Part shown: in pieces, positions 1 through 64,000 of the stretch
Layout of the letters: the number at the start of each line of letters is the position of its first letter
How positions within the stretch are numbered: position 1 is the first letter of the stretch
From: Mycobacterium paraseoulense
GTDB taxonomy: Bacteria > Actinomycetota > Actinomycetes > Mycobacteriales > Mycobacteriaceae
NCBI RefSeq assembly: GCF_010731655.1
Contig: NZ_AP022619.1
Span: 5,332,001-5,396,000, forward strand
Direction: 5' to 3'
DNA length: 64,000 nucleotides
Notes under the pieces: generated by a model
Databases searched by the model: none
What the model was told of the DNA's origin: nothing
What the model saw: only the letters and a program-made list of their open reading frames with translations
Translations under genes and position numbers: made by a program

Positions 1-100
1 GCCCGTGCGCCGCTTCGGCGAGCGAACGGCGTCAATCGGCTCGCCGCCAAAAATTCCCGCCGGCTTCGGTTTGTCCCATCCTTCCGTCACACTGCTACAC

Positions 101-493
101 GTGAAGACGACAGCCTCGATTCGGGCATTCGGTCTATCTCGGATGGCACTGGGTCTGTGGCTCGCGCTCGCGCCGCGACGGCCCGGCGAACTGTGGTTCG
201 GCGAACCCAATCCCGAAGTGGCAGGCACCGCGCTCTTGCGCTGTATCGGCGGACGGGACCTGGGCATCGGGCTTGGCCTGGTGGCGAACGCTACGCCCGA
301 CTCGCTGTGGTTGAAGGTCGGCATCGTCGCCGACGCCGTTGACACCGCAGCCACGCTGCTGGCGAGCCGTCATATGACGCGAAGGAGCGCGCTCATCGGC
401 GTCGGCGGCGGGGCCACCTACACGCTCATCGGCAGCCTGATGCTGCTCAGAGGGCGGCATCGTGCGCGTACAGCCCCCGCAGGCCTGACGTAA
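101..493 (+). CDS. small membrane protein, function unknown
   Basis: A 130-residue protein if the GTG at 101 is used. Earlier in-frame starts exist, but the sequence before 101 looks non-coding. It has a hydrophobic segment near residues 5-25 (LSRMALGLWLALAP), a conserved-looking middle (LLRCIGGRDLGIGLGL), a helix around VGIVADAVDTAATLL and a last hydrophobic stretch (SALIGVGGGATYTLIGSLML). This spacing resembles the DUF4267-type family of four-helix membrane proteins common in actinobacteria. No catalytic motif is seen. It sits upstream of the biotinylated protein gene in the same direction, but 120 bases apart, so a shared operon is uncertain. Confidence 0.72.
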   Translation: MKTTASIRAFGLSRMALGLWLALAPRRPGELWFGEPNPEVAGTALLRCIGGRDLGIGLGLVANATPDSLWLKVGIVADAVDTAATLLASRHMTRRSALIGVGGGATYTLIGSLMLLRGRHRARTAPAGLT

Positions 494-613
494 CTACCAC
501 CGGCACAGCATCAGAGGCCCGCGTGCCGCGGCCCCGGCCGCACCTATGGTTCGATATAGCTGAGCTTGACCAGCAGCCAGCACACGCGAATGGCCGATAC
601 GAGTGGGGTGAAG

Positions 614-829
614 ATGGCCGAGGATGTCCGCGCCGAGATCGTGGCCAGCGTGCTCGAAGTCGTGGTGAGCGAGGGCGATCAGATCGGCAAAGGCGACGTC
701 GTGGTGTTGCTGGAGTCCATGAAGATGGAGATTCCGGTCTTGGCCGAGGTCGACGGCACCGTCAGCAGGGTGAGCGTCTCGGTGGGCGATGTCATCCAGG
801 CGGGCGACCTGATTGCCGTGATCAGCTAG
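614..829 (+). CDS. biotin-carrier domain protein (TB7.3-like)
   Basis: A 71-residue stand-alone biotinyl/lipoyl carrier domain. The biotin-acceptor motif ESMKMEI is present with the modified lysine at residue 37, and the flanking Val/Gly-rich beta hammerhead (ending VGDVIQAGDLIAVIS) is complete. The ATG at 614 gives the same length as the M. tuberculosis biotinylated protein TB7.3 (Rv3221c). In-frame starts upstream add only a low-complexity tail. Such carriers shuttle carboxyl groups for acyl-CoA carboxylases, but no carboxylase gene is adjacent, so the partner is unknown. It lies 43 bases before pdtaS in the same direction. Confidence 0.93.
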   Translation: MAEDVRAEIVASVLEVVVSEGDQIGKGDVVVLLESMKMEIPVLAEVDGTVSRVSVSVGDVIQAGDLIAVIS

Positions 830-872
830 CCGTTGGACCGTCTGTTGCCGGGGATGCCCCGGGGAGTGAGTG

Positions 873-2372
873 ATGTCGACTCTCGGTGATCTGCTTGCCG
901 AACACACCGTGCTGCCGGGCAACGCGGTGGACCACCTGCATGCGGTGGTGGGGGAGTGGCAGCTGCTGGCGGACCTGTCGTTCGCCGACTACCTGATGTG
1001 GGTTCGCCGCGACGACGGCATGTTGGTGTGTGTGGCGCAGTGCCGGCCGAACACCGCGCCCACGGTGCTGCTCACCGACTCGGTGGGCAGTGTGATCGCC
1101 GCCGACCGGCTCACGCTCGTCGCCGAGGCCTTCGAATCCGGCACCGCCCAGCGGGATTACGGTGCGGGCCAAAAGGATTCATTGCTGCCCGGCCCGCACG
1201 TCGAGGCCTCGCCCGTGCGGTACGGCGGCCGGGTGGTGGCCGTGCTGACGCGCCATCAAACCGCCGGCGCGGCCGACCGCACCTCCGGCCAACTGGAGAC
1301 CGCCTACCGGGAGTGCGCGAGCGACCTCGTCCACATGCTCGCCGACGGCACCTTTCCCGACGTCGGGGACGTCGTCATGTCCCGCTCCACGCCCCGGGCG
1401 GGCGACGGCTTCATCCGGCTGGACGTCAACGGCGTCGTCGCGTACGCCAGCCCCAACGCGGTGTCGGCCTACCACCGGATGGGCCTGACGAGCGAGCTGG
1501 AGGGCCGCAACCTGGTCAAGGTGACGCGGCCGCTGATCTCGGATCCCTTCGAGGCGCAGGAGCTGGCCGAGCACGTGCTCGACCTGCTCGCCGGGGGGAA
1601 GAGCATGCGGATGGAGGTCGACGCCGGCGGCGCCACGGTGCTGCTGCGGACGCTGCCCCTGGTGGTCGACGGCGCCGGCGCCGGGGCGGCGGTGCTGATC
1701 CGCGACGTCACCGAGGTGAAGCGCCGCGACCGGGCGCTGATCTCCAAGGACGCCACGATCCGCGAAATCCACCACCGGGTGAAGAACAACCTGCAGACGG
1801 TGGCGGCGCTGCTGCGCCTGCAGGCCCGACGGACGGCCAACGCCGAGGGGCGCGAAGCCCTGATCGAGTCGGTGCGCCGGGTCTCGTCGATCGCATTGGT
1901 GCACGATGCGCTGTCGATGTCGGTCGACGAACAGGTGAACCTCGACGAGGTCATCGACCGGATCCTGCCCATCATGAACGACGTGGCGTCGGTGGACCGG
2001 CCGATCCGGATCAACCGGGTCGGGGACCTGGGTGTGCTGGACTCCGACCGGGCGACCGCCCTGATCATGGTGATCACCGAATTGGTTCAGAACGCGATCG
2101 AGCATGCGTTCGACCCGGCGGTCGAGGCGGGGTCGGTGACCATCCGTGCCGAGCGGTCGGCCCGCTGGCTCGACGTCGTCGTCCACGACGACGGCCGCGG
2201 GTTGCCCGAGGGCTTCAGCCTGGAGACGTCCGACAGCCTCGGTCTGCAGATCGTGCGGACCTTGGTGTCGGCCGAGCTCGACGGCACGCTGGGCATGCGC
2301 CAGGCCCCGGCCCGCGGCACCGACGTGGTGTTGCGGGTGCCGATCGGCCGGCGGGCACGACTGGTGATATAG
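873..2372 (+). CDS. pdtaS: sensor histidine kinase PdtaS
   Basis: A cytosolic sensor kinase of 499 residues. An N-terminal GAF-like region (about 1-150) and a PAS region (about 175-280) precede a HisKA_2-type phosphoacceptor helix with IHHRVKNNLQT (histidine near residue 300) and a HATPase domain with an N box (ELVQNAIEHAF) and G boxes (DDGRGLPEG, SLGLQIVRTL). No transmembrane segments are seen. In M. tuberculosis PdtaS (Rv3220c) phosphorylates the unlinked antiterminator-type regulator PdtaR. No response regulator lies here either, which fits. The ATG at 873 is preferred over the GTG at 870 because the purine-rich GGGGAGTGAG lies just before it. The gene ends at a strong shared terminator with whiB1. 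Confidence 0.95.
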   Translation: MSTLGDLLAEHTVLPGNAVDHLHAVVGEWQLLADLSFADYLMWVRRDDGMLVCVAQCRPNTAPTVLLTDSVGSVIAADRLTLVAEAFESGTAQRDYGAGQKDSLLPGPHVEASPVRYGGRVVAVLTRHQTAGAADRTSGQLETAYRECASDLVHMLADGTFPDVGDVVMSRSTPRAGDGFIRLDVNGVVAYASPNAVSAYHRMGLTSELEGRNLVKVTRPLISDPFEAQELAEHVLDLLAGGKSMRMEVDAGGATVLLRTLPLVVDGAGAGAAVLIRDVTEVKRRDRALISKDATIREIHHRVKNNLQTVAALLRLQARRTANAEGREALIESVRRVSSIALVHDALSMSVDEQVNLDEVIDRILPIMNDVASVDRPIRINRVGDLGVLDSDRATALIMVITELVQNAIEHAFDPAVEAGSVTIRAERSARWLDVVVHDDGRGLPEGFSLETSDSLGLQIVRTLVSAELDGTLGMRQAPARGTDVVLRVPIGRRARLVI

Positions 2373-2381
2373 GCCTGACAC

Positions 2382-2419
2382 AACAGTGCGGCCCCGACTT
2401 TCGTCGGGGCCGCACTGTT
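2382..2419. terminator. bidirectional hairpin terminator between pdtaS and whiB1
   Basis: A perfect 17-bp inverted repeat: left arm 2382-2398, loop 2399-2402, right arm 2403-2419, followed by T residues on the plus side, with A residues giving a short U tract on the minus side. It lies between the converging stops of pdtaS (2372) and whiB1 (2433), so it can end transcripts from both directions. Confidence 0.9.
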
Positions 2420-2432
2420 TGCTCTGAGTGAA

Positions 2433-2687
2433 TCAGACTCCGCTGCGGGCCTTCGTCCGGGCATTGCGACGCTTGAGGGCGCGCCGCTCGTCTTCGCTCA
2501 TGCCGCCCCAGACGCCCGAGTCCTGGCCGGTATTCAGGGCCCAGGACAGGCAATCCGTGGTCACCGGGCACCGATTGCAGACCAGTTTCGCGTCAGCGAT
2601 CTGCGCGAGCGCCGGGCCGCTGTTCCCTACCGGGAAGAACAGCTCCGGGTCCTCGTCGCGACAGACCGCCTTGTGGCGCCAATCCAT
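2433..2687 (-). CDS. whiB1: iron-sulfur regulator WhiB1
   Basis: An 84-residue Wbl protein with the four cluster-binding cysteines at 9, 37, 40 and 46 (the last three as CxxC-x5-C), the GVWGG turn, and a basic C-terminal segment (RRALKRRNARTKAR) for DNA binding. The sequence matches WhiB1, an essential mycobacterial regulator whose 4Fe-4S cluster reacts with nitric oxide and which binds the primary sigma factor. The ATG start gives the usual length. A long upstream region carries a CRP-type site, consistent with cAMP control known in M. tuberculosis. Confidence 0.97.
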   Translation of the reverse strand: MDWRHKAVCRDEDPELFFPVGNSGPALAQIADAKLVCNRCPVTTDCLSWALNTGQDSGVWGGMSEDERRALKRRNARTKARSGV

Positions 2688-2849
2688 ACGTTCTCACTCC
2701 TCACTGAGTGCGCAGCAAGGCGCACGGCCAATTTTCTTCGGCTGTTAACGCGTGCACAAGAAAAGGGTCCGTACCCCTATCTAAATTTCTGCATGCAACC
2801 TTTCGATCGTTTCACAGGCTCAACAGAAGTCAATAGGCCCGAGTTAGCT

Positions 2850-2865
2850 CGTGGGCTATCTCACT
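2850..2865 (-). promoter_or_regulatory. CRP-type operator upstream of whiB1
   Basis: On the minus strand this reads AGTGAGATAGCCCACG. This is a good half-site plus a weaker half-site of the TGTGA-N6-TCACA CRP consensus, and to my recollection it is the same sequence described for the whiB1 promoter of M. tuberculosis. It lies about 165 bases upstream of the whiB1 start, in the 282-base gap to the next gene. The exact promoter was not located. Confidence 0.7.
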
Positions 2866-2969
2866 TTGATCATTCGGTAGCCGAGCCCTTACTCCGTTGT
2901 ACTACACTGACGGGCCCCTCTCACGGAAAAATTTCGCCGCCCCGCCCGTAGGCCCGTCGTTGGCGCAGG

Positions 2970-3941
2970 TCAGAGCGGATTCTTCCGGGGTGGCGCGACC
3001 ACCGCGAGCGCGTCCGGTACCGCCCTGTACGTCATGGTTTCGCGCACGCCGAGGTAATCCCCGTCGAACTGGCAGGCGACCGGGCCCCCGGTCGAGGTGA
3101 CGCGCACGCAGGGCACATCGTCCGCGGTGATGAGGTGGTCGAACTCGAACTTCGGCCGCTTGGCGAACATCTGCCGCACGATGCGCAGGGTGGGAATCGT
3201 TTTCATGGTGGTGGGCGCGAACACGCCCAGCCCCGACTCGAAGGTGCAGCCGGGATTGGTCCATACCGGCCGGTCGTTGGCGAACGTCCAGGGGCTGGAG
3301 TTGGAGACGAACGCGAAGCTCACCCCGGCGATGGGGTCGCGGCCCGGCAGTTCGAGGGTGAGCATCGGTTCGCGGCGCGTGTAGCCCCAGACGGCGGGCA
3401 CCGCGGCGCGAATGTAGCGCCAGGCCGTCACCTTCCCGCCCTTGTCGCGTTCGGCCTCGACCGCGGCGACCACCTCCGCGTCGACGCCCATCCCGGTGTT
3501 GAACACCGCCCACCGCTCGCCGCAGTCGATCAGGCCGATGCGCCGCCAGGTGTGGTGGCGGTGGTAGTCGTCGAGCAGCTGGATGAGCTGGTTGGTGGCG
3601 GCGACCGGGTCCCGCGAGATGCCCAGCGACCGCGCCAGCACGTTCGCCGAGCCGCCGGGTACCACCGCGACCGCAGGCACCGGGCCGATGGGCCCCGATG
3701 CGGCGCCGGGACGGCCGAGCAGGCCGTTGACCACCCCGCTCACCGTGCCGTCGCCGCCGTGCACGACGACCAGGTCGACGCCGTCCGCGACCGCCTTCTC
3801 CGCGAGTTCGGCGCCGTGACCGCGGTGATTGGTGTGTTCGACCGTGAGCTGCAGGCGGCTCTTGAGCGCGTGCGCCAGCAGGTCGCGACCGGCCGGGGTG
3901 GTGGAGGTGGCTGTGGGATTCACGATCAGCACGGCGCGCAT
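2970..3941 (-). CDS. diacylglycerol kinase-type lipid kinase
   Basis: A 323-residue protein of the DAGK catalytic family (DgkB/YegS-like lipid kinases). It starts with AVLIVNPTATST, has the nucleotide-binding GGDGTVSGVVNGL near residue 60, and VPGGSANVLARSLG near residue 95. The C-terminal half has the beta-sandwich pattern of the family (FAFVSNSSPWT, CQFDGDYLG). It is probably a soluble kinase acting on a membrane lipid; the physiological substrate is not known. It corresponds in position to Rv3218 and is transcribed towards whiB1. The ATG at 3941 gives full length. Confidence 0.9.
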   Translation of the reverse strand: MRAVLIVNPTATSTTPAGRDLLAHALKSRLQLTVEHTNHRGHGAELAEKAVADGVDLVVVHGGDGTVSGVVNGLLGRPGAASGPIGPVPAVAVVPGGSANVLARSLGISRDPVAATNQLIQLLDDYHRHHTWRRIGLIDCGERWAVFNTGMGVDAEVVAAVEAERDKGGKVTAWRYIRAAVPAVWGYTRREPMLTLELPGRDPIAGVSFAFVSNSSPWTFANDRPVWTNPGCTFESGLGVFAPTTMKTIPTLRIVRQMFAKRPKFEFDHLITADDVPCVRVTSTGGPVACQFDGDYLGVRETMTYRAVPDALAVVAPPRKNPL

Positions 3942-4003
3942 GAAGCACGAGCTTATGCGGGCGGCTTAAGGCCGCGCTGTGGGGAACTCCCCCGCCGACA
4001 CGG

Positions 4004-4471
4004 GTGACTACGCTGACGCGGGTGACAGGTTTCCGCCGCAACCCAGGGGGCGTCCCGTCCGCCGTGCGCGGCGCCGGACTCCTCGTGGTGGTACAGGGGG
4101 CGGCCGCGCTGGTCATGGCGGCGGTGCTGGTGGTGCGCGGCGTCGCGGGGGCCGACCAGCACGTGGTCAACGGGCTCGGCACGGCGGTGTTCTTCCTCCT
4201 GGCCGGGGCGGTGGTGCTGGGCGCCGGCCGCGCGCTCATCCTCGGCAAGCGCTGGGGCCGTGGGCCGGCCGTGATCACGCAGCTGCTGTTACTGCCGGTG
4301 GCGTGGTATCTGACGGCGGATTCGCACCGCCCCGCGTTCGGGATTCCCGCGGGCGTGGTGGCGCTGGCGGTGTTGGGGCTGTTGTTCAGCCCCGCGGGCG
4401 TGCGCTGGGCCGCCGGCGGCGATCAGCGCGACTCCGCCAGCTCGGCCAATCGCGGACCGGACACCCGGTAG
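4004..4471 (+). CDS. four-helix membrane protein, function unknown
   Basis: A 155-residue protein with four predicted transmembrane helices: about 23-45 (GAGLLVVVQGAAALVMAAVLVV), 57-78, 88-105 and 110-130, a short basic N terminus, and a polar C-terminal tail. It fits the small integral membrane protein at this locus in other mycobacteria (Rv3217c). The GTG at 4004 is the first start; a GTG at 4022 is also possible. Its last 49 bases overlap, tail to tail, the end of the acetyltransferase gene on the other strand, so the polar tail is constrained by that gene. Confidence 0.85.
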   Translation: MTTLTRVTGFRRNPGGVPSAVRGAGLLVVVQGAAALVMAAVLVVRGVAGADQHVVNGLGTAVFFLLAGAVVLGAGRALILGKRWGRGPAVITQLLLLPVAWYLTADSHRPAFGIPAGVVALAVLGLLFSPAGVRWAAGGDQRDSASSANRGPDTR

Positions 4472-4899
4472 GTGGTCCACTCGCGCTGCGGTTCGCCGCC
4501 GACGGCGTCGTACAGCGTGATGGCATCGGCGTTCCAGTTCAGCACGGCCCAGGACAACCGCGTGTAGCCCTTGTCGAGGCATTCGGCCGCCAGGGCCGCC
4601 AGCAGCGCCCGGGCCAGGCCGCGCCGGCGGAACCGCGGCCGCACGAACAGGTCTTCGAGGTAGATGCCCGCCACGCCGTCCCACGTGGAGAAGTTGAGAA
4701 ACCACAACGCCATCGCGGCGAGCTGGCCGTCGACTTCCGCGACATGCCCACATACCGCCGGCGCATCACCGAAAAGCGCTGCCGCGATCTGGTTTTCGGT
4801 GACCGTGCAATGGTCGGCGGCGTTTTCGAATTCGGCCAGTGCGTGGATCATTTCGGTGATCGCGCCGGCGTCTTCGGGCGTGGCGCGGCGGACGGTCAT
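4423..4899 (-). CDS. GNAT-family N-acetyltransferase
   Basis: A 158-residue GCN5-related acetyltransferase. The fold is visible from MTVRRATPEDAGAITEMI (first strand and helix) to YLEDLFVRPRFRRRGLARAL (motif A, acetyl-CoA pyrophosphate loop R-R-R-G-L-A) and WAVLNWNADAITLYDAVGG (motif B). This is close to the spermidine/diamine acetyltransferase subgroup, but the substrate is unknown. The ATG overlaps the stop of entC by three bases (ATGA), so the two are translationally coupled at the end of the gpm2-entC operon. Confidence 0.92.
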   Translation of the reverse strand: MTVRRATPEDAGAITEMIHALAEFENAADHCTVTENQIAAALFGDAPAVCGHVAEVDGQLAAMALWFLNFSTWDGVAGIYLEDLFVRPRFRRRGLARALLAALAAECLDKGYTRLSWAVLNWNADAITLYDAVGGEPQREWTTYRVSGPRLAELAESR

Positions 4900-5993
4900 T
4901 GCTCGACGTCCAATGCATTCAGGATGGTGGTGAATTTTGTTGTGGTTTCGGCGACTTCGGCGTCGGGGTCGGATTCGGCGACGATGCCGCCACCCGAGCG
5001 GGCGAGCGCGGTGCGGCGGTCCGCGGACAGTTGTGCGCAGCGGATGGAGACCACCCAGCGGCCGTCGCCGCGCGCGTCGCACCAGCCCACGGCCCCCGCG
5101 TAGAACCCGCGGTCGCCTTCCAACTCGGCGATGAGCTCGACCGCGGCCTTGGTCGGGACGCCGCCGACGGCCGGGGTGGGATGCAGGGCGAGGGCCAAAT
5201 CTATTGCACTCGTTGACGTGTCGCGGAGCCGCCCGCTGACCGGGGTGCACAGATGCCAAACGGCGGCGGTGCGGCTCAGCTCCGGCTCGGCGGCGATCGT
5301 CAACCCGTCGCACAGCGGCTCCAAGGCCGCCCGGATGGCCTCGATGACCAGCTGATGCTCGTGCCGGTCCTTGGCCGAGCCGGCCAGCGCCGCGCCGTTG
5401 GCGGCGTCAATCTCGGGGTCGGCGGCCCGGGGTGCCGAACCGGCGAACGGCCGGCACGTGACGCGGTCCCCGGCGCGGGCCACCAGCAGCTCCGGGCTGG
5501 CACCCACCAGCGCGACGCCGGCGTAGGCGTCGCCGGCGCCGGTCAGGTCGGCGAGGTAGCCGTATGCGGCCGGGTCGGCGGCGATCAGGCGGCGCAGGAT
5601 GACCCGGGCGTCCAGGGGGGCGTCGGCGACCAGCCGCAGCGCGCGCGACAGCACCACCTTGGTGATCAGGCTGTCGGGCGCGGTGAGCTGATCGAGGGCC
5701 CGGCTGATGCGGGCGCGATACTCGGCCGGCGGGGGGTCGGCGACGGCGACGCGCACCGGCGGCAGCGGGCCGGTCGGCCAGTCCGGTGGCGCGTCGGTGC
5801 GCCGCACCGCATCGGGCGCCAGCAGCGCCGCGGGCTGGTCGACATCAAAGGGTAACGCGCCCAAGACTATTGGGATCAACCCGGAATGCAGCGCGTCCTG
5901 CGCGGCGCCCACTTCGCGGTAACGCTGCCGCGCCCCCTCGGCAACGAGGGTTTGGTTCGGTCCGCACAACGCGAACACCGGTTCGGTATTCAC
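4896..5993 (-). CDS. entC: isochorismate synthase (EntC/MenF type)
   Basis: A 365-residue chorismate-binding enzyme that converts chorismate to isochorismate for menaquinone or salicylate-derived products. Visible family blocks include ITKVVLSRALRL, CRPFAGSAPR, GSAKDRHEHQLVI, the HPTPAVGGVPT segment, GWCDARGDGRWVVSIRCA and the final SGGGIVAESDPDAE metal-binding box. Length agrees with Rv3215. The GTG at 5993 is chosen because it overlaps the gpm2 stop as GTGA. Further upstream the frame reads through gpm2 and is not real. It is the second gene of a three-gene operon. Confidence 0.94.
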   Translation of the reverse strand: MNTEPVFALCGPNQTLVAEGARQRYREVGAAQDALHSGLIPIVLGALPFDVDQPAALLAPDAVRRTDAPPDWPTGPLPPVRVAVADPPPAEYRARISRALDQLTAPDSLITKVVLSRALRLVADAPLDARVILRRLIAADPAAYGYLADLTGAGDAYAGVALVGASPELLVARAGDRVTCRPFAGSAPRAADPEIDAANGAALAGSAKDRHEHQLVIEAIRAALEPLCDGLTIAAEPELSRTAAVWHLCTPVSGRLRDTSTSAIDLALALHPTPAVGGVPTKAAVELIAELEGDRGFYAGAVGWCDARGDGRWVVSIRCAQLSADRRTALARSGGGIVAESDPDAEVAETTTKFTTILNALDVEQ

Positions 5994-6601
5994 CCGGGCT
6001 TGATCGCCTGCGGCTGGCTGGTCAATCCGAGCGCGGCGAGTTGGCGCACCCCGTGCTCGAAACCGCACACGGCGATGGAGCCGGCCAGCATCCAGAAGCG
6101 GCTGCCCTCGACGAGCGGCAGCTCGACCCAGCGCGTGATGATCGAGCGGGAGAAGTGGCTGTGCCCGACGAACACCACGTCGCGCGAATCCATCTGCTCC
6201 AACGCGAAGGCGACGGCGCGATCGGCGCGGTCGCTGACCTGCGCCACGCTCTCGCCACCGGGGCAGCCGTGCGTCCAGACCAGCCAATCGGGGACCGATT
6301 CGTGGATCTGGGGGGTCGTCAAACCCTCGTAGGAGCCGTAGTCCCATTCGGCGAGCAGGGGAGAGACCTCGTCCACGGCCAGCCCGGCGAGTTTGGCGGT
6401 GGTCAGGGCGCGGATGCGCGGGCTGCTGACCACGAACGGGTCGGCGAGGTTCAGCTCGCGCAGGACGCGGCCGGCGAGCTCGGCCTGGACGCGGCCGGTG
6501 TCGGTGAGCTCGAGATCGGTCCGACCCGTGTGCTGGCCGGATTTCGACCACTGGGTCTCGCCGTGGCGGAGTAGGACCAGTCGATGGTTGTGCAAGCCCA
6601 T
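5990..6601 (-). CDS. gpm2: histidine-phosphatase family acid phosphatase (Gpm2)
   Basis: A 203-residue phosphoglycerate-mutase-like phosphatase. The catalytic RHGE sits at about 12-15 (LVLLRHGETQWS), the second catalytic histidine in FVGHSHFSRSII, with TGRTDLELTDTGR and SSPRIRALTTA typical of the superfamily. The M. tuberculosis counterpart Rv3214, once called a mutase, behaves as a broad acid phosphatase. The true substrate here is open. It is the first gene of the gpm2-entC-acetyltransferase operon and diverges from the ParA gene. Confidence 0.92.
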   Translation of the reverse strand: MGLHNHRLVLLRHGETQWSKSGQHTGRTDLELTDTGRVQAELAGRVLRELNLADPFVVSSPRIRALTTAKLAGLAVDEVSPLLAEWDYGSYEGLTTPQIHESVPDWLVWTHGCPGGESVAQVSDRADRAVAFALEQMDSRDVVFVGHSHFSRSIITRWVELPLVEGSRFWMLAGSIAVCGFEHGVRQLAALGLTSQPQAIKPG

Positions 6602-6720
6602 ATCGACCGATTCTGCCGGACGACATGCCGGGCCCGTCAGCCGCGGCGCGGGGCGAGCGAACGTGCCAGGATGGGCACTGTTGACCGCATGGCGACGAGG
6701 CAGAGGGGAGAGCCGCGCCT

Positions 6721-7524
6721 ATGGCTGGTAAGACCCGGGTGTTGGCGGTGGCCAACCAGAAGGGCGGCGTCGCCAAGACGACGACGGTTGCCTCGCTGGG
6801 CGCGGCGATGGCCGACGAGGGTAAACGGGTGCTGCTGGTCGACCTCGACCCGCAGGGCTGCCTGACCTTCTCGCTCGGCCAGGATCCCGACAAACTCCCG
6901 GTGTCCGTGCACGAGGTGCTGCTCGGCGAGGTCGAGCCCAACGCCGCGCTGGTCACCACGATGGAGGGCATGACGCTGCTGCCGGCCAACATCGACCTGG
7001 CGGGAGCCGAAGCGATGCTGCTGATGCGTGCCGGCCGCGAATACGCGCTCAAGCGTGCGCTGGCAAAGCTCTCCGACGACTTCGACGTCGTCATCATCGA
7101 TTGCCCTCCCTCGCTGGGGGTGCTCACCCTCAACGGGCTGACCGCCGCCGACGAGGTGATCGTGCCGCTGCAGTGCGAGACGCTCGCGCACCGCGGCGTC
7201 GGCCAGTTCCTGCGTACGGTCGCCGACGTGCAGCAGATCACCAACCCGGATCTGCGGCTGCTGGGTGCGTTGCCGACGCTGTACGACTCGCGGACCACCC
7301 ACACCCGCGACGTGTTGCTGGACGTCGCCGACCGCTACAACCTGCCGGTGCTGGCCCCGCCGATCCCGCGCACCGTGCGCTTCGCCGAGGCCAGCGCCTC
7401 GGGGTCGTCGGTGATGTCGGGGCGTAAGAACAAGGGCGCGTCGGCGTACGCCGACCTGGCGAAGGCGTTGATCAAGCACTGGAAGACCGGCAAGCCGCTG
7501 CCGACGTTCGCCGTCGAGGTCTAG
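6721..7524 (+). CDS. ParA/Soj-family ATPase
   Basis: A 267-residue Walker-type ATPase with the deviant Walker A KGGVAKTTT at 14-22, DLDPQGCLTFSLG, and the Walker B segment DVVIIDCPPSLG. It belongs to the ParA/MinD family that positions DNA or protein complexes. The chromosomal parA lies elsewhere in mycobacteria, so this is a second orphan copy (Rv3213c at this locus), and no ParB gene is adjacent. A GGGGAGAG sequence lies 8-15 bases before the ATG. Confidence 0.93.
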   Translation: MAGKTRVLAVANQKGGVAKTTTVASLGAAMADEGKRVLLVDLDPQGCLTFSLGQDPDKLPVSVHEVLLGEVEPNAALVTTMEGMTLLPANIDLAGAEAMLLMRAGREYALKRALAKLSDDFDVVIIDCPPSLGVLTLNGLTAADEVIVPLQCETLAHRGVGQFLRTVADVQQITNPDLRLLGALPTLYDSRTTHTRDVLLDVADRYNLPVLAPPIPRTVRFAEASASGSSVMSGRKNKGASAYADLAKALIKHWKTGKPLPTFAVEV

Positions 7525-7544
7525 CCGGGGGCGCAGGCGCGAAA

Positions 7545-8765
7545 TCAGCCCAGGGCCACCACGGTGTCGCCGCGCTGCTCGAAGACCTGGGATCCCGCGA
7601 CGGCCGGCACCACCGCCCGCCCGGGCGCGCCCGGCGCCCGGTTCACCGGGATGTAGCGCTCGCTGGCGCCGCTGACCGGGTCGTAGACGCCGATCGCGCC
7701 GGTGACCGGCACCAGTAGCCGGCCCGCCATCATCGCGCCCGGGCCCAACGGCGCCGTCGTGTCGCCGGCGGCGATCGTGTAGCGCAGCGACAGGTTGCCC
7801 GTCTCGAAGACCATGACGGAATCCCCGGTCCACCAGGTGATCAGGCTGCCGGCATGCGAGACCGCCCCCGGGCCCGACGGCGGCTTGGGCAGCAGGGTGC
7901 TCGACACTGTGGTGCCGGTCTCGTCGACCACGTCCACCCGGGGCTGCGGTGACGGCAGGTACACCGCGGTGTTGCTCTCCCAGACGGCCAGCACCCGGGC
8001 GCCAGAGTCGGCGGTGGTCCCGGGTTCGGCGACGATGCGCTGCTGCGGTTCGTCGTCGTCCTTTCCGGGCCGCAGCAGCACGAGCCGCAGGTCGGCCTGG
8101 TTCACGCAGCTCTCCAGCACCGACACGGCCGCCGAGCTGGCCGCCGCCGACACCAGCTTGCAGCCCGAGTGCAGCCCGCGCGCCGAGGGCTTCACCCGCG
8201 CGTCGGTCTCGCCGTAGGCCACCATCCGGACCATGTCGGAGCGCCACAGTTCCAGCCGGGTGTCGCCGGCCGACAACACCGTCGTGCCGTCTGTGGACAA
8301 CCGCACGCGCGGGTCGGCATAGCCGCTGCGGGCGGGCCCGCGCCGACCCGTGGAACCGTCGAGCGTGCTCACCTGCCCGCATCCGCGGTCGTCGCGGTAG
8401 ACGGCGACCGCGTAGTGGTAGATCCAGGACACGCCGCACAGGTCGCTGCCGCGCTGGTAGCTCCAGCGGGACTGGCCGGAGCGGGGATCGCGCCCGTCCA
8501 CCCGGCGCCCCTCGCCGGTGACCACCGTCCCGCCGACCGCCACGGGCGCGGTGGTGGCCGGGCTGGCCGCCGTCCACAGCTCATGCAGCGTGGCCGGTAC
8601 CTGCCTGGCGGGGTTGGGGTTGGGCGCCGCGACGGCCGCCGGCCGGCTGATGGTGGCCCGGGCGTCGCTGGTCCACCAGATCAGTGAGGCGACGGCGGCG
8701 ACCACGACCGCGATCGCCGCGGCGGCCAAAACGTCACCCTTGGTGCGGCGTTCGGGTCTGACCAT
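7545..8765 (-). CDS. membrane-anchored beta-propeller-like protein
   Basis: A 406-residue protein with a short cytosolic basic tail, one transmembrane anchor at about 14-34 (LAAAAIAVVVAAVASLIWW) and a large extracytoplasmic domain. The external part has repeated blocks such as ATTAPVAVGGTVVTGEGRRVDG, SGQSRWSYQRG and GTTVLSAGDTRLEL that resemble PQQ/WD-type propeller blades. It corresponds to Rv3212. It lies 15 bases downstream of rhlE and is probably co-transcribed. No enzymatic motif is recognised. Confidence 0.85.
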   Translation of the reverse strand: MVRPERRTKGDVLAAAAIAVVVAAVASLIWWTSDARATISRPAAVAAPNPNPARQVPATLHELWTAASPATTAPVAVGGTVVTGEGRRVDGRDPRSGQSRWSYQRGSDLCGVSWIYHYAVAVYRDDRGCGQVSTLDGSTGRRGPARSGYADPRVRLSTDGTTVLSAGDTRLELWRSDMVRMVAYGETDARVKPSARGLHSGCKLVSAAASSAAVSVLESCVNQADLRLVLLRPGKDDDEPQQRIVAEPGTTADSGARVLAVWESNTAVYLPSPQPRVDVVDETGTTVSSTLLPKPPSGPGAVSHAGSLITWWTGDSVMVFETGNLSLRYTIAAGDTTAPLGPGAMMAGRLLVPVTGAIGVYDPVSGASERYIPVNRAPGAPGRAVVPAVAGSQVFEQRGDTVVALG

Positions 8766-8780
8766 CCGTGGGCGCGCGGC

Positions 8781-10274
8781 TCAGTTTGCGTGTGTGCCGG
8801 CTTCGGCGGGCTTGCGGCGCCGACGACGGCGCCGGCTGGTCCCGGTGTTGCCGGACGCCTCCGCGGCGGCTTCACCGTTGGTGGCGCTGGCCGCGGCCCC
8901 GCCGGGGTGACTGGTGACCGGTTGGCCGCCGCGGGTGCGGCGCCGCGGCGCGCCGGAGCGGGCACGCCCGGACCGTTCCGTCGTCTGGGGGTCACGCTCG
9001 GCGCTGCGGCGGTGGCCCTGCGGCTTCTTCGGCGCGCCGACGGTGCCGCTCGTCTCGGCGGGGATGCCCAGCTCTTCGTACAGGTGCGCCGAGCTCGAGT
9101 AGGTCTCGGCGGGTTCGGGGCAGTTCAGGCCCAGGGCCTTGTCGATCATCGACCAGCGGGGCAGCTCGTCCCAGTCCACCAGGGTGACCGCGACGCCGGT
9201 CTTGCCGGCGCGGCCCGTGCGGCCGATGCGGTGCACGTAGGCCTGTTCGTCCTCGGGGATCTGGTAGTTGATGACGTGGGTGACGTCGTCGATGTCGATG
9301 CCGCGCGCGGCCACGTCGGTGGCGACCAGCACGTCGATGTCCCCGGACCGGAAGGCCTTGAGCGCCTTCTCGCGGGCGGCCTGGTTGAGGTCGCCGTGGA
9401 CGGCGCCGACCTTGAAACCCCGCTCGGCCAGCTCGTCGGCGACCTTCTGCGCGGTGCGCTTGGTGCGGGTGAAGATCATCGTCGCGCCCCGGCTCTCGGC
9501 CTGCAGCACGCGGCTGACCAGTTCGACCTTGTCCAGGGCGTGGGCGCGGTAGACGAACTGCTCGGTCTTGTCGTGCACCGCCGAGGAATGCGGTGCCTCC
9601 GCCCGGATGTGGGTCGGCTGCTTCATGAACGTGCGGGCCAGCGTGATGATGGGCCCCGGCATGGTCGCCGAGAACAACATCGACTGCCGGTCGGAGGGGA
9701 TTTGGCGGAGGATGCGCTCGATGTCGGGCAGGAAGCCCAGGTCGAGCATCTCGTCGGCCTCGTCGAGCACCAGCACCGAGAGCCCGCCGAGTTGCAGGTG
9801 GCCCTGCTGGGCCAGGTCGAGCAGTCGGCCGGGGGTCCCCACCACGACGTCGGCGCCGGCGCGCAGCGCGTCGATCTGGGGCTCGTAGGCGCGACCGCCG
9901 TAGATGGAGATCACCGACAGCCGTCGGCCGCCCTCGGCGGTCAGGTACTTGGCCGCGGTGGCCAGGTCCTCGGTGACCTGCACGCACAGCTCGCGCGTCG
10001 GCACCACGATCAGGGCACGGGGCGCCCCGTTGAGCGGGCGCGTCGCGGCCTGGGCGGTGATGCGTTGCAGCAGCGGTACGCCGAAGCCGAACGTCTTGCC
10101 CATGCCGGTGCGGGCCTGGCCGATCAGGTCGTCGCCGGCGAGCGCCAGCGGCAGGGTGAGTTCTTGAATCGCGAAGGGCCGCTCGATGCCCTTTTCCGCG
10201 AGGGCGCGCACGATTTCGTCGCGAACGCCGAGATTGGCAAAGGTCAATTCAGTTGTGCTGGTCAGTGTGCTCAT
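8781..10274 (-). CDS. rhlE: DEAD-box RNA helicase RhlE
   Basis: A 497-residue ATP-dependent RNA helicase. In order: Q motif with FAIQ near residue 36, motif I ARTGMGKT near 54-61, PTREL, TPGRLL, motif II VLDEADEML, motif III SAT, then the second RecA fold with TDVAARGID and HRIGRTGRAG. The last 100 residues form a basic, low-complexity tail (SGRARSGAPRRRTR, TSRRRRRRRK) typical of RNA-binding tails. The ATG at 10274 matches the family start (MSTLTSTTELTFANLG); the frame is open further upstream, but those codons show no homology. It likely acts in RNA remodelling at low temperature or in decay. Confidence 0.94.
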   Translation of the reverse strand: MSTLTSTTELTFANLGVRDEIVRALAEKGIERPFAIQELTLPLALAGDDLIGQARTGMGKTFGFGVPLLQRITAQAATRPLNGAPRALIVVPTRELCVQVTEDLATAAKYLTAEGGRRLSVISIYGGRAYEPQIDALRAGADVVVGTPGRLLDLAQQGHLQLGGLSVLVLDEADEMLDLGFLPDIERILRQIPSDRQSMLFSATMPGPIITLARTFMKQPTHIRAEAPHSSAVHDKTEQFVYRAHALDKVELVSRVLQAESRGATMIFTRTKRTAQKVADELAERGFKVGAVHGDLNQAAREKALKAFRSGDIDVLVATDVAARGIDIDDVTHVINYQIPEDEQAYVHRIGRTGRAGKTGVAVTLVDWDELPRWSMIDKALGLNCPEPAETYSSSAHLYEELGIPAETSGTVGAPKKPQGHRRSAERDPQTTERSGRARSGAPRRRTRGGQPVTSHPGGAAASATNGEAAAEASGNTGTSRRRRRRRKPAEAGTHAN

Positions 10275-10522
10275 GCGTGGGTAGGAAGCCTTTCGGTGAC
10301 GTATCGGTTTGTGTCGGTGTTTCTCTGTCGCGGTCACGCGCGCACGAGTTCCGACTCCGAATACGTCGCCGAGTCGCGGGCCCTGCTCTGGGCGGGCCAG
10401 CTGTGCACGCACATTTCGCCGATAGCGGCTTGGTGAAGAAATACAGCCGCTATCTACGTACATGATAGCCGGTCGACCGCTGGGCCCCCGTTGGCGCGGG
10501 GTCCGCCGACTACAGTGTTGCC

Positions 10523-11242
10523 ATGACCCGGCCCTCTTGGCAGCCGTCCGAAGCCGACCTGGAAGCCGACCAGGGGGACGATTCGCCCGCCCCTCGCCTG
10601 CCCGCCGATCACCCCGGCGTCAACGAGTTGTTCGCCGTCTTGGCCTACGGCGAGATCGCCGCGTTCTATCGGCTCACCGACGAGGCCCGGATGGCCCCCG
10701 ACCTGCGCGGACGCATTTCGATGGCGAGCATGGCCGCCGCCGAGATGCAGCACTACGAGCTGCTGCGCGACGCCCTGGAAAGGCGGGGTGTCGACGTGGT
10801 GTCGGCGATGTCGAAGTACGTCTCGGCGCTGGAGAACTACCACCGGCTGACGATGCCCAGCACCTGGCTGGAGGCCTTGGTGAAAACCTATGTCGGCGAC
10901 GCGCTGGCCGCCGACTTGTACCTGGAGATCGCCGACGGGCTGCCCGACGAGATCGCCGGCGTGGTGCGGGCGGCGCTGTCGGAGACCGGGCACTCGCAGT
11001 TCGTCGTCGCCGAGGTGCGCGCCGCCGTGACGGCCAGCGGCAAGCAGCGCAGCCGGCTGGCGCTGTGGTCGCGCCGCCTGTTCGGCGAGGCGATCACGCA
11101 GGCCCAGTACCTGCTGGCCGACCACGACGAGCTGGTCGACCTGGTGGTGTCGGGCACCGGCAGCCTCGGCCAGCTCAGCGCGTTCTTCGACCGGCTGCAG
11201 CACACGCACGACAGGCGGATGCGCGAACTGGGTCTGAGCTGA
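10523..11242 (+). CDS. ferritin-like (MiaE-type) di-iron fold protein
   Basis: A 239-residue helical protein. Glutamates and a histidine spaced like a ferritin-type di-iron site are visible: LAYGEIAAFYRL, MAAAEMQHYELL, LYLEIADGL and SETGHSQFVVAEV. This pattern matches the tRNA hydroxylase-like ferritin-fold proteins annotated at Rv3210c. The role as a tRNA hydroxylase is unproven. It diverges from rhlE across a 248-base gap in which no clear element was recognised. Confidence 0.88.
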   Translation: MTRPSWQPSEADLEADQGDDSPAPRLPADHPGVNELFAVLAYGEIAAFYRLTDEARMAPDLRGRISMASMAAAEMQHYELLRDALERRGVDVVSAMSKYVSALENYHRLTMPSTWLEALVKTYVGDALAADLYLEIADGLPDEIAGVVRAALSETGHSQFVVAEVRAAVTASGKQRSRLALWSRRLFGEAITQAQYLLADHDELVDLVVSGTGSLGQLSAFFDRLQHTHDRRMRELGLS

Positions 11243-11245
11243 CCG

Positions 11246-11965
11246 TCAGCGCGTGCAGGTCGCCAGGCTCGAGTTGGTGGTCGACGCGGCCACCAGCTGA
11301 CCGGCGGCGTTGACGATCGAGCAGTTGAGCCGGCCGTAGAAGCTGGTCGCGACCACCGACGGGTTCTGCACGCCGGGATTCAAGATCACCGCCTTGGTCC
11401 ACGGCAGCGACACGTTGAACTCGGTCTGGGAGTAGCCCTGCCCGTCGGTGTAGACGATGTTCACCAAATCCAGCAGCTGCTTGCTGCCGGTCACGCTGTA
11501 GACGACGGTGCGTGGGTTGAGCGCGGCCGACGGCGGGGGCGTCAGCGTCAGGGGCGGGGCGGCGGTGGGCGTTCCGGTCGGCGCCAGGCTCGCCGAAGCG
11601 CTGGGCGGGGTCAGCGTGGTGACCGTTTCGGGCGGCAAGGGGGCCGTGCGCGTCGGGCTGGGCTGCGCGCTGGGCGCGGCGGAGCTCTTCGTCGTCGCCG
11701 GCGCGGACGTCACCGGCTGCTGGGCCGGCGCGACAGTGGCCTTGGTCGTGGCGCTGTCGCCGCTGTTGATGATGACCGCGGTCGCGATCGCGCCGACGGC
11801 CACGATGGCGCCCACGATCGCCGTGGCCGGGCGCCAGCGCAGCTCGGCCGGCCAGCCGGTCCAGGTGTAGTCGCCCTCGGGGTAGGAGTCGGCTCGGTAA
11901 AGCTCGTCGGTCTCGTCGTCGGGGTAGTCCCGCACCTTGTCGGGATCGGCCAGTGTGGTACCCAT
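11246..11965 (-). CDS. MmpS-like membrane protein with Thr/Pro-rich linker
   Basis: A 239-residue protein with a cytosolic acidic N terminus, one transmembrane helix near 48-70 (AIVGAIVAVGAIATAVIIN), a long Ala/Ser/Thr/Pro-rich extracytoplasmic linker, and a C-terminal domain (VVYSVTGSKQLLDLVNIVYTD to SLATCTR) with the MmpS-type beta fold and two cysteines that could pair. MmpS proteins usually serve an MmpL exporter, and none is nearby. The ATG at 11965 is chosen; the frame continues upstream without a good start. It faces the ferritin-like gene tail to tail, 3 bases apart. Confidence 0.85.
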   Translation of the reverse strand: MGTTLADPDKVRDYPDDETDELYRADSYPEGDYTWTGWPAELRWRPATAIVGAIVAVGAIATAVIINSGDSATTKATVAPAQQPVTSAPATTKSSAAPSAQPSPTRTAPLPPETVTTLTPPSASASLAPTGTPTAAPPLTLTPPPSAALNPRTVVYSVTGSKQLLDLVNIVYTDGQGYSQTEFNVSLPWTKAVILNPGVQNPSVVATSFYGRLNCSIVNAAGQLVAASTTNSSLATCTR

Positions 11966-12171
11966 GGTGCCGAAGTTAGCGATGGGAAAACACGGATCGG
12001 GTTGCGAACCCGGGTGTGAGATCTTCTGCAAGCCAATCGTTACCTGCTCGCGACCGTCGTTTCGCTGACCGCGAACCGCGCGGCGGGGGCCGTCGGGGCA
12101 GCGGGCCCGCCGCGTCCACTAGCCTGCAGCTGACAGGTCTGTCGACTTCGACACCAACGGAAGGGGTGACC

Positions 12172-13189
<1,018 letters not shown>

Positions 13190-13312
13190 TTACTACCCGT
13201 GTGGTTCGCGCCGGTGTCGTCGCCGCCGTCGTCGCTGGCAGAAAGCGTGCCGGGCGGTGCATTCGGGCGCGCCACGGACGGCCGCGCCGGGTGGCTGTGT
13301 AATCCTGGGGAA

Positions 13313-14338
13313 ATGACGTCCCAGCGACCCTCGCGTGGCACCGGTCGAGTTCCGGTGCTGCGCGACGAGTGGCGGGAACCGCTCCGTGCCCTGCGTGACC
13401 CGATCGCCCGCGACGCCGGACGGACCCGGGCCGACCGGGAGCGGCCGCGTCAGTGGCGCAAACAGACCTGGCTTGGACGGTTCGTCTCCACCTACGGCTG
13501 GCGCGCTTACGCGCTGCCGGTGTTGGCGGCGGTCACCGCGGTGGTCGTCTACCAGACGGTGACCGGCACCGCGGCGACGAAGCCCATGGCGAACCAGCCC
13601 ATCCAGAGTCCGCAGGCCATCGGCGAGGTGGGCACGTCGATCATCGACGCGCCACCTCGCGGGCTCGCCGCGTTCGACGCCAACCTGCCCGCCGGGACGC
13701 TGCCGGACGGCGGCCCGTTCACCGAGGCGGGCGACAAGACCTGGCACGTGGTGCCCGGCACCACGCCGCAGATCGGCCAGGGCACCGTCAAGGTGTTCCG
13801 GTACACCGTGGAGGTGGAGGACGGCATCGACCCCACGATGTTCGGCGGCGACAACGCTTTTGCCCAGATGGTCGACCAGACGCTGGCCAATCCCAAGGGC
13901 TGGACCCACAATCCGCAATTCGCGTTCATCCGGATCGACGACGGAAAGCCCGATTTCCGGATCTCACTGGTGTCTCCGGTGACGGTCCGCGAGGGTTGTG
14001 GCTACGAATTCCGGCTGGAGACCTCCTGCTACAACCCGTCATTCGGCAGGGACCGGCAGTCGCGGGTCTTCATCAACGAGGCGCGCTGGGTACGCGGCGC
14101 CGTCCCGTTCGAGGGGGACATCGGTTCCTACCGGCAGTACGTGATCAACCACGAGGTCGGCCACGCCATCGGGTACGTGCGCCACGAGCCGTGTGAACAG
14201 CAGGGCGCCCTGGCGCCGGTGATGATGCAACAGACGTTCTCCACATCGAATAACGACGCCGCCCAGTTCGATCCCGATTTCGTCAAGGCGGACGGAAAGA
14301 CGTGCCGCTTCAATCCCTGGCCGTTCCCGATCGCCTGA
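13313..14338 (+). CDS. DUF3152 protein with zinc-protease-like HEVGH motif
   Basis: A 341-residue protein. Its N terminus is basic and cytosolic, followed by one transmembrane helix at about 64-82 (ALPVLAAVTAVVVYQTV) and an extracytoplasmic domain of the DUF3152 family (FRYTVEVEDGID onward). Near residue 280 it has VINHEVGHAIGYVRHE, an HExxH-type zinc-protease signature with a nearby third histidine, preceded by RVFINEARW. It may be an exported metallopeptidase; activity is not shown for the family. Four cysteines in the domain could form disulfides. The ATG at 13313 follows GGGGAA. It corresponds to Rv3207c, with a longer N terminus. Confidence 0.88.
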   Translation: MTSQRPSRGTGRVPVLRDEWREPLRALRDPIARDAGRTRADRERPRQWRKQTWLGRFVSTYGWRAYALPVLAAVTAVVVYQTVTGTAATKPMANQPIQSPQAIGEVGTSIIDAPPRGLAAFDANLPAGTLPDGGPFTEAGDKTWHVVPGTTPQIGQGTVKVFRYTVEVEDGIDPTMFGGDNAFAQMVDQTLANPKGWTHNPQFAFIRIDDGKPDFRISLVSPVTVREGCGYEFRLETSCYNPSFGRDRQSRVFINEARWVRGAVPFEGDIGSYRQYVINHEVGHAIGYVRHEPCEQQGALAPVMMQQTFSTSNNDAAQFDPDFVKADGKTCRFNPWPFPIA

Positions 14339-14421
14339 CCCCGCTCGATTGCCGTGCACCGCGGCGGCTGCTGTAGTGGGTGTAGACGGACCGCAAATCG
14401 AGATCGAGGAGATGTTCGGGC

Positions 14422-15609
14422 GTGTCGACATCCCAGACATCGCTGCCGCCCCTTGTGGAGCCGGCTGACCAGCTGACCCGCGATGAGGTGTCCCGCTACA
14501 GCCGTCATCTGATCATTCCCGGCCTGGGCGTCGACGGGCAGAAGCGGCTCAAGAACGCGCGCGTGCTGGTGATCGGCGCGGGCGGGCTCGGCGCGCCGAC
14601 GCTGCTGTACCTGGCCGCGGCCGGCGTCGGGACGATCGGCATCGTCGATTTCGACGTCGTGGACGAGTCCAACCTGCAGCGCCAGATCATCCACGGCGTG
14701 GCCGACATCGGGCGGCCCAAGGCCCGGTCGGCGCGCGAGTCGATCGCCGCGATCAATCCGTTGGTCAAGGTGCGCCTGCACGAGTTCCGGCTCGAGTCGG
14801 GCAACGCCGTCGAGCTGTTCGCGCAGTACGACCTGATCGTGGACGGCACGGACAACTTCGCCACCCGGTACCTGGTCAACGACGCCGCCGTGCTGGCCGC
14901 CAAGCCGTACGTGTGGGGGTCGATCTACCGGTTCGAGGGGCAGGTCTCGGTGTTCTGGGAGGACGCGCCGGGCGGGCGCGGCCTCAACTATCGCGACCTC
15001 TACCCCGAGCCGCCGCCGGCCGGCACCGTGCCGTCGTGCGCGGAAGGCGGGGTGCTGGGCATCGTGTGCGCCTCGATCGCGTCGGTGATGGGCACGGAGG
15101 CGATCAAACTCATCACGGGGATCGGCGAATCGCTGCTGGGCCGGTTGATGATCTACGACGCGCTGGAAATGTCCTACCGCACCATCGCGATCCGCAAGGA
15201 CCCCGCCTCGCCGAAGATCACCGAACTGATCGACTACGAGCAGTACTGCGGTGCAACGCCCGATGACGCCGGTCCGGTCGTCACCGGCTCGACGATCACC
15301 CCGCGGGAGCTGCGCGAGTTGCTGGACTCGGGCAAGAAGCTGGCGTTGATCGACGTTCGCGAGCCCGCGGAGTGGGACATCGTGCACATCGAGGGGGCCC
15401 AGCTGATCCCGCAGTCGTCGATCGACTCCGGTGAGGGTCTGGCAAAGCTGCCGCAGGACCGCATGCCGGTGCTGTACTGCAAGACGGGGGTGCGCTCGGC
15501 CGAGGCGCTGGCCGCGGTGCACAAGGCCGGGTTCTCCGATGCGGTGCACCTGCAGGGCGGCATTGTGGCGTGGGCGCAGCAGATGCAGCCCGACATGGTG
15601 ATGTACTGA
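14422..15609 (+). CDS. moeZ: adenylyltransferase/sulfurtransferase MoeZ
   Basis: A 395-residue two-domain protein. The N-terminal ThiF/MoeB domain has the nucleotide loop VLVIGAGGLGAP near residue 50, the DFDVVDESNLQRQ metal loop, and VDGTDNFATRYLVND. The C-terminal rhodanese domain ends with the active loop YCKTGVRS (cysteine near residue 353). It activates ubiquitin-like sulfur carriers (MoaD-type, CysO) by adenylation and then thiocarboxylation for molybdopterin and cysteine synthesis. It matches Rv3206c (also named moeB1). GTG start, with a GAGGAG about 10 bases upstream. The CxxC zinc pair of some MoeB proteins is not evident. Confidence 0.95.
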   Translation: MSTSQTSLPPLVEPADQLTRDEVSRYSRHLIIPGLGVDGQKRLKNARVLVIGAGGLGAPTLLYLAAAGVGTIGIVDFDVVDESNLQRQIIHGVADIGRPKARSARESIAAINPLVKVRLHEFRLESGNAVELFAQYDLIVDGTDNFATRYLVNDAAVLAAKPYVWGSIYRFEGQVSVFWEDAPGGRGLNYRDLYPEPPPAGTVPSCAEGGVLGIVCASIASVMGTEAIKLITGIGESLLGRLMIYDALEMSYRTIAIRKDPASPKITELIDYEQYCGATPDDAGPVVTGSTITPRELRELLDSGKKLALIDVREPAEWDIVHIEGAQLIPQSSIDSGEGLAKLPQDRMPVLYCKTGVRSAEALAAVHKAGFSDAVHLQGGIVAWAQQMQPDMVMY

Positions 15610-15698
15610 GCCGGTACGCCGTGCATATCCGCGGCGACCCGCCGCGCCCGTTTGCCGCGCTCACGATCGCCGCAGCTGGCCTCGTCTAAGCTTCCCGT

Positions 15699-16553
15699 GT
15701 GACAGTCGAACCACCGCCGGAGCATGTGCTGGCGGCGTTTGGTTTGACCGGCGTGCAGCCCGTCTATCTGGGCGCCAGCTGGGAAGGCGGCTGGCGCTGC
15801 GGCGAAGTCGTGCTGTCGCTGGTGGCCGACCACGCCCGGGCGGCTTGGTCTGCCCGGGTGCGGGAGACGTTGTTCGTGGACGGCGTTCGGCTGGCCCGCC
15901 CGGTCCGCTCGACGGACGGGCGCTACGTGGTTTCCGGATGGCGGGCGGACACTTTCGTCGCCGGCACGCCCGAACCGAGGCATGACGAGGTGGTCTCGGC
16001 GGCGGTCCGCCTGCACGAGGCGACCGGCAAACTCGAGCGTCCCCGATTCCTCACTCAGGGTCCCACCGCGCCGTGGGGCGATGTCGACATCTTCATCGCC
16101 GCCGACCGCGCCGCCTGGGAGGAACGGCCGCTGGCCTCGGTGCCCCCGGGCGCCCGGACCGCCCCGCCGACCGCCGACGCGCAGCGATCGGTGGAGCTGA
16201 TCAACCAGCTGGCCACGCTGCGCAGGCCGACCAAGAGCCCGAACCAGCTGGTGCACGGAGATCTTTACGGGACAGTGCTTTTCATCGGCACGGCCGCCCC
16301 GGGGATCACCGACATCACCCCCTACTGGCGGCCCGCCTCGTGGGCGGCCGGTGTCGTCGTCGTCGACGCCCTGTCCTGGGGCGAGGCCGACGACGGACTC
16401 ATCGAACGCTGGAACGCGCTGCCGGAGTGGTCGCAGATGTTGTTGCGCGCCTTGATGTTCCGCCTGGCCGTCCATGCGCTGCACCCACGGTCGACGGCCG
16501 AGGCCTTCCCCGGGCTGGCCCGCACCGCGGCGCTGGTCCGGCTGGTCCTCTAG
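15699..16553 (+). CDS. conserved actinobacterial protein (TIGR02569 type)
   Basis: A 284-residue protein of the mycobacterial TIGR02569-like family (Rv3205c at this locus). The beginning PPPEHVLAAFGLTGVQPVYLGASWEGGWRCGEVVLS and the late segment QLVHGDLYGTVLF recall aminoglycoside-phosphotransferase folds (a HGD motif with N replaced). A kinase fold without proven activity is therefore possible. GTG start. Its stop codon overlaps the stop of the alkyltransferase-like gene on the other strand. Confidence 0.85.
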   Translation: MTVEPPPEHVLAAFGLTGVQPVYLGASWEGGWRCGEVVLSLVADHARAAWSARVRETLFVDGVRLARPVRSTDGRYVVSGWRADTFVAGTPEPRHDEVVSAAVRLHEATGKLERPRFLTQGPTAPWGDVDIFIAADRAAWEERPLASVPPGARTAPPTADAQRSVELINQLATLRRPTKSPNQLVHGDLYGTVLFIGTAAPGITDITPYWRPASWAAGVVVVDALSWGEADDGLIERWNALPEWSQMLLRALMFRLAVHALHPRSTAEAFPGLARTAALVRLVL

Positions 16554-16852
16554 CGCCGGAAGTCGTGACGGACCTCGCCCAGCGCGATCCTGCCGTCGGT
16601 GGCCAGGATGCCCTCGGCGCGCAGCAGCTCCAGCTGCCGGGTGGTCAGATGACGCGCCGGGCGCCCCGAGGCGGTGATCACCCGGTGCCACGGCAGGTCC
16701 GAGGAATCGGTCCGCATGATCCAACCGACGATCCGCGGGCTGGAAAGCCCTGCGGCGGCGGCGATGTCGCCGTAGGTGGCGACCCTGCCGGATGGGATGG
16801 CCGCGACCAGCGCGCGCACCAGCTCGACCTGCTCGTCGGTGACCGGCGCCAC
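16550..16852 (-). CDS. alkyltransferase-like DNA-binding protein (ATL), no catalytic Cys
   Basis: A 100-residue protein with the DNA-binding domain of O6-alkylguanine transferases: a winged helix (ATYGDIAAAAGLSSPRIVGWIM) followed by LPWHRVITASG. The normal PCHRV active site is PWHRV here, so the acceptor cysteine is tryptophan. This makes it an ATL protein, a family that binds alkylated guanine and recruits nucleotide excision repair. The GTG at 16852 gives the length expected for Rv3204. It follows lipV by two bases in the same direction. Confidence 0.9.
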   Translation of the reverse strand: MAPVTDEQVELVRALVAAIPSGRVATYGDIAAAAGLSSPRIVGWIMRTDSSDLPWHRVITASGRPARHLTTRQLELLRAEGILATDGRIALGEVRHDFRR

Positions 16853-16854
16853 GA

Positions 16855-17640
16855 TCAGCGGACCCCCAGCAGCTCGCGCGTCAGCGCGGCCACCTCCGCC
16901 GGGGCGGCGTAGGGCACCATGTGGTTGCAGTCGAAATCCAGCAAACGAAAGTCCGATCCCAACCGTTCCCGCAGCCCGGTGATCAATTGGTCGCTCACGT
17001 ATGGCGGGGAGGTGCGCTTGGCGCGCACCAGGGTCGTCGCCGTCCCGGCCGGCGGGAGCACGACGTCGCGGGCCAGCTCGCTCCAGTACGACATCATCGC
17101 CGGCAGGCTGACGCGCCAGCCGTACCGGCCGCCCGGCAGCTCGATCAGATGCTCGTCGATCTCGGCGTCGAGCAACGCGGGCTCGACGTCCGACCAGGAG
17201 CCGTGCGCCTTTTCCAGGCGCGCTTCCTCGGCGTCGGGGTAGTCGGGCGAGGCCAGCATCGCGTCGGCGATCTCGCGCATCCACTCCCCGTCCAACCCGA
17301 CCGCCGGGTCGAGCAGGAGAAGCGCCGCCACCCGGTCGGGTCGGGTCGCGGCCAGCTGCATGGCGAGGGCGCCGCCGAAGGAGTGCCCGACCACCAGCAC
17401 CGGTGCCTCGGCCTCGTCGTCGAGCAGCGCGGCCATCGCCGCCACGTTGGCGTCGATGCTCCACGGCGCCGCCCACGACGACCGGCCGTGTCCGATCAGA
17501 TCCGGCGCGGCGAAGGTGGTTTCGGGCAACAGGCCGGCCAGCCGCTGCCAGCGCTGCCCGTGACCGGTCAACCCGTGCAAGGCCAGTACGCGCACCGGAC
17601 CCGGGGGCCCGTAGCGGTGCACATGAAGATCCGCGCTCAC
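16855..17640 (-). CDS. lipV: alpha/beta hydrolase LipV
   Basis: A 261-residue esterase/lipase-type hydrolase. The oxyanion segment LHGLTGHGQRW lies near 21-31, the nucleophile elbow GHSFGG at 85-90 (Ser87), an acid probably in LLLDPAVGLD, and the catalytic histidine in NHMVPYAAPAEV near the C terminus. No signal peptide is evident, so it is probably cytosolic. The GTG at 17640 starts at VSADLHVHRYGPPG, which is where homology begins. It is co-transcribed with the ATL gene. Confidence 0.9.
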   Translation of the reverse strand: MSADLHVHRYGPPGPVRVLALHGLTGHGQRWQRLAGLLPETTFAAPDLIGHGRSSWAAPWSIDANVAAMAALLDDEAEAPVLVVGHSFGGALAMQLAATRPDRVAALLLLDPAVGLDGEWMREIADAMLASPDYPDAEEARLEKAHGSWSDVEPALLDAEIDEHLIELPGGRYGWRVSLPAMMSYWSELARDVVLPPAGTATTLVRAKRTSPPYVSDQLITGLRERLGSDFRLLDFDCNHMVPYAAPAEVAALTRELLGVR

Positions 17641-17683
17641 TCGTCGATCGTGCCAGCCGCCGCGACGGCCGTGCGTGGGCGGC

Positions 17684-17887
17684 TCAGCGTTCGTCGTCCC
17701 ACTCGTCGTCGGTGGGAACGACATAGGCCTGTTCGATCAGGTCGGCCTCGTTCGCCTCGCGGTCGGCAACGGTCAGATACTCGGTGTCCAAGCCGGCCTC
17801 GTCCTCGAAGTCGACGGGCTGCAGTTGCTCCGCGGCGTCGCCTTCGGGGGCTTCGTCGTCGGGAAAGCCGCGTTCGACGTCTGTCAC
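17684..17887 (-). CDS. small acidic conserved protein
   Basis: A 67-residue, strongly acidic protein (ending PTDDEWDDER) with no membrane segment or known motif. The GTG start has a good ribosome-binding site (AAAGGTAGG) about 5 bases upstream, and codon use looks coding. It lies 43 bases upstream of lipV, so it is probably the first gene of that small operon, and diverges from adnA. Acidic proteins of this size occur at this place in related actinobacteria. Function unknown. Confidence 0.75.
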   Translation of the reverse strand: MTDVERGFPDDEAPEGDAAEQLQPVDFEDEAGLDTEYLTVADREANEADLIEQAYVVPTDDEWDDER

Positions 17888-17997
17888 GATTACCTACCTT
17901 TCTCACCGTTCGTCGGGCTGCTCGCGGCCTCCAGCGTAGGGGCCGTCGGCGGTTCGGGTCGGGCCGACTTGTCAGACCCTGGTGATTGCATGCAGCC

Positions 17998-20900
17998 ATG
18001 GCGTACACCTGGGGCACCGAGGCGCAGGCCGTGCTGGCGCCGGGCGTGCGCGGCCCGGTCCGGGTGCTGGGCGGGCCCGGCACCGGTAAGAGCAGCCTGC
18101 TGATCGAGGCCGCGGTCGCCCAGATCCACGCCGGCCTCGCCCCGGAATCGGTTCTGCTGCTTACCGGTTCCGGCCGGCTGGGGACGGCGGCGCGCAGCAG
18201 GTTGACGACGGCGTTGCTGCGGCCCCGCTCCACCGGGCCCTGCCGGGCCGCCGTCCGCGAACCGCTGGTACGCACCGTGCACGGCTACGCGTACGCGGTG
18301 CTGCGCCGAGCCGCCGAGCGGGCCGGCGATGCGCCCCCGCGGTTGGTCACCAGCGCCGAGCAGGACGCCATCATCCGCGAGCTGCTGGCCGGTGACCTCG
18401 AGGACGGGCCGCGCGCGGCGGCGGCGTGGCCGGCCCATCTGCACCCCGCGCTGACGACCGCGGGGTTCGCCACCGAGCTGCGAAACATGTTGGCGCGCTG
18501 CGCCGAACGTGGCGTGGACCCGCAGCAGCTGGAGCGGCTGGGCCGTCGGTACCGGCGCCCGGAATGGACCGCCGCGGGCCAATTCGCCCGGCAGTACGAG
18601 CAGGTGATGCTGCTGCGGGCGGCGGCCGGAACCGCGGCGCCCCAGGCGACGACGCCCGCCCTCGGGGCCGCCGAGCTGGTGGGCGCCGCCCTGGAGGCCT
18701 TCGCCGTCGATCCGGAGCTGCTGGCCGCCGAGCGGGCGCGGGTGCGGGTCCTGTTGGTCGACGACGCCCAGCAGCTCGACCCGCAGGCGGCCCAGCTGGT
18801 CCGGGTGCTCGCGGCCGGCGCCGAGCTGGCATTGATCGCCGGCGACCCCAACCAGGCCGTGTTCGGCTTCCGCGGCGGTGAATCCGCCGGGCTGCTAACC
18901 GGCGATCCACCGTCGGTGACGTTGACGGTCTCGCACCGCTGCGCGCCGGCGGTGGCGCGCGCCGTCAGTGGCGTCGCGCAGCGGCTGCCCGGCGGTAGCG
19001 GCGGCAGGCGGATCGAGGGCACGGGGTCCGAGGAGGGGTCGGTCACGGTGCGCCTGGCCGCGTCGGCGCACGCGGAGGCGGCGATGATCGCCGACGCGCT
19101 GCGGCGCGCGCACCTGGTCGACGGCGTGCCGTGGTCGCAGATGGCGGTCATTGTCCGTTCGGTGCCACGGGTCGGTGCCCGATTGCCGCGCGCGCTGGCC
19201 GCCGCGGGGGTGCCGGTGGCCGCTGCCGCGGCGAGCGGACCGCTGTCCGACGAGCCGGCGGCCCGGGCGCTGCTCACCGTTCTGGAGGCCACCGCCGACG
19301 GGCTCGACGGCGACCGGGCCCTGGCGCTGCTGACCGGCCCCATCGGGCGCGTCGACCCGGTTTCGCTTCGGCAGCTGCGCCGAAAGCTGCAGCGCGCCAA
19401 CCCCGATCGCGCGTCGGGTGATGTCGCGGACCTGCTTTCCGAGGCGCTGTCCGGCGACGCTCCGCCACCGGGCCCGCAGTTTCGTGCGGTGCACCACGTC
19501 CGCGCGGTGCTGGATGCGGCCGCGCGCTCCCATCGAGCGGGCGAAGACCCGCGCTACACGCTGTGGGCCGCCTGGCAGCGCTCCGGCTTGCAGCGGCGCT
19601 GGCTGGCGGCCGCCGAGCGCGGCGGCCCGACCGGAGCGCAGGCCGCCCGGGACCTGGAGGCGGTGACCGCGCTGTTCGACATCACCGATCAATACGTGTC
19701 CCGCACGTCGGGTGCGTCGCTACGCGGGCTCGTCGAGTACGTCGCCGCGCTGCACCTGCCGGGCGTGAACGAGGAGCCGGTATCCCTCGTGGAGCAGGTG
19801 CGGGTGCTCAGCGCGCACGCCGCCTTGGGTCACGAATGGGACCTCGTGGTCATCGCGGGCCTGCAAGAGGGGTTCTGGCCCAACACCGTTCCGCGCGGCG
19901 GCGTGCTGGGCACCCAGCGGCTGCTGGACGTCCTCGACGGCGTGACCGAGGACGCGTCGGTGCGGGCGCCCCTGCTGGCCGAGGAACGGCGGCTGCTGGT
20001 GGCGGCGATGGGCCGGGCCCGCCGCCGGTTGCTGGTGACCGCCGTCGATGGCGACACCGGCGGGGACCACGAGGCGGCGCTGCCGTCGGCCTTCTGCCAC
20101 GAACTGGCGCAGTGGGCCGAGGGCGGCGATGTCGCCGCCGCGCAACCCGTCTGGGCGCCCCGGGTGCTGTCCGCCGCGGCGCTGGTGGGCCGGCTGCGCG
20201 GCGTCGTCTGCGCCCCCGACGGTGCGGTCGACGACGCCGCGCGCGCTTGCGCGGCACAGCAACTGGCGCGGCTGGCCCGCGCCGGGGTGCCGGGCGCCGA
20301 TCCGGCCGGCTGGCACGGGCTGATCCCGGTCAGCACCAGTGAACCGCTGCGCGGCGTCGACGAGCCGGTCACGCTGACCCCGTCGACCCTGCAGATGCTC
20401 AACGACTGCCCGCTGCGCTGGCTGGCCGAACGGCATGGGGGAGCCAATCCCCGCGATCTGCGCTCCACCATCGGTTCGGTGCTGCACGCGCTGGTCGCCG
20501 AACCGCGGCGCAGCGCAACGGAATTGCTGGCCGAGCTGGACCGCGCGTGGCGGCACCTGCCGTTCGAGGCGCCGTGGCATTCGGCCAACGAGCTGGCGCG
20601 GCACCGCGCGATGATCGAAACCTTCGTCGAGTGGCGGGCGCAGACCCGGGGCGCGCTGACCGAGGTCGGCGTCGAGATCGAGATCGACGGAACCATGGAG
20701 GCGCTCGGCGAGGGCGGCGGCGGTGAGGTCCGGCTGCGCGGCCGGGTCGACCGGCTGGAGCGCGACGCCGCCGGCCGGCTGGTGATCGTCGACATCAAGA
20801 CCGGCAAGACGCCGGTCAGCAAGGACGATGCCCAGCAACACGCGCAGCTGGCGATGTATCAGCTGGCGGTGGCCGAAGGCATGGTCGCCGCCGGCGAGGA

Positions 20901-21129
20901 GCCCGGCGGCGGGCGGCTGGTCTACCTCGGCAAGGCGGGCGCCGCGGGCGCCACCGAACGGGAGCAGGATCCGCTGACGCCTGCCGCCCGCGACGAATGG
21001 CGCCGGCTGGTCCGGCGCGCGGCCGAGGCGACCGCCGGTCCCCGCTTCGTCGCCCGCCGCAACGACGGGTGCTCGCACTGCCCGGTTCGGCCCTCGTGTC
21101 CGGCCCACGCCGACGGGGCGGCACAGTGA
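17998..21129 (+). CDS. adnA: helicase-nuclease subunit AdnA
   Basis: A 1043-residue subunit of the mycobacterial AdnAB motor-nuclease that resects double-strand breaks. It has a UvrD-like motor with Walker A GGPGTGKSSLL near residue 26, LLVDDAQQLDP (motif II) and GDPNQAVFGFRGG (motif III). The C-terminal RecB-family nuclease has RLVIVDIKTGKTP with the catalytic Asp and Lys. Cysteines in NDCPLRWL and CSHCPVRPSC probably hold an AddB-type iron-sulfur cluster. The ATG at 17998 is used; a TTG at 17986 is in frame. The stop overlaps the adnB start as GTGA. Confidence 0.94.
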   Translation: MAYTWGTEAQAVLAPGVRGPVRVLGGPGTGKSSLLIEAAVAQIHAGLAPESVLLLTGSGRLGTAARSRLTTALLRPRSTGPCRAAVREPLVRTVHGYAYAVLRRAAERAGDAPPRLVTSAEQDAIIRELLAGDLEDGPRAAAAWPAHLHPALTTAGFATELRNMLARCAERGVDPQQLERLGRRYRRPEWTAAGQFARQYEQVMLLRAAAGTAAPQATTPALGAAELVGAALEAFAVDPELLAAERARVRVLLVDDAQQLDPQAAQLVRVLAAGAELALIAGDPNQAVFGFRGGESAGLLTGDPPSVTLTVSHRCAPAVARAVSGVAQRLPGGSGGRRIEGTGSEEGSVTVRLAASAHAEAAMIADALRRAHLVDGVPWSQMAVIVRSVPRVGARLPRALAAAGVPVAAAAASGPLSDEPAARALLTVLEATADGLDGDRALALLTGPIGRVDPVSLRQLRRKLQRANPDRASGDVADLLSEALSGDAPPPGPQFRAVHHVRAVLDAAARSHRAGEDPRYTLWAAWQRSGLQRRWLAAAERGGPTGAQAARDLEAVTALFDITDQYVSRTSGASLRGLVEYVAALHLPGVNEEPVSLVEQVRVLSAHAALGHEWDLVVIAGLQEGFWPNTVPRGGVLGTQRLLDVLDGVTEDASVRAPLLAEERRLLVAAMGRARRRLLVTAVDGDTGGDHEAALPSAFCHELAQWAEGGDVAAAQPVWAPRVLSAAALVGRLRGVVCAPDGAVDDAARACAAQQLARLARAGVPGADPAGWHGLIPVSTSEPLRGVDEPVTLTPSTLQMLNDCPLRWLAERHGGANPRDLRSTIGSVLHALVAEPRRSATELLAELDRAWRHLPFEAPWHSANELARHRAMIETFVEWRAQTRGALTEVGVEIEIDGTMEALGEGGGGEVRLRGRVDRLERDAAGRLVIVDIKTGKTPVSKDDAQQHAQLAMYQLAVAEGMVAAGEEPGGGRLVYLGKAGAAGATEREQDPLTPAARDEWRRLVRRAAEATAGPRFVARRNDGCSHCPVRPSCPAHADGAAQ

Positions 21130-24100
21130 ACCCGCGGTACAGCCCCGCCGAGTTGGCTTGTGCGCTTGGGCTTTTCCCACCCACCGATGAGCAGGCCGCC
21201 GTCATCGCGGCACCGCCGGGACCGCTGGTCGTCATCGCCGGCGCGGGCGCCGGCAAAACCGAGACCATGGCCGCGCGGGTCGTGTGGCTCGTCGCCAACG
21301 GCTACGCCGACCCCGGCCAGGTGCTGGGGTTGACGTTCACCCGCAAGGCCGCCGGCCAGCTGCTGCGCCGGGTCCGGTCGCGGCTGGCCCGGCTGGCCGG
21401 CGTCGGCTTGGGGCCCGATGGGGCCGTTCCTGCGGAACCGGCGGATGCCCCGACGGTCAGCACCTACCACGCCTTCGCCGGCTCGTTGATCCGCGACTAC
21501 GGGCTGTTGCTGCCGGTCGAGCCCGACACCCGGCTGCTCGGCGAGACCGAGCTGTGGCAGCTGGCCTTCGACGTGGTGAGCGGCTACCGGGGGGAGCTGC
21601 GCACCGACAAGACGCCCGCGGCGGTCACGGCGATGGTGCTGCGGTTGTGGGGCCAGCTGGCCGAACACCTGGTGGACACCCGGCAGCTCGGCGACACCCA
21701 CGTGGAGCTCGAGCGGTTGATCCACGCGCTGCCGGCAGGCCCCTATCAACGCGACCGCGGGCCCAGCCAGTGGCTGCTGCGGCTGCTGGCCACGCAGACC
21801 CAGCGCGCCGAGCTGGTGCCGTTGCTCGACGCGCTGGGCGAGCGCATGCGGGCGGCGAAGGCGATGGACTTCGGCGTGCAGATGGCCTGCGCGGCAAGGC
21901 TGGCGGCGCACTACCCGCAGGTCGGCGAGGACCTGCGCGGCCGCTACCGGGTGGTGCTGCTCGACGAGTACCAGGACACCGGGTATGCCCAGCGGGTCGC
22001 CCTGTCGGCGTTGTTCGGCGGTGGGGTCGACGACGGGCTGGCACTGACCGCCGTGGGCGACCCCATCCAGTCGATCTACGGCTGGCGCGGCGCCTCGGCA
22101 ACCAACCTGCCGCGCTTCACCACCGACTTCCCGCTGTCCGACGGCACGCCCGCGCCGGTCCTGGAGCTGCGGACCAGCTGGCGCAACCCGCCGCGGACCC
22201 TGCAGCTGGCCAACGCGATATCGGCGGAGGCGCGGCGCAGGTCGGTCGCCGTGCACGCGCTGCGGCCGCGCCCGGACGCCCCGGTCGGGACCGTCCGCTG
22301 CGCATTACTTGCCGACGTACAGGCCGAACGGGAGTGGATCGTCGACGAGCTGGCCGCGCGGTACCGGGCGGCCCGGGCTGATGGCGCGAGCCCGCCGACC
22401 GCGGCGGTCCTGGTGCGCCGCAACGCCGACGCCGCCCCGATCGCCGATGCCCTGCGCGCCCGCGGGATCCCCGTCGAGGTCGTCGGATTGGCGGGACTGC
22501 TGTCCATCCCCGAGGTCGCCGACGTCGTGGCCATGCTGCGGCTCGTCGCCGATCCCACCGCGGGCCCGGCGGCGATGCGGGTGCTCACCGGTCCCCGCTG
22601 GCGCCTCGGCGGTCGGGACATCGCCGCCCTCTGGCGGCGAGCCCGCACACTCGGCGAAGGCCTGGGCCCGGGCGGGGCGTCGGGGCCGGAATCCATCGCG
22701 ATCGCGGCGGGCCCGGACGCCGACGCCGCCTGCCTCGCCGACGCCATCGCCGATCCGGGTCCGGCCGAGGCGTACTCGGCCCCGGGCTATCAGCGCATCG
22801 CCGCGCTGGCCGCCGAGCTGCGCGCCCTGCGCGGCCACCTGAGCCATTCCCTGCCGGACCTGGTCGCCGAGGTGCGCCGCGCGCTGGGCGTCGACTGCGA
22901 GGTCCGCGCCGCGGCCGGGGTGAACGCGGGCTGGACCGGCACCGAGCACCTCGACGCGTTCGCCGACGTGGTCGCCGCCTACGCGGAGCGGGCCGACGCC
23001 GGAGGGCCGGACCGGTGCGCGACGGCGTCGGTGTCGGGCCTGCTGGCCTTCCTGGAGGTGGCGGAGTCCGTCGAGAACGGCTTGCCGCCGGCACCGCCGG
23101 TGGCGGCGCGCGACCGGGTCCAGGTGCTCACGGTGCACTCCGCCAAGGGCCTGGAATGGCAGGTGGTGGCCGTGGCACACCTGTCGGGCGGCATCTTCCC
23201 GTCGACCGCGTCCCGGAGCAGCTGGCTCACCGACGCGGCGGAGCTGCCACCGCTACTGCGGGGCGACCGCGCAACGGCGGGCGCACTGGGCATCCCGCTG
23301 CTCGACACGTCGGACGTCACCAATCGAAAGCAGCTCTCCGACAGGATCTCCGAGCATCGCCGCCAGCTCGAGCAGCGGCGCGTCGACGAGGAACGCCGGC
23401 TGCTGTATGTTGCCATCACCCGGGCCGAAGACACCCTGCTCGTGTCGGGGCATCATTGGGGCACCACCGGGGTCAAACCGCGCGGCCCCTCGGACTTCCT
23501 GCGCGAGATCAAGTCGGTCATCGACAGTTCGGCGGCGGCCGGGGAGCCCTGCGGGGTGGTGGACCGGTGGGCAGCCGCGCCCGCCGACGGTGACCGGAAC
23601 CCGTTGCGCGACAACACTATCGAGGCGGTATGGCCCGCCGATCCGCTGGCCGCCCGGCGCGGCGATGTCGAAAGCGGCGCGGCGTTGGTGACCCGGGCGA
23701 TGTCGGGCGATGCGGGCGCGGCCGGCGGCGACATCGAGGGGTGGGCTGCCGACGTCGACGCGCTACTGGCCGAGCGCGCGCGGTTGGTGGAACCGCCCAC
23801 CGCCGCGCTGCCCAGCCAGTTGTCGGTCAGCGGGCTGGTGGACCTGGCCCGCGACCCCGGGGGCGCGGCGCAGCGGCTCAGGCATCGGCTGCCCACCCGC
23901 CCCGACCGTCATGCGTTGCTGGGCAGCACTTTTCACGCCTGGGTCCAGCAATTCTACGGCGCCGAGTGCCTGTTCGATCTCGCGGACCTGCCGGGCGCGG
24001 CGGACTCCGATGTCGGCGATACCCGGGAATTGGCCAAGTTGCAGGCCGCGTTCACCGAATCTCCTTGGGCGGCCCGCACTCCCATCGCCGTCGAGGTGCC

Positions 24101-24401
24101 GTTCGAGATGCCGATCGGCGCCACCCTGGTGCGCGGCCGCATCGACGCAGTGTTCGCCGACCCCGACGGCGGCGTCACGGTCGTGGACTGGAAGACCGGT
24201 GACCCGCCGCGCGAGCCCGAAGCCATACGGCAGGCCGCCGTCCAGCTCGCCGTCTACCGCTTGGCATGGGCCGCCTTGTCCGGCGTTCCGGAATCGTCGG
24301 TGCGGACCGCCTTCTACTACGTCCGCGCCCGCACCACGGTCGCGCCCGATGATTTGCCCGCCCCCGCGGAGCTGGCCGGGTTGCTCACCGGCGCCGGGTG
24401 A
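21126..24401 (+). CDS. adnB: helicase-nuclease subunit AdnB
   Basis: A 1091-residue partner of AdnA. Its motor has the Q-motif region PTDEQAAVI, Walker A GAGAGKTETMAARV near residue 41, motif II LLDEYQDTGYAQR, motif III GDPIQSIYGWRGA, VLTVHSAKGLEW (motif V) and LLYVAITRAED (motif VI). The C-terminal nuclease domain has RGRIDAVFADPDGG and VVDWKTGDPP with the catalytic Asp, Asp and Lys. The GTG at 21126 overlaps the adnA stop, indicating coupled translation and equal amounts of both subunits. Confidence 0.95.
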   Translation: MNPRYSPAELACALGLFPPTDEQAAVIAAPPGPLVVIAGAGAGKTETMAARVVWLVANGYADPGQVLGLTFTRKAAGQLLRRVRSRLARLAGVGLGPDGAVPAEPADAPTVSTYHAFAGSLIRDYGLLLPVEPDTRLLGETELWQLAFDVVSGYRGELRTDKTPAAVTAMVLRLWGQLAEHLVDTRQLGDTHVELERLIHALPAGPYQRDRGPSQWLLRLLATQTQRAELVPLLDALGERMRAAKAMDFGVQMACAARLAAHYPQVGEDLRGRYRVVLLDEYQDTGYAQRVALSALFGGGVDDGLALTAVGDPIQSIYGWRGASATNLPRFTTDFPLSDGTPAPVLELRTSWRNPPRTLQLANAISAEARRRSVAVHALRPRPDAPVGTVRCALLADVQAEREWIVDELAARYRAARADGASPPTAAVLVRRNADAAPIADALRARGIPVEVVGLAGLLSIPEVADVVAMLRLVADPTAGPAAMRVLTGPRWRLGGRDIAALWRRARTLGEGLGPGGASGPESIAIAAGPDADAACLADAIADPGPAEAYSAPGYQRIAALAAELRALRGHLSHSLPDLVAEVRRALGVDCEVRAAAGVNAGWTGTEHLDAFADVVAAYAERADAGGPDRCATASVSGLLAFLEVAESVENGLPPAPPVAARDRVQVLTVHSAKGLEWQVVAVAHLSGGIFPSTASRSSWLTDAAELPPLLRGDRATAGALGIPLLDTSDVTNRKQLSDRISEHRRQLEQRRVDEERRLLYVAITRAEDTLLVSGHHWGTTGVKPRGPSDFLREIKSVIDSSAAAGEPCGVVDRWAAAPADGDRNPLRDNTIEAVWPADPLAARRGDVESGAALVTRAMSGDAGAAGGDIEGWAADVDALLAERARLVEPPTAALPSQLSVSGLVDLARDPGGAAQRLRHRLPTRPDRHALLGSTFHAWVQQFYGAECLFDLADLPGAADSDVGDTRELAKLQAAFTESPWAARTPIAVEVPFEMPIGATLVRGRIDAVFADPDGGVTVVDWKTGDPPREPEAIRQAAVQLAVYRLAWAALSGVPESSVRTAFYYVRARTTVAPDDLPAPAELAGLLTGAG

Positions 24402-24491
24402 GCTGCGCTGCCCGGGTACGGGGGTCGCGGTCGTGGTTACATTGAGTCGTGCGTGTCACCTGCGCTGGCGTCGAGCCGATGACGGACCGCC

Positions 24492-25562
24492 GTGCGCAAC
24501 GGTAAGTCCCGACAGCTGAGCGGCCTGGAAGAGACGCTCACCGCCCAGCGAGGCCACCAGTTGATCGGCGTGGTGCGTATCCCCGAGGAGCACGCCAGCC
24601 CCATCCGCGTCATCACCCGCCGCGTGGCCATCGCGCTCGTGGTGTTGTTCGCCGCGGCCGTGATCGTTTACGCGGACCGCAACGGGTACCGCGATGTGCG
24701 GGGCCAGCCGCTGACCTTCCTCGACTGCGTGTACTTCTCCGCGGTCTCGCTGTCGACGACCGGATACGGCGACATCACCCCGTACACCGAAACCGCGCGG
24801 CTGGTTCACACGCTGATTTTTACCGCGCTGCGGATAGCGTTCCTGGCCGTGTTGGTCGGCACGACCCTCGAAGTGCTCTCCGAGCGTTCCCGGCAAGGGT
24901 GGAAGATTCAGCGTTGGAGGAGCAGAGTGCGCAACCACACGATCGTGATCGGCTACGGCACCAAGGGCAAGACGGCCGTAGCCGCCATCCTCGGTGACGA
25001 GGCCGCCCAGGGGGACGTCGTCGTCGTCGACACCGATCGCAGCACCCTCGAGCACGCCGCCAGCGCCGGCCTGGTCACCGTGCACGGCGACGCCACCAAG
25101 GCGGACGTGCTGCGGCTCGCCGGGGCGCAACACGCGGCGTCGATCATCGTCGCCACCAGCCGCGACGACACCGCGGTGCTGGTGACGTTGACGGCGCGGG
25201 AGATCGCGCCGAACGCCAAGATCGTGGCGTCCATCCGGGAGTCCGAAAACCAGCACCTGCTGCAGCAGTCGGGCGCGGACTCGGTGGTGGTGTCCTCGGC
25301 GACCGCCGGGCGGCTGCTCGGCCTCGCCACCACCACTCCCAGCGTCGTGGAGATGATCGAAGACCTGCTGACGCCGGACGTCGGGTTGGCGATCGCCGAG
25401 CGCGAGGTCGAGCCGACCGAGGTCGGCGGTTCCCCGCGGCATCTGCGCGACATCGTGCTCGGTGTGGTGCGCGACGGCCGCCTGCTGCGCATCGGCGCAC
25501 CCGAGGTGGACGCCGTCGAGGCCAACGACCGGCTGCTCTACATCCGGCACGCGGGGCACTAG
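24492..25562 (+). CDS. potassium channel with RCK/TrkA domain
   Basis: A 356-residue two-helix ion channel subunit. The first helix is at about 43-60 (RRVAIALVVLFAAAVIVY), then a pore loop with the selectivity filter TTGYGD at 89-94, and the second helix near 105-128. The cytosolic part has a TrkA-N Rossmann domain (TIVIGYGTKGKTAVAAIL, DTDRSTLEHAASAGLVTVHGDAT) and a C-terminal TrkA-C-like part. It forms tetrameric K+ channels gated by nucleotides or ions. It corresponds to Rv3200c. GTG start. It precedes nudC with an 82-base gap that contains a small hairpin repeat. Confidence 0.93.
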   Translation: MRNGKSRQLSGLEETLTAQRGHQLIGVVRIPEEHASPIRVITRRVAIALVVLFAAAVIVYADRNGYRDVRGQPLTFLDCVYFSAVSLSTTGYGDITPYTETARLVHTLIFTALRIAFLAVLVGTTLEVLSERSRQGWKIQRWRSRVRNHTIVIGYGTKGKTAVAAILGDEAAQGDVVVVDTDRSTLEHAASAGLVTVHGDATKADVLRLAGAQHAASIIVATSRDDTAVLVTLTAREIAPNAKIVASIRESENQHLLQQSGADSVVVSSATAGRLLGLATTTPSVVEMIEDLLTPDVGLAIAEREVEPTEVGGSPRHLRDIVLGVVRDGRLLRIGAPEVDAVEANDRLLYIRHAGH

Positions 25563-25579
25563 TGGCGATCGCAAGAGCG

Positions 25580-25611
25580 GCGATGGGGGCACCTCCCGCG
25601 TGCGGGGGACC
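25580..25611. repeat. small GC-rich hairpin of a type frequent in mycobacteria
   Basis: In the 82-base gap before nudC, CCTCCCGC (25592-25599) faces GCGGGGG (25602-25608) with one G-T pair and a minimal loop, inside the context GGGGGCACC. From memory, this motif is seen in many mycobacterial intergenic regions next to start codons. A genome search would settle whether it is a dispersed repeat here. Confidence 0.4.
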
Positions 25612-25644
25612 GGTCGCGGCGGGTCGTCACGAGGTGACGGTCTA

Positions 25645-26577
25645 GTGGCCGTTGCGGACTTTCAGCTGCGCAACGTTCCGCTGCTGTCGCGCGTGGGGGC
25701 CGACCGGGCCGACCAGCTGCGCACCGACGTCGAGGCGGCCGCAAAGGGGTGGGCGGACGCGGCGCTGCTGCGGGTGGATTCGCGCAGTCAGGTGCTGGTC
25801 GCCGACGGCCGGGTGGTGTTGGGCGCCGCGGCCAGTCTGGGCGACAGGCCGCCACCGGAGGCGGTGTTCCTGGGCCGCATAGCCGACGACCGTCACGTGT
25901 GGGCCATCCGCGGCGCGCTGGAGGCGCCCGAGGACCCCGACGTGCGCGCCGAGGTGGTGAATCTGCGCGGCCTCGGCTCGATTCTCGACGACACCAGCAG
26001 CCAGCTGGTGTCGTCGGCGCTCGCGCTGCTCAATTGGCATGACTCCGCGCGGTTCAGCTCGGTGGACGGCTCACCGACCCGGCCGGCGCGGGCGGGCTGG
26101 GCGCGGGTCAACCCGGTCACCGGCCACGAGGAGTTCCCGCGCATCGACCCGGCGGTGATCTGCCTGGTCCACGACGGCGGCGACCGCGCGGTGCTGGCCC
26201 GCCAGGCGGTGTGGCCGGAGCGGATGTTCTCGCTGCTGGCGGGGTTCGTCGAGGCCGGCGAGTCGTTCGAGGTCTGCGTCGCCCGCGAGATCCGCGAGGA
26301 GATCGGCCTGACCGTCCGCGATGTGCGCTACCTGGGCAGCCAGCCCTGGCCGTTCCCGCGTTCACTGATGGTCGGCTTCCACGCCGTCGCCGACCCGGCG
26401 GAGGACTTCTCGTTCAACGACGGCGAGATCGCGCAGGCGGCGTGGTTCACCCGCGACGAGGTGCGTGCGGCGCTGGCGGCCGGTGACTGGTCCAGTTCGG
26501 CGGAGTCCACACTGCTGCTGCCCGGGTCGATCTCGATCGCGCGCGTGATCATCGAGTCCTGGGCCGCGCTCGACTGA
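25645..26577 (+). CDS. nudC: NADH pyrophosphatase / RNA deNADding enzyme NudC
   Basis: A 310-residue Nudix hydrolase. The Nudix box runs GFVEAGESFEVCVAREIREE with the metal-binding glutamates, and the NADH-specific SQPWPFPRSLM motif follows about 15 residues later. It cleaves NADH to NMNH and AMP, and in other bacteria removes NAD caps from RNA. The zinc-ribbon cysteines of E. coli NudC are absent (the equivalent region reads FSSVDGSPTRPAR), as in other mycobacteria to my knowledge. The GTG at 25645 follows a GAGGTGACGG ribosome-binding region. It is convergent with the lipoprotein gene 10 bases away. Confidence 0.93.
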   Translation: MAVADFQLRNVPLLSRVGADRADQLRTDVEAAAKGWADAALLRVDSRSQVLVADGRVVLGAAASLGDRPPPEAVFLGRIADDRHVWAIRGALEAPEDPDVRAEVVNLRGLGSILDDTSSQLVSSALALLNWHDSARFSSVDGSPTRPARAGWARVNPVTGHEEFPRIDPAVICLVHDGGDRAVLARQAVWPERMFSLLAGFVEAGESFEVCVAREIREEIGLTVRDVRYLGSQPWPFPRSLMVGFHAVADPAEDFSFNDGEIAQAAWFTRDEVRAALAAGDWSSSAESTLLLPGSISIARVIIESWAALD

Positions 26578-26587
26578 CCCGGCGCGG

Positions 26588-27268
26588 CTACTTGATGCGG
26601 TCGGTCACCGTCTGCAGGACGGCGTTGGCGACCTGCTCGGTGGGTTCGATTCCGAGCACGCCGACCGACACCAGCACCGACGACTTCACCGTGTACAGGT
26701 GAATCCATCCGTCGGAGCCGAGCTTGAGGGTCGCAGAATCCGGCTTGTTCAGGGCGAAGTCGTAGGCGCTGTGGTGCAGCGCGGCGCACTGGTCGAGGGT
26801 GGTGTGCAGCTGGTTGAGCGCTCCGCCCGCGGCGGCCGCGTCCGGGTAGATGACGACGGTGTTGGTGATCTCGTTGATCGGGGCGATGCCGCCGGGCCTC
26901 AGGTCGTCGGTCGAGCCGCTGTAGGCCACCGAACGGTACTCCTTCCAGCCCTCGGCGAATGTGAGGTCCGTCGATCCCACCGCCCGGCAGGGGGCGGGTG
27001 GGTTGCCGACGGTCTCCCGCGGCGGATCATGCCGGTCGGCATACGAATACGGTTGCAGTCCTTCGAAATTGGCGATGCGACGCGCGTCCGCCAGGCTGAC
27101 GACCAGTGATTCGGCGTAGGCGTGATCGGGGGCCGGCGCCGCGGTGTTACTCGGCGAGTGCGCGCACGCCGACGCAAGAGCCACCGCGCCGGAGGCGATC
27201 ACGGCCGAAGTTCTGCCCATCCCCGGTAGGCGCCGGAGAAAGCGGCTCGACCGAAGACTCGACGCCAT
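26588..27268 (-). CDS. lipoprotein with PknH-type sensor-like domain
   Basis: A 226-residue exported lipoprotein. The signal peptide ends in a lipobox (VALASAC), so the cysteine near residue 35 is the lipidation site, and a shorter start at MGRTSAV would also work. The mature part (DARRIANFEGLQ, FAEGWKEYRSVAYSG, QLHTTLDQCAALH, WIHLYTVKSSVLVSVGV) resembles the PknH extracellular sensor fold, with two further cysteines that could form a disulfide. Function unknown, probably ligand binding at the cell surface. The GTG two codons upstream (27274) is an alternative start. Confidence 0.82.
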   Translation of the reverse strand: MASSLRSSRFLRRLPGMGRTSAVIASGAVALASACAHSPSNTAAPAPDHAYAESLVVSLADARRIANFEGLQPYSYADRHDPPRETVGNPPAPCRAVGSTDLTFAEGWKEYRSVAYSGSTDDLRPGGIAPINEITNTVVIYPDAAAAGGALNQLHTTLDQCAALHHSAYDFALNKPDSATLKLGSDGWIHLYTVKSSVLVSVGVLGIEPTEQVANAVLQTVTDRIK

Positions 27269-27299
27269 GGTCACCTATGTTAGGCCGCCGCGGGGGTCC

Positions 27300-27554
27300 T
27301 CAGGCGCCGGTTTCGGCGAGCTTGGCCTTGACCTCGGCCGCGCTCGGGTTGGTCAGCGTGGACCCGTCGGCGAACTTCACCGTGGGAACCGTCCTGTTGC
27401 CGCCGTTGACCGAACCGACGAACTCGGCCGCCGCGCGGTCATGCTCGATGTCGACCGCCTCGTACGGGATTCCGTTGGACTTCAACACGGTCATGAGGCG
27501 ATGGCAGTAGCCACACCATGAGGTGGTGTAAACCGTGATCGGGGCAGTGGTCAT
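27300..27554 (-). CDS. mrx1: mycoredoxin-1
   Basis: An 84-residue glutaredoxin-fold protein with active site CGYC at 14-17 (after TTSW), the cis-proline segment NRTVPTVKFADG and the GG-type turn. Mycoredoxin uses mycothiol to reduce S-mycothiolated proteins and peroxiredoxin AhpE. It corresponds to Rv3198A. It diverges from uvrD2, and the lipoprotein gene follows 31 bases downstream in the same direction. Confidence 0.95.
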   Translation of the reverse strand: MTTAPITVYTTSWCGYCHRLMTVLKSNGIPYEAVDIEHDRAAAEFVGSVNGGNRTVPTVKFADGSTLTNPSAAEVKAKLAETGA

Positions 27555-27689
27555 AGCTGCTAAACGTAACCCGGCGGAAATGTGTTCCGCGCCGCGGGCG
27601 CCACGCGTACGCCGGTGTGTCACGACAACTCGCCGACGCGCACCGGGCGGGGCCCCGGTTTGTCGGCCGCCGCTGTCAAGATGGACGCC

Positions 27690-29789
27690 ATGCCGATGCT
27701 CGCCGACGCCTTGACCGCCGAGCTGGACGACGAGCAGCGCGAGGCGGTGCTGGCTCCGCGCGGACCGGTCTGCGTGCTCGCGGGCGCCGGGACGGGCAAG
27801 ACCCGCACCATCACACACCGGATCGCCCAGCTGGTGGCGAGCGGTCATGTGGCCGCCGGGCAGGTGCTGGCGGTCACCTTCACCCAGCGCGCGGCGGGGG
27901 AGATGCGTTCCCGGCTGCGGATGCTGGACGCCGCCGCGGGCACCGACACCGGCGTCGGCGGGGTGCAGGCCCTGACGTTTCACGCCGCGGCGCACCGGCA
28001 GCTGCGGTACTTCTGGCCGCGGGTGGTCGGGGACACCGGCTGGCAGCTGCTGGACACCAAGTTCGCGGTGGTGGCGCGGGCGGCCAGCCGCTCCCGGATC
28101 AACGCCAGCACCGATGACGTCCGCGACCTGGCGGGCGAGATCGAATGGGCCAAGGCGTCGCTGATCAGCCCCGAGGAGTACCCGGCCGCCGTGGCCGAGG
28201 CGGGGCGCGACATCCCGCTGGACGCGGCCCGGGTCGCGACGGTGTATGCCGCCTACGAGGCGCTGAAGGTCCGCGACGAATCGGTGACGCTGCTCGACTT
28301 CGACGACCTGCTGCTGCACACCGCGGCCGCGATCGAGAACGACGCCGCCGTGGCCGATGAGTTCCGCGGCCGCTACCGGTGTTTCGTCGTCGACGAATAC
28401 CAGGACGTCACCCCTCTGCAGCAGCGGGTGCTGACGGCGTGGCTGGGCGACCGGGACGACCTGACCGTCGTCGGCGACGCCAACCAGACCATCTACTCGT
28501 TCACCGGGGCCTCGCCCCGCTTCCTGCTCGACTTCTCGCGGCGGTATCCCGACGCCACCGTGGTCCGTCTGGAGCGCGACTACCGCTCCACCCCGCAGGT
28601 GGTGTCGTTGGCCAACCAGGTGATCGCCGCGGCCCGCGGCCGGGTCGCCGGCAGCAAGCTGCACCTGTTGGGGCAACGCCCGCCGGGCCCGGCGCCGTCG
28701 TTTCACGAATATCCCGACGAACCGGCCGAGGCCGCCGCGGTCGCCGCCTCGATCGCCCGGCTGATCGAATCTGGTACGCCGCCGCCGGAGATTGCCGTGC
28801 TGTACCGGGTCAACGCGCAGTCCGAGGCCTACGAGGAGGCGCTGACCGAGGCGGGCATCCCGTATCAGGTCCGCGGCGGCGAGGGGTTCTTCACCCGGCA
28901 GGAGATCAAGCAGGCGCTGTTGGCGCTGCAGCGGGCGGCCGAGCGCGGCGCCGAGGGGCCGCTGCCCGCGGTCGTGCGGGCGGTCCTGGAGCCCCTCGGG
29001 CTGACCGCCGAGCCGCCGGTCGGCACCCGCGCCCGGGAGCGGTGGGAGGCGCTGACCGCGCTCGCCGAGTTGGTCGACGACGAGGTGGCCCAGCGCCCAC
29101 AGCTGGAGCTCACGGGCCTGCTGACGGAACTCCGGCTGCGGGCCGACGCGCGGCACCCGCCGGTAGTGCGGGGCGTGACGCTGGCGTCACTGCACGCCGC
29201 CAAGGGCCTGGAGTGGGATGCGGTGTTCTTGGTCGGGCTGGCCGACGGCACGCTGCCCATCTCGCACGCGTTGGCACACGGGCCCGAAAGCGAGGCCGTT
29301 GAAGAGGAGCGCCGGCTGCTCTACGTCGGAATCACCAGGGCACGAACGCATTTGGCGCTCAGCTGGGCGCTGGCCCGCAGCCCGGGCGGGCGGCAGGGCC
29401 GCAAGCCGTCGCGGTTCCTCAACGGGATCGCGCCGCAGGCCCGCGCCGACACCGCGCCGGGCCGGCCCCGACGCAACCGGGGACCCGCACCCCGCTGCCG
29501 GATCTGCAACAAGGACCTGTCCACCGCCGCGGCGGTCATGCTGCGGCGCTGCGAAACGTGTGCCGCCGACGTCGACGAGGAGTTGCTGCTGCGGCTCAAG
29601 GCATGGCGGCTGGACATCGCCAAGGAGCAGAAGGTGCCCGCCTATGTGGTGTTCACCGACAACACGCTGATCGCGATCGCCGAGCTGCGCCCCGACGACG
29701 AGGACGCGCTGATCGCGATCCCCGGCATCGGCGCGCGCAAGCTGGAACAGTACGGACCCGACGTGCTGGAGCTGGTGCGCGGCCGCTGA
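27690..29789 (+). CDS. uvrD2: DNA helicase UvrD2
   Basis: A 699-residue SF1 helicase. Walker [15 protein letters not shown] lies near residue 32, followed by [12 protein letters not shown], motif [56 protein letters not shown] and [10 protein letters not shown]. The C-terminal extension has a zinc-type tetracysteine (CRICNKDLS ... RRCETC) followed by an HRDC domain ([16 protein letters not shown]). This layout is specific to mycobacterial UvrD2, an essential enzyme. The ATG at 27690 aligns with the known start; ATGs at 27681 and 27696 are alternatives. Confidence 0.95.
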
Positions 29790-29808
29790 CCGGTGAAGGC
29801 GCAGGTCA

Positions 29809-29847
29809 GAAAATCGGTTGTGGCGAACGGCGGCTACGATCTACCCT
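29809..29847 (+). promoter_or_regulatory. probable whiB7 promoter with AT-rich WhiB7 site
   Basis: GAAAATC (29809-29815) lies just before TTGTGG (29818-29823, possible -35), with TACCCT (29842-29847) 18 bases downstream as a -10. An AT-rich patch immediately upstream of the -35 is the known signature of WhiB7-SigA autoregulated promoters. The exact start site cannot be read from sequence. Confidence 0.5.
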
Positions 29848-29889
29848 CGAAACCGCGTTCTGCGCGCTAACGGGAAGGAGGTGGCCACG

Positions 29890-30054
29890 ATGATCAACGA
29901 CGCGTTCGATGTGGGCGTGGCCGCCGCGGCACTGCCCGCGCGCACCTTCCACGCCGCCCACACCGCTACGCCGGCGGCCGCGCTCAAGCATCGCGCCGCC
30001 GCCGCCGCGACGCACGCGTCCGCGGGACTCGAGGTCCACCGAATGGCCACCTGA
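29890..30054 (+). CDS. whiB7 leader peptide (upstream ORF)
   Basis: A 54-codon, alanine-rich reading frame (begins MINDAFDVGVAAAALPA, ends HRMAT) with a strong AAGGAG site 9 bases before its ATG. It lies in the 405-base leader between uvrD2 and whiB7 and stops 19 bases before the attenuator hairpin. In other mycobacteria whiB7 is induced by ribosome-targeting antibiotics because stalling on such a leader ORF changes folding of the mRNA. The peptide itself probably has no other role. Confidence 0.7.
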   Translation: MINDAFDVGVAAAALPARTFHAAHTATPAAALKHRAAAAATHASAGLEVHRMAT

Positions 30055-30073
30055 CAGCCCGGTTTCACCGAAC

Positions 30074-30114
30074 GGCCACGGACCCGAAGTCAAAGGATCC
30101 GTGGCCACAGTTTT
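30074..30114 (+). terminator. whiB7 leader attenuator hairpin
   Basis: A 9-bp perfect stem (GGCCACGGA at 30074-30082, TCCGTGGCC at 30098-30106) followed by ACAGTTTT. It sits between the leader ORF stop (30054) and whiB7 (30195), so it should end transcription unless it is prevented from folding. The octamer GTGGCCAC occurs both at the leader ORF start (29881-29888) and in the right arm (30101-30108). It is self-complementary, so the two copies could pair as an alternative structure. Confidence 0.7.
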
Positions 30115-30194
30115 AGGGCGTCCAGTTTTCACAGCCCGCAACCTGGTCCGGATCAGAAGAAGGAAGCCCCGACCAGGAAGCAGGTGAGCAGGAC

Positions 30195-30467
30195 ATGTCG
30201 GTACAGACAGTCGCCCGACAGCCGTCGCCGGTGTTGCCGTGCCACGCCGGCGATCCCGACCTCTGGTTCGCCGAGACCCCGGCCGACCTCGAGCGCGCCA
30301 AGGCGCTCTGCGCGGGCTGCCCGATCCGCCGCCAGTGCCTGGCGGCGGCGCTGGAGCGGGCCGAGCCCTGGGGTGTATGGGGCGGGGAGATCTTCGACAG
30401 GGGCTCGATCCTGAGCTTCAAACGACCGCGCGGACGTCCCCGCAAAGTCGACGGGGTCGCGGCTTAG
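30195..30467 (+). CDS. whiB7: antibiotic-resistance regulator WhiB7
   Basis: A 90-residue Wbl regulator with cluster cysteines at 16, 39, 42 and 48, the EPWGVWGG turn, and a C-terminal AT-hook RGRPRK near residue 80, which defines WhiB7. It activates intrinsic resistance genes (erm, tap, eis and others) with SigA at promoters with AT-rich upstream sites, and activates itself. AGCAGGAC precedes the ATG. Its stop overlaps the stop of the convergent ABC1-kinase gene by four bases. Confidence 0.96.
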   Translation: MSVQTVARQPSPVLPCHAGDPDLWFAETPADLERAKALCAGCPIRRQCLAAALERAEPWGVWGGEIFDRGSILSFKRPRGRPRKVDGVAA

Positions 30468-31807
30468 ACGATCGCGCTGTCGGGCTCGGCGAAGCCGGGG
30501 ATCAGCTCCTCGGAGAGCGCCTTGATCGGCACCCGCGCGTCCAGCTGGCACAGGATCGCGGCCACCGACGCGATGACGCGCATCGGGATGGCCAGCTTCG
30601 GCGGCAGGTCCATCTGCCGGGCGGTCTTGATCTGCGACACCGACCGGTCAATCTGGCCCACGGTCATGCGCTGCAGCCACTTGCGCGTGTAGTGGAATTC
30701 GTCGACCTCGATGGGCTCGACGTACTGGCGCAGCATCTCGTCGATGTCGCGCACCGACACCTGCTGGCCCTTCTGGATGAAGCCCACCTTCTCCATCGTC
30801 GGCAACAGCAGGTCGTAGTTCTTGTCGCGGGCCAGGCGGATCGTCATCCCGAGCTCGATGGGATAGCCGCCGGGCAGGGGGGCCACGGCGCCGAAGTCGA
30901 TGACGCCCATCCGGTCGTCGGGCAGCAGCATGAAGTTCCCCGGGTGGGCATCGCCGTGCAGCATCCCCAGCCGGCGCGGCGCGTCGAAGGTGAGCTCGAG
31001 CAGCCGGGTGCCGATGAGGTCGCGCTGCTCGCGGGTCCCGTTGCGGATAATCTCCGCCAGCGGCAACCCCTCGATCCACTCCTGGACCACGACCTTCGGC
31101 GCGCTGGCCACGACGTGGGGTATCACGAAGTGGGGGTGGCCCTCGTAGGCCTTGGCGAAGGCGCGCTGGTTGTCGGCCTCCAGCCGATAGTCGAGTTCCA
31201 TCTCGGTGCGTTCGACCAGTTCGTCGACGATGCCCTGGACGTCGGCCCCCGGGGCGAGCTGTTTGACCACGCCGACCATCCGCTGCATGGTTTTCAGGTC
31301 GGCACGCAGCGCCTCGTCGGCGCCCGGGTACTGGATCTTGACGGCGACCGCGCGGCCGTCGGACCACACCGCCTTGTGCACCTGGCCGATGCTGGCCGAG
31401 GCGATGGGCTTGTCGTCGAACGAACTGAACCGCTCCCGCCACTTGGTGCCCAGCTGGGCGTCGAGCACCCGGTGCACCTTGTTGGCGGGCAGCGGCGGGG
31501 CGTCCTTCTGCAGCTTGGTCAACGCCTCGCGGTAGGGCTCGCCGTACTCGTCGGGGATGGCGGCCTCCATGACCGATAAGGCCTGGCCCACCTTCATCGC
31601 TCCGCCTTTGAGCTCGCCCAAGACGGTGAACAGCTGGTTGGCGGCTTTCTCCATCAGCTCGGCCTGGACTTCGTCCCTCGATTTGCCGGTCAGCCGTTTG
31701 CCGAAGCCGAGCGCCGCGCGCCCGGCGAAGCCGACCGGGATGCTGGCCAGCTTCGCGTTCCGCGCCGCCCGGCCGCGTTTGATGTCTGCCACGTATCCAT
31801 CATCCAT
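30464..31807 (-). CDS. ABC1/UbiB-family atypical kinase
   Basis: A 447-residue protein of the ABC1 (UbiB/ADCK) family. It has the characteristic KxGQ segment (GGAMKVGQALSVMEAAIP), the ATP-binding ASASIGQVHKAVW with AVKIQYPG, and the catalytic LHGDAHPGNFMLL and GVIDFGAV. Family members act as ATPases in quinone or lipid metabolism. It corresponds to Rv3197 and has the same length when started at the ATG at 31807. Convergent with whiB7. Confidence 0.92.
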   Translation of the reverse strand: MDDGYVADIKRGRAARNAKLASIPVGFAGRAALGFGKRLTGKSRDEVQAELMEKAANQLFTVLGELKGGAMKVGQALSVMEAAIPDEYGEPYREALTKLQKDAPPLPANKVHRVLDAQLGTKWRERFSSFDDKPIASASIGQVHKAVWSDGRAVAVKIQYPGADEALRADLKTMQRMVGVVKQLAPGADVQGIVDELVERTEMELDYRLEADNQRAFAKAYEGHPHFVIPHVVASAPKVVVQEWIEGLPLAEIIRNGTREQRDLIGTRLLELTFDAPRRLGMLHGDAHPGNFMLLPDDRMGVIDFGAVAPLPGGYPIELGMTIRLARDKNYDLLLPTMEKVGFIQKGQQVSVRDIDEMLRQYVEPIEVDEFHYTRKWLQRMTVGQIDRSVSQIKTARQMDLPPKLAIPMRVIASVAAILCQLDARVPIKALSEELIPGFAEPDSAIV

Positions 31808-31894
31808 GACGGCCGGCTCGGCTCGCGCTTGATCTTCACAACACCTCGTCCCCGCGCGGCTCCGCGAAGGGCGCATCCGAAGGGCGGCCAGGCC

Positions 31895-32068
31895 ATGTCA
31901 GCAAAGCAATCGCAGCACGACGCCGCGGACTCCTTGTTCAGGGCGATCATCGAGACGCTGGACAAACATCGCACCGACCGCACCTTGACCGCGGAGATCC
32001 TGCACCAGCTCGCCACGGCCTACGAATCGGTATCGACGAACGTTCCGGACCAGGGGCAGCGGGGTTAG
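31895..32068 (+). CDS. small hypothetical protein
   Basis: A 57-residue frame starting MSAKQSQHDAADSLFRAIIETL. It has two likely helices and a polar end. AGGGCGG lies about 8 bases before the ATG. It sits alone between two minus-strand genes and ends 8 bases before the convergent stop of the cyclodehydratase-like gene. Coding looks plausible from amino-acid composition only; no family is recognised. Confidence 0.5.
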   Translation: MSAKQSQHDAADSLFRAIIETLDKHRTDRTLTAEILHQLATAYESVSTNVPDQGQRG

Positions 32069-32076
32069 CTCCCGCA

Positions 32077-32952
32077 TCAGCATGCGCACAGCGGGTGCCG
32101 GGTCCATTGCCGCGCGACGATCGCGCCGGCGTTGAGATCGAATTCCAGTGTGGCGTTGAGCGTCTGGGGCGGGCCCGGATCGGGTACCGCCTCTTGCCGG
32201 CGCACCGCCGCGATCACCCGGTTCACCTGGCTGAGCGCCAGTGCCGCGGTTGCCAGCAGCGTCGCCCGGTCGGCGACCCCGACCGTTTCTCGCAGCTGCG
32301 CCGAGATGGCCGGCCAGGCGGCGTCGCGGTCCCGGCGGTGCAAGTCGGCGCAGTCCAGGCAGCTGGTCTTGCCGGGGATGACCAGCGGGCCGACCAGCCC
32401 GATGCCGTCGCGGACCCGCACCGGCAGGTGCGGGACACGCTGGGTGTGCAGGTCGCGGACCGTGCGCGGATCGGCGACCAGGTAATCGGACAGCACCATC
32501 AGGTCGACGTCGGTGGCGGACACGGTGGCGTGCGGTTGACTGGTGTGCGCGATTCGGGCTCCCGAGCAGCGCAACGCCTCGACCAGCAGGTCCGAGAGCG
32601 GGCCGCGGCCGTGGATCCGGATGGACGGTGAACGACCGCGGGACTTCGCGCATTCGGTCGCGACGCCGGCACCGATCAGCCGGGCGACCAGGTCCCTCAG
32701 GCCGTCGGCATCCAGCAGGCCGCGGTCGGCGGCGCGGCGCTGCAGCTCCGAGAGCGGCGTCGGTGAGCGCATGGACCGCAGCAACGCGGCCAATTCCGCC
32801 GCGCCCAGGCCGCCCGGGCGACGCACCAGCACGGCGCGGCGGGGATCCCAGCCGACCTGCACGGCGCCGTCGGGCCGCAGCAGCACCGGCATGGCCGGGT
32901 CCAGCGCGAAGAGAGCAGAGGCCGTCAGCGGCATGGATGCCGACTGTGCCAC
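32077..32952 (-). CDS. TOMM cyclodehydratase-like (ThiF/E1-type) protein
   Basis: A 291-residue protein corresponding to Rv3196. The C-terminal half carries blocks typical of the E1-like partner of YcaO cyclodehydratases in azole-peptide (TOMM) biosynthesis: VRDGIGLVGPLVIPGKTSCLDCADLHRRDRDAAW, with zinc-type cysteines at 198 and 201, and a terminal HPLCAC with cysteines at 289 and 291. The N-terminal half (DGAVQVGWDPRRAVLVRRP) fits the leader-binding winged helix. No YcaO, precursor peptide or dehydrogenase is adjacent, so it may bind another partner. A start at residue 7 (MPLTAS) is possible. Confidence 0.85.
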   Translation of the reverse strand: MAQSASMPLTASALFALDPAMPVLLRPDGAVQVGWDPRRAVLVRRPGGLGAAELAALLRSMRSPTPLSELQRRAADRGLLDADGLRDLVARLIGAGVATECAKSRGRSPSIRIHGRGPLSDLLVEALRCSGARIAHTSQPHATVSATDVDLMVLSDYLVADPRTVRDLHTQRVPHLPVRVRDGIGLVGPLVIPGKTSCLDCADLHRRDRDAAWPAISAQLRETVGVADRATLLATAALALSQVNRVIAAVRRQEAVPDPGPPQTLNATLEFDLNAGAIVARQWTRHPLCAC

Positions 32953-32967
32953 GCCGGTGGCGATGGG

Positions 32968-32986
32968 CCCGGTCAGTTATCCACAG
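32968..32986 (+). repeat. 19-bp direct repeat copy 1 with a perfect DnaA box
   Basis: CCCGGTCAGTTATCCACAG is identical to 33407-33425. It contains TTATCCACA (32977-32985), the E. coli-type DnaA box. It lies between the cyclodehydratase-like gene and the small secreted protein gene. Confidence 0.75.
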
Positions 32987-32999
32987 AACCGCCGGACCG

Positions 33000-33230
33000 T
33001 CAGGGTTGTCCAGCCGGTGCGGGCGGCGGCGGTGGGCACGGCTTGCCGCCGCGTATTCCAATGATCGTTCCGGTCGTCGTGGTCACCGGTCCGACCGTGA
33101 CGCCGCAGGGCCAGTTGGCCTGGTTGCCGGGATCATTCGGGTCAGGTGCCGGATCGGCTTGCGCGACCCCGGCGCTGAACGCCAGGGCGACTGTCGCCAG
33201 CCCCGCGGCGATGATTGGTTGTCTCCGCAT
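33000..33230 (-). CDS. small secreted protein
   Basis: A 76-residue exported protein. The signal peptide is MRRQPIIAAGLATVALAFSAGVAQA, with a likely cut after AQA. The mature part of about 51 residues (DPAPDPNDPGNQANWPCG onward) ends in a proline-rich PCPPPPPAPAG and contains two cysteines that could pair. GGTGGGG just before the ATG at 33230 is the ribosome-binding site; the frame can be extended upstream by three codons. No function is recognised. Confidence 0.78.
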   Translation of the reverse strand: MRRQPIIAAGLATVALAFSAGVAQADPAPDPNDPGNQANWPCGVTVGPVTTTTGTIIGIRGGKPCPPPPPAPAGQP

Positions 33231-33406
33231 TTGCCCCACCTAATATCTAGCGTCCCTAGCCAGCATGCGTTCCCAGCCTAATGGATCGGGCCGATGCGCT
33301 CGACCTCAACGGGACATCGCCCACGCTGCTCGTAGACTTCGAAACGGTGGCGTGCACTATGCGCGAATTACGTTGTGCGCACGCGCATGTTTCATGGGAC
33401 CGCCGC

Positions 33407-33425
33407 CCCGGTCAGTTATCCACAG
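33407..33425 (+). repeat. 19-bp direct repeat copy 2 with a perfect DnaA box
   Basis: Identical to 32968-32986. Here the DnaA box TTATCCACA (33416-33424) overlaps the last codons (PVDN, stop) of the DUF2342 gene, so the coding copy is probably the source of the other. The gap 33231-33411 otherwise shows nothing recognisable. Confidence 0.75.
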
Positions 33426-34749
33426 GGCCGGCGTCCGGGCCCTCGGGGTTCTCCTCGAGTTTGGCGATCGCCTCGTCGATACCGCTGGTGTCGCCGCCGA
33501 TGACCCGGTCGATGAAGCCGGCCGGCTCGTCGAGGTCCTCGGCGTCGGGCAGCAGATCGGGGTGTTGCCAGATGGCGTCGCGGGCATCCATGCCGGCGGC
33601 CTCGGTGAGGCGCTCCCACAGCGCGGCGGCTTCGCGCATCTTGCGGGGCCGTAGCTCGAGGCCCACCAGCGTCGCGAACGTCTGCTCGGCCGGGCCGCCG
33701 GTGGCGCGGCGCCGGCGCAGCGTCTCGCTGAGCGCGGCCGCCCCCGGAATCCGGTCGCCCAGGGCCGCGGTCACCACCACCTGCACCCAACCCTCGATCA
33801 ACGCGAGCAGCGTCTCGAGGCGTTCCAGCGCCTGCGTCTGCGCCGGGGTCGCCTTGGGCTCGAAAACGCCCTGCCCCAATAGGTTTTCGATGGCCGCCGG
33901 ATCGGACAGGGTCGCCGGGTTGAAGTCGCGGGCCAGCTCCTCGATCCCGCTCATGTCGATCTGCATGCCCATCGCGTAGGCCTCCACGGCGCCCAGCAGC
34001 TGGCTCGACAGCCACGGCACGTGGCCGAACAGCCGGTGGTGGGCGGCCTCTCGCGCGGCCAGGAACGTCATGATCTCGCTGCGGGGCTGCTCGAGCCCCG
34101 AGGCGAACGACTCCACTGCGTCGGGTAGGACGGCGGCAACGCCCTTGGGCCCCAACGGCAGACCGATGTCGGTCGACGTCAGCACCTCGCGGGACAACCG
34201 GCCCAGCGCCTGCCCCAGCTGGGAGCCGAAGGCCATGCCTCCCATTTGCGACATCACCGCCATCAGCGGGCCGGCCATGCCCTTGGCCTCCTCGGGCAGC
34301 GATGACGCCCATACCGTCGAAATCTGTTGTGCCATTGGGTCGCACAACCGTTTCCAAGTCTCCAACGTGTTGTCGACCCAGTCGGCCGGGCTCCAGCCCA
34401 CCGCCCTGCTGGTGCCGGCGGGCAGCGCCGTGGCGCCGTCCAGCCAGGTCTCGGCGAGGTGCACCGCGTCGGCGATCGCCGAGTGCGTCGTCGGCGGGAT
34501 AGGCGCGACGAATCCGATCGAATTCGTCGCCACCCGGCGCGCCAGTTCGTAGTTGACCGGTCCCGAGGTTTCGCCCCCGGCCATCGTGGTGCCCGCGCTG
34601 GAAAACATCTGACCCAGCTGGGTGAAGATCTGCCCGAGGTCGCCCATGCCGAAAGCGCCGAACGGATCGGAGCCGCCGGAATCGGGGTCTTTCTTCCCGG
34701 GTTTGTCGGGGTCTTCTCCGGGGGAGAAGCCGAAAGGCAGGTCAGCCAT
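33412..34749 (-). CDS. zinc-metalloprotease-like protein, DUF2342
   Basis: A 445-residue protein of the actinobacterial DUF2342 family (Rv3195 here), sometimes called zinc-dependent metalloprotease. It has a Gly/Pro-rich acidic N terminus (PFGFSPGEDPDKPGKKDPDSG), then a helical body with the conserved REAAHHRLFGHVPWLSSQ and GMQIDMSGIEELA motifs, where the histidines and a downstream glutamate could bind metal. No signal peptide is seen. The ATG at 34749 (MADLPFGF) is preferred; a GTG six codons upstream is in frame. It diverges from the PDZ/Lon protease gene. Confidence 0.88.
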   Translation of the reverse strand: MADLPFGFSPGEDPDKPGKKDPDSGGSDPFGAFGMGDLGQIFTQLGQMFSSAGTTMAGGETSGPVNYELARRVATNSIGFVAPIPPTTHSAIADAVHLAETWLDGATALPAGTSRAVGWSPADWVDNTLETWKRLCDPMAQQISTVWASSLPEEAKGMAGPLMAVMSQMGGMAFGSQLGQALGRLSREVLTSTDIGLPLGPKGVAAVLPDAVESFASGLEQPRSEIMTFLAAREAAHHRLFGHVPWLSSQLLGAVEAYAMGMQIDMSGIEELARDFNPATLSDPAAIENLLGQGVFEPKATPAQTQALERLETLLALIEGWVQVVVTAALGDRIPGAAALSETLRRRRATGGPAEQTFATLVGLELRPRKMREAAALWERLTEAAGMDARDAIWQHPDLLPDAEDLDEPAGFIDRVIGGDTSGIDEAIAKLEENPEGPDAGPVDN

Positions 34750-34843
34750 ACCGTCAACGGTACTCACCGCGGGAACGGAGCGGGCGGTCTCGGGTCAGCT
34801 TGTGGCTGAACCGGGGCGGGGGGCTCCGTCTAGTGTAATCGGC

Positions 34844-35866
34844 GTGAACAGGCGGATTCTGACCTTGATGGTCGCGCTGGTGCCGATCCTGGTCTTCGGC
34901 GTGTTGCTCGCGGTGGTGACCGTGCCGTTCGTCTCGTTGGGCCCCGGGCCGACCTTCGACACGCTCGGCGAGGTCGACGGCAAGCAGGTGGTGGCAATCG
35001 AGGGCACCACGACGCATCCGACCACCGGGCACCTGAACATGACCACGGTGTCCCAGCGGGACGAGCTGACGCTGGGCGAAGCGCTCACCCTGTGGCTTTC
35101 GGGCCAGGAGCAGCTGGTCCCGCGCGACCTGATCTACCCGCCGGGCAAGTCGCGGGACGAGGTCGACAAGGCCAACAACGCGGACTTCAAGGATTCCGAG
35201 GACAGCGCCGAGTACGCCGCCCTGGGCTACCTCAAGTACCCGGCGGCGGTGACGGTCGCCAGGGTCACCGATCCGGGCCCGTCGGCGGGCAAGCTGAAGG
35301 CCGGCGACGCGATCGACGCGGTCAACGGCGTCCCGGTGGCCGACGTGGACCAGTTCACCGGATTGCTGAAGGGCACCAAGCCCGGCCAGACCGTCATCAT
35401 CGATTACCGACGCAAGAACGAGCCGGCCGGCGTGACGCAAATTACGCTGGGCGCGAACAAGGATCGCGACTACGGCTTCCTCGGTGTGGCCGTGCTTACC
35501 GCGCCGTGGGCGCCGTTCGTCGTCGACTTCAACCTCGCCAACGTGGGCGGGCCGTCGGCCGGCTTGATGTTCAGCCTGGCGGTGGTCGACAAGCTGACCA
35601 CCGGCGATTTGGCGGGGTCGAAGTTCATCGCGGGGACCGGCACCATTTCGGCCGACGGGAAGGTCGGCCAGATCGGCGGCATCACGCACAAGATGGTCGC
35701 CGCCCACGCGGCCGGCGCGACCGTCTTTCTGGTGCCCGCCAAGAACTGCTACGAGGCCAACTCGGACAATCCGTCCGGCCTGCGCCTGGTGAAGGTCGAG
35801 ACCCTCGGCCAGGCGGTCGACGCGCTGCACGCGATCACGTCGGGGGGCCAGGCGCCGAGCTGCTGA
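34844..35866 (+). CDS. membrane PDZ/Lon-type serine protease (YlbL family)
   Basis: A 340-residue protein. It has one N-terminal transmembrane helix (about 7-29, LMVALVPILVFGVLLAVVTVP), a PDZ domain in the middle (VTDPGPSAGKLKAGDAIDAVNGVPV) and a C-terminal Lon-like proteolytic domain with catalytic Ser in GGPSAGLMFSLAVVD and Lys in GGITHKMVAAHAAG. It is probably anchored with its catalytic part outside the membrane. It corresponds to Rv3194c, same length with the GTG at 34844. It precedes the UPF0182 gene by 74 bases. Confidence 0.93.
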   Translation: MNRRILTLMVALVPILVFGVLLAVVTVPFVSLGPGPTFDTLGEVDGKQVVAIEGTTTHPTTGHLNMTTVSQRDELTLGEALTLWLSGQEQLVPRDLIYPPGKSRDEVDKANNADFKDSEDSAEYAALGYLKYPAAVTVARVTDPGPSAGKLKAGDAIDAVNGVPVADVDQFTGLLKGTKPGQTVIIDYRRKNEPAGVTQITLGANKDRDYGFLGVAVLTAPWAPFVVDFNLANVGGPSAGLMFSLAVVDKLTTGDLAGSKFIAGTGTISADGKVGQIGGITHKMVAAHAAGATVFLVPAKNCYEANSDNPSGLRLVKVETLGQAVDALHAITSGGQAPSC

Positions 35867-35940
35867 AGCGCGGCCGGGATCGCAGGTCGCGCGATGCGTA
35901 GAGTTGTCACCGTCGATCAATCGAGCAGGGAGCGTGGCCA

Positions 35941-38925
35941 GTGGGGATGCGGCCCACCGCACGGATGCCGAAGCTGACTCGGCGTAGCCGGGTTCTGATC
36001 CTGATCGCACTCGGTGTGATCGCTTTGCTGCTCGCCGGCCCCCGGCTGGTCGACGCGTACGTGGACTGGCTGTGGTTCGGTGAGCTCGGCTACCGCTCGG
36101 TGTTCACGACCGTGCTGGTGACCCGGTTCGTGGTCTTTCTGGTGGCCGGTCTGCTGGTGGGCGGGATCGTGTTCGCCGGCCTGGCGGTGGCCTACCGCAC
36201 CCGCCCGGTGTTCGTGCCGAGTAGCGACAACGATCCGGTGGCCCGGTACCGGGCGGTCGTCCTCTCCCGGCTGCGGCTGGTGGGCATCGGGGTCCCGGTC
36301 GCGATCGGTCTGCTGGCCGGCATCGTCGCGCAAAGCTACTGGGTGCGGATCCAGCTGTTCCTGCACGGCGGGGACTTCGGCATCCGGGATCCGCAGTTCG
36401 GCAAGGACCTCGGCTTCTACGCGTTCGACCTGCCGTTCTACCGGCTGCTGCTCAGCTACCTGTTCGTCGCCGTGTTCCTGGCGTTCGTGGCCAACCTGTT
36501 GGCGCACTACGTCTTTGGTGGCATCCGCCTGTCGGGGCGCACCGGCACGCTGAGCCGCTCGGCCCGAATCCAGCTGGTGACCGTGGTGGGGTTGCTGGTG
36601 CTGCTCAAGGCGCTCGCGTATTGGCTGGACCGCTACGAGTTGCTGTCGCACACGCGCGGGGGCAAGCCCTTCACCGGCGCCGGGTACACCGACATCAACG
36701 CCGTGCTGCCGGCGAAGCTGATCCTCATGGCGATCGCGCTGATCTGCGCGGCCGCGGTGTTCTCAGCGGTCGTGCTGCGCGACTTGCGGATTCCCGCCAT
36801 CGGCTTGGTGTTGTTGCTGCTGTCGTCGTTGATCGTGGGTGCGGGGTGGCCGCTGATCGTCGAGCAGATCAGCGTCAAACCAAATGCGGCACAGAAGGAA
36901 AGCGAGTACATCAGCCGCAGCATCGCGGCGACGCGGCAGGCGTACGGCCTGACGTCGGACGTGGTGACCTACCGCACGTACGCCGGCGACACGCAGGCCA
37001 CCGCCCAGCAGGTGGCCGACGACCGGGCGACCACCTCCAACATCCGGTTGCTCGACCCGACGATCGTCAGCCCGGCGTTCACCCAGTTCCAGCAGGGCAA
37101 GAACTTTTACTACTTCCCCGACCAGCTCTCCATCGACCGGTACCTGGACCGCACCGGCGCGCTGCGCGACTATGTCGTCGCGGCCCGCGAACTCAACCCC
37201 GACCGGTTGATCGACAACCAGCGGGACTGGATCAACCGGCACACCGTCTACACCCACGGCAACGGGTTCATCGCCTCGCCGGCCAACACCGTGCGCGGAA
37301 TCGCCAACGACCCCAACCAAAACGGTGGCTATCCCGAATTCCTGGTCAACGTCGTGGGCGCCAACGGCAACGTCGTGTCCGACGGCCCGGCACAGCTCGA
37401 CCAGCCGCGCATCTACTACGGCCCCGTCATCTCGAACACGTCCGCCGACTACGCGATCGTCGGCCGCAACGGTGCGGACCGCGAATACGACTACGAGACC
37501 AGCGCCGACACCAAGAACTACACCTACACCGGGCTGGGGGGAGTGCCCGTCGGGGACTGGTTGTCCCGCAGCGTGTTCGCCGCCAAGTTCGCGGAGCGAA
37601 ACTTCCTGTTCTCCAACGTGATCGGTTCCAACAGCCGAATCCTGTTCAACCGCGATCCGGCCCGGCGGGTGGAGGCGGTGGCGCCGTGGCTGACCACCGA
37701 CAGCTCCGTGTACCCCGCGATCGTCAACAAGCGACTGGTGTGGATCATCGACGGCTACACCACGTTGGACAACTACCCGTACTCCGAACTCACCTCGTTG
37801 GAGTCGGCGACCGCCGACTCCAACGAGGTGGCGTTCAACAAGCTGGCCCCCGACAAGCAGGTCTCCTACATCCGCAACTCGGTCAAGGCCACGGTCGATG
37901 CCTACGACGGCACCGTCACGCTGTATCAGCAGGACGAGCAGGACCCGGTGCTCAAGGCGTGGATGCAGGTCTTCCCCGGAACGGTCAAGCCGAAGAGCGA
38001 CATCACCCCCGAGCTCGCCGAGCACCTGCGCTACCCCGAAGACCTGTTCAAGGTGCAGCGGATGCTGCTGGCCAAGTACCACGTCAACGACCCGGTGACG
38101 TTCTTCTCCACATCCGACTTCTGGGACGTGCCGCTGGACCCGAACCCGACGGCCAGCAGCTATCAGCCGCCCTACTACATCGTCGCGAAAAACATTGCCA
38201 AGAACGATAATTCGTCGTCCTACCAGTTGACGAGCGCGATGAACAGGTTCAAGCGCGACTACCTGGCCGCCTACATCAGCGCCAGCTCCGACCCGGCGAC
38301 GTACGGCAGGATCACCGTGCTGACCGTCCCGGGTCAGGTGAACGGGCCCAAGCTGGCCAACAATGCGATCACCACCGACCCGGCGGTGTCGCAGGACCTC
38401 GGCGTGATCGGTCGCGACAACCAGAACCGCATCCGCTGGGGCAACCTGCTCACCCTGCCGGTCGGCCAGGGCGGTCTGCTGTATGTCGAACCGGTCTACG
38501 CCTCCCCGGGGGCCAGCGACGCCGCCTCGTCGTATCCGCGGTTGATCCGGGTGGCGATGATGTACAACGACAAGATCGGCTACGGACCCACCGTGCGCGA
38601 CGCCCTGACCGGGCTGTTCGGTCCCGGCGCCGGCGCCGCCGCGACCAGCATTCAACCCACCGAAGGCGGCGCCGCCCCCCAGGCCCCGCCGGTGAGCCCG
38701 CCCCCGCCGGCCGGAGCATCGGGATCGCCACCGCCGGCCGCGGCGGTTCCCCCGGTCCCGGACGGGTCGGTGACGCTGTCTCCAGCCAAAGCCGCTGCCC
38801 TGCAAGAGATTCAGGCGGCGCTAGGCGCGGCCAAGGACGCCCAGAAGAAGGGTGACTTCGCCGGTTACGGTGCGGCGTTGCAGCGGTTGGACGACGCCAT
38901 CACCAAGTACAACAACACCAAATAG
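35941..38925 (+). CDS. large membrane protein, UPF0182 family
   Basis: A 994-residue protein with about seven N-terminal transmembrane helices (for example [59 protein letters not shown]). A very large extracytoplasmic domain follows (about 320-890), with conserved patches such as [14 protein letters not shown] and [15 protein letters not shown]. The C-terminal region is Pro/Ala-rich, ending in a helical tail ([22 protein letters not shown]). It matches Rv3193c of the UPF0182 family. Function unknown. Start GTG at 35941; the ATG two codons on is an alternative. Confidence 0.93.
37791..37830. repeat. perfect 18-bp hairpin inside the UPF0182 gene
   Basis: Left arm 37791-37808 (CACCTCGTTGGAGTCGGC), loop GACC, right arm 37813-37830 (its exact reverse complement). 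It encodes [13 protein letters not shown] in the middle of the extracytoplasmic domain. A perfect stem of this length within a coding gene is unlikely by chance. Confidence 0.85.
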
Positions 38926-38944
38926 CTTTCAGGCGGTGCCTGTC

Positions 38945-39004
38945 GCGAGCGTGCGTGTCTGTACGCGGACACGCCGCAAAACATGGCATTCTGCGCACGC
39001 TCGC
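38945..39004. repeat. intergenic nested inverted repeat, possible terminator
   Basis: An 11-bp perfect inverted repeat (GCGAGCGTGCG at 38945-38955, CGCACGCTCGC at 38994-39004) with an inner overlapping stem GCGTGTC/GACACGC (38953-38959, 38968-38974). It lies in the 110-base gap between the converging UPF0182 and AraC-type genes, so it may end both transcripts. No long T tract follows. It may also belong to a dispersed palindrome family. Confidence 0.6.
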
Positions 39005-39035
39005 CGGCGCGGCCGCCGGTCAGGTGGCGGTGCTT

Positions 39036-40016
39036 TCAGGCGTAGGCCGTCCGGAACCTCTCCCGATAGGCCTTCGGGCTGATGCCCAGGTGGTTGACGA
39101 ACACCCGTCTCAGCGTTTCGATGCTGCCGAAGCCGGCCATGCCCGCCGTCTCGGTGACGGAGCGGCCGGATTCGAGTGCGCCACGGGCGAAGTCGACGCG
39201 AACCAGTTCGACATAGCGCGCCGGGCTCATGCCGAGCTCGGATTGGAAGAGCCGGGTCAGCTGACGGGTGCTCAGTGACGCGCGGGCCGCAAGCGACGCC
39301 ACGCTGTGGTTGGCGGCGGGGTCGGCCGCCACCGCATCGATGACCGCGCGCAGCGGCGACCGCGGCGGCGGATCGGCCTCGACCAGCACCGAGAATTGCG
39401 ATTGGCCCCCCGCGCGTTTGAGGTAGACGACCAGCCAGCGGGCCACGTCGCGGACCAGTTGTGTTCCGTGATCCATTTCGACCAACGCCAGCGCCAGGTC
39501 GATGCCCGACGAAATCCCGGCCGAGGTGAAGACGTCGCCGTCGCGGACGAAGATCGCGTCCGGCTCGACGGTGACATCCCGGAAGGCGCGGGCCAGCAGC
39601 CGGGCGTCGTGCCAGTGCGTGGTGGCGCGCCGGCCGCTGAGCAGGCCGGCCTGGGCCAGGATGAACGACCCCGTGCAGATGGACGCCATCCGCCGCGACC
39701 GTGCCGACAACGATCTGACCGCCTCGACGAGCGCGGGGTCGATCGGCCGCCCGGGCAGGTGGTCGCTGCCGGCGACCAGGACGGTGTCGGCCGAATCGAT
39801 CGCCGCGATGCGGTCGCTGACACCCAATCGAGTCCCGATCGAGGTGGTCACGTCCCGCCCGTCCACCGACGCGATCTTGAGCCGGTAGTCGGCGCCGAAC
39901 CGGTTGGCTTCGACGAAGACCTCGCCGGCCCCGGCGACGTCCAACAGTGTCACGTCGTCGAAGACGACGATCACCACCACCCGCGAACGCGCTCCGGCTC
40001 CGGCCACGTAACACAT
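39036..40016 (-). CDS. GlxA-type AraC-family regulator with DJ-1/PfpI domain
   Basis: A 326-residue regulator. The N-terminal DJ-1/PfpI (amidotransferase-like) domain has RMASICTGSFILAQAGLL with the nucleophile-elbow cysteine, and THWHDARLLA. The C-terminal AraC domain has two HTH motifs (VASLAARASLSTRQLTRLFQSELGMSPARYVE and VTETAGMAGFGSIETLRRVF). Such GlxA/FtrA-type activators sense small metabolites and control divergent catabolic genes. It diverges across 74 bases from the HD-hydrolase operon, which is its likely target. Confidence 0.9.
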   Translation of the reverse strand: MCYVAGAGARSRVVVIVVFDDVTLLDVAGAGEVFVEANRFGADYRLKIASVDGRDVTTSIGTRLGVSDRIAAIDSADTVLVAGSDHLPGRPIDPALVEAVRSLSARSRRMASICTGSFILAQAGLLSGRRATTHWHDARLLARAFRDVTVEPDAIFVRDGDVFTSAGISSGIDLALALVEMDHGTQLVRDVARWLVVYLKRAGGQSQFSVLVEADPPPRSPLRAVIDAVAADPAANHSVASLAARASLSTRQLTRLFQSELGMSPARYVELVRVDFARGALESGRSVTETAGMAGFGSIETLRRVFVNHLGISPKAYRERFRTAYA

Positions 40017-40090
40017 TGTGTCGCTTTCTGTGGACAGGACGGCCCGAACGCCCAGGGTCGGCTCGGCCGTGCGGTCGCAGACTGACGGTC

Positions 40091-40741
40091 ATGAATACTC
40101 GATCAATGGAAACCATCTCCGGCATCCAGATCCCCGACACCTCGCTGGTGCGCGAGGCCACCGATTTCATCCGCGACGCCGAGGACGACCTGCTGTTCAA
40201 CCACTCGCGCCGGGTATTCCTCTTCGGTGCGCTGCGGGGCCTGCGCCGCGGAATGCAACCGGATCTCGAGCTGCTCTACGTCGCCGCGATGTTCCACGAC
40301 CTCGGGCTCACCGGGCGCTACCGCACCTCGACCGTCCGCTTCGAGGTCGACGGCGCCGACGCGGCCCGCGACTTCCTGACGGCGCGCGGGGTCGACCGGG
40401 CCGACGCGGACAAGGTGTGGCTCGGGATCGCCCTGCACACCACCCCCGGCGTTCCCGAGTTCCTCGCACCCGAAGTCGCCCTGCTGCAGGCCGGGGTGGA
40501 AGTCGACGTGGTCGGCGTGGGCCGCGACGATCTGGCTCCCGACGCCCTCGCGGCGGTGACCGCCGCCCACCCGCGGCCCGATTTCAAGAACCGCATCCTG
40601 GCGGCGTTCCACGACGGCATGAAGCACCGTCCGCAGACCACCGCCGGCACCATGAACGCCGACGTGCTGGCGCACTTCGATCCGGCCTTCGAGCGCGTCG
40701 ACTTCGTCGACAAGATCCTCAACAACAGCTGGCCGGAGTAG
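40091..40741 (+). CDS. HD-domain hydrolase, cyanamide-hydratase-like
   Basis: A 216-residue HD-superfamily protein. Metal ligands are visible in NHSRRVFLFG (first His), LYVAAMFHDLGLT (HD pair) and GIALHTTPGVPE (later His). The HSxRvfxfg...yvaamfHDlGLT arrangement is that of the cyanamide hydratase/DDI2 subgroup rather than of nucleotide HD phosphatases. The true substrate is unknown. Start ATG at 40091; METISG at 40106 is an alternative. First gene of an operon; the nitroreductase follows 17 bases later. Confidence 0.85.
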   Translation: MNTRSMETISGIQIPDTSLVREATDFIRDAEDDLLFNHSRRVFLFGALRGLRRGMQPDLELLYVAAMFHDLGLTGRYRTSTVRFEVDGADAARDFLTARGVDRADADKVWLGIALHTTPGVPEFLAPEVALLQAGVEVDVVGVGRDDLAPDALAAVTAAHPRPDFKNRILAAFHDGMKHRPQTTAGTMNADVLAHFDPAFERVDFVDKILNNSWPE

Positions 40742-40758
40742 CGGGAAGGAGCAGACAA

Positions 40759-41457
40759 ATGGATCTCTATGAAGCGCTGTACACCACCAGGATGATGCGC
40801 CGGCTGCGGCCGGACCCGATTCCGCTGGAGACGCAGGCCCGCATCCTCGACGCGGCCGTGCGCGCCCCCAACGGCGGCAACACCCAGCGCTGGCACTTCG
40901 TGGCGGTGGACGATCGCGGACTCATCCGCGAGTTCGCCGAACTCTTCCGTCAGGCCCGCGCCATCGAATACGAGAAATACCGCACCGGGGCGGGGCCGAT
41001 GGCGGCGCCGGCGCCGGGTGCCGACCCGGCCGCGCATGCCGAAACGATGCGCCGCATGCAGGGCTCGGGGAACTACCTGGCCGACCATTTCGAGGAAATC
41101 CCGCTGTTGCTCTTCGTCTTCGCGATCGACGACCTCGGCGGCGCCAACATCTACCCCGCGATCTGGAGCGCGTTGCTCGCCGCCCGCGCCGAGGGCGTCG
41201 GCGGCGTCATGACGATGGTGCTCCGTAATTTCGAGGACAAGGTGAACGAACTGCTGGGCGTGCCCGTCGGGCAAGGCTGGAAGATGTCGGCCATGCTGGC
41301 CCTCGGCTACCCGCGGGGCAGGTGGGGTGTCGCGGCCAACCGTCGTCCCGTGCACGAGGTTTCATCCCGCAACCACTGGGGCGAGCCGTTCGGTGTCGAG
41401 GTGCCGGAGCCACTCTGGTCGCCGCGGGAAACCGCCGGCCTCGCGGCGGCGGGATAA
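40759..41457 (+). CDS. nitroreductase-family flavoprotein
   Basis: A 232-residue FMN-dependent oxidoreductase of the nitroreductase family. FMN phosphate-binding arginines lie in TTRMMRRLRPDPIP near the N terminus, followed by AVRAPNGGNTQRWHFVAVDD (FMN and substrate site), a middle with IYPAIWSALLAARAEGVGGVMT, and the late MLALGYPRGRWG. The family reduces nitro groups, enoates or quinones with NAD(P)H. AAGGAG lies 9 bases before the ATG. Second gene of the HD-nitroreductase-cupin operon. Confidence 0.9.
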   Translation: MDLYEALYTTRMMRRLRPDPIPLETQARILDAAVRAPNGGNTQRWHFVAVDDRGLIREFAELFRQARAIEYEKYRTGAGPMAAPAPGADPAAHAETMRRMQGSGNYLADHFEEIPLLLFVFAIDDLGGANIYPAIWSALLAARAEGVGGVMTMVLRNFEDKVNELLGVPVGQGWKMSAMLALGYPRGRWGVAANRRPVHEVSSRNHWGEPFGVEVPEPLWSPRETAGLAAAG

Positions 41458-41478
41458 CGACCGAGGAAGGTGAGTCAG

Positions 41479-42015
41479 ATGACCGGATCGAACGATATCG
41501 GGGTCACCGTGGTGCAGCCGGGGGCGGGCGAGTACGTCGCCCTCCCCGGATTCGGGGCGGTGTTCAAGCTGTCCAGCAAGGCCAACGGGGGTGAGGTGTC
41601 GATCGTCGAGCACCCGTTCGAGGTCGGCCTGCTCACGGCGGCGCACATGCACACCCGTGAGGACGAGCACTCGATCGTGCTCACGGGCGAGATCGGCTTC
41701 CGCTCCGACGACAGCGAGGTCGTCCTCGGTCCCGGCGGCTACATCACCAAGCCCCGCGGGCAGATGCACGCGATGTGGAACGCCGGCAGCGAGCCGGGGC
41801 GCATCATCGAGGTCATCACGCCCGGCGGGTTCGAGAACTACTTCCGCGAGCTCGGTGAGCTGCTCCTCGAGCACGCCGACGACCCGGGCGGCATGGTCCT
41901 GCACGAGTTGCCCGAGTTCGCCGAGCTGGCCGACAAGTACGGGCTGACCTACGGCTCGCCCGACTGGATGGACGACATCGCCCAGCGGTTCGGGCTGAAC
42001 CCGCCGTCACACTGA
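41479..42015 (+). CDS. cupin-domain protein
   Basis: A 178-residue single-domain cupin. Motif 1 is AAHMHTREDEHSIVLTGEIGF (His, His, Glu/His metal ligands) and motif 2 is GGYITKPRGQMHAMWNAG (final His). It is probably a metal-dependent dioxygenase, isomerase or binding protein. The ATG at 41479 has GGAAGG 9 bases upstream; a GTG at 41470 is too close to that site. Third gene of the operon under the GlxA-type regulator. It ends 75 bases before the initiator tRNA gene. Confidence 0.88.
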   Translation: MTGSNDIGVTVVQPGAGEYVALPGFGAVFKLSSKANGGEVSIVEHPFEVGLLTAAHMHTREDEHSIVLTGEIGFRSDDSEVVLGPGGYITKPRGQMHAMWNAGSEPGRIIEVITPGGFENYFRELGELLLEHADDPGGMVLHELPEFAELADKYGLTYGSPDWMDDIAQRFGLNPPSH

Positions 42016-42090
42016 ACCGAGCCGCGCCGGACCCCGTGACCGCGCGATTTGGTCGCCGTGACGCCGGTTCGGTAACCTGGCATTCACCAA

Positions 42091-42167
42091 CGCGGGGTGG
42101 AGCAGCTCGGTAGCTCGCTGGGCTCATAACCCAGAGGTCGCAGGTTCGAATCCTGTCCCCGCTACCA
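42091..42167 (+). tRNA. initiator tRNA-fMet (anticodon CAT)
   Basis: A complete 77-base tRNA gene ending in encoded CCA. The anticodon CAT is at 42125-42127. The anticodon stem has the three consecutive G-C pairs (GGG/CCC) and the first base of the acceptor stem (C) is unpaired with position 72, both hallmarks of initiator tRNA. The T loop GTTCGAATC is standard. The last 18 bases plus the terminator recur at 61159, so this gene looks like an integration site. Confidence 0.95.
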
Positions 42168-42206
42168 GGTAGAACGGCCCCCGGAACTACTCCGGGGGCC
42201 GTTTTC
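42150..42206 (+). repeat. left direct repeat of the island (attL-like)
   Basis: Covers the last 18 bases of the tRNA-fMet gene plus the downstream terminator. It is identical at 54 of 57 positions to 61159-61215 in the same orientation, with the first 22 bases identical. This is the arrangement left when an element integrates at the 3' end of a tRNA gene. No integrase gene was found in the window. Confidence 0.85.
42173..42205 (+). terminator. tRNA-fMet terminator
   Basis: A perfect 13-bp stem (AACGGCCCCCGGA, 42173-42185; TCCGGGGGCCGTT, 42191-42203) with a 5-base loop and a TTTT run, 5 bases after the tRNA CCA end. Confidence 0.92.
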
Positions 42207-42283
42207 GTGCCGGATGGCAACACACCTTTGCGCCACGAACACCCCCACGCCGGCAGTGCGCGGCGACATGTCTGCCGCGTCAG

Positions 42284-42549
42284 TCAGCTGGTGGCCTGCA
42301 CGGGGATGTGTTTCTCTGCTGGCACAGCCTCCTTGGAAAGGGCCACCGACACGGTCACGATGCCCTTGTCATAGGTGGCTTTGATGTCGTCTTCATCCGC
42401 ACCGGCGGGCAGCGAAACCGAGCGAACGAACGAGCCGTAGCAAAACTCCGAGCGGCCCTTGGTTTCCTTCTTCTCACGCACTCGGCCTTGATCGTCAACC
42501 GGCCATCGCGCACGGTGATGTCGACGTCCTTGGCCGGGTCGATTCCGGG
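42284..42549 (-). pseudogene. HspX/alpha-crystallin (Hsp20) remnant
   Basis: Two out-of-register pieces of an alpha-crystallin domain. The upstream piece reads PGIDPAKDVDITVRDGRLTI then KAE; after a net loss of one base (mod 3) near 42481 the other frame continues VREKKETKGRSEF, YGSFVRSVSLPAGADEDDIK, DKGIVTVSVALS and the C-terminal EKHIPVQ. This resembles M. tuberculosis HspX/Acr. The first 50 or so residues are missing: an in-frame stop precedes PGID. It is therefore a broken, probably non-functional copy at the left edge of the island. Confidence 0.85.
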
Positions 42550-42769
42550 TTACGTCTCCGTCTCCGAACTCGTGGGCCGAAGGGGATGACTACGGTGGTA
42601 GAAGGTTCGGGGCCTGCCAGGCAGTTTTCGGTCAATGAGCACTTCGACTCAGACAAAGGGCCTTTCGGCCGTGGTGTCATCTGTGCGATTCGGTGACCAT
42701 GAGCCAGGACCGGGTTGCCATCTTGCCCGCCGATCTTTGTATCTGCACCCCGAGGAAACGAAAAGTGTA

Positions 42770-43057
42770 ATGGCGAACGGTAATTCAGTACATCGATCGT
42801 CGTTCTTGGTCGATCTGCCCGCGATGTTTTCTTCGGTGTCGGCACAGGAGCTCCTCGCCAAACCACTGCTGCGAGCGCTCATGATCGAATACTGGTGCTG
42901 GGAACAGGGAATGGCTGATTGGTATGCGCGGCAACCAGCGCGGCGTCACCGCGACTTCGCAGGCTGGATCATCGAGGGACGGGCACTATTCGACCGGCTC
43001 GACGAGCTCAAACAGCTCGCCAGTGGGGTTGACCTGGTGGACACCCCTGACGGGTGA
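42770..43057 (+). CDS. hypothetical protein
   Basis: A 95-residue frame starting MANGNSVHRSSFLVDLPAMF, with an aromatic-rich helical middle (LMIEYWCWEQGMADWYARQP) and an amphipathic end (GRALFDRLDELKQLASG). GAGGAAA lies 12 bases before the ATG. It looks like a real soluble protein, but no family is recognised. It lies between the Hsp20 remnant and a minus-strand hypothetical gene. The 220 bases before it show nothing recognisable. Confidence 0.55.
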   Translation: MANGNSVHRSSFLVDLPAMFSSVSAQELLAKPLLRALMIEYWCWEQGMADWYARQPARRHRDFAGWIIEGRALFDRLDELKQLASGVDLVDTPDG

Positions 43058-43124
43058 GACGCTGCGGCGTGGTGCACGAGGCGTCGATCATCGCGGCATC
43101 GGGGAGACCGCGGCGAAAAATCGG

Positions 43125-43595
43125 CTAAGCGGGCAGATCCACCCGCAACGCCAAGTGCTCATCGAGTATCCGGCGCAGCGCGGCGTCCATCGGGTCCCCG
43201 GATGATGCGAGATCGCGGGTGAACCGGGCGTCCACCACGACTACCGCGCCATCGCGCAGTTCGGCGCTGCCGACCTGATCGACGAACGGATCGAAGAATG
43301 CGCGCGGTGTGGCCAGGTAGTACACCGACCGGCGCGACCCGTTCAACTCGGCGGCATAAACCAGTCCGTGTTGGGTGACCACGAAAAATTCCGAGGTGAT
43401 TCTGGCATTCGGGATCTCGGCTTGAGCCGATGCAATTGCGGCGCACCGGGGCTGCGTCAGCCTGTCCAGGGCATCGTCACTTAACGTGAGTAACTTTTCG
43501 ACGAGTGCCCCACCCGTTCGCGGATATGTGTCGACGGCGTTGCGGAAGTACCGCTGGAAAATCTGGCCGAAAAAGTCGTACCGTAGCTCGCTCAT
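43125..43595 (-). CDS. hypothetical protein
   Basis: A 156-residue frame starting MSELRYDFFGQIFQRYFRNA. It has an alternating helix/strand pattern (SEFFVVTQHGLVYAAELNGS, RSVYYLATPRAFFDPFVDQV, GAVVVVDARFT). No signal peptide or membrane helix. I do not recognise the family. The 323 bases upstream (43596-43918) hold no convincing gene or element. Confidence 0.68.
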   Translation of the reverse strand: MSELRYDFFGQIFQRYFRNAVDTYPRTGGALVEKLLTLSDDALDRLTQPRCAAIASAQAEIPNARITSEFFVVTQHGLVYAAELNGSRRSVYYLATPRAFFDPFVDQVGSAELRDGAVVVVDARFTRDLASSGDPMDAALRRILDEHLALRVDLPA

Positions 43596-43918
43596 GGCAG
43601 CTTCCTAAGTTTCAGACATGCACCTCGATTATGCGCCCGCACCGTGAGCTGAGCACCGGTTTGGCCCGGAAGGCGTGGGGTCCGCGAACACGCAACGATC
43701 GCCCGCACACCGACGGCATGAACGACAGCGTTGCCGGCCGAACCCCAGAAGCGGCTCAGTGAAACACCGCGGCGGTGCCTGCCGAGGGCGAGAACCATTG
43801 CAGATTGCCAGGTTTCGACGAATATGGGCTGAAAAAGCGTCCGGCACGTGATCATGTCGTGCGCCTTGTTTCGCGCTGATGCGTAAGCTGAGTAGTGGGT
43901 TTTGCGCGAAGGACACCG

Positions 43919-45366
43919 ATGACCACCGTTGATGATCAAGGCCTGGTTTTTGCCGGGGTGGTACGGCTGGCGCAGCTGGTCCGCGGTCGCGAGGTTTCGC
44001 CGCGGGACGTGGTGGCGCTCTACTTGGAGCGGATCGCCCAACTCGACCCGGTGTTGAACGCGTTTCGCGTCGTGCTGGACGAGCGGGCGATGGCCGATGC
44101 AGCGCAGGTCGAACGGCGGCTCGCCGCCGGGGAGGTGCTGCCGCTGGCGGGGGTGCCGGTTGCGGTCAAAGACGACACCGATGTGGCGGGGTTTCGTCGA
44201 TGTGCGGCACCGGGATCGATACGGGCCCGGTGAGCAGCGACAGCGCCGCGGTGCGGCGCCTCCGGGCGGCCGGGGCGGTGATCATCGGCAAGACGCATCT
44301 GCCCGAGTTCGGTGCCGTCCCGATGTGCGAGTCGCCGACCTGGGGAGTGACGCGCAATCCGTGGGATCCGTCCCGCACAACCGGAGGTTCCAGCGGTGGT
44401 TCGGCGGCCGCGGTGGCAGCCGGCATGGTGCCCGGCGCGCTGGGCACCGATGGGGGCGGGTCGGTTCGCATCCCGGCCGCGTGCTGCGGCCTGGTAGGCA
44501 TTAAGGGGCAACGCGGATGGATCAGCACCAAGCAATCACCCGAGCGGGCTTACCGGTTCCACGGGCTGCACCACATCGGCGCGCTGGCCCGCAGCGTGGC
44601 CGATGCGGCGCTGCTGCACGACGCGATGGCCGGCGGCGAGCCCAACGACGAGATCCCCCCTGCGTCACCGGCACCGCCGCTGACGGACGCGGTATCGCGC
44701 CCGCCCCGTCGTCTGCGAATCGCGATGTCCTTCAAGCCGGTGGTTCCCGTGCCGGTCAGCGAGGAGGTGCGCCGGCCCGTGTGGGAAACCGCCGAGTTGC
44801 TGCGCTCGCTCGGCCACGAGGTCGTCGAGCGTGACCCACTCTATCCGCCGGCTGCGATCCTCTCGGTATTCGCGCTGATGATGCATGGTCTCGCCGATGA
44901 AATCGCCCGACTGCCCACACCCGAGCTGCTGGAACCGCGGATTCGGGCGGAGGGTCGCACCGCGCGGCTGGTCCCCGACTGGCTGGCTCACCGCGCACTG
45001 GCCGCGCGGGACCGGATGAGCGAGCGGGGTTTGCGGCCGATAGCCGATTGCGACGTGCTGATGACGCCGCTACTGGCTAAGCCTCCGGTGCCTGTCGGAC
45101 ACCTCGAGGGGATAGGGCCAACCCGCGCCATGGCGCGGGTGTTGGCGTTCATGCCGTTCACCCCGCCGCAGAACTACACGGGGCAACCAGCCATGTCGAT
45201 TCCGGCCGGCGTCGCGGTCGACGGCCTGCCCGGAGCGGTCCATCTGGTCGGGCGACCCCACGACGGATCCACACTCGTTTCGCTTGCCGCGCAACTGGAA
45301 TCAGCACAACCATGGGCCCATCGCCGGCCACCGGTCGCGCCGTATCGCACCCCAGCGTCCGGTTGA
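43919..45366 (+). pseudogene. amidase-signature family gene with a frameshift
   Basis: The first frame (43919-44233) encodes VRLAQLVRGREVSPRDVVAL and the catalytic-lysine segment PVAVKDDTDVAG. It then runs out of frame near 44195, at GCGGGGTTT. The next frame (open from 44200 to 45366) continues CGTGIDTGPVSSDSAAVRRL, AVIIGKTHLPEFG, the amidase signature TGGSSGGSAAAVAAGMVPG with cis-Ser, and the nucleophile region GGGSVRIPAACCGL. One missing base in the G or T run explains both. Restored, it would be a roughly 480-residue amidase. The 388-residue second part alone lacks the catalytic lysine and is probably inactive. Confidence 0.85.
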
Positions 45367-45375
45367 CCCGCACCG

Positions 45376-46383
45376 ATGGCACACACCGTGATAACCGGAG
45401 CAAGCGGGCTGCTGGGGGCCAACCTGGCCGCCGAACTGATCGCGCAGGGGCACACTGTGACCGCGACGCGTCGCCCGAGCACCGATACGAGTTCGCTGGC
45501 CGATCTGCCGATCGAGTGGGTCTGCGCTGACCTCGGCTCGGTAGCAGAACTCCGCGATGTGTTCGTCGGCGCCGACGTTGTCTTCCATTGCGCCGCATGC
45601 GTTTCGACCGGGCGGAGGGTCACGCCGGCGATCTCGGCGGTCAATGTTGACGCGACTCGAGCTGCCATCGAGGCCGCGATCGCCGTCGGTACGCCGCGGG
45701 TCGTCCACACCTCGACCGCGAACACGATCGGACCCACACCCGACGGCACACCCGCCGACGAGCAGACACCATGGGGCTGGGACCGTGCCGGGCTGGCCGG
45801 CGCTTACCCAGTGACCAAACGGCGCGGCGAAATCCTCGTGCAGCGGGCCTGCGACAAGCTGGATGCAGTCATCGTCAACCCGACCTACCTGGTAGGCCCG
45901 CGCGATGCCAGGCCCAGTTCCGGCCGTCTCATCGTCGAGGTCGCCAACCGCAGAATCCCTTATTGGACACCGGGATACAACAACTTCGCGGATGTCTGCG
46001 AGGTGGCGCGTGGCATGATCGCCGCGTGGCTGCGCGGGAAACGCGGCGAACGCTACATCCTGGGCGGCCAGGAGCTGACGTATCGCGAGTACCTCGAGCG
46101 AGTGGCGCGCGTGGTCGGGGTCGATCCGCCGCGTAGACGGCTGGCCTACCCGGTCGCATGGATAGCAGGTAAGGCCGGCGACCTGTTCGAGGTCGCCACC
46201 GGTCGGGAAACCACAGTGAACTCGATGTCTGTCGGATACGCGTTCACCGACCGGTACCGGTACCGGTGCGACAAGGCGGCGCGAGAGCTGGGCTATGTAG
46301 TGCGACCGATTGAACCTGCAATCCGCAACGCGGTCATATGGTTTCGCGCTCGAGGCATGATCCCATCCGTGGACATTCCATGA
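45376..46383 (+). CDS. extended SDR-family NAD(P)-dependent epimerase/reductase
   Basis: A 335-residue extended short-chain dehydrogenase. The Rossmann motif is GASGLLGANLA near residues 8-18, with TRRPST at the cofactor end, HTSTANTIGP carrying the active serine, and YPVTKRRGE with catalytic Tyr and Lys. The C-terminal half (NPTYLVGPRD, NFADVCEVARGMIAAW) matches dihydroflavonol-reductase/sugar-epimerase-like members. It starts 9 bases after the amidase and is convergent with the NRPS gene 36 bases away. It could modify the island product, but that is inference. Confidence 0.88.
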   Translation: MAHTVITGASGLLGANLAAELIAQGHTVTATRRPSTDTSSLADLPIEWVCADLGSVAELRDVFVGADVVFHCAACVSTGRRVTPAISAVNVDATRAAIEAAIAVGTPRVVHTSTANTIGPTPDGTPADEQTPWGWDRAGLAGAYPVTKRRGEILVQRACDKLDAVIVNPTYLVGPRDARPSSGRLIVEVANRRIPYWTPGYNNFADVCEVARGMIAAWLRGKRGERYILGGQELTYREYLERVARVVGVDPPRRRLAYPVAWIAGKAGDLFEVATGRETTVNSMSVGYAFTDRYRYRCDKAARELGYVVRPIEPAIRNAVIWFRARGMIPSVDIP

Positions 46384-46419
46384 TGCACACGCGCCTGTAG
46401 GCGCTCCGGAGCGCCAGAG

Positions 46420-49400
46420 TCAGAAGCGGTAGGTGGCGCAACCGACCTGGACACCTGAGCCGACCGTCACGATCAGCGCGATGTCGCCCGGCCGCACCAG
46501 CCCGCGCCGCCGGGCTTGTTGCAGCCCATACGGCAGCGACGAGGTGAACGGGTCGGCGGCCGGCTCCTCATCGGCGAGGTCGACGAATCGCGATCTCGGA
46601 ATGTCGATCTGGGCGCCCAGCTCGTCGAGCGCGGCCCGTGACAGGTACGGCGGCAACACGACCGCGATGTCGGAGGGGTCAAGTCCCTCCAACGCCAAGA
46701 GTTCCTTGGCCGCGGAGGGGATACAGCTCAGGTAGATGTCGGCGAGGTTGGGGTCGCGGTCGACCTGCAGCCGGGTCCGGCCGTCACGGTCCTGTGTGTA
46801 GGTGGCAAGCGCCGCGCCGTACTCCGGGTGTTGCTGGAAGATGAAGCGGCCGAAGCCTTCCGTGCCGTCGCTTCGGCTGACCAGAACGGCCGAGCCGGTC
46901 TGGTTGATGCCAATTAGCGGATCGCCGCTTTCGGGGGTGTTGTTTTCTATCTCCGAGGCCACGACCATCGCATGTTCAACCTTTCCCGCCCCGATCATCA
47001 CCGTGGCGACGTGGCAGGCGTTCAGGAAGCCGACCGCGCCGCCCAGGACGTCGAAGGCGAGGGTCTTGGGACCGTCCGGCGACTGCACGTCGCCGTTGAT
47101 GCCGAGTTCGCCGGCGACGAGCGAGGCAACGGCCGGTTCGCTGAGGAAGTCGTCACGGTAGACGCCGGCGTGAATGATCAGACCGACTGCCGCGCGATCA
47201 AGGCCGCTTTGGTCAAGGCACGCCGTCGCCGCTTGAACCGCGAACCGTATCGAGCTCGGAGCAGCCGATTGCGCTGCGGGAGCGATGCCCAGGCTGCCGA
47301 TGCGCACGCGGGGCGTCGCCGGTACATCTCTGCGGGCGCTGGTCCGCATGCTGCGGCCGTCCTGCCCGCCGGCGCCTCGGCGCATCCGGTCGGGCAGGTC
47401 GTCGAAGGTGTACAGCGCGGCACCGACGGTCTGTCCGGAACCGGTGATGGAAAAGACCACGTTGTCTCCGGAGTTGATCCGGTTGCTGAGGATGTAGTCG
47501 TTCAGCGCGACGAAGTGTGTCGTGGTGGCGGTGTTCCCGCGCTCTGCCACGTTGTAGATGGTGTTTCCCCGGTGGGCTGCGCCCGGTCCGAACATCCGAT
47601 TGACGGCGACGACCGCGTCGTTGAGTGATGCCTCGGACGTCTGGTGCATCAAGAGGTGATCACAGGTCTCCGGCCGCCATCCGTGCCGTTGCATGACTGC
47701 AGCGACGTAGGGCACCGCGTGCTTGACTGCGATCGCGGTCTGAGTGACGGAGTCGGTGAGCATGATCGCGCCGCCGTGCGGGGCCTCGGTCGCCTTGGCG
47801 ATGCACAGTCTGCTGTAGCGACTGAGGGTGGTCATGTCGATGTCGTGGAAGCCGACCCGGTTGTTGGGCCCGCGCTCCAGGATCACCGCCGCGCCGGCGT
47901 CCCCGAGGGTCAGGCACGCAAGGCGCGGGTCCATCGGCCCCTCGATTTCCTTTTGCGCGGTCTCGGTGAGGTGGCTGATGTATTCGCCGCTGACCACCAT
48001 CGCGCTCCGAACCAATCCGGTCTGCAGGAATGCGTCCGCCACGGTGATGCCGGTGAACATCCCGGCGCAGGCGTTGCTGATGTCGAAGGCCAAGGCGTTG
48101 ACGAGGCCGCATTGGTCGCGCAGCCGCGAGGAGGTGCTGGGCTCGAAGGTGAACCGATGGCCGAGTCCGTCGCAGCGGGAGATGTTGCAGGCGATGATCA
48201 GGTCGATCTCCTCGCGGCGATAGCTGGACCGGGAGAGGCAGTCCTCCGCCGCCTTCCGCGCAAGGTCGATCGAGAACTCGTCCTGGCCGGCCACCCGCCG
48301 GTTCTTGATGCCGGTCAGGCGTTCCAGCGGTATGCGGATTTCGTTGGCGCACTCCGCCATGACCGTCTTGGTCGACACGGTTCGCGCCGGGAGGTACACG
48401 CCGAGGCTTTCGATCACCGTGTTTCGCTTATCCTCGGGTGTGGTTTGCACCGGATTCGCAGGGGCGGGCGCCGTCAGGTCCGCCTCGGCGGGGCTATCGC
48501 GCCGATCCGTTGCCTCGCCGGCGATCGGGCCGTATTCGCTGGCGAGTTCGGCGATCGTGCCGTAGACGAACATCGACTCCGGTCGCAGGGGCAGGCCTGC
48601 CGCGTTCGCCCGGACCGCTACTTCCAGGCTCTGGGTCGAGGCGCCGCCGAGGGCGAAGAAGTCGTCGTTGACGCCGACCCGTTCCAGACCCATTACCTCG
48701 CACCAGATCTCGGCCAGAACCTGTTCGGTGGGCGTGCGCGGAGCCACGAACACCGGCTCCTGCGGTCCCGATGCGCTGTCGGCCGCCGTCAAGGCCCTGC
48801 GGTCCACCTTTCCGCTCGACGTGAGCGGCAGCGCGTCCGTCACCTCGAAGACCGCGGGCACCATGGCGGCGGGAAGCAAGTCAATCAGGAAGCGGCGCAA
48901 CTCCGCCGTCGACGGCGCGCCGCCGCCGGCCGGCACGACATGCGCGACCAGGATGAGGTTTCCGCGGCTGTCGGTTCTGATCACCACCGCGTTCTCGGCC
49001 ACCGCGGGGTGTTGCGCCAGCGCTGCCTCCACCTCGCCCGGCTCGATCCGGAAGCCGTGGATCTTGACCTGGAAGTCGATGCGCCCCAGGTAATCGATGT
49101 TGCCGTCGGGCAGATACCTGGTCAGGTCGCCGGTGCGGTAGAGCCGCTCACCGGGGTGCTCCGCGAAAGGATCGGCCACGAAGACGGCGGCGGTCAGGTC
49201 CGGCCGGTTGAGGTAGCCGCGGCCGAGTCCCACGCCGCCGATGTACAGTTCGCCGGGCACGCCCACCGGCACCGGTTGCAGATGCGCGTCCAGGATGTAG
49301 GCGCGGATGTTGGCGATCGGTCGCCCGATCGGCACCAGCGTGCCGGATTCGCCTCGCTCGCAGTGAAAGTGGGTGACGTCGATGGCCGCCTCGGTGGGCC

Positions 49401-51730
49401 CGTAGAGGTTGTACAGCTCGGCGTCCAGCGTGGCCAGGAAGTGGTCGCGCAGGTCGTACGGCAGCGCCTCACCGCTGCAGAACACCTGGCGCAGTGCGGT
49501 GCACGCGGCCACCCCGGGCTCGGCGAGGAACCGGCGCATCATCGACGGCACGAAATGCATTGTGGTGACGCGCTGTTCGACGATGGTCCGAACCAGGTAC
49601 GCGGCATCCTTGTGGCCCTCGGGTTTTGCGATGACCACCCGGGCGCCGACGATCAAGGGCCAGAAGAGCTCCCAGACGGATGGGTCGAAGCTCACCGGAG
49701 TCTTGTGCAGCACCCGGTCCTCGGGGGTCAGCCGGTAGGCGTCCTGCATCCACAACAGCCGGTTGCGGATCCCGGCGTGAGTGTTGAGCGTCCCCTTCGG
49801 CTTACCCGTGGAACCGGACGTGTGGATGACGTAGGCGAGGCTTGCCGGTGACGTCTCGGCGGTGGGGGCGGCGTCCTCGCCCGACGGTGCCGACGGCAGG
49901 TCCAGGCAGAGCCGGTGACCGGTGAAGCCGGGCGGCAGGTGCACCAGATTGCTCTGGTGGGTGACGCAGACCGGCGCTTCCGGTACGTCGTCCAGCATCG
50001 TGGCCATGCGCTGCGCGGGCTGCGCCGAGTCGAGCGGCATGAAGGCGCCACCCGCCTTGAGGACGCCCAGCACCGCCACCACCAGGTCCTCGGAGCGGTC
50101 CAGCAGGACGGGCACGACGACCTCGGGGCCCACGCCGAGCTGCCGCAGCCGGTGTGCGAGACCGTTGGCCCGGCGGTCGAGTTCCGCGTAGGTCACCTCG
50201 CGGTCACCACACGTCACCGCGACGGCATCCGGGGTGCGCACGACTGTGGCCGCGACCATCTCGTGCAGGCAGGCCGGGGCGTCATAGGCGGCCTCGGATT
50301 GATTCCAGGCGCGCTGCTGACGGCGCTCCCCGTCGGTGAGCAGCGGCAGCTGCGAGACCCGCCGGCCGGGATCGGCGACGATACCGGCGAGGAGCGTGAC
50401 GAAGTGCCCGGCCAGCCGCTCGATCGTCCCGGCCTCGAAGAGGTCGGTGTTGTACTGCAGGACACCGGACAGCTTCCCGTCGCGTTCGCCTATCTCCATC
50501 ATCAGGTCGAACGGCGCGCCACCCTGCCCGACATGAAGCGTCTCGAGCGGCAGCCCCCCGCGTTGCGGGTCCGGGTCGTCGGAGAAGCGGCGCGTCTGTT
50601 CCCAGGCGAACGAGACCTGGAACAGTGGCGTGCGGCTCGGGTCGCGCACCGGCCGAAGCCGCTCCACGAGCAGCGCGAAGGGATAGTCCTGGTGTTCGAG
50701 GGCGCCCTGCACGGTGTCCTTGATGCGGCCGAGCAGGGCCATGAACGCCGGGTTGTCGTGCAGGTCGGCGCGCAGGGCGACCGGGTTGGTGAGGTAGCCG
50801 ACCAGATCCTCCAGCACGACCCGGTCGCGGCACGCGAAAGGTGAGCCGATGACCACCTCGCCCTGTCCGCTGTAGCGGTGCAGCAACGCGGCGTAGGCCG
50901 CCAGCAGCGTCATGTAGGGAGTCGCACCCACGCGTCGGCCCAGTTGAATGATCCCGGCCGTCACCGTGTCGTCGATGGTGAACCGGTGCACGGTGCCGGG
51001 GTAGGTCTGGACGGCCGGTCGGGGCCGGTCGGTGGGCAATTGGAGGACCGGCAGTTCGCCGGCCAACTGCTCACGCCAATAGGTCCAGAGGTCGTCGCCT
51101 TTGGCACCCGCGAGCATGCGGGCCTGCTGGTCGGCATAGTCGACGAAGCTTTCCGCGGGCGGCGGGGGTGGGGCCGCACCGTGCTCGGCGGCGTAGAGCA
51201 GGCGCAGCTCGTCGAGAATGACGTCGATGGACCAGAAGTCGACGGCGATGTGATGCAAACCCAAGAGCAATACATGTTCCTCGGGTGTGCGCTCCAGCAG
51301 CGTCAGCCGCAGCACCGGGCCGGTGTACAGGTCGAAAGGACGGTCGGTCTCCCGGCGGATCCACTCGTCGACCCCGGGCTCACCGGAACCGAGATGATGC
51401 CTTGCGATGCGCACCGGCCAGTGCGGATGAACGAGTTGGACCGGTTGCCCGTCGCGCTCGGCGTACGTGGTCCGAAGCGTCGGATGCCGGTCGACGAGTG
51501 CCTGGGCCGCGCGTTCCAGCGCCGGCACATCGAGCTCGCCGCTGATCCGCCCGGCATACGTGACGTTGTAGGCGGCGCTGGTCGGTGCAAGTTTGTGGAT
51601 GAACCACATGGATCGCTGTCCGTACGACATCGGATGCGCCGAGGCCGATTCCTCGGCTTCCGCCATCAGCAGCTGGGACAGCAGCGCGCGCTTTTTCTCG
51701 GGAGACAGACCGGAGATGTCGATGGACTTA

Positions 51731-51738
<8 letters not shown>
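46420..51738 (-). CDS. NRPS (C-A-PCP) fused to two tandem KAS III domains
   Basis: A 1772-residue protein. N-terminal docking helix (about 1-35), condensation domain with HHIAVDFWS near 164, adenylation domain about 480-985 (YVIHTSGSTGKPKG, LYGPTEAAID, GELYIGG, KIHGFRIEPGEVE), PCP with LGGAST near 1031. KAS III domain 1 follows (about 1100-1440) with Cys in FDISNACAGM, His in LLMHQTSEAS and Asn in ERGNTATTT. KAS III domain 2 (about 1475-1772) has Ala in place of Cys (FDVLGGAVGF) and no His/Asn equivalents, so it is probably non-catalytic. The pocket residues read D-P-W-H-F-S-L-I-D, close to serine codes. There is no thioesterase or reductase domain. Overlaps the PKS stop by 8 bases (ATGACTGA). 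Confidence 0.93.
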
Positions 51739-59692
<7,954 letters not shown>

Positions 59693-59694
59693 GA

Positions 59695-60780
59695 CTATGA
59701 CCCTCCGAACGCCAGCGCCGGGTCGACCGCCACCGCGCGCCGCACGCCGGCCAAGCTCGCCAGCAGGCCGATCACCACCGCGGTCGCCACCAACGACAGG
59801 AAGGTCGAGGTGGTCACCACCACGAGCATCGGAAACATCGGGCCGAGCACCACCGCCAGCAGCCCACCGAGGACCGCGGCGACCAACGCGACGAGCACTG
59901 CCTGTAGCGCGAGCCCGGTGAGCACCGAGTGGCTGGGGACGCCGAGGGCTTTGAACACCGCGAAGTCGCGGGTGCGCTCCAGCGCAGAGAGATAGATCAG
60001 CGATCCCACGATCATCGCCGCCACTCCCCACAGCAGAATTGCCATATAGAACATCGCCAGGCGAGCCCCGTGCAGCGGGCGGACCATGTCGTCGATCGCA
60101 GCGCGGCGATCCGCGGCGCGATAGCCGGAGGGTATGTGGGCGAGTGTGCCGCGAACACCGATGGCGGAGACCACCGGCTGCGCGGAAAACATCAACCGCT
60201 GCGCCCCCGCAACGGTCAGAAACGCATTGGGTTGGCCTGCGAGCGTGGTCGACTTGTCGACCAGCCCTACGATCCGCAGCATCTCCGAACCCATCTCGAC
60301 GTCGCCACCAACGGGTCGCCCCAGCGTGTTCGACATGGCGACTTCACCGGGATTCGACGGTGCCCGTCCCGCAACGATCGGCGGCATCGCTTGGTCAGGC
60401 ACGCCGTAGACGTTCACGTTTTGCGGCGAGCGCCGATCTTGCAGGATCGTGTTGCCATAGACCACCGGGATCGCCGATGCGACGCCCGGGAGCCGTGCGA
60501 TCGCCTGTACTTCCGCCTCCGGGAACCTCGATGAACCCATGAACGGACCCACTGCGCCCGTCTGGATGAGGTAGGTGTCAATGCCCATCGAGTCGACCAC
60601 ACGCTGCGCCTCGACACGAAAACCGTGCGTCAGCCCGGTCAGGATGAGGGTCAGCGCGAATACCATTCCGGTGCCGACGGCCGCGATGATGAAGCGTCGC
60701 AGGCGCCATTGCATGTCCCGGAACGCGGTGATCAGCATTGGCGCGCACAGCTGTTTTCGCAGGTCACCAATAGATCCCAC
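59695..60780 (-). CDS. FtsX/MacB-type ABC transporter permease
   Basis: A 361-residue permease. One N-terminal transmembrane helix (about 28-50, RFIIAAVGTGMVFALTLILTG), an extracytoplasmic MacB-like domain of about 190 residues, and three C-terminal helices (about 240-350, MFYMAILLWGVAAMIVGSLIYL, then VLTGLALQAVLVALVAAVLGGL and the last). This is the type-VII ABC topology used for lipid, lipopeptide or peptide export, and resembles the Rv0072/Rv2563 permeases whose ATPases also carry a cNMP domain. It starts the operon with GTG at 60780; the ATPase-FAAL-PKS gene follows after two bases. Confidence 0.92.
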   Translation of the reverse strand: MGSIGDLRKQLCAPMLITAFRDMQWRLRRFIIAAVGTGMVFALTLILTGLTHGFRVEAQRVVDSMGIDTYLIQTGAVGPFMGSSRFPEAEVQAIARLPGVASAIPVVYGNTILQDRRSPQNVNVYGVPDQAMPPIVAGRAPSNPGEVAMSNTLGRPVGGDVEMGSEMLRIVGLVDKSTTLAGQPNAFLTVAGAQRLMFSAQPVVSAIGVRGTLAHIPSGYRAADRRAAIDDMVRPLHGARLAMFYMAILLWGVAAMIVGSLIYLSALERTRDFAVFKALGVPSHSVLTGLALQAVLVALVAAVLGGLLAVVLGPMFPMLVVVTTSTFLSLVATAVVIGLLASLAGVRRAVAVDPALAFGGS

Positions 60781-61077
60781 TGCCGACCTCCGATCTGAGT
60801 TCCTTGCAACAATGTCGGCTGGACGGTGGCTCGCGTAGAGCCGAAGGGCCTTTATCGGACATGACCTACGCCTCGTTTTCGCAGGCCAGGCGGGCTCGAC
60901 GTGGTGGTTCTTGGGTCTCCCTGGGAGGCTCCGTCCGCATGTTCCGCCGCGCGATCACGGCGAGTGAGGGCCGAAACGCCCTGGGCGAGAACATCGCTCG
61001 GTGCGGATGGCTCGTTCAACTCGACGACCACTCGGGCGGAGCCCACTCCAGCGCGCGACGCTAAGCTGAGTGTCCTC

Positions 61078-61101
61078 AGCGGCTACCGTTGAATCGCTTG
61101 G
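61078..61101 (+). repeat. short repeat copy A
   Basis: A 24-base segment matching 61824-61847 at 22 positions; the shared core is CGTTGAATCGCTTGG. It lies inside the island, about 80 bases before the right direct repeat. The rest of the 378-base gap 60781-61158 between the permease start and the repeat shows no gene I can support; the operon promoter presumably lies near 60800-60900. Confidence 0.65.
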
Positions 61102-61158
61102 CATTACCGGCGCGGGAAGGCGACTCTCGTAATGAGCTACCCGGCTGCCATGAGGAAT

Positions 61159-61215
61159 ATCCTGTCCCCGCTACCAGGTAAGACGGCCCCCGGAACTACT
61201 CCGCGGGCCGTTTTC
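61159..61215 (+). repeat. right direct repeat of the island (attR-like)
   Basis: A copy of the tRNA-fMet 3' end (ATCCTGTCCCCGCTACCA) and its terminator, 54 of 57 identical to 42150-42206. No tRNA body precedes it: the preceding bases do not continue the gene. It ends 5 bases before the original stop of the peroxidase gene, so its slightly imperfect hairpin may now serve as the terminator of that gene. Confidence 0.85.
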
Positions 61216-61219
61216 ACGC

Positions 61220-61291
61220 CTATCGCGGCAGCACGGCCTCGATGGCGCTGATGACCTCCGGGGCGTCGGGCTCGGTGCGGGGCCGAAATCG
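61220..61291 (-). pseudogene. untranslated 3' remnant of the peroxidase gene
   Basis: The 24 codons beyond the amber stop, still in frame and still encoding the conserved C terminus (RFRPRTEP to AVLPR) and the original stop. Listed separately because it is what remains of the ancestral 162-residue gene. Confidence 0.8.
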
Positions 61292-61708
61292 CTACACCAC
61301 CTCACCGCCGGGTGCGATGAGGAACTTCTCGAAGTTCCACTGGATGTCTCCCGTCTCGCCGGCGGGATCGGCGGCCTTGGTCAACTCGGCGTAGAGCGGG
61401 TGCCGGTCGGCGCCGTTGACGTCGGTCTTCGCCAGCAGCGGGAACGTCACCCCGTATGTCGTCGAGCAGAACTCCTGGATTTCCTGGGCCGTGCCCGGTT
61501 CCTGGCCCATGAACTGGTTGCAGGGCACGCCGACGACCGTCAGGCCGCGGTCACCATAGTCCTTCGCCAGTTTCTCCAGCGCCGTGTACTGCGGAGTCAG
61601 TCCGCACTTGGACGCCACGTTCACGACCAGCGTTGCGCCGTCGGACAATTCGGCCAGCGTGGTGGGTTGGCCATCGAGGGTGGTCAGTGGGATGTCTTTG
61701 AGGGTCAC
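61292..61708 (-). CDS. glutathione-peroxidase-family protein, truncated by an amber codon
   Basis: A 138-residue frame with the peroxidatic cysteine at 35 (NVASKCGLTP), the Gln motif (PCNQFMGQEPG) and Trp in GDIQWNFEKF, so the thioredoxin/mycothiol-type GPx catalytic core is complete. A TAG at 61292-61294 stops it after GGEVV. In the same frame the sequence continues RFRPRTEPDAPEVISAIEAV, then LPR, and ends in a stop at 61220-61222, the normal C-terminal helix of the family. A single nonsense change explains this. The protein may be less stable or inactive; the change looks recent because the tail is unspoiled. Confidence 0.85.
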   Translation of the reverse strand: MTLKDIPLTTLDGQPTTLAELSDGATLVVNVASKCGLTPQYTALEKLAKDYGDRGLTVVGVPCNQFMGQEPGTAQEIQEFCSTTYGVTFPLLAKTDVNGADRHPLYAELTKAADPAGETGDIQWNFEKFLIAPGGEVV

Positions 61709-61823
61709 GCCGACGACGCTAACGCAATCTGGCCAGAACCACCGAGAGTCGGCTCAACTGCCGCTGCCCGTTCGGGTAGTGAGATGAAGAATACGGGTGG
61801 GCGCGCCGCTAACCTGCGGCGGC

Positions 61824-61847
61824 AGCGGTTATCGTTGAATCGCTTGG
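61824..61847 (+). repeat. short repeat copy B upstream of the TetR gene
   Basis: 22 of 24 bases identical to 61078-61101. It lies 74-97 bases before the GTG of the TetR regulator, in the divergent region with the peroxidase gene, so it could be an operator or promoter element. A shared GCGCGGGA follows 10-20 bases after both copies. Confidence 0.65.
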
Positions 61848-61920
61848 GTTTTAGCTGCGCGGGAGGGGACTTGTCGGTATTTCAGCCGGTCGTGGCGTTG
61901 CCGGGCCGAATAACCTAACC

Positions 61921-62595
61921 GTGGCGAGCCCCTCGGCCGACGCGACTCGGCGACAGATCATTCGGGCCGCCGCGCATCAGTTCGCCAGGCGGCCCTATCA
62001 CGAGGTCGGTCTCGACGACGTTCTCGCCGAGGCCCGGCTGACCAAAGGCGCACTGTATTTCCATTTCAGCTCGAAATACGCGTTAGCACTCGCGATCATC
62101 GACGAGCAGACCGCCGCGGCGACGGGCTCGTTGCAAGACCTGCTGACCCGGGGGCTGTCCGGCTTGGAGACCCTCATCGACTTCTCGTTTCTGGTGGCCG
62201 CGCGGGACATCAAGTCGGATCTGTTCAGGGCGGCGTTGAACCTGATCGAGTCGGTGGGGCAATCGGAAGGGCGGCATCGGAATTTGTTCGGCCAATGGAT
62301 CAAAGCCCTGGCCGCAGTCGTCGAGCAAGCCATCGGTGAGGGCGACATTTCTGAAGGCTGTGCCCCCGATGGCCTGGGACGGATGATGTTGTCCGTGCAC
62401 ATGGGACTCCGAAAGACGAGCAGCCTGGACGACCCGCAGCGATTCTTATCCGACCTGCAGAAGTGCTGGACCCTGCTGATGAGCGGAATCCTGCAGCCCG
62501 ACCGTCACGAGTACTTCGAGCAATTCCTCCGGCGGCGCACCGCGCTTGCCGTGCAGCAGACGCCGACACTGCGTAGCGGGAGCGCGGTCGGGTAG
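61921..62595 (+). CDS. TetR-family regulator, gamma-butyrolactone-receptor-like
   Basis: A 224-residue TetR protein. The HTH spans about 12-58 (RQIIRAAAHQFARRPYHEVG, LDDVLAEARLTKGALYFHFSSK). The helical ligand domain (DFSFLVAARDIKSDLFRAALNLIES, LGRMMLSVHMGLRK) has the pattern of ScbR/ArpA-type receptors. GTG start. It diverges from the peroxidase gene and precedes the MCE gene by 265 bases in which nothing was recognised. It may control one of them. Confidence 0.9.
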   Translation: MASPSADATRRQIIRAAAHQFARRPYHEVGLDDVLAEARLTKGALYFHFSSKYALALAIIDEQTAAATGSLQDLLTRGLSGLETLIDFSFLVAARDIKSDLFRAALNLIESVGQSEGRHRNLFGQWIKALAAVVEQAIGEGDISEGCAPDGLGRMMLSVHMGLRKTSSLDDPQRFLSDLQKCWTLLMSGILQPDRHEYFEQFLRRRTALAVQQTPTLRSGSAVG

Positions 62596-62860
62596 GCGGT
62601 CGGAACGGCATCGCGGCGGCTGTCGATCACGGTCGAGCTTCCGCGCCGATTGGATTGGTGTACCGCCATTTCCGCGTGTGGCCGCCGGCCTGCGCGTCCT
62701 GCTGCGGCGACTCGCGATTCTGCGAACGCCGGTTCGCACGAGTGGCGGCGGTCAAGGTACATTCCTGTGGCGTTCGTTATTGCAAGTGTGTACAGAGCCC
62801 CGCGCAGGGGATGAGGTTCCGCCGCGGCACCGGGGCGCGGCGCAGAGGTGAGGGGCACTG

Positions 62861-64000
62861 GTGACCACGTCTTCCCCGGTGCAGGTCAATTCCCAGCGCC
62901 TCCCGCCGTACCGGTGGATCGCCGTTGCCGTCCTGGTGGTCCTGGCCATCGTCTTCGCGCTGGTGTATGTGCAGTTCCGCGGGGGTTTCACGCCCAAGAC
63001 GGAGTTGACGATGCTGGCGTCGCGGGCCGGGCTGGTGATGGATCCGGGCTCGAAGGTCACCTACAACGGGGTCGAGATCGGCCGGGTGGGCAACATCTCC
63101 GAGACGGTGCGCGACGGCAAGCCCGCCGCCAAGTTCACGCTGGAGGTGTATCCGCGGTATCTGTCGCTGATCCCGTCCAACGTGAACGCCGACATCAAGG
63201 CGACCACGGTGTTCGGCGGCAAGTACGTGTCGCTGACCGCCCCGGACAACCCGTCGCCGCAAAAGCTCAACCCGCACACCGTGATCGACGCGCGGTCGGT
63301 GACCACCGAGATCAACACGCTGTTCCAGACGATCGTGTCGATCAACGAGAAGGTGGATCCGGTCAAGCTGAACCTGACCCTGAGTGCGGCCGCCCAAGCG
63401 CTGACCGGGCTGGGCGACAAATTCGGGCAGTCGGTGGTCAACGCCAACGCGGTCCTCGATGACGTCAACCCGCAGATGCCGCAGGCGCGCCGCGACATTC
63501 AGCAGCTGGCCGGGCTGGGCGACACCTACGCCAACGCGGCGCCCGACCTGTTCGATTTCTTGAACAACGCGGTGATCACGTCGCGGACCATCAACGCGCA
63601 GCAGAAGGATCTGGACCAGGCGCTGCTGGCGGCGGCCGGGTTCGGCAACACCGGCGCCGACATCTTCAACAGGGGCGGCCCGTACCTGGCGCGCGGCGCG
63701 CAGGACCTGGTGCCCAGCGCCCAGCTGCTGGACACCTACAGCCCGGCGATCTATTGCACGCTGCGCAACTACCACGACGTGGTGCCCCTGACCGGTGCGT
63801 CCGAAGGCGGTTTCAACGGCTATTCGCTGAACATGAACACCGAGGCGCTGTCCGGGCTGGGGCTGCTGGCCAACCCGGTGTCGGCGGTGGCCACCATCGC
63901 CAGCCTGGTCGGCGGCTTGGCCGGGGTGGTCGGCGGCGCGCCGAACCCCTACACCTACCCGGAGAACCTGCCGCGGGTGAACGCGCGCGGCGGGCCGGGC
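62861..64000 (+). CDS. MCE-family protein, MceA-type (runs off the window)
   Basis: The first 380 residues of an Mce protein. Short cytosolic N terminus, one transmembrane helix at about 20-42 (RWIAVAVLVVLAIVFALVYVQF), then the MCE domain (TELTMLASRAGLVMDPGSKV, TYNGVEIGRV, VFGGKYVSLT), and the helical region. The late PNPYTYPENLPRVNARGGPG is typical of the A subunit. Mce complexes import lipids across the mycobacterial envelope. GTG start at 62861 chosen where the basic tail begins. The usual YrbEA/YrbEB permease genes do not precede it here; the stop is outside the window. Confidence 0.93.
   Translation, partial: MTTSSPVQVNSQRLPPYRWIAVAVLVVLAIVFALVYVQFRGGFTPKTELTMLASRAGLVMDPGSKVTYNGVEIGRVGNISETVRDGKPAAKFTLEVYPRYLSLIPSNVNADIKATTVFGGKYVSLTAPDNPSPQKLNPHTVIDARSVTTEINTLFQTIVSINEKVDPVKLNLTLSAAAQALTGLGDKFGQSVVNANAVLDDVNPQMPQARRDIQQLAGLGDTYANAAPDLFDFLNNAVITSRTINAQQKDLDQALLAAAGFGNTGADIFNRGGPYLARGAQDLVPSAQLLDTYSPAIYCTLRNYHDVVPLTGASEGGFNGYSLNMNTEALSGLGLLANPVSAVATIASLVGGLAGVVGGAPNPYTYPENLPRVNARGGPG

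Follow-up and report, generated by a model that had tools for sequence, protein, structure and literature searches.

Organization of the NRPS locus

The window, a 64,000-nucleotide stretch of Mycobacterium paraseoulense DNA analyzed as a whole, contains a gene for a non-ribosomal peptide synthetase (NRPS) in which condensation (C), adenylation (A) and carrier (PCP) domains are followed by two KAS III domains, designated K1 and K2 (Table 1). Six Pfam families matched the 1772-residue protein at E≤1 and nothing else did, so that it carries no thioesterase, reductase or cyclase family at this threshold; the part C-terminal to the PCP matched ACP_syn_III and ACP_syn_III_C twice each. The ORF and the Pfam matches agree with a preliminary description of this DNA, which had reported C-A-PCP and two KAS III domains with neither thioesterase nor reductase. 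The A-domain code, obtained by alignment, is DPWHFSLID, which we take to be that of a serine-type domain.

Table 1. Positions in the window of the NRPS gene, its domains and the neighbouring genes.
Feature	Positions	Strand	Details and basis
NRPS, C-A(Ser-like)-PCP-KASIII-KASIII	46420..51738	(-)	1772 aa, ATG start; ORF and Pfam
Condensation domain, residues 36-474	50317..51633	(-)	Pfam PF00668
Adenylation domain, residues 498-977	48808..50247	(-)	Pfam PF00501/PF13193; AMP-binding 498-843, C-terminal part 902-977
PCP, residues 1007-1066	48541..48720	(-)	Pfam PF00550; carrier Ser1034, by Ser position
K1, intact KAS III domain, residues about 1105-1444	47407..48426	(-)	Cys1224, His1365, Asn1402, Glu1199
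K2, degenerate KAS III domain, residues about 1475-1772	46423..47316	(-)	Cys position Ala1568; Glu1534-Pro1535 kept
K2 Glu1534 codon	47137..47139	(-)	Proposed base for the K1 site; equivalent of OleA Glu117 and, by position only, of LstB Glu60
ABC ATPase and cNMP-binding part, then FAAL-ACP-KS-AT-KR-ACP	51731..60031	(-)	Single ORF, 2766 aa; Pfam
FtsX/MacB-type ABC permease	59695..60780	(-)	Pfam
Extended SDR (HpnA/OleD-like)	45376..46383	(+)	Convergent with the NRPS gene; NCBIfam

The product of the 2766-residue ORF would supply a 3-hydroxyacyl chain. Its fusion may be strain-specific or result from an indel, because the ABC-cNMP and FAAL-PKS parts are separate genes in a relative (L145). The FtsX/MacB-type permease would likely act as export partner. 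The convergent SDR gave 238 bits with the HpnA model (cut-off 368) and 66 bits with the OleD model (cut-off 580) of NCBIfam, and is a weakly assigned candidate β-keto reductase. In 24 of 36 mycobacterial loci, an SDR of the same broad family follows the NRPS gene on its strand at a distance of 25 nt or less; no SDR match was found in 9.

Active-site residues and predicted fold of the KAS III pair

Alignment was performed on 218 K1-K2 pairs, comprising the window protein and 217 of the 236 proteins recovered by protein searches, the other 19 not being aligned over more than 600 residues. The preliminary description, in which the first KAS III domain keeps Cys, His and Asn and the second has lost them, holds throughout this set. 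All 218 pairs retain the three residues in K1, and the Cys position of K2 is occupied by Ala (159 pairs), Ser (29), Gly (27), Pro (2) or Glu (1), never by Cys. In the window K2, Ala1568 stands at the Cys position, Pro1697 at that of His and Asp1729 at that of Asn, the latter in a gappy stretch of the alignment. The term inactive is thus appropriate to K2's own active site; however, a likely catalytic residue remains, Glu1534. The Glu-Pro motif to which it belongs is kept in both K1 and K2 of all 218 pairs and is also invariant in 10 separately encoded K2' proteins.

In both domains this Glu aligns with Glu117 of OleA, 26 residues before OleA Cys143, a position occupied by Phe or Tyr in the two FabHs aligned. 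OleA Glu117 acts as a base from the partner subunit (PMC7064751 and PMC4578411). In the lipstatin enzyme LstAB, a heterodimer of KAS III subunits that joins two acyl-CoAs, the LstB E60A substitution abolishes activity (PMC12141560); the counterpart of LstB Glu60 is defined by position only, not by alignment, a Glu being found at 57-59 in three K2' proteins. From its invariance and alignment, Glu1534 is probably the one catalytic residue that K2 lends to K1.

The same Glu bears on a decarboxylative off-loading of the FabH or PqsBC kind, in which K1 would condense the N-acyl-seryl chain with a malonyl-thioester or a β-keto acid, CO2 being lost. By sequence K1 is indeed closest to general KAS III/FabH models and to FabHs of the PDB, where its best match is a FabH. 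It scored 141.6 bits with PRK09352 (general KAS III) versus 129.4 bits with PRK09258, presumably the OleA-like model, which is therefore a weak marker of OleA; in the genome of locus L059, another KAS III scored higher on PRK09258 (170.7 bits). The presence of Glu instead of Phe or Tyr in both domains of every pair nevertheless argues against this chemistry, which we consider rather unlikely.

An AlphaFold2 model of the 671-residue K1-K2 pair reached a mean pLDDT of 90.4 and a pTM of 0.94, and K2 modelled alone also adopted a KAS III fold (pLDDT 76.1, pTM 0.79) with tied matches. The fold search left OleA, PqsD, FabH and PqsBC tied and hence did not discriminate among KAS III classes. PqsB and PqsC form an active/inactive pair whose substrate is 2-aminobenzoylacetate. 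As a solved structure of such a pair, with about the same fold score, PqsBC would be compatible with decarboxylative off-loading; yet its subunits are separate proteins, and K1 is 16% identical to a PqsBC chain versus 25% to OleA, with tied Z scores. The resemblance to PqsC/PqsB proposed earlier therefore stands as a fair analogy of fold, the model being that of an active/inactive pair; PqsBC matched no better than OleA, it is not retained as the closest relative, and the OleA/LstAB class fits better.

Distribution and genomic context of related pairs

The architecture search recovered NRPS-K1-K2 fusions in 53 of 80 fetched loci, across phyla. The K1-K2 ending is genuine, neither due to chance nor a one-off. 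A gene-model artefact or a pseudogene fusion, in favour of which nothing was found, is ruled out by these relatives; with a reading frame free of internal stops and the pTM given above, it is extremely improbable. K1-K2, fused or as a stand-alone protein, goes together with A-domain codes that are Ser-like, Gly-like or of another kind; its carriers include, among others, mycobacteria, Nocardia, Chloroflexota, Planctomycetota and Bacteroidota. According to the amino acids that we assign to these codes, 35 of the 53 fused proteins are Ser-like, 6 have a complete and 1 a partial Gly-like code, and the other 11 differ. A chemistry specific to serine, such as lactonisation by its hydroxyl, was rejected because the codes vary among relatives.

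Separately encoded pairs of the LstA/LstB kind, some of which have an NRPS and an OleC-like ligase as neighbours, group with the two domains: their K1' proteins share a clade with K1 (95/94 support) and their K2' proteins with K2 (100/100). OleA joins K1 at 86/59 on a very long branch in this tree, which did not include PqsB/PqsC. OleC was found in three of six separate-pair regions (L137, L138 and L139; 459-520 bits) and OleD in L139 (217 bits). For the other three (L093 of the window's own genome, L140 and L141), neither OleC nor OleD was matched at 1e-6, which is in line with decarboxylative off-loading, while the OleC/OleD linkage seen in part of the K1-K2 family speaks against it. No LstB was named among the 120 matches listed in a further protein search, those with an organism name being all mycobacterial.

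In Bacteroidota, K1-K2 is a stand-alone protein and the NRPS ends after the PCP in the three clusters studied, with Gly-like codes in all three. In L004 and L059 the oleB-oleC-oleD genes lie upstream of the stand-alone pair; in L143 they come after the NRPS that stops at its PCP. OleD was located within 20 kb of K1-K2 on the same contig in 7 of 12 related Bacteroidota genomes, for which a rough chance of 3.6e-11 holds if the genomes are independent, which the seven clusters are not since they share one inherited cluster type; of the other five genomes, three have no OleD at 1e-30 and two have it on another contig. SDRs beside the L001 and Saprospiraceae pairs matched 3-ketodihydrosphingosine reductase below its cut-off, an identity that is suggestive only, with 146 bits in L001 against a curated cut-off of 400 and higher scores for other SDR models.

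Some contexts would suit a K1-K2 that, without releasing the chain, passes it on, for instance to prime another PKS, or that has an editing role on the assembly line. A stand-alone pair directly precedes two PKS genes in L065, the NRPS gene is followed by a FAAL-ACP-KS-AT gene in L050 and by a FAAL-ACP gene in L054, and a thioesterase family comes after the NRPS in four ktedonobacterial loci. However, in the window no further assembly-line gene was seen among those of the 10 neighbouring ORFs given to Pfam that lie on that side of the NRPS gene, and K1-K2 also ends FAAL-ACP proteins devoid of NRPS modules (L039, L055). We regard this possibility as quite improbable.

Proposed release reaction and its significance

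The product of the NRPS is probably released by joining to a second fatty chain. We consider it fairly likely that K1-K2 is a fused pseudo-heterodimer of the LstAB/OleA type, which would release the lipo-amino acid by a non-decarboxylative, head-to-head Claisen condensation. As suggested by the domains and the A-domain code, FAAL would load a fatty acid on ACP, one KS-AT-KR round would yield a 3-hydroxyacyl chain, and C-A-PCP would form N-(3-hydroxyacyl)-seryl-S-PCP. Cys1224 of K1, assisted by His1365 and Asn1402, would carry one acyl group, and K2, its own site lost, would project Glu1534 into the K1 site as a base. The α-carbanion of the fatty acyl group would then attack the other thioester. 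With N-acyl-seryl-PCP as the most likely electrophile, the amino acid carbonyl would become a ketone and the chain would leave the PCP. The resulting α-alkyl β-keto acid may be reduced or decarboxylated; serine and a fatty acyl-CoA would thus give a β-keto acid or, upon decarboxylation, a 3-keto-ceramide-like lipid, and clusters with OleC/OleD may produce a β-lactone.

The preliminary description had left the choice between Claisen condensation and acyl transfer. CerJ and ChlB3 are KAS III acyltransferases, and K1-K2 could similarly use the N-acyl-seryl group to acylate a hydroxyl or amine. Its off-loading position and the existence of such enzymes (PMC4578411 and, for ChlB3, also PMC9573744) are consistent with this. 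Acyl transfer, which we judge unlikely, leaves the invariant Glu of K2 and the OleB/C/D neighbours unexplained, and these favour the Claisen condensation.

LstA and LstB, encoded by adjacent genes, likewise combine an intact subunit with a partner bearing an essential Glu (PMC12141560). They differ in being two proteins acting on two acyl-CoAs, whereas K1-K2 is one chain C-terminal to the PCP, presumably its chain source. OleA shares with K1 the KAS III fold, Cys-His-Asn and the Glu-Pro motif, but is a homodimer with two active sites that uses two free acyl-CoAs. In lipstatin biosynthesis, the amino acid is attached later, by an NRPS. The window's genome has no OleC-like gene (best match 94 bits), so its pathway cannot be lipstatin-like throughout; since in addition the SDR is only weakly OleD-like, K1-K2 is likened to the OleA/LstAB pair in function only, and assigned to neither the lipstatin nor the olefin pathway. 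PpyS (photopyrone) and MxnB/CorB are also KAS III enzymes joining two acyl chains, but are single-domain and form pyrones; PpyS has the same Glu as OleA, and MxnB/CorB have Val there (PMC4578411).

The OleA/LstAB class of enzymes is already known. In the titles and abstract beginnings listed by open-access literature searches, no instance was found of this class serving as a fused didomain for NRPS release, nor of any NRPS with a terminal KAS III pair. More tentatively, ceramide-like lipids may be built on an assembly line, independently of serine palmitoyltransferase, in mycobacteria and in members of several other phyla. The NRPS would provide an N-acyl amino acid (Ser here, Gly or others elsewhere), to whose amino acid carbonyl the fused LstAB-type didomain would attach another fatty chain through a Claisen condensation without decarboxylation. 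Serine palmitoyltransferase is a PLP enzyme acting on free serine; the likeness lies in the predicted outcome only, a ketone in which the carbonyl of serine is linked to a fatty chain, and no sequence relation to K1-K2 is claimed.

Retention of a degenerate KAS III domain would receive a testable account, one Glu lent to its partner. If this reading is true, NRPS lines would have a further ending beside hydrolysis/cyclisation and reduction, closing with a C-C bond to give ketones, β-keto acids or β-lactones versus acids, lactones and aldehydes, and sphingoid-like head groups would be accessible by a template-encoded route. Since K1-K2 is portable across phyla and A-domain codes, a sizeable unexplored class of lipids would then be predicted.

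Domain order and residue conservation of the fused pair

Pfam analysis of the NRPS returned, in order, Condensation, AMP-binding followed by its C-terminal region, PP-binding, and ACP_syn_III and ACP_syn_III_C twice each, and no thioesterase, reductase or cyclase family was found in the protein. This matches the preliminary description, which had read C-A-PCP and two FabH-like domains without thioesterase or reductase. The closest protein to the window pair (the intact KAS III domain K1 fused to the degenerate domain K2), named from Mycobacterium seoulense, shares 98% identity over the pair. The ORF preceding the NRPS gene is itself preceded by an FtsX-type permease gene. In a related locus (L145), its ABC-cNMP and FAAL-PKS portions are two genes with a 4-nt overlap; their single-ORF state in the window is either a strain-specific fusion or an indel.

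Coordinates of the features discussed
Feature	Location	Strand	Remarks
NRPS ORF	window 46420-51738	-	1772 residues
ABC ATPase, cNMP-binding, FAAL, ACP, KS, AT, KR and ACP in one ORF	window 51731-60031		2766 aa; precedes the NRPS gene
Second KAS III pair, same genome	G000:C1:5436986-5438882 (L093 12857-14897)		outside the window; K1' overlaps K2'
Stand-alone K1-K2 beside lipid-type gene families	L053 12047-17836		
Stand-alone K1-K2 immediately ahead of two PKS genes	L065 797-12857		Gemmatimonadetes
FAAL-ACP-K1-K2 protein	L039 3875-10285		without NRPS
FAAL-ACP-K1-K2 protein	L055 6956-13200		without NRPS
Sulfotransferase family member	L069 13021-14130		
Gene family after the NRPS-K1-K2 gene	L002 12080-12847		ktedonobacterial

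Residues were counted over 218 pairs, i.e. the window and 217 of the 236 proteins found, the 19 without an alignment of more than 600 residues being dropped. Cys1224, His1365 and Asn1402 of K1 were kept in all of them, while the Cys position of K2 was occupied by Ala (159), Ser (29), Gly (27), Pro (2) or Glu (1) and never by Cys; both the retention in K1 and the loss in K2 noted earlier are thus borne out. K2 is nonetheless under constraint: its commonest residue had a mean frequency of 0.675 against 0.549 in the linker (0.754 in K1) and 20 of its positions were near-invariant (44 in K1). These include Glu1534-Pro1535, present in 218/218 pairs, as was the K1 counterpart Glu1199-Pro1200. The AlphaFold2 model of the pair (mean pLDDT 90.4, pTM 0.94) predicts a compact two-domain structure.

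The K2 glutamate and the proposed reaction

In a HMMER alignment of the OleA chain (3row) with a separately encoded mycobacterial relative of K1, Glu falls on Glu, and the OleA residue stands 26 residues before the Cys, matching the spacing of 117 and 143. In the joint alignment, this column held Glu in OleA and all displayed K1 and K2 rows, whereas the two FabHs had Phe and Tyr. According to the respective papers, OleA Glu117 from one subunit is the general base in the partner's site, with Pro nearly always next (PMC7064751), PpyS relies on the same Glu and the enzyme-bound acyl group is deprotonated by that base (PMC4578411), and in the lipstatin synthase LstAB the triad lies in LstA, while the E60A exchange in LstB leaves the protein soluble but abolishes activity (PMC12141560). 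Here the invariant Glu1534 belongs to K2 and the triad to K1. Fold comparison left OleA, FabH, PqsD and PqsBC tied; the likeness to PqsBC proposed earlier holds for the fold, but the Glu favours OleA/LstAB. A simple identity of K1 with OleA is nevertheless disfavoured by the sequence comparisons, because K1 gave a slightly better score with a general KAS III model than with the OleA-like model PRK09258, and OleA was placed in the tree on a long branch with weak support (86/59).

What the analysis supports directly is the domain order, the residue conservation, the prediction of a compact two-domain structure, the relationship to pairs encoded by separate genes and the genes lying around them. 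As to the reaction, we infer that Glu1534 of K2 would reach Cys1224 of K1, that the partner substrate would be an acyl-CoA and that the electrophile would be the N-acyl-aminoacyl-PCP. Condensation in the opposite direction, leading to an alpha,alpha-disubstituted amino acid, is less likely on steric grounds; with serine, the preferred direction would lead, once CO2 is lost, to a 3-keto-ceramide carbon skeleton. The arrangement had been described as unrecognised: the enzyme class itself is already known, but no KAS III pair fused to the C-terminus of an NRPS for release turned up among the entries listed in searches of an open-access library.

Separately encoded pairs and distribution across phyla

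Among 37 genomes of the genus (that of the window, of 6.09 Mb in a single contig, and 36 others), the fused protein was found in 4, adjacent K1 and K2 genes in 11, and both in 2. The window's genome is one of those with adjacent genes, K1' and K2', about 57 kb from the window gene. Between separately encoded and fused partners, identity is about 38% for K1' and K1 and, over part of the length, about 30% for K2' and K2. The tree sets apart the K2s of both kinds by one branch (100/100) and the K1s of both kinds by another (95/94), so the division into active and inactive partners is older than the fusion. At the second region of this genome (L093), K1' overlaps a nitroreductase-like gene, with universal stress protein and PEP-synthase-like genes close by, a setting that resembles a dormancy regulon; L141 has similar surroundings.

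Across 345 genomes of the class, the K2' regions with the strongest matches beyond the genus were taken for closer reading. All three carry K1' and an OleC-type ligase, scoring 459 bits in L137, 520 bits in L138 and 498 bits in L139; K2' is present in L137 and L139 and represented by a match in L138, and L137 also has an NRPS and L139 OleD (217 bits). By contrast, neither OleC nor OleD was matched in L093, L140 or L141, all of the genus. The former arrangement is like that of the lipstatin and nocardiolactone clusters; the names lst and nlt are not applied to these genes. Nocardiolactone is described in PMC7413640 as a lipstatin-like Nocardia product.

In the scan of named genomes, the best 80 of 153 candidate loci comprised 53 in which the pair shares a protein with A-PCP or C-A-PCP, 2 with a fusion to FAAL-ACP and 25 counted as stand-alone, at least one of which (L028) starts at a contig end and may be fused. 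Of the 53 fused to A-PCP or C-A-PCP, 46 had a KS-bearing gene next to them on the upstream side or one gene further up; the other 7 had a short contig, a gene not picked or one ORF covering the KS. Bacteroidota encode the pair as a gene of its own, and in three of their clusters the NRPS (1067-1082 aa) stops just past its PCP, which makes the stand-alone pair its natural partner for release. In L004 and L059, genes for oleB-like, OleC (630 and 634 bits, respectively) and OleD (416 and 417 bits) proteins lie upstream of the pair in the same orientation, two genes and one gene away, respectively, from it; in L143 the three genes come after the NRPS. OleD (match at 1e-30) was on the pair's contig, 0.9 to 17.7 kb away, in 7 of 12 Bacteroidota genomes with a multi-gene cluster (L012 left out), on a different contig in 2 and without a match at this threshold in 3. 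The linkage is real: the chance of 7/12 within 20 kb is 3.6e-11, assuming one random OleD per genome, a figure that does not imply seven independent origins because the clusters are related by descent.

Other contexts were also observed. The Gemmatimonadetes pair (L065) could serve priming rather than release. The gene family beside the FAAL-ACP-K1-K2 proteins of L039 and L055 is a sulfotransferase by its L069 member, and a sulfolipid pathway is possible for these clusters. In four ktedonobacterial clusters (L002, L003, L007 and L047), the same gene family comes after NRPS-K1-K2, and its representative in L007 is a discrete thioesterase.

Amino acid, reductases and end of the pathway

The window A-domain code, DPWHFSLID, is close to serine codes. 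The 53 codes from the best 80 of 153 loci were serine-like (35), Gly-like (DILQLGMIW; 6 complete and one partial) or different (11); judging by this variation, the reaction cannot depend on the serine hydroxyl. Of 36 mycobacterial loci, each trimmed to 10 kb or less, 24 had an HpnA/OleD-type SDR in the same orientation at most 25 nt downstream; in L018, L020 and L029 the sole SDR found was convergent and 34 to 1428 nt away, like in the window, and in 9 none was found within the trimmed locus. The SDR accompanied 27 of 29 serine-like codes and none of the 6 others (L035, L046, L048, L049, L068 and L070); L030, with neither code nor SDR, stands outside this comparison. SDRs of L001 and the Saprospiraceae group matched 3-ketodihydrosphingosine reductase below the cut-off. 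The model requires a reductase that acts on a ketone adjoining the amino acid.

The stand-alone K1-K2 genes of L053, L057, L058, L061 and L067 have as neighbours four gene families, each identified through a single member: a fatty acid hydroxylase, a desaturase, an OlsH-like GH3 (400 bits, cut-off 620) and a KdsR-like SDR. Not all four were recovered in every locus; the set looks like an additional pathway to aminolipids.

The best OleC match in the window's genome scored 94 bits, compared with 459-634 bits for the scanned clusters that carry OleC. With no OleC-like gene in this genome, the pathway of the window probably ends at a keto acid, ketone or alcohol.
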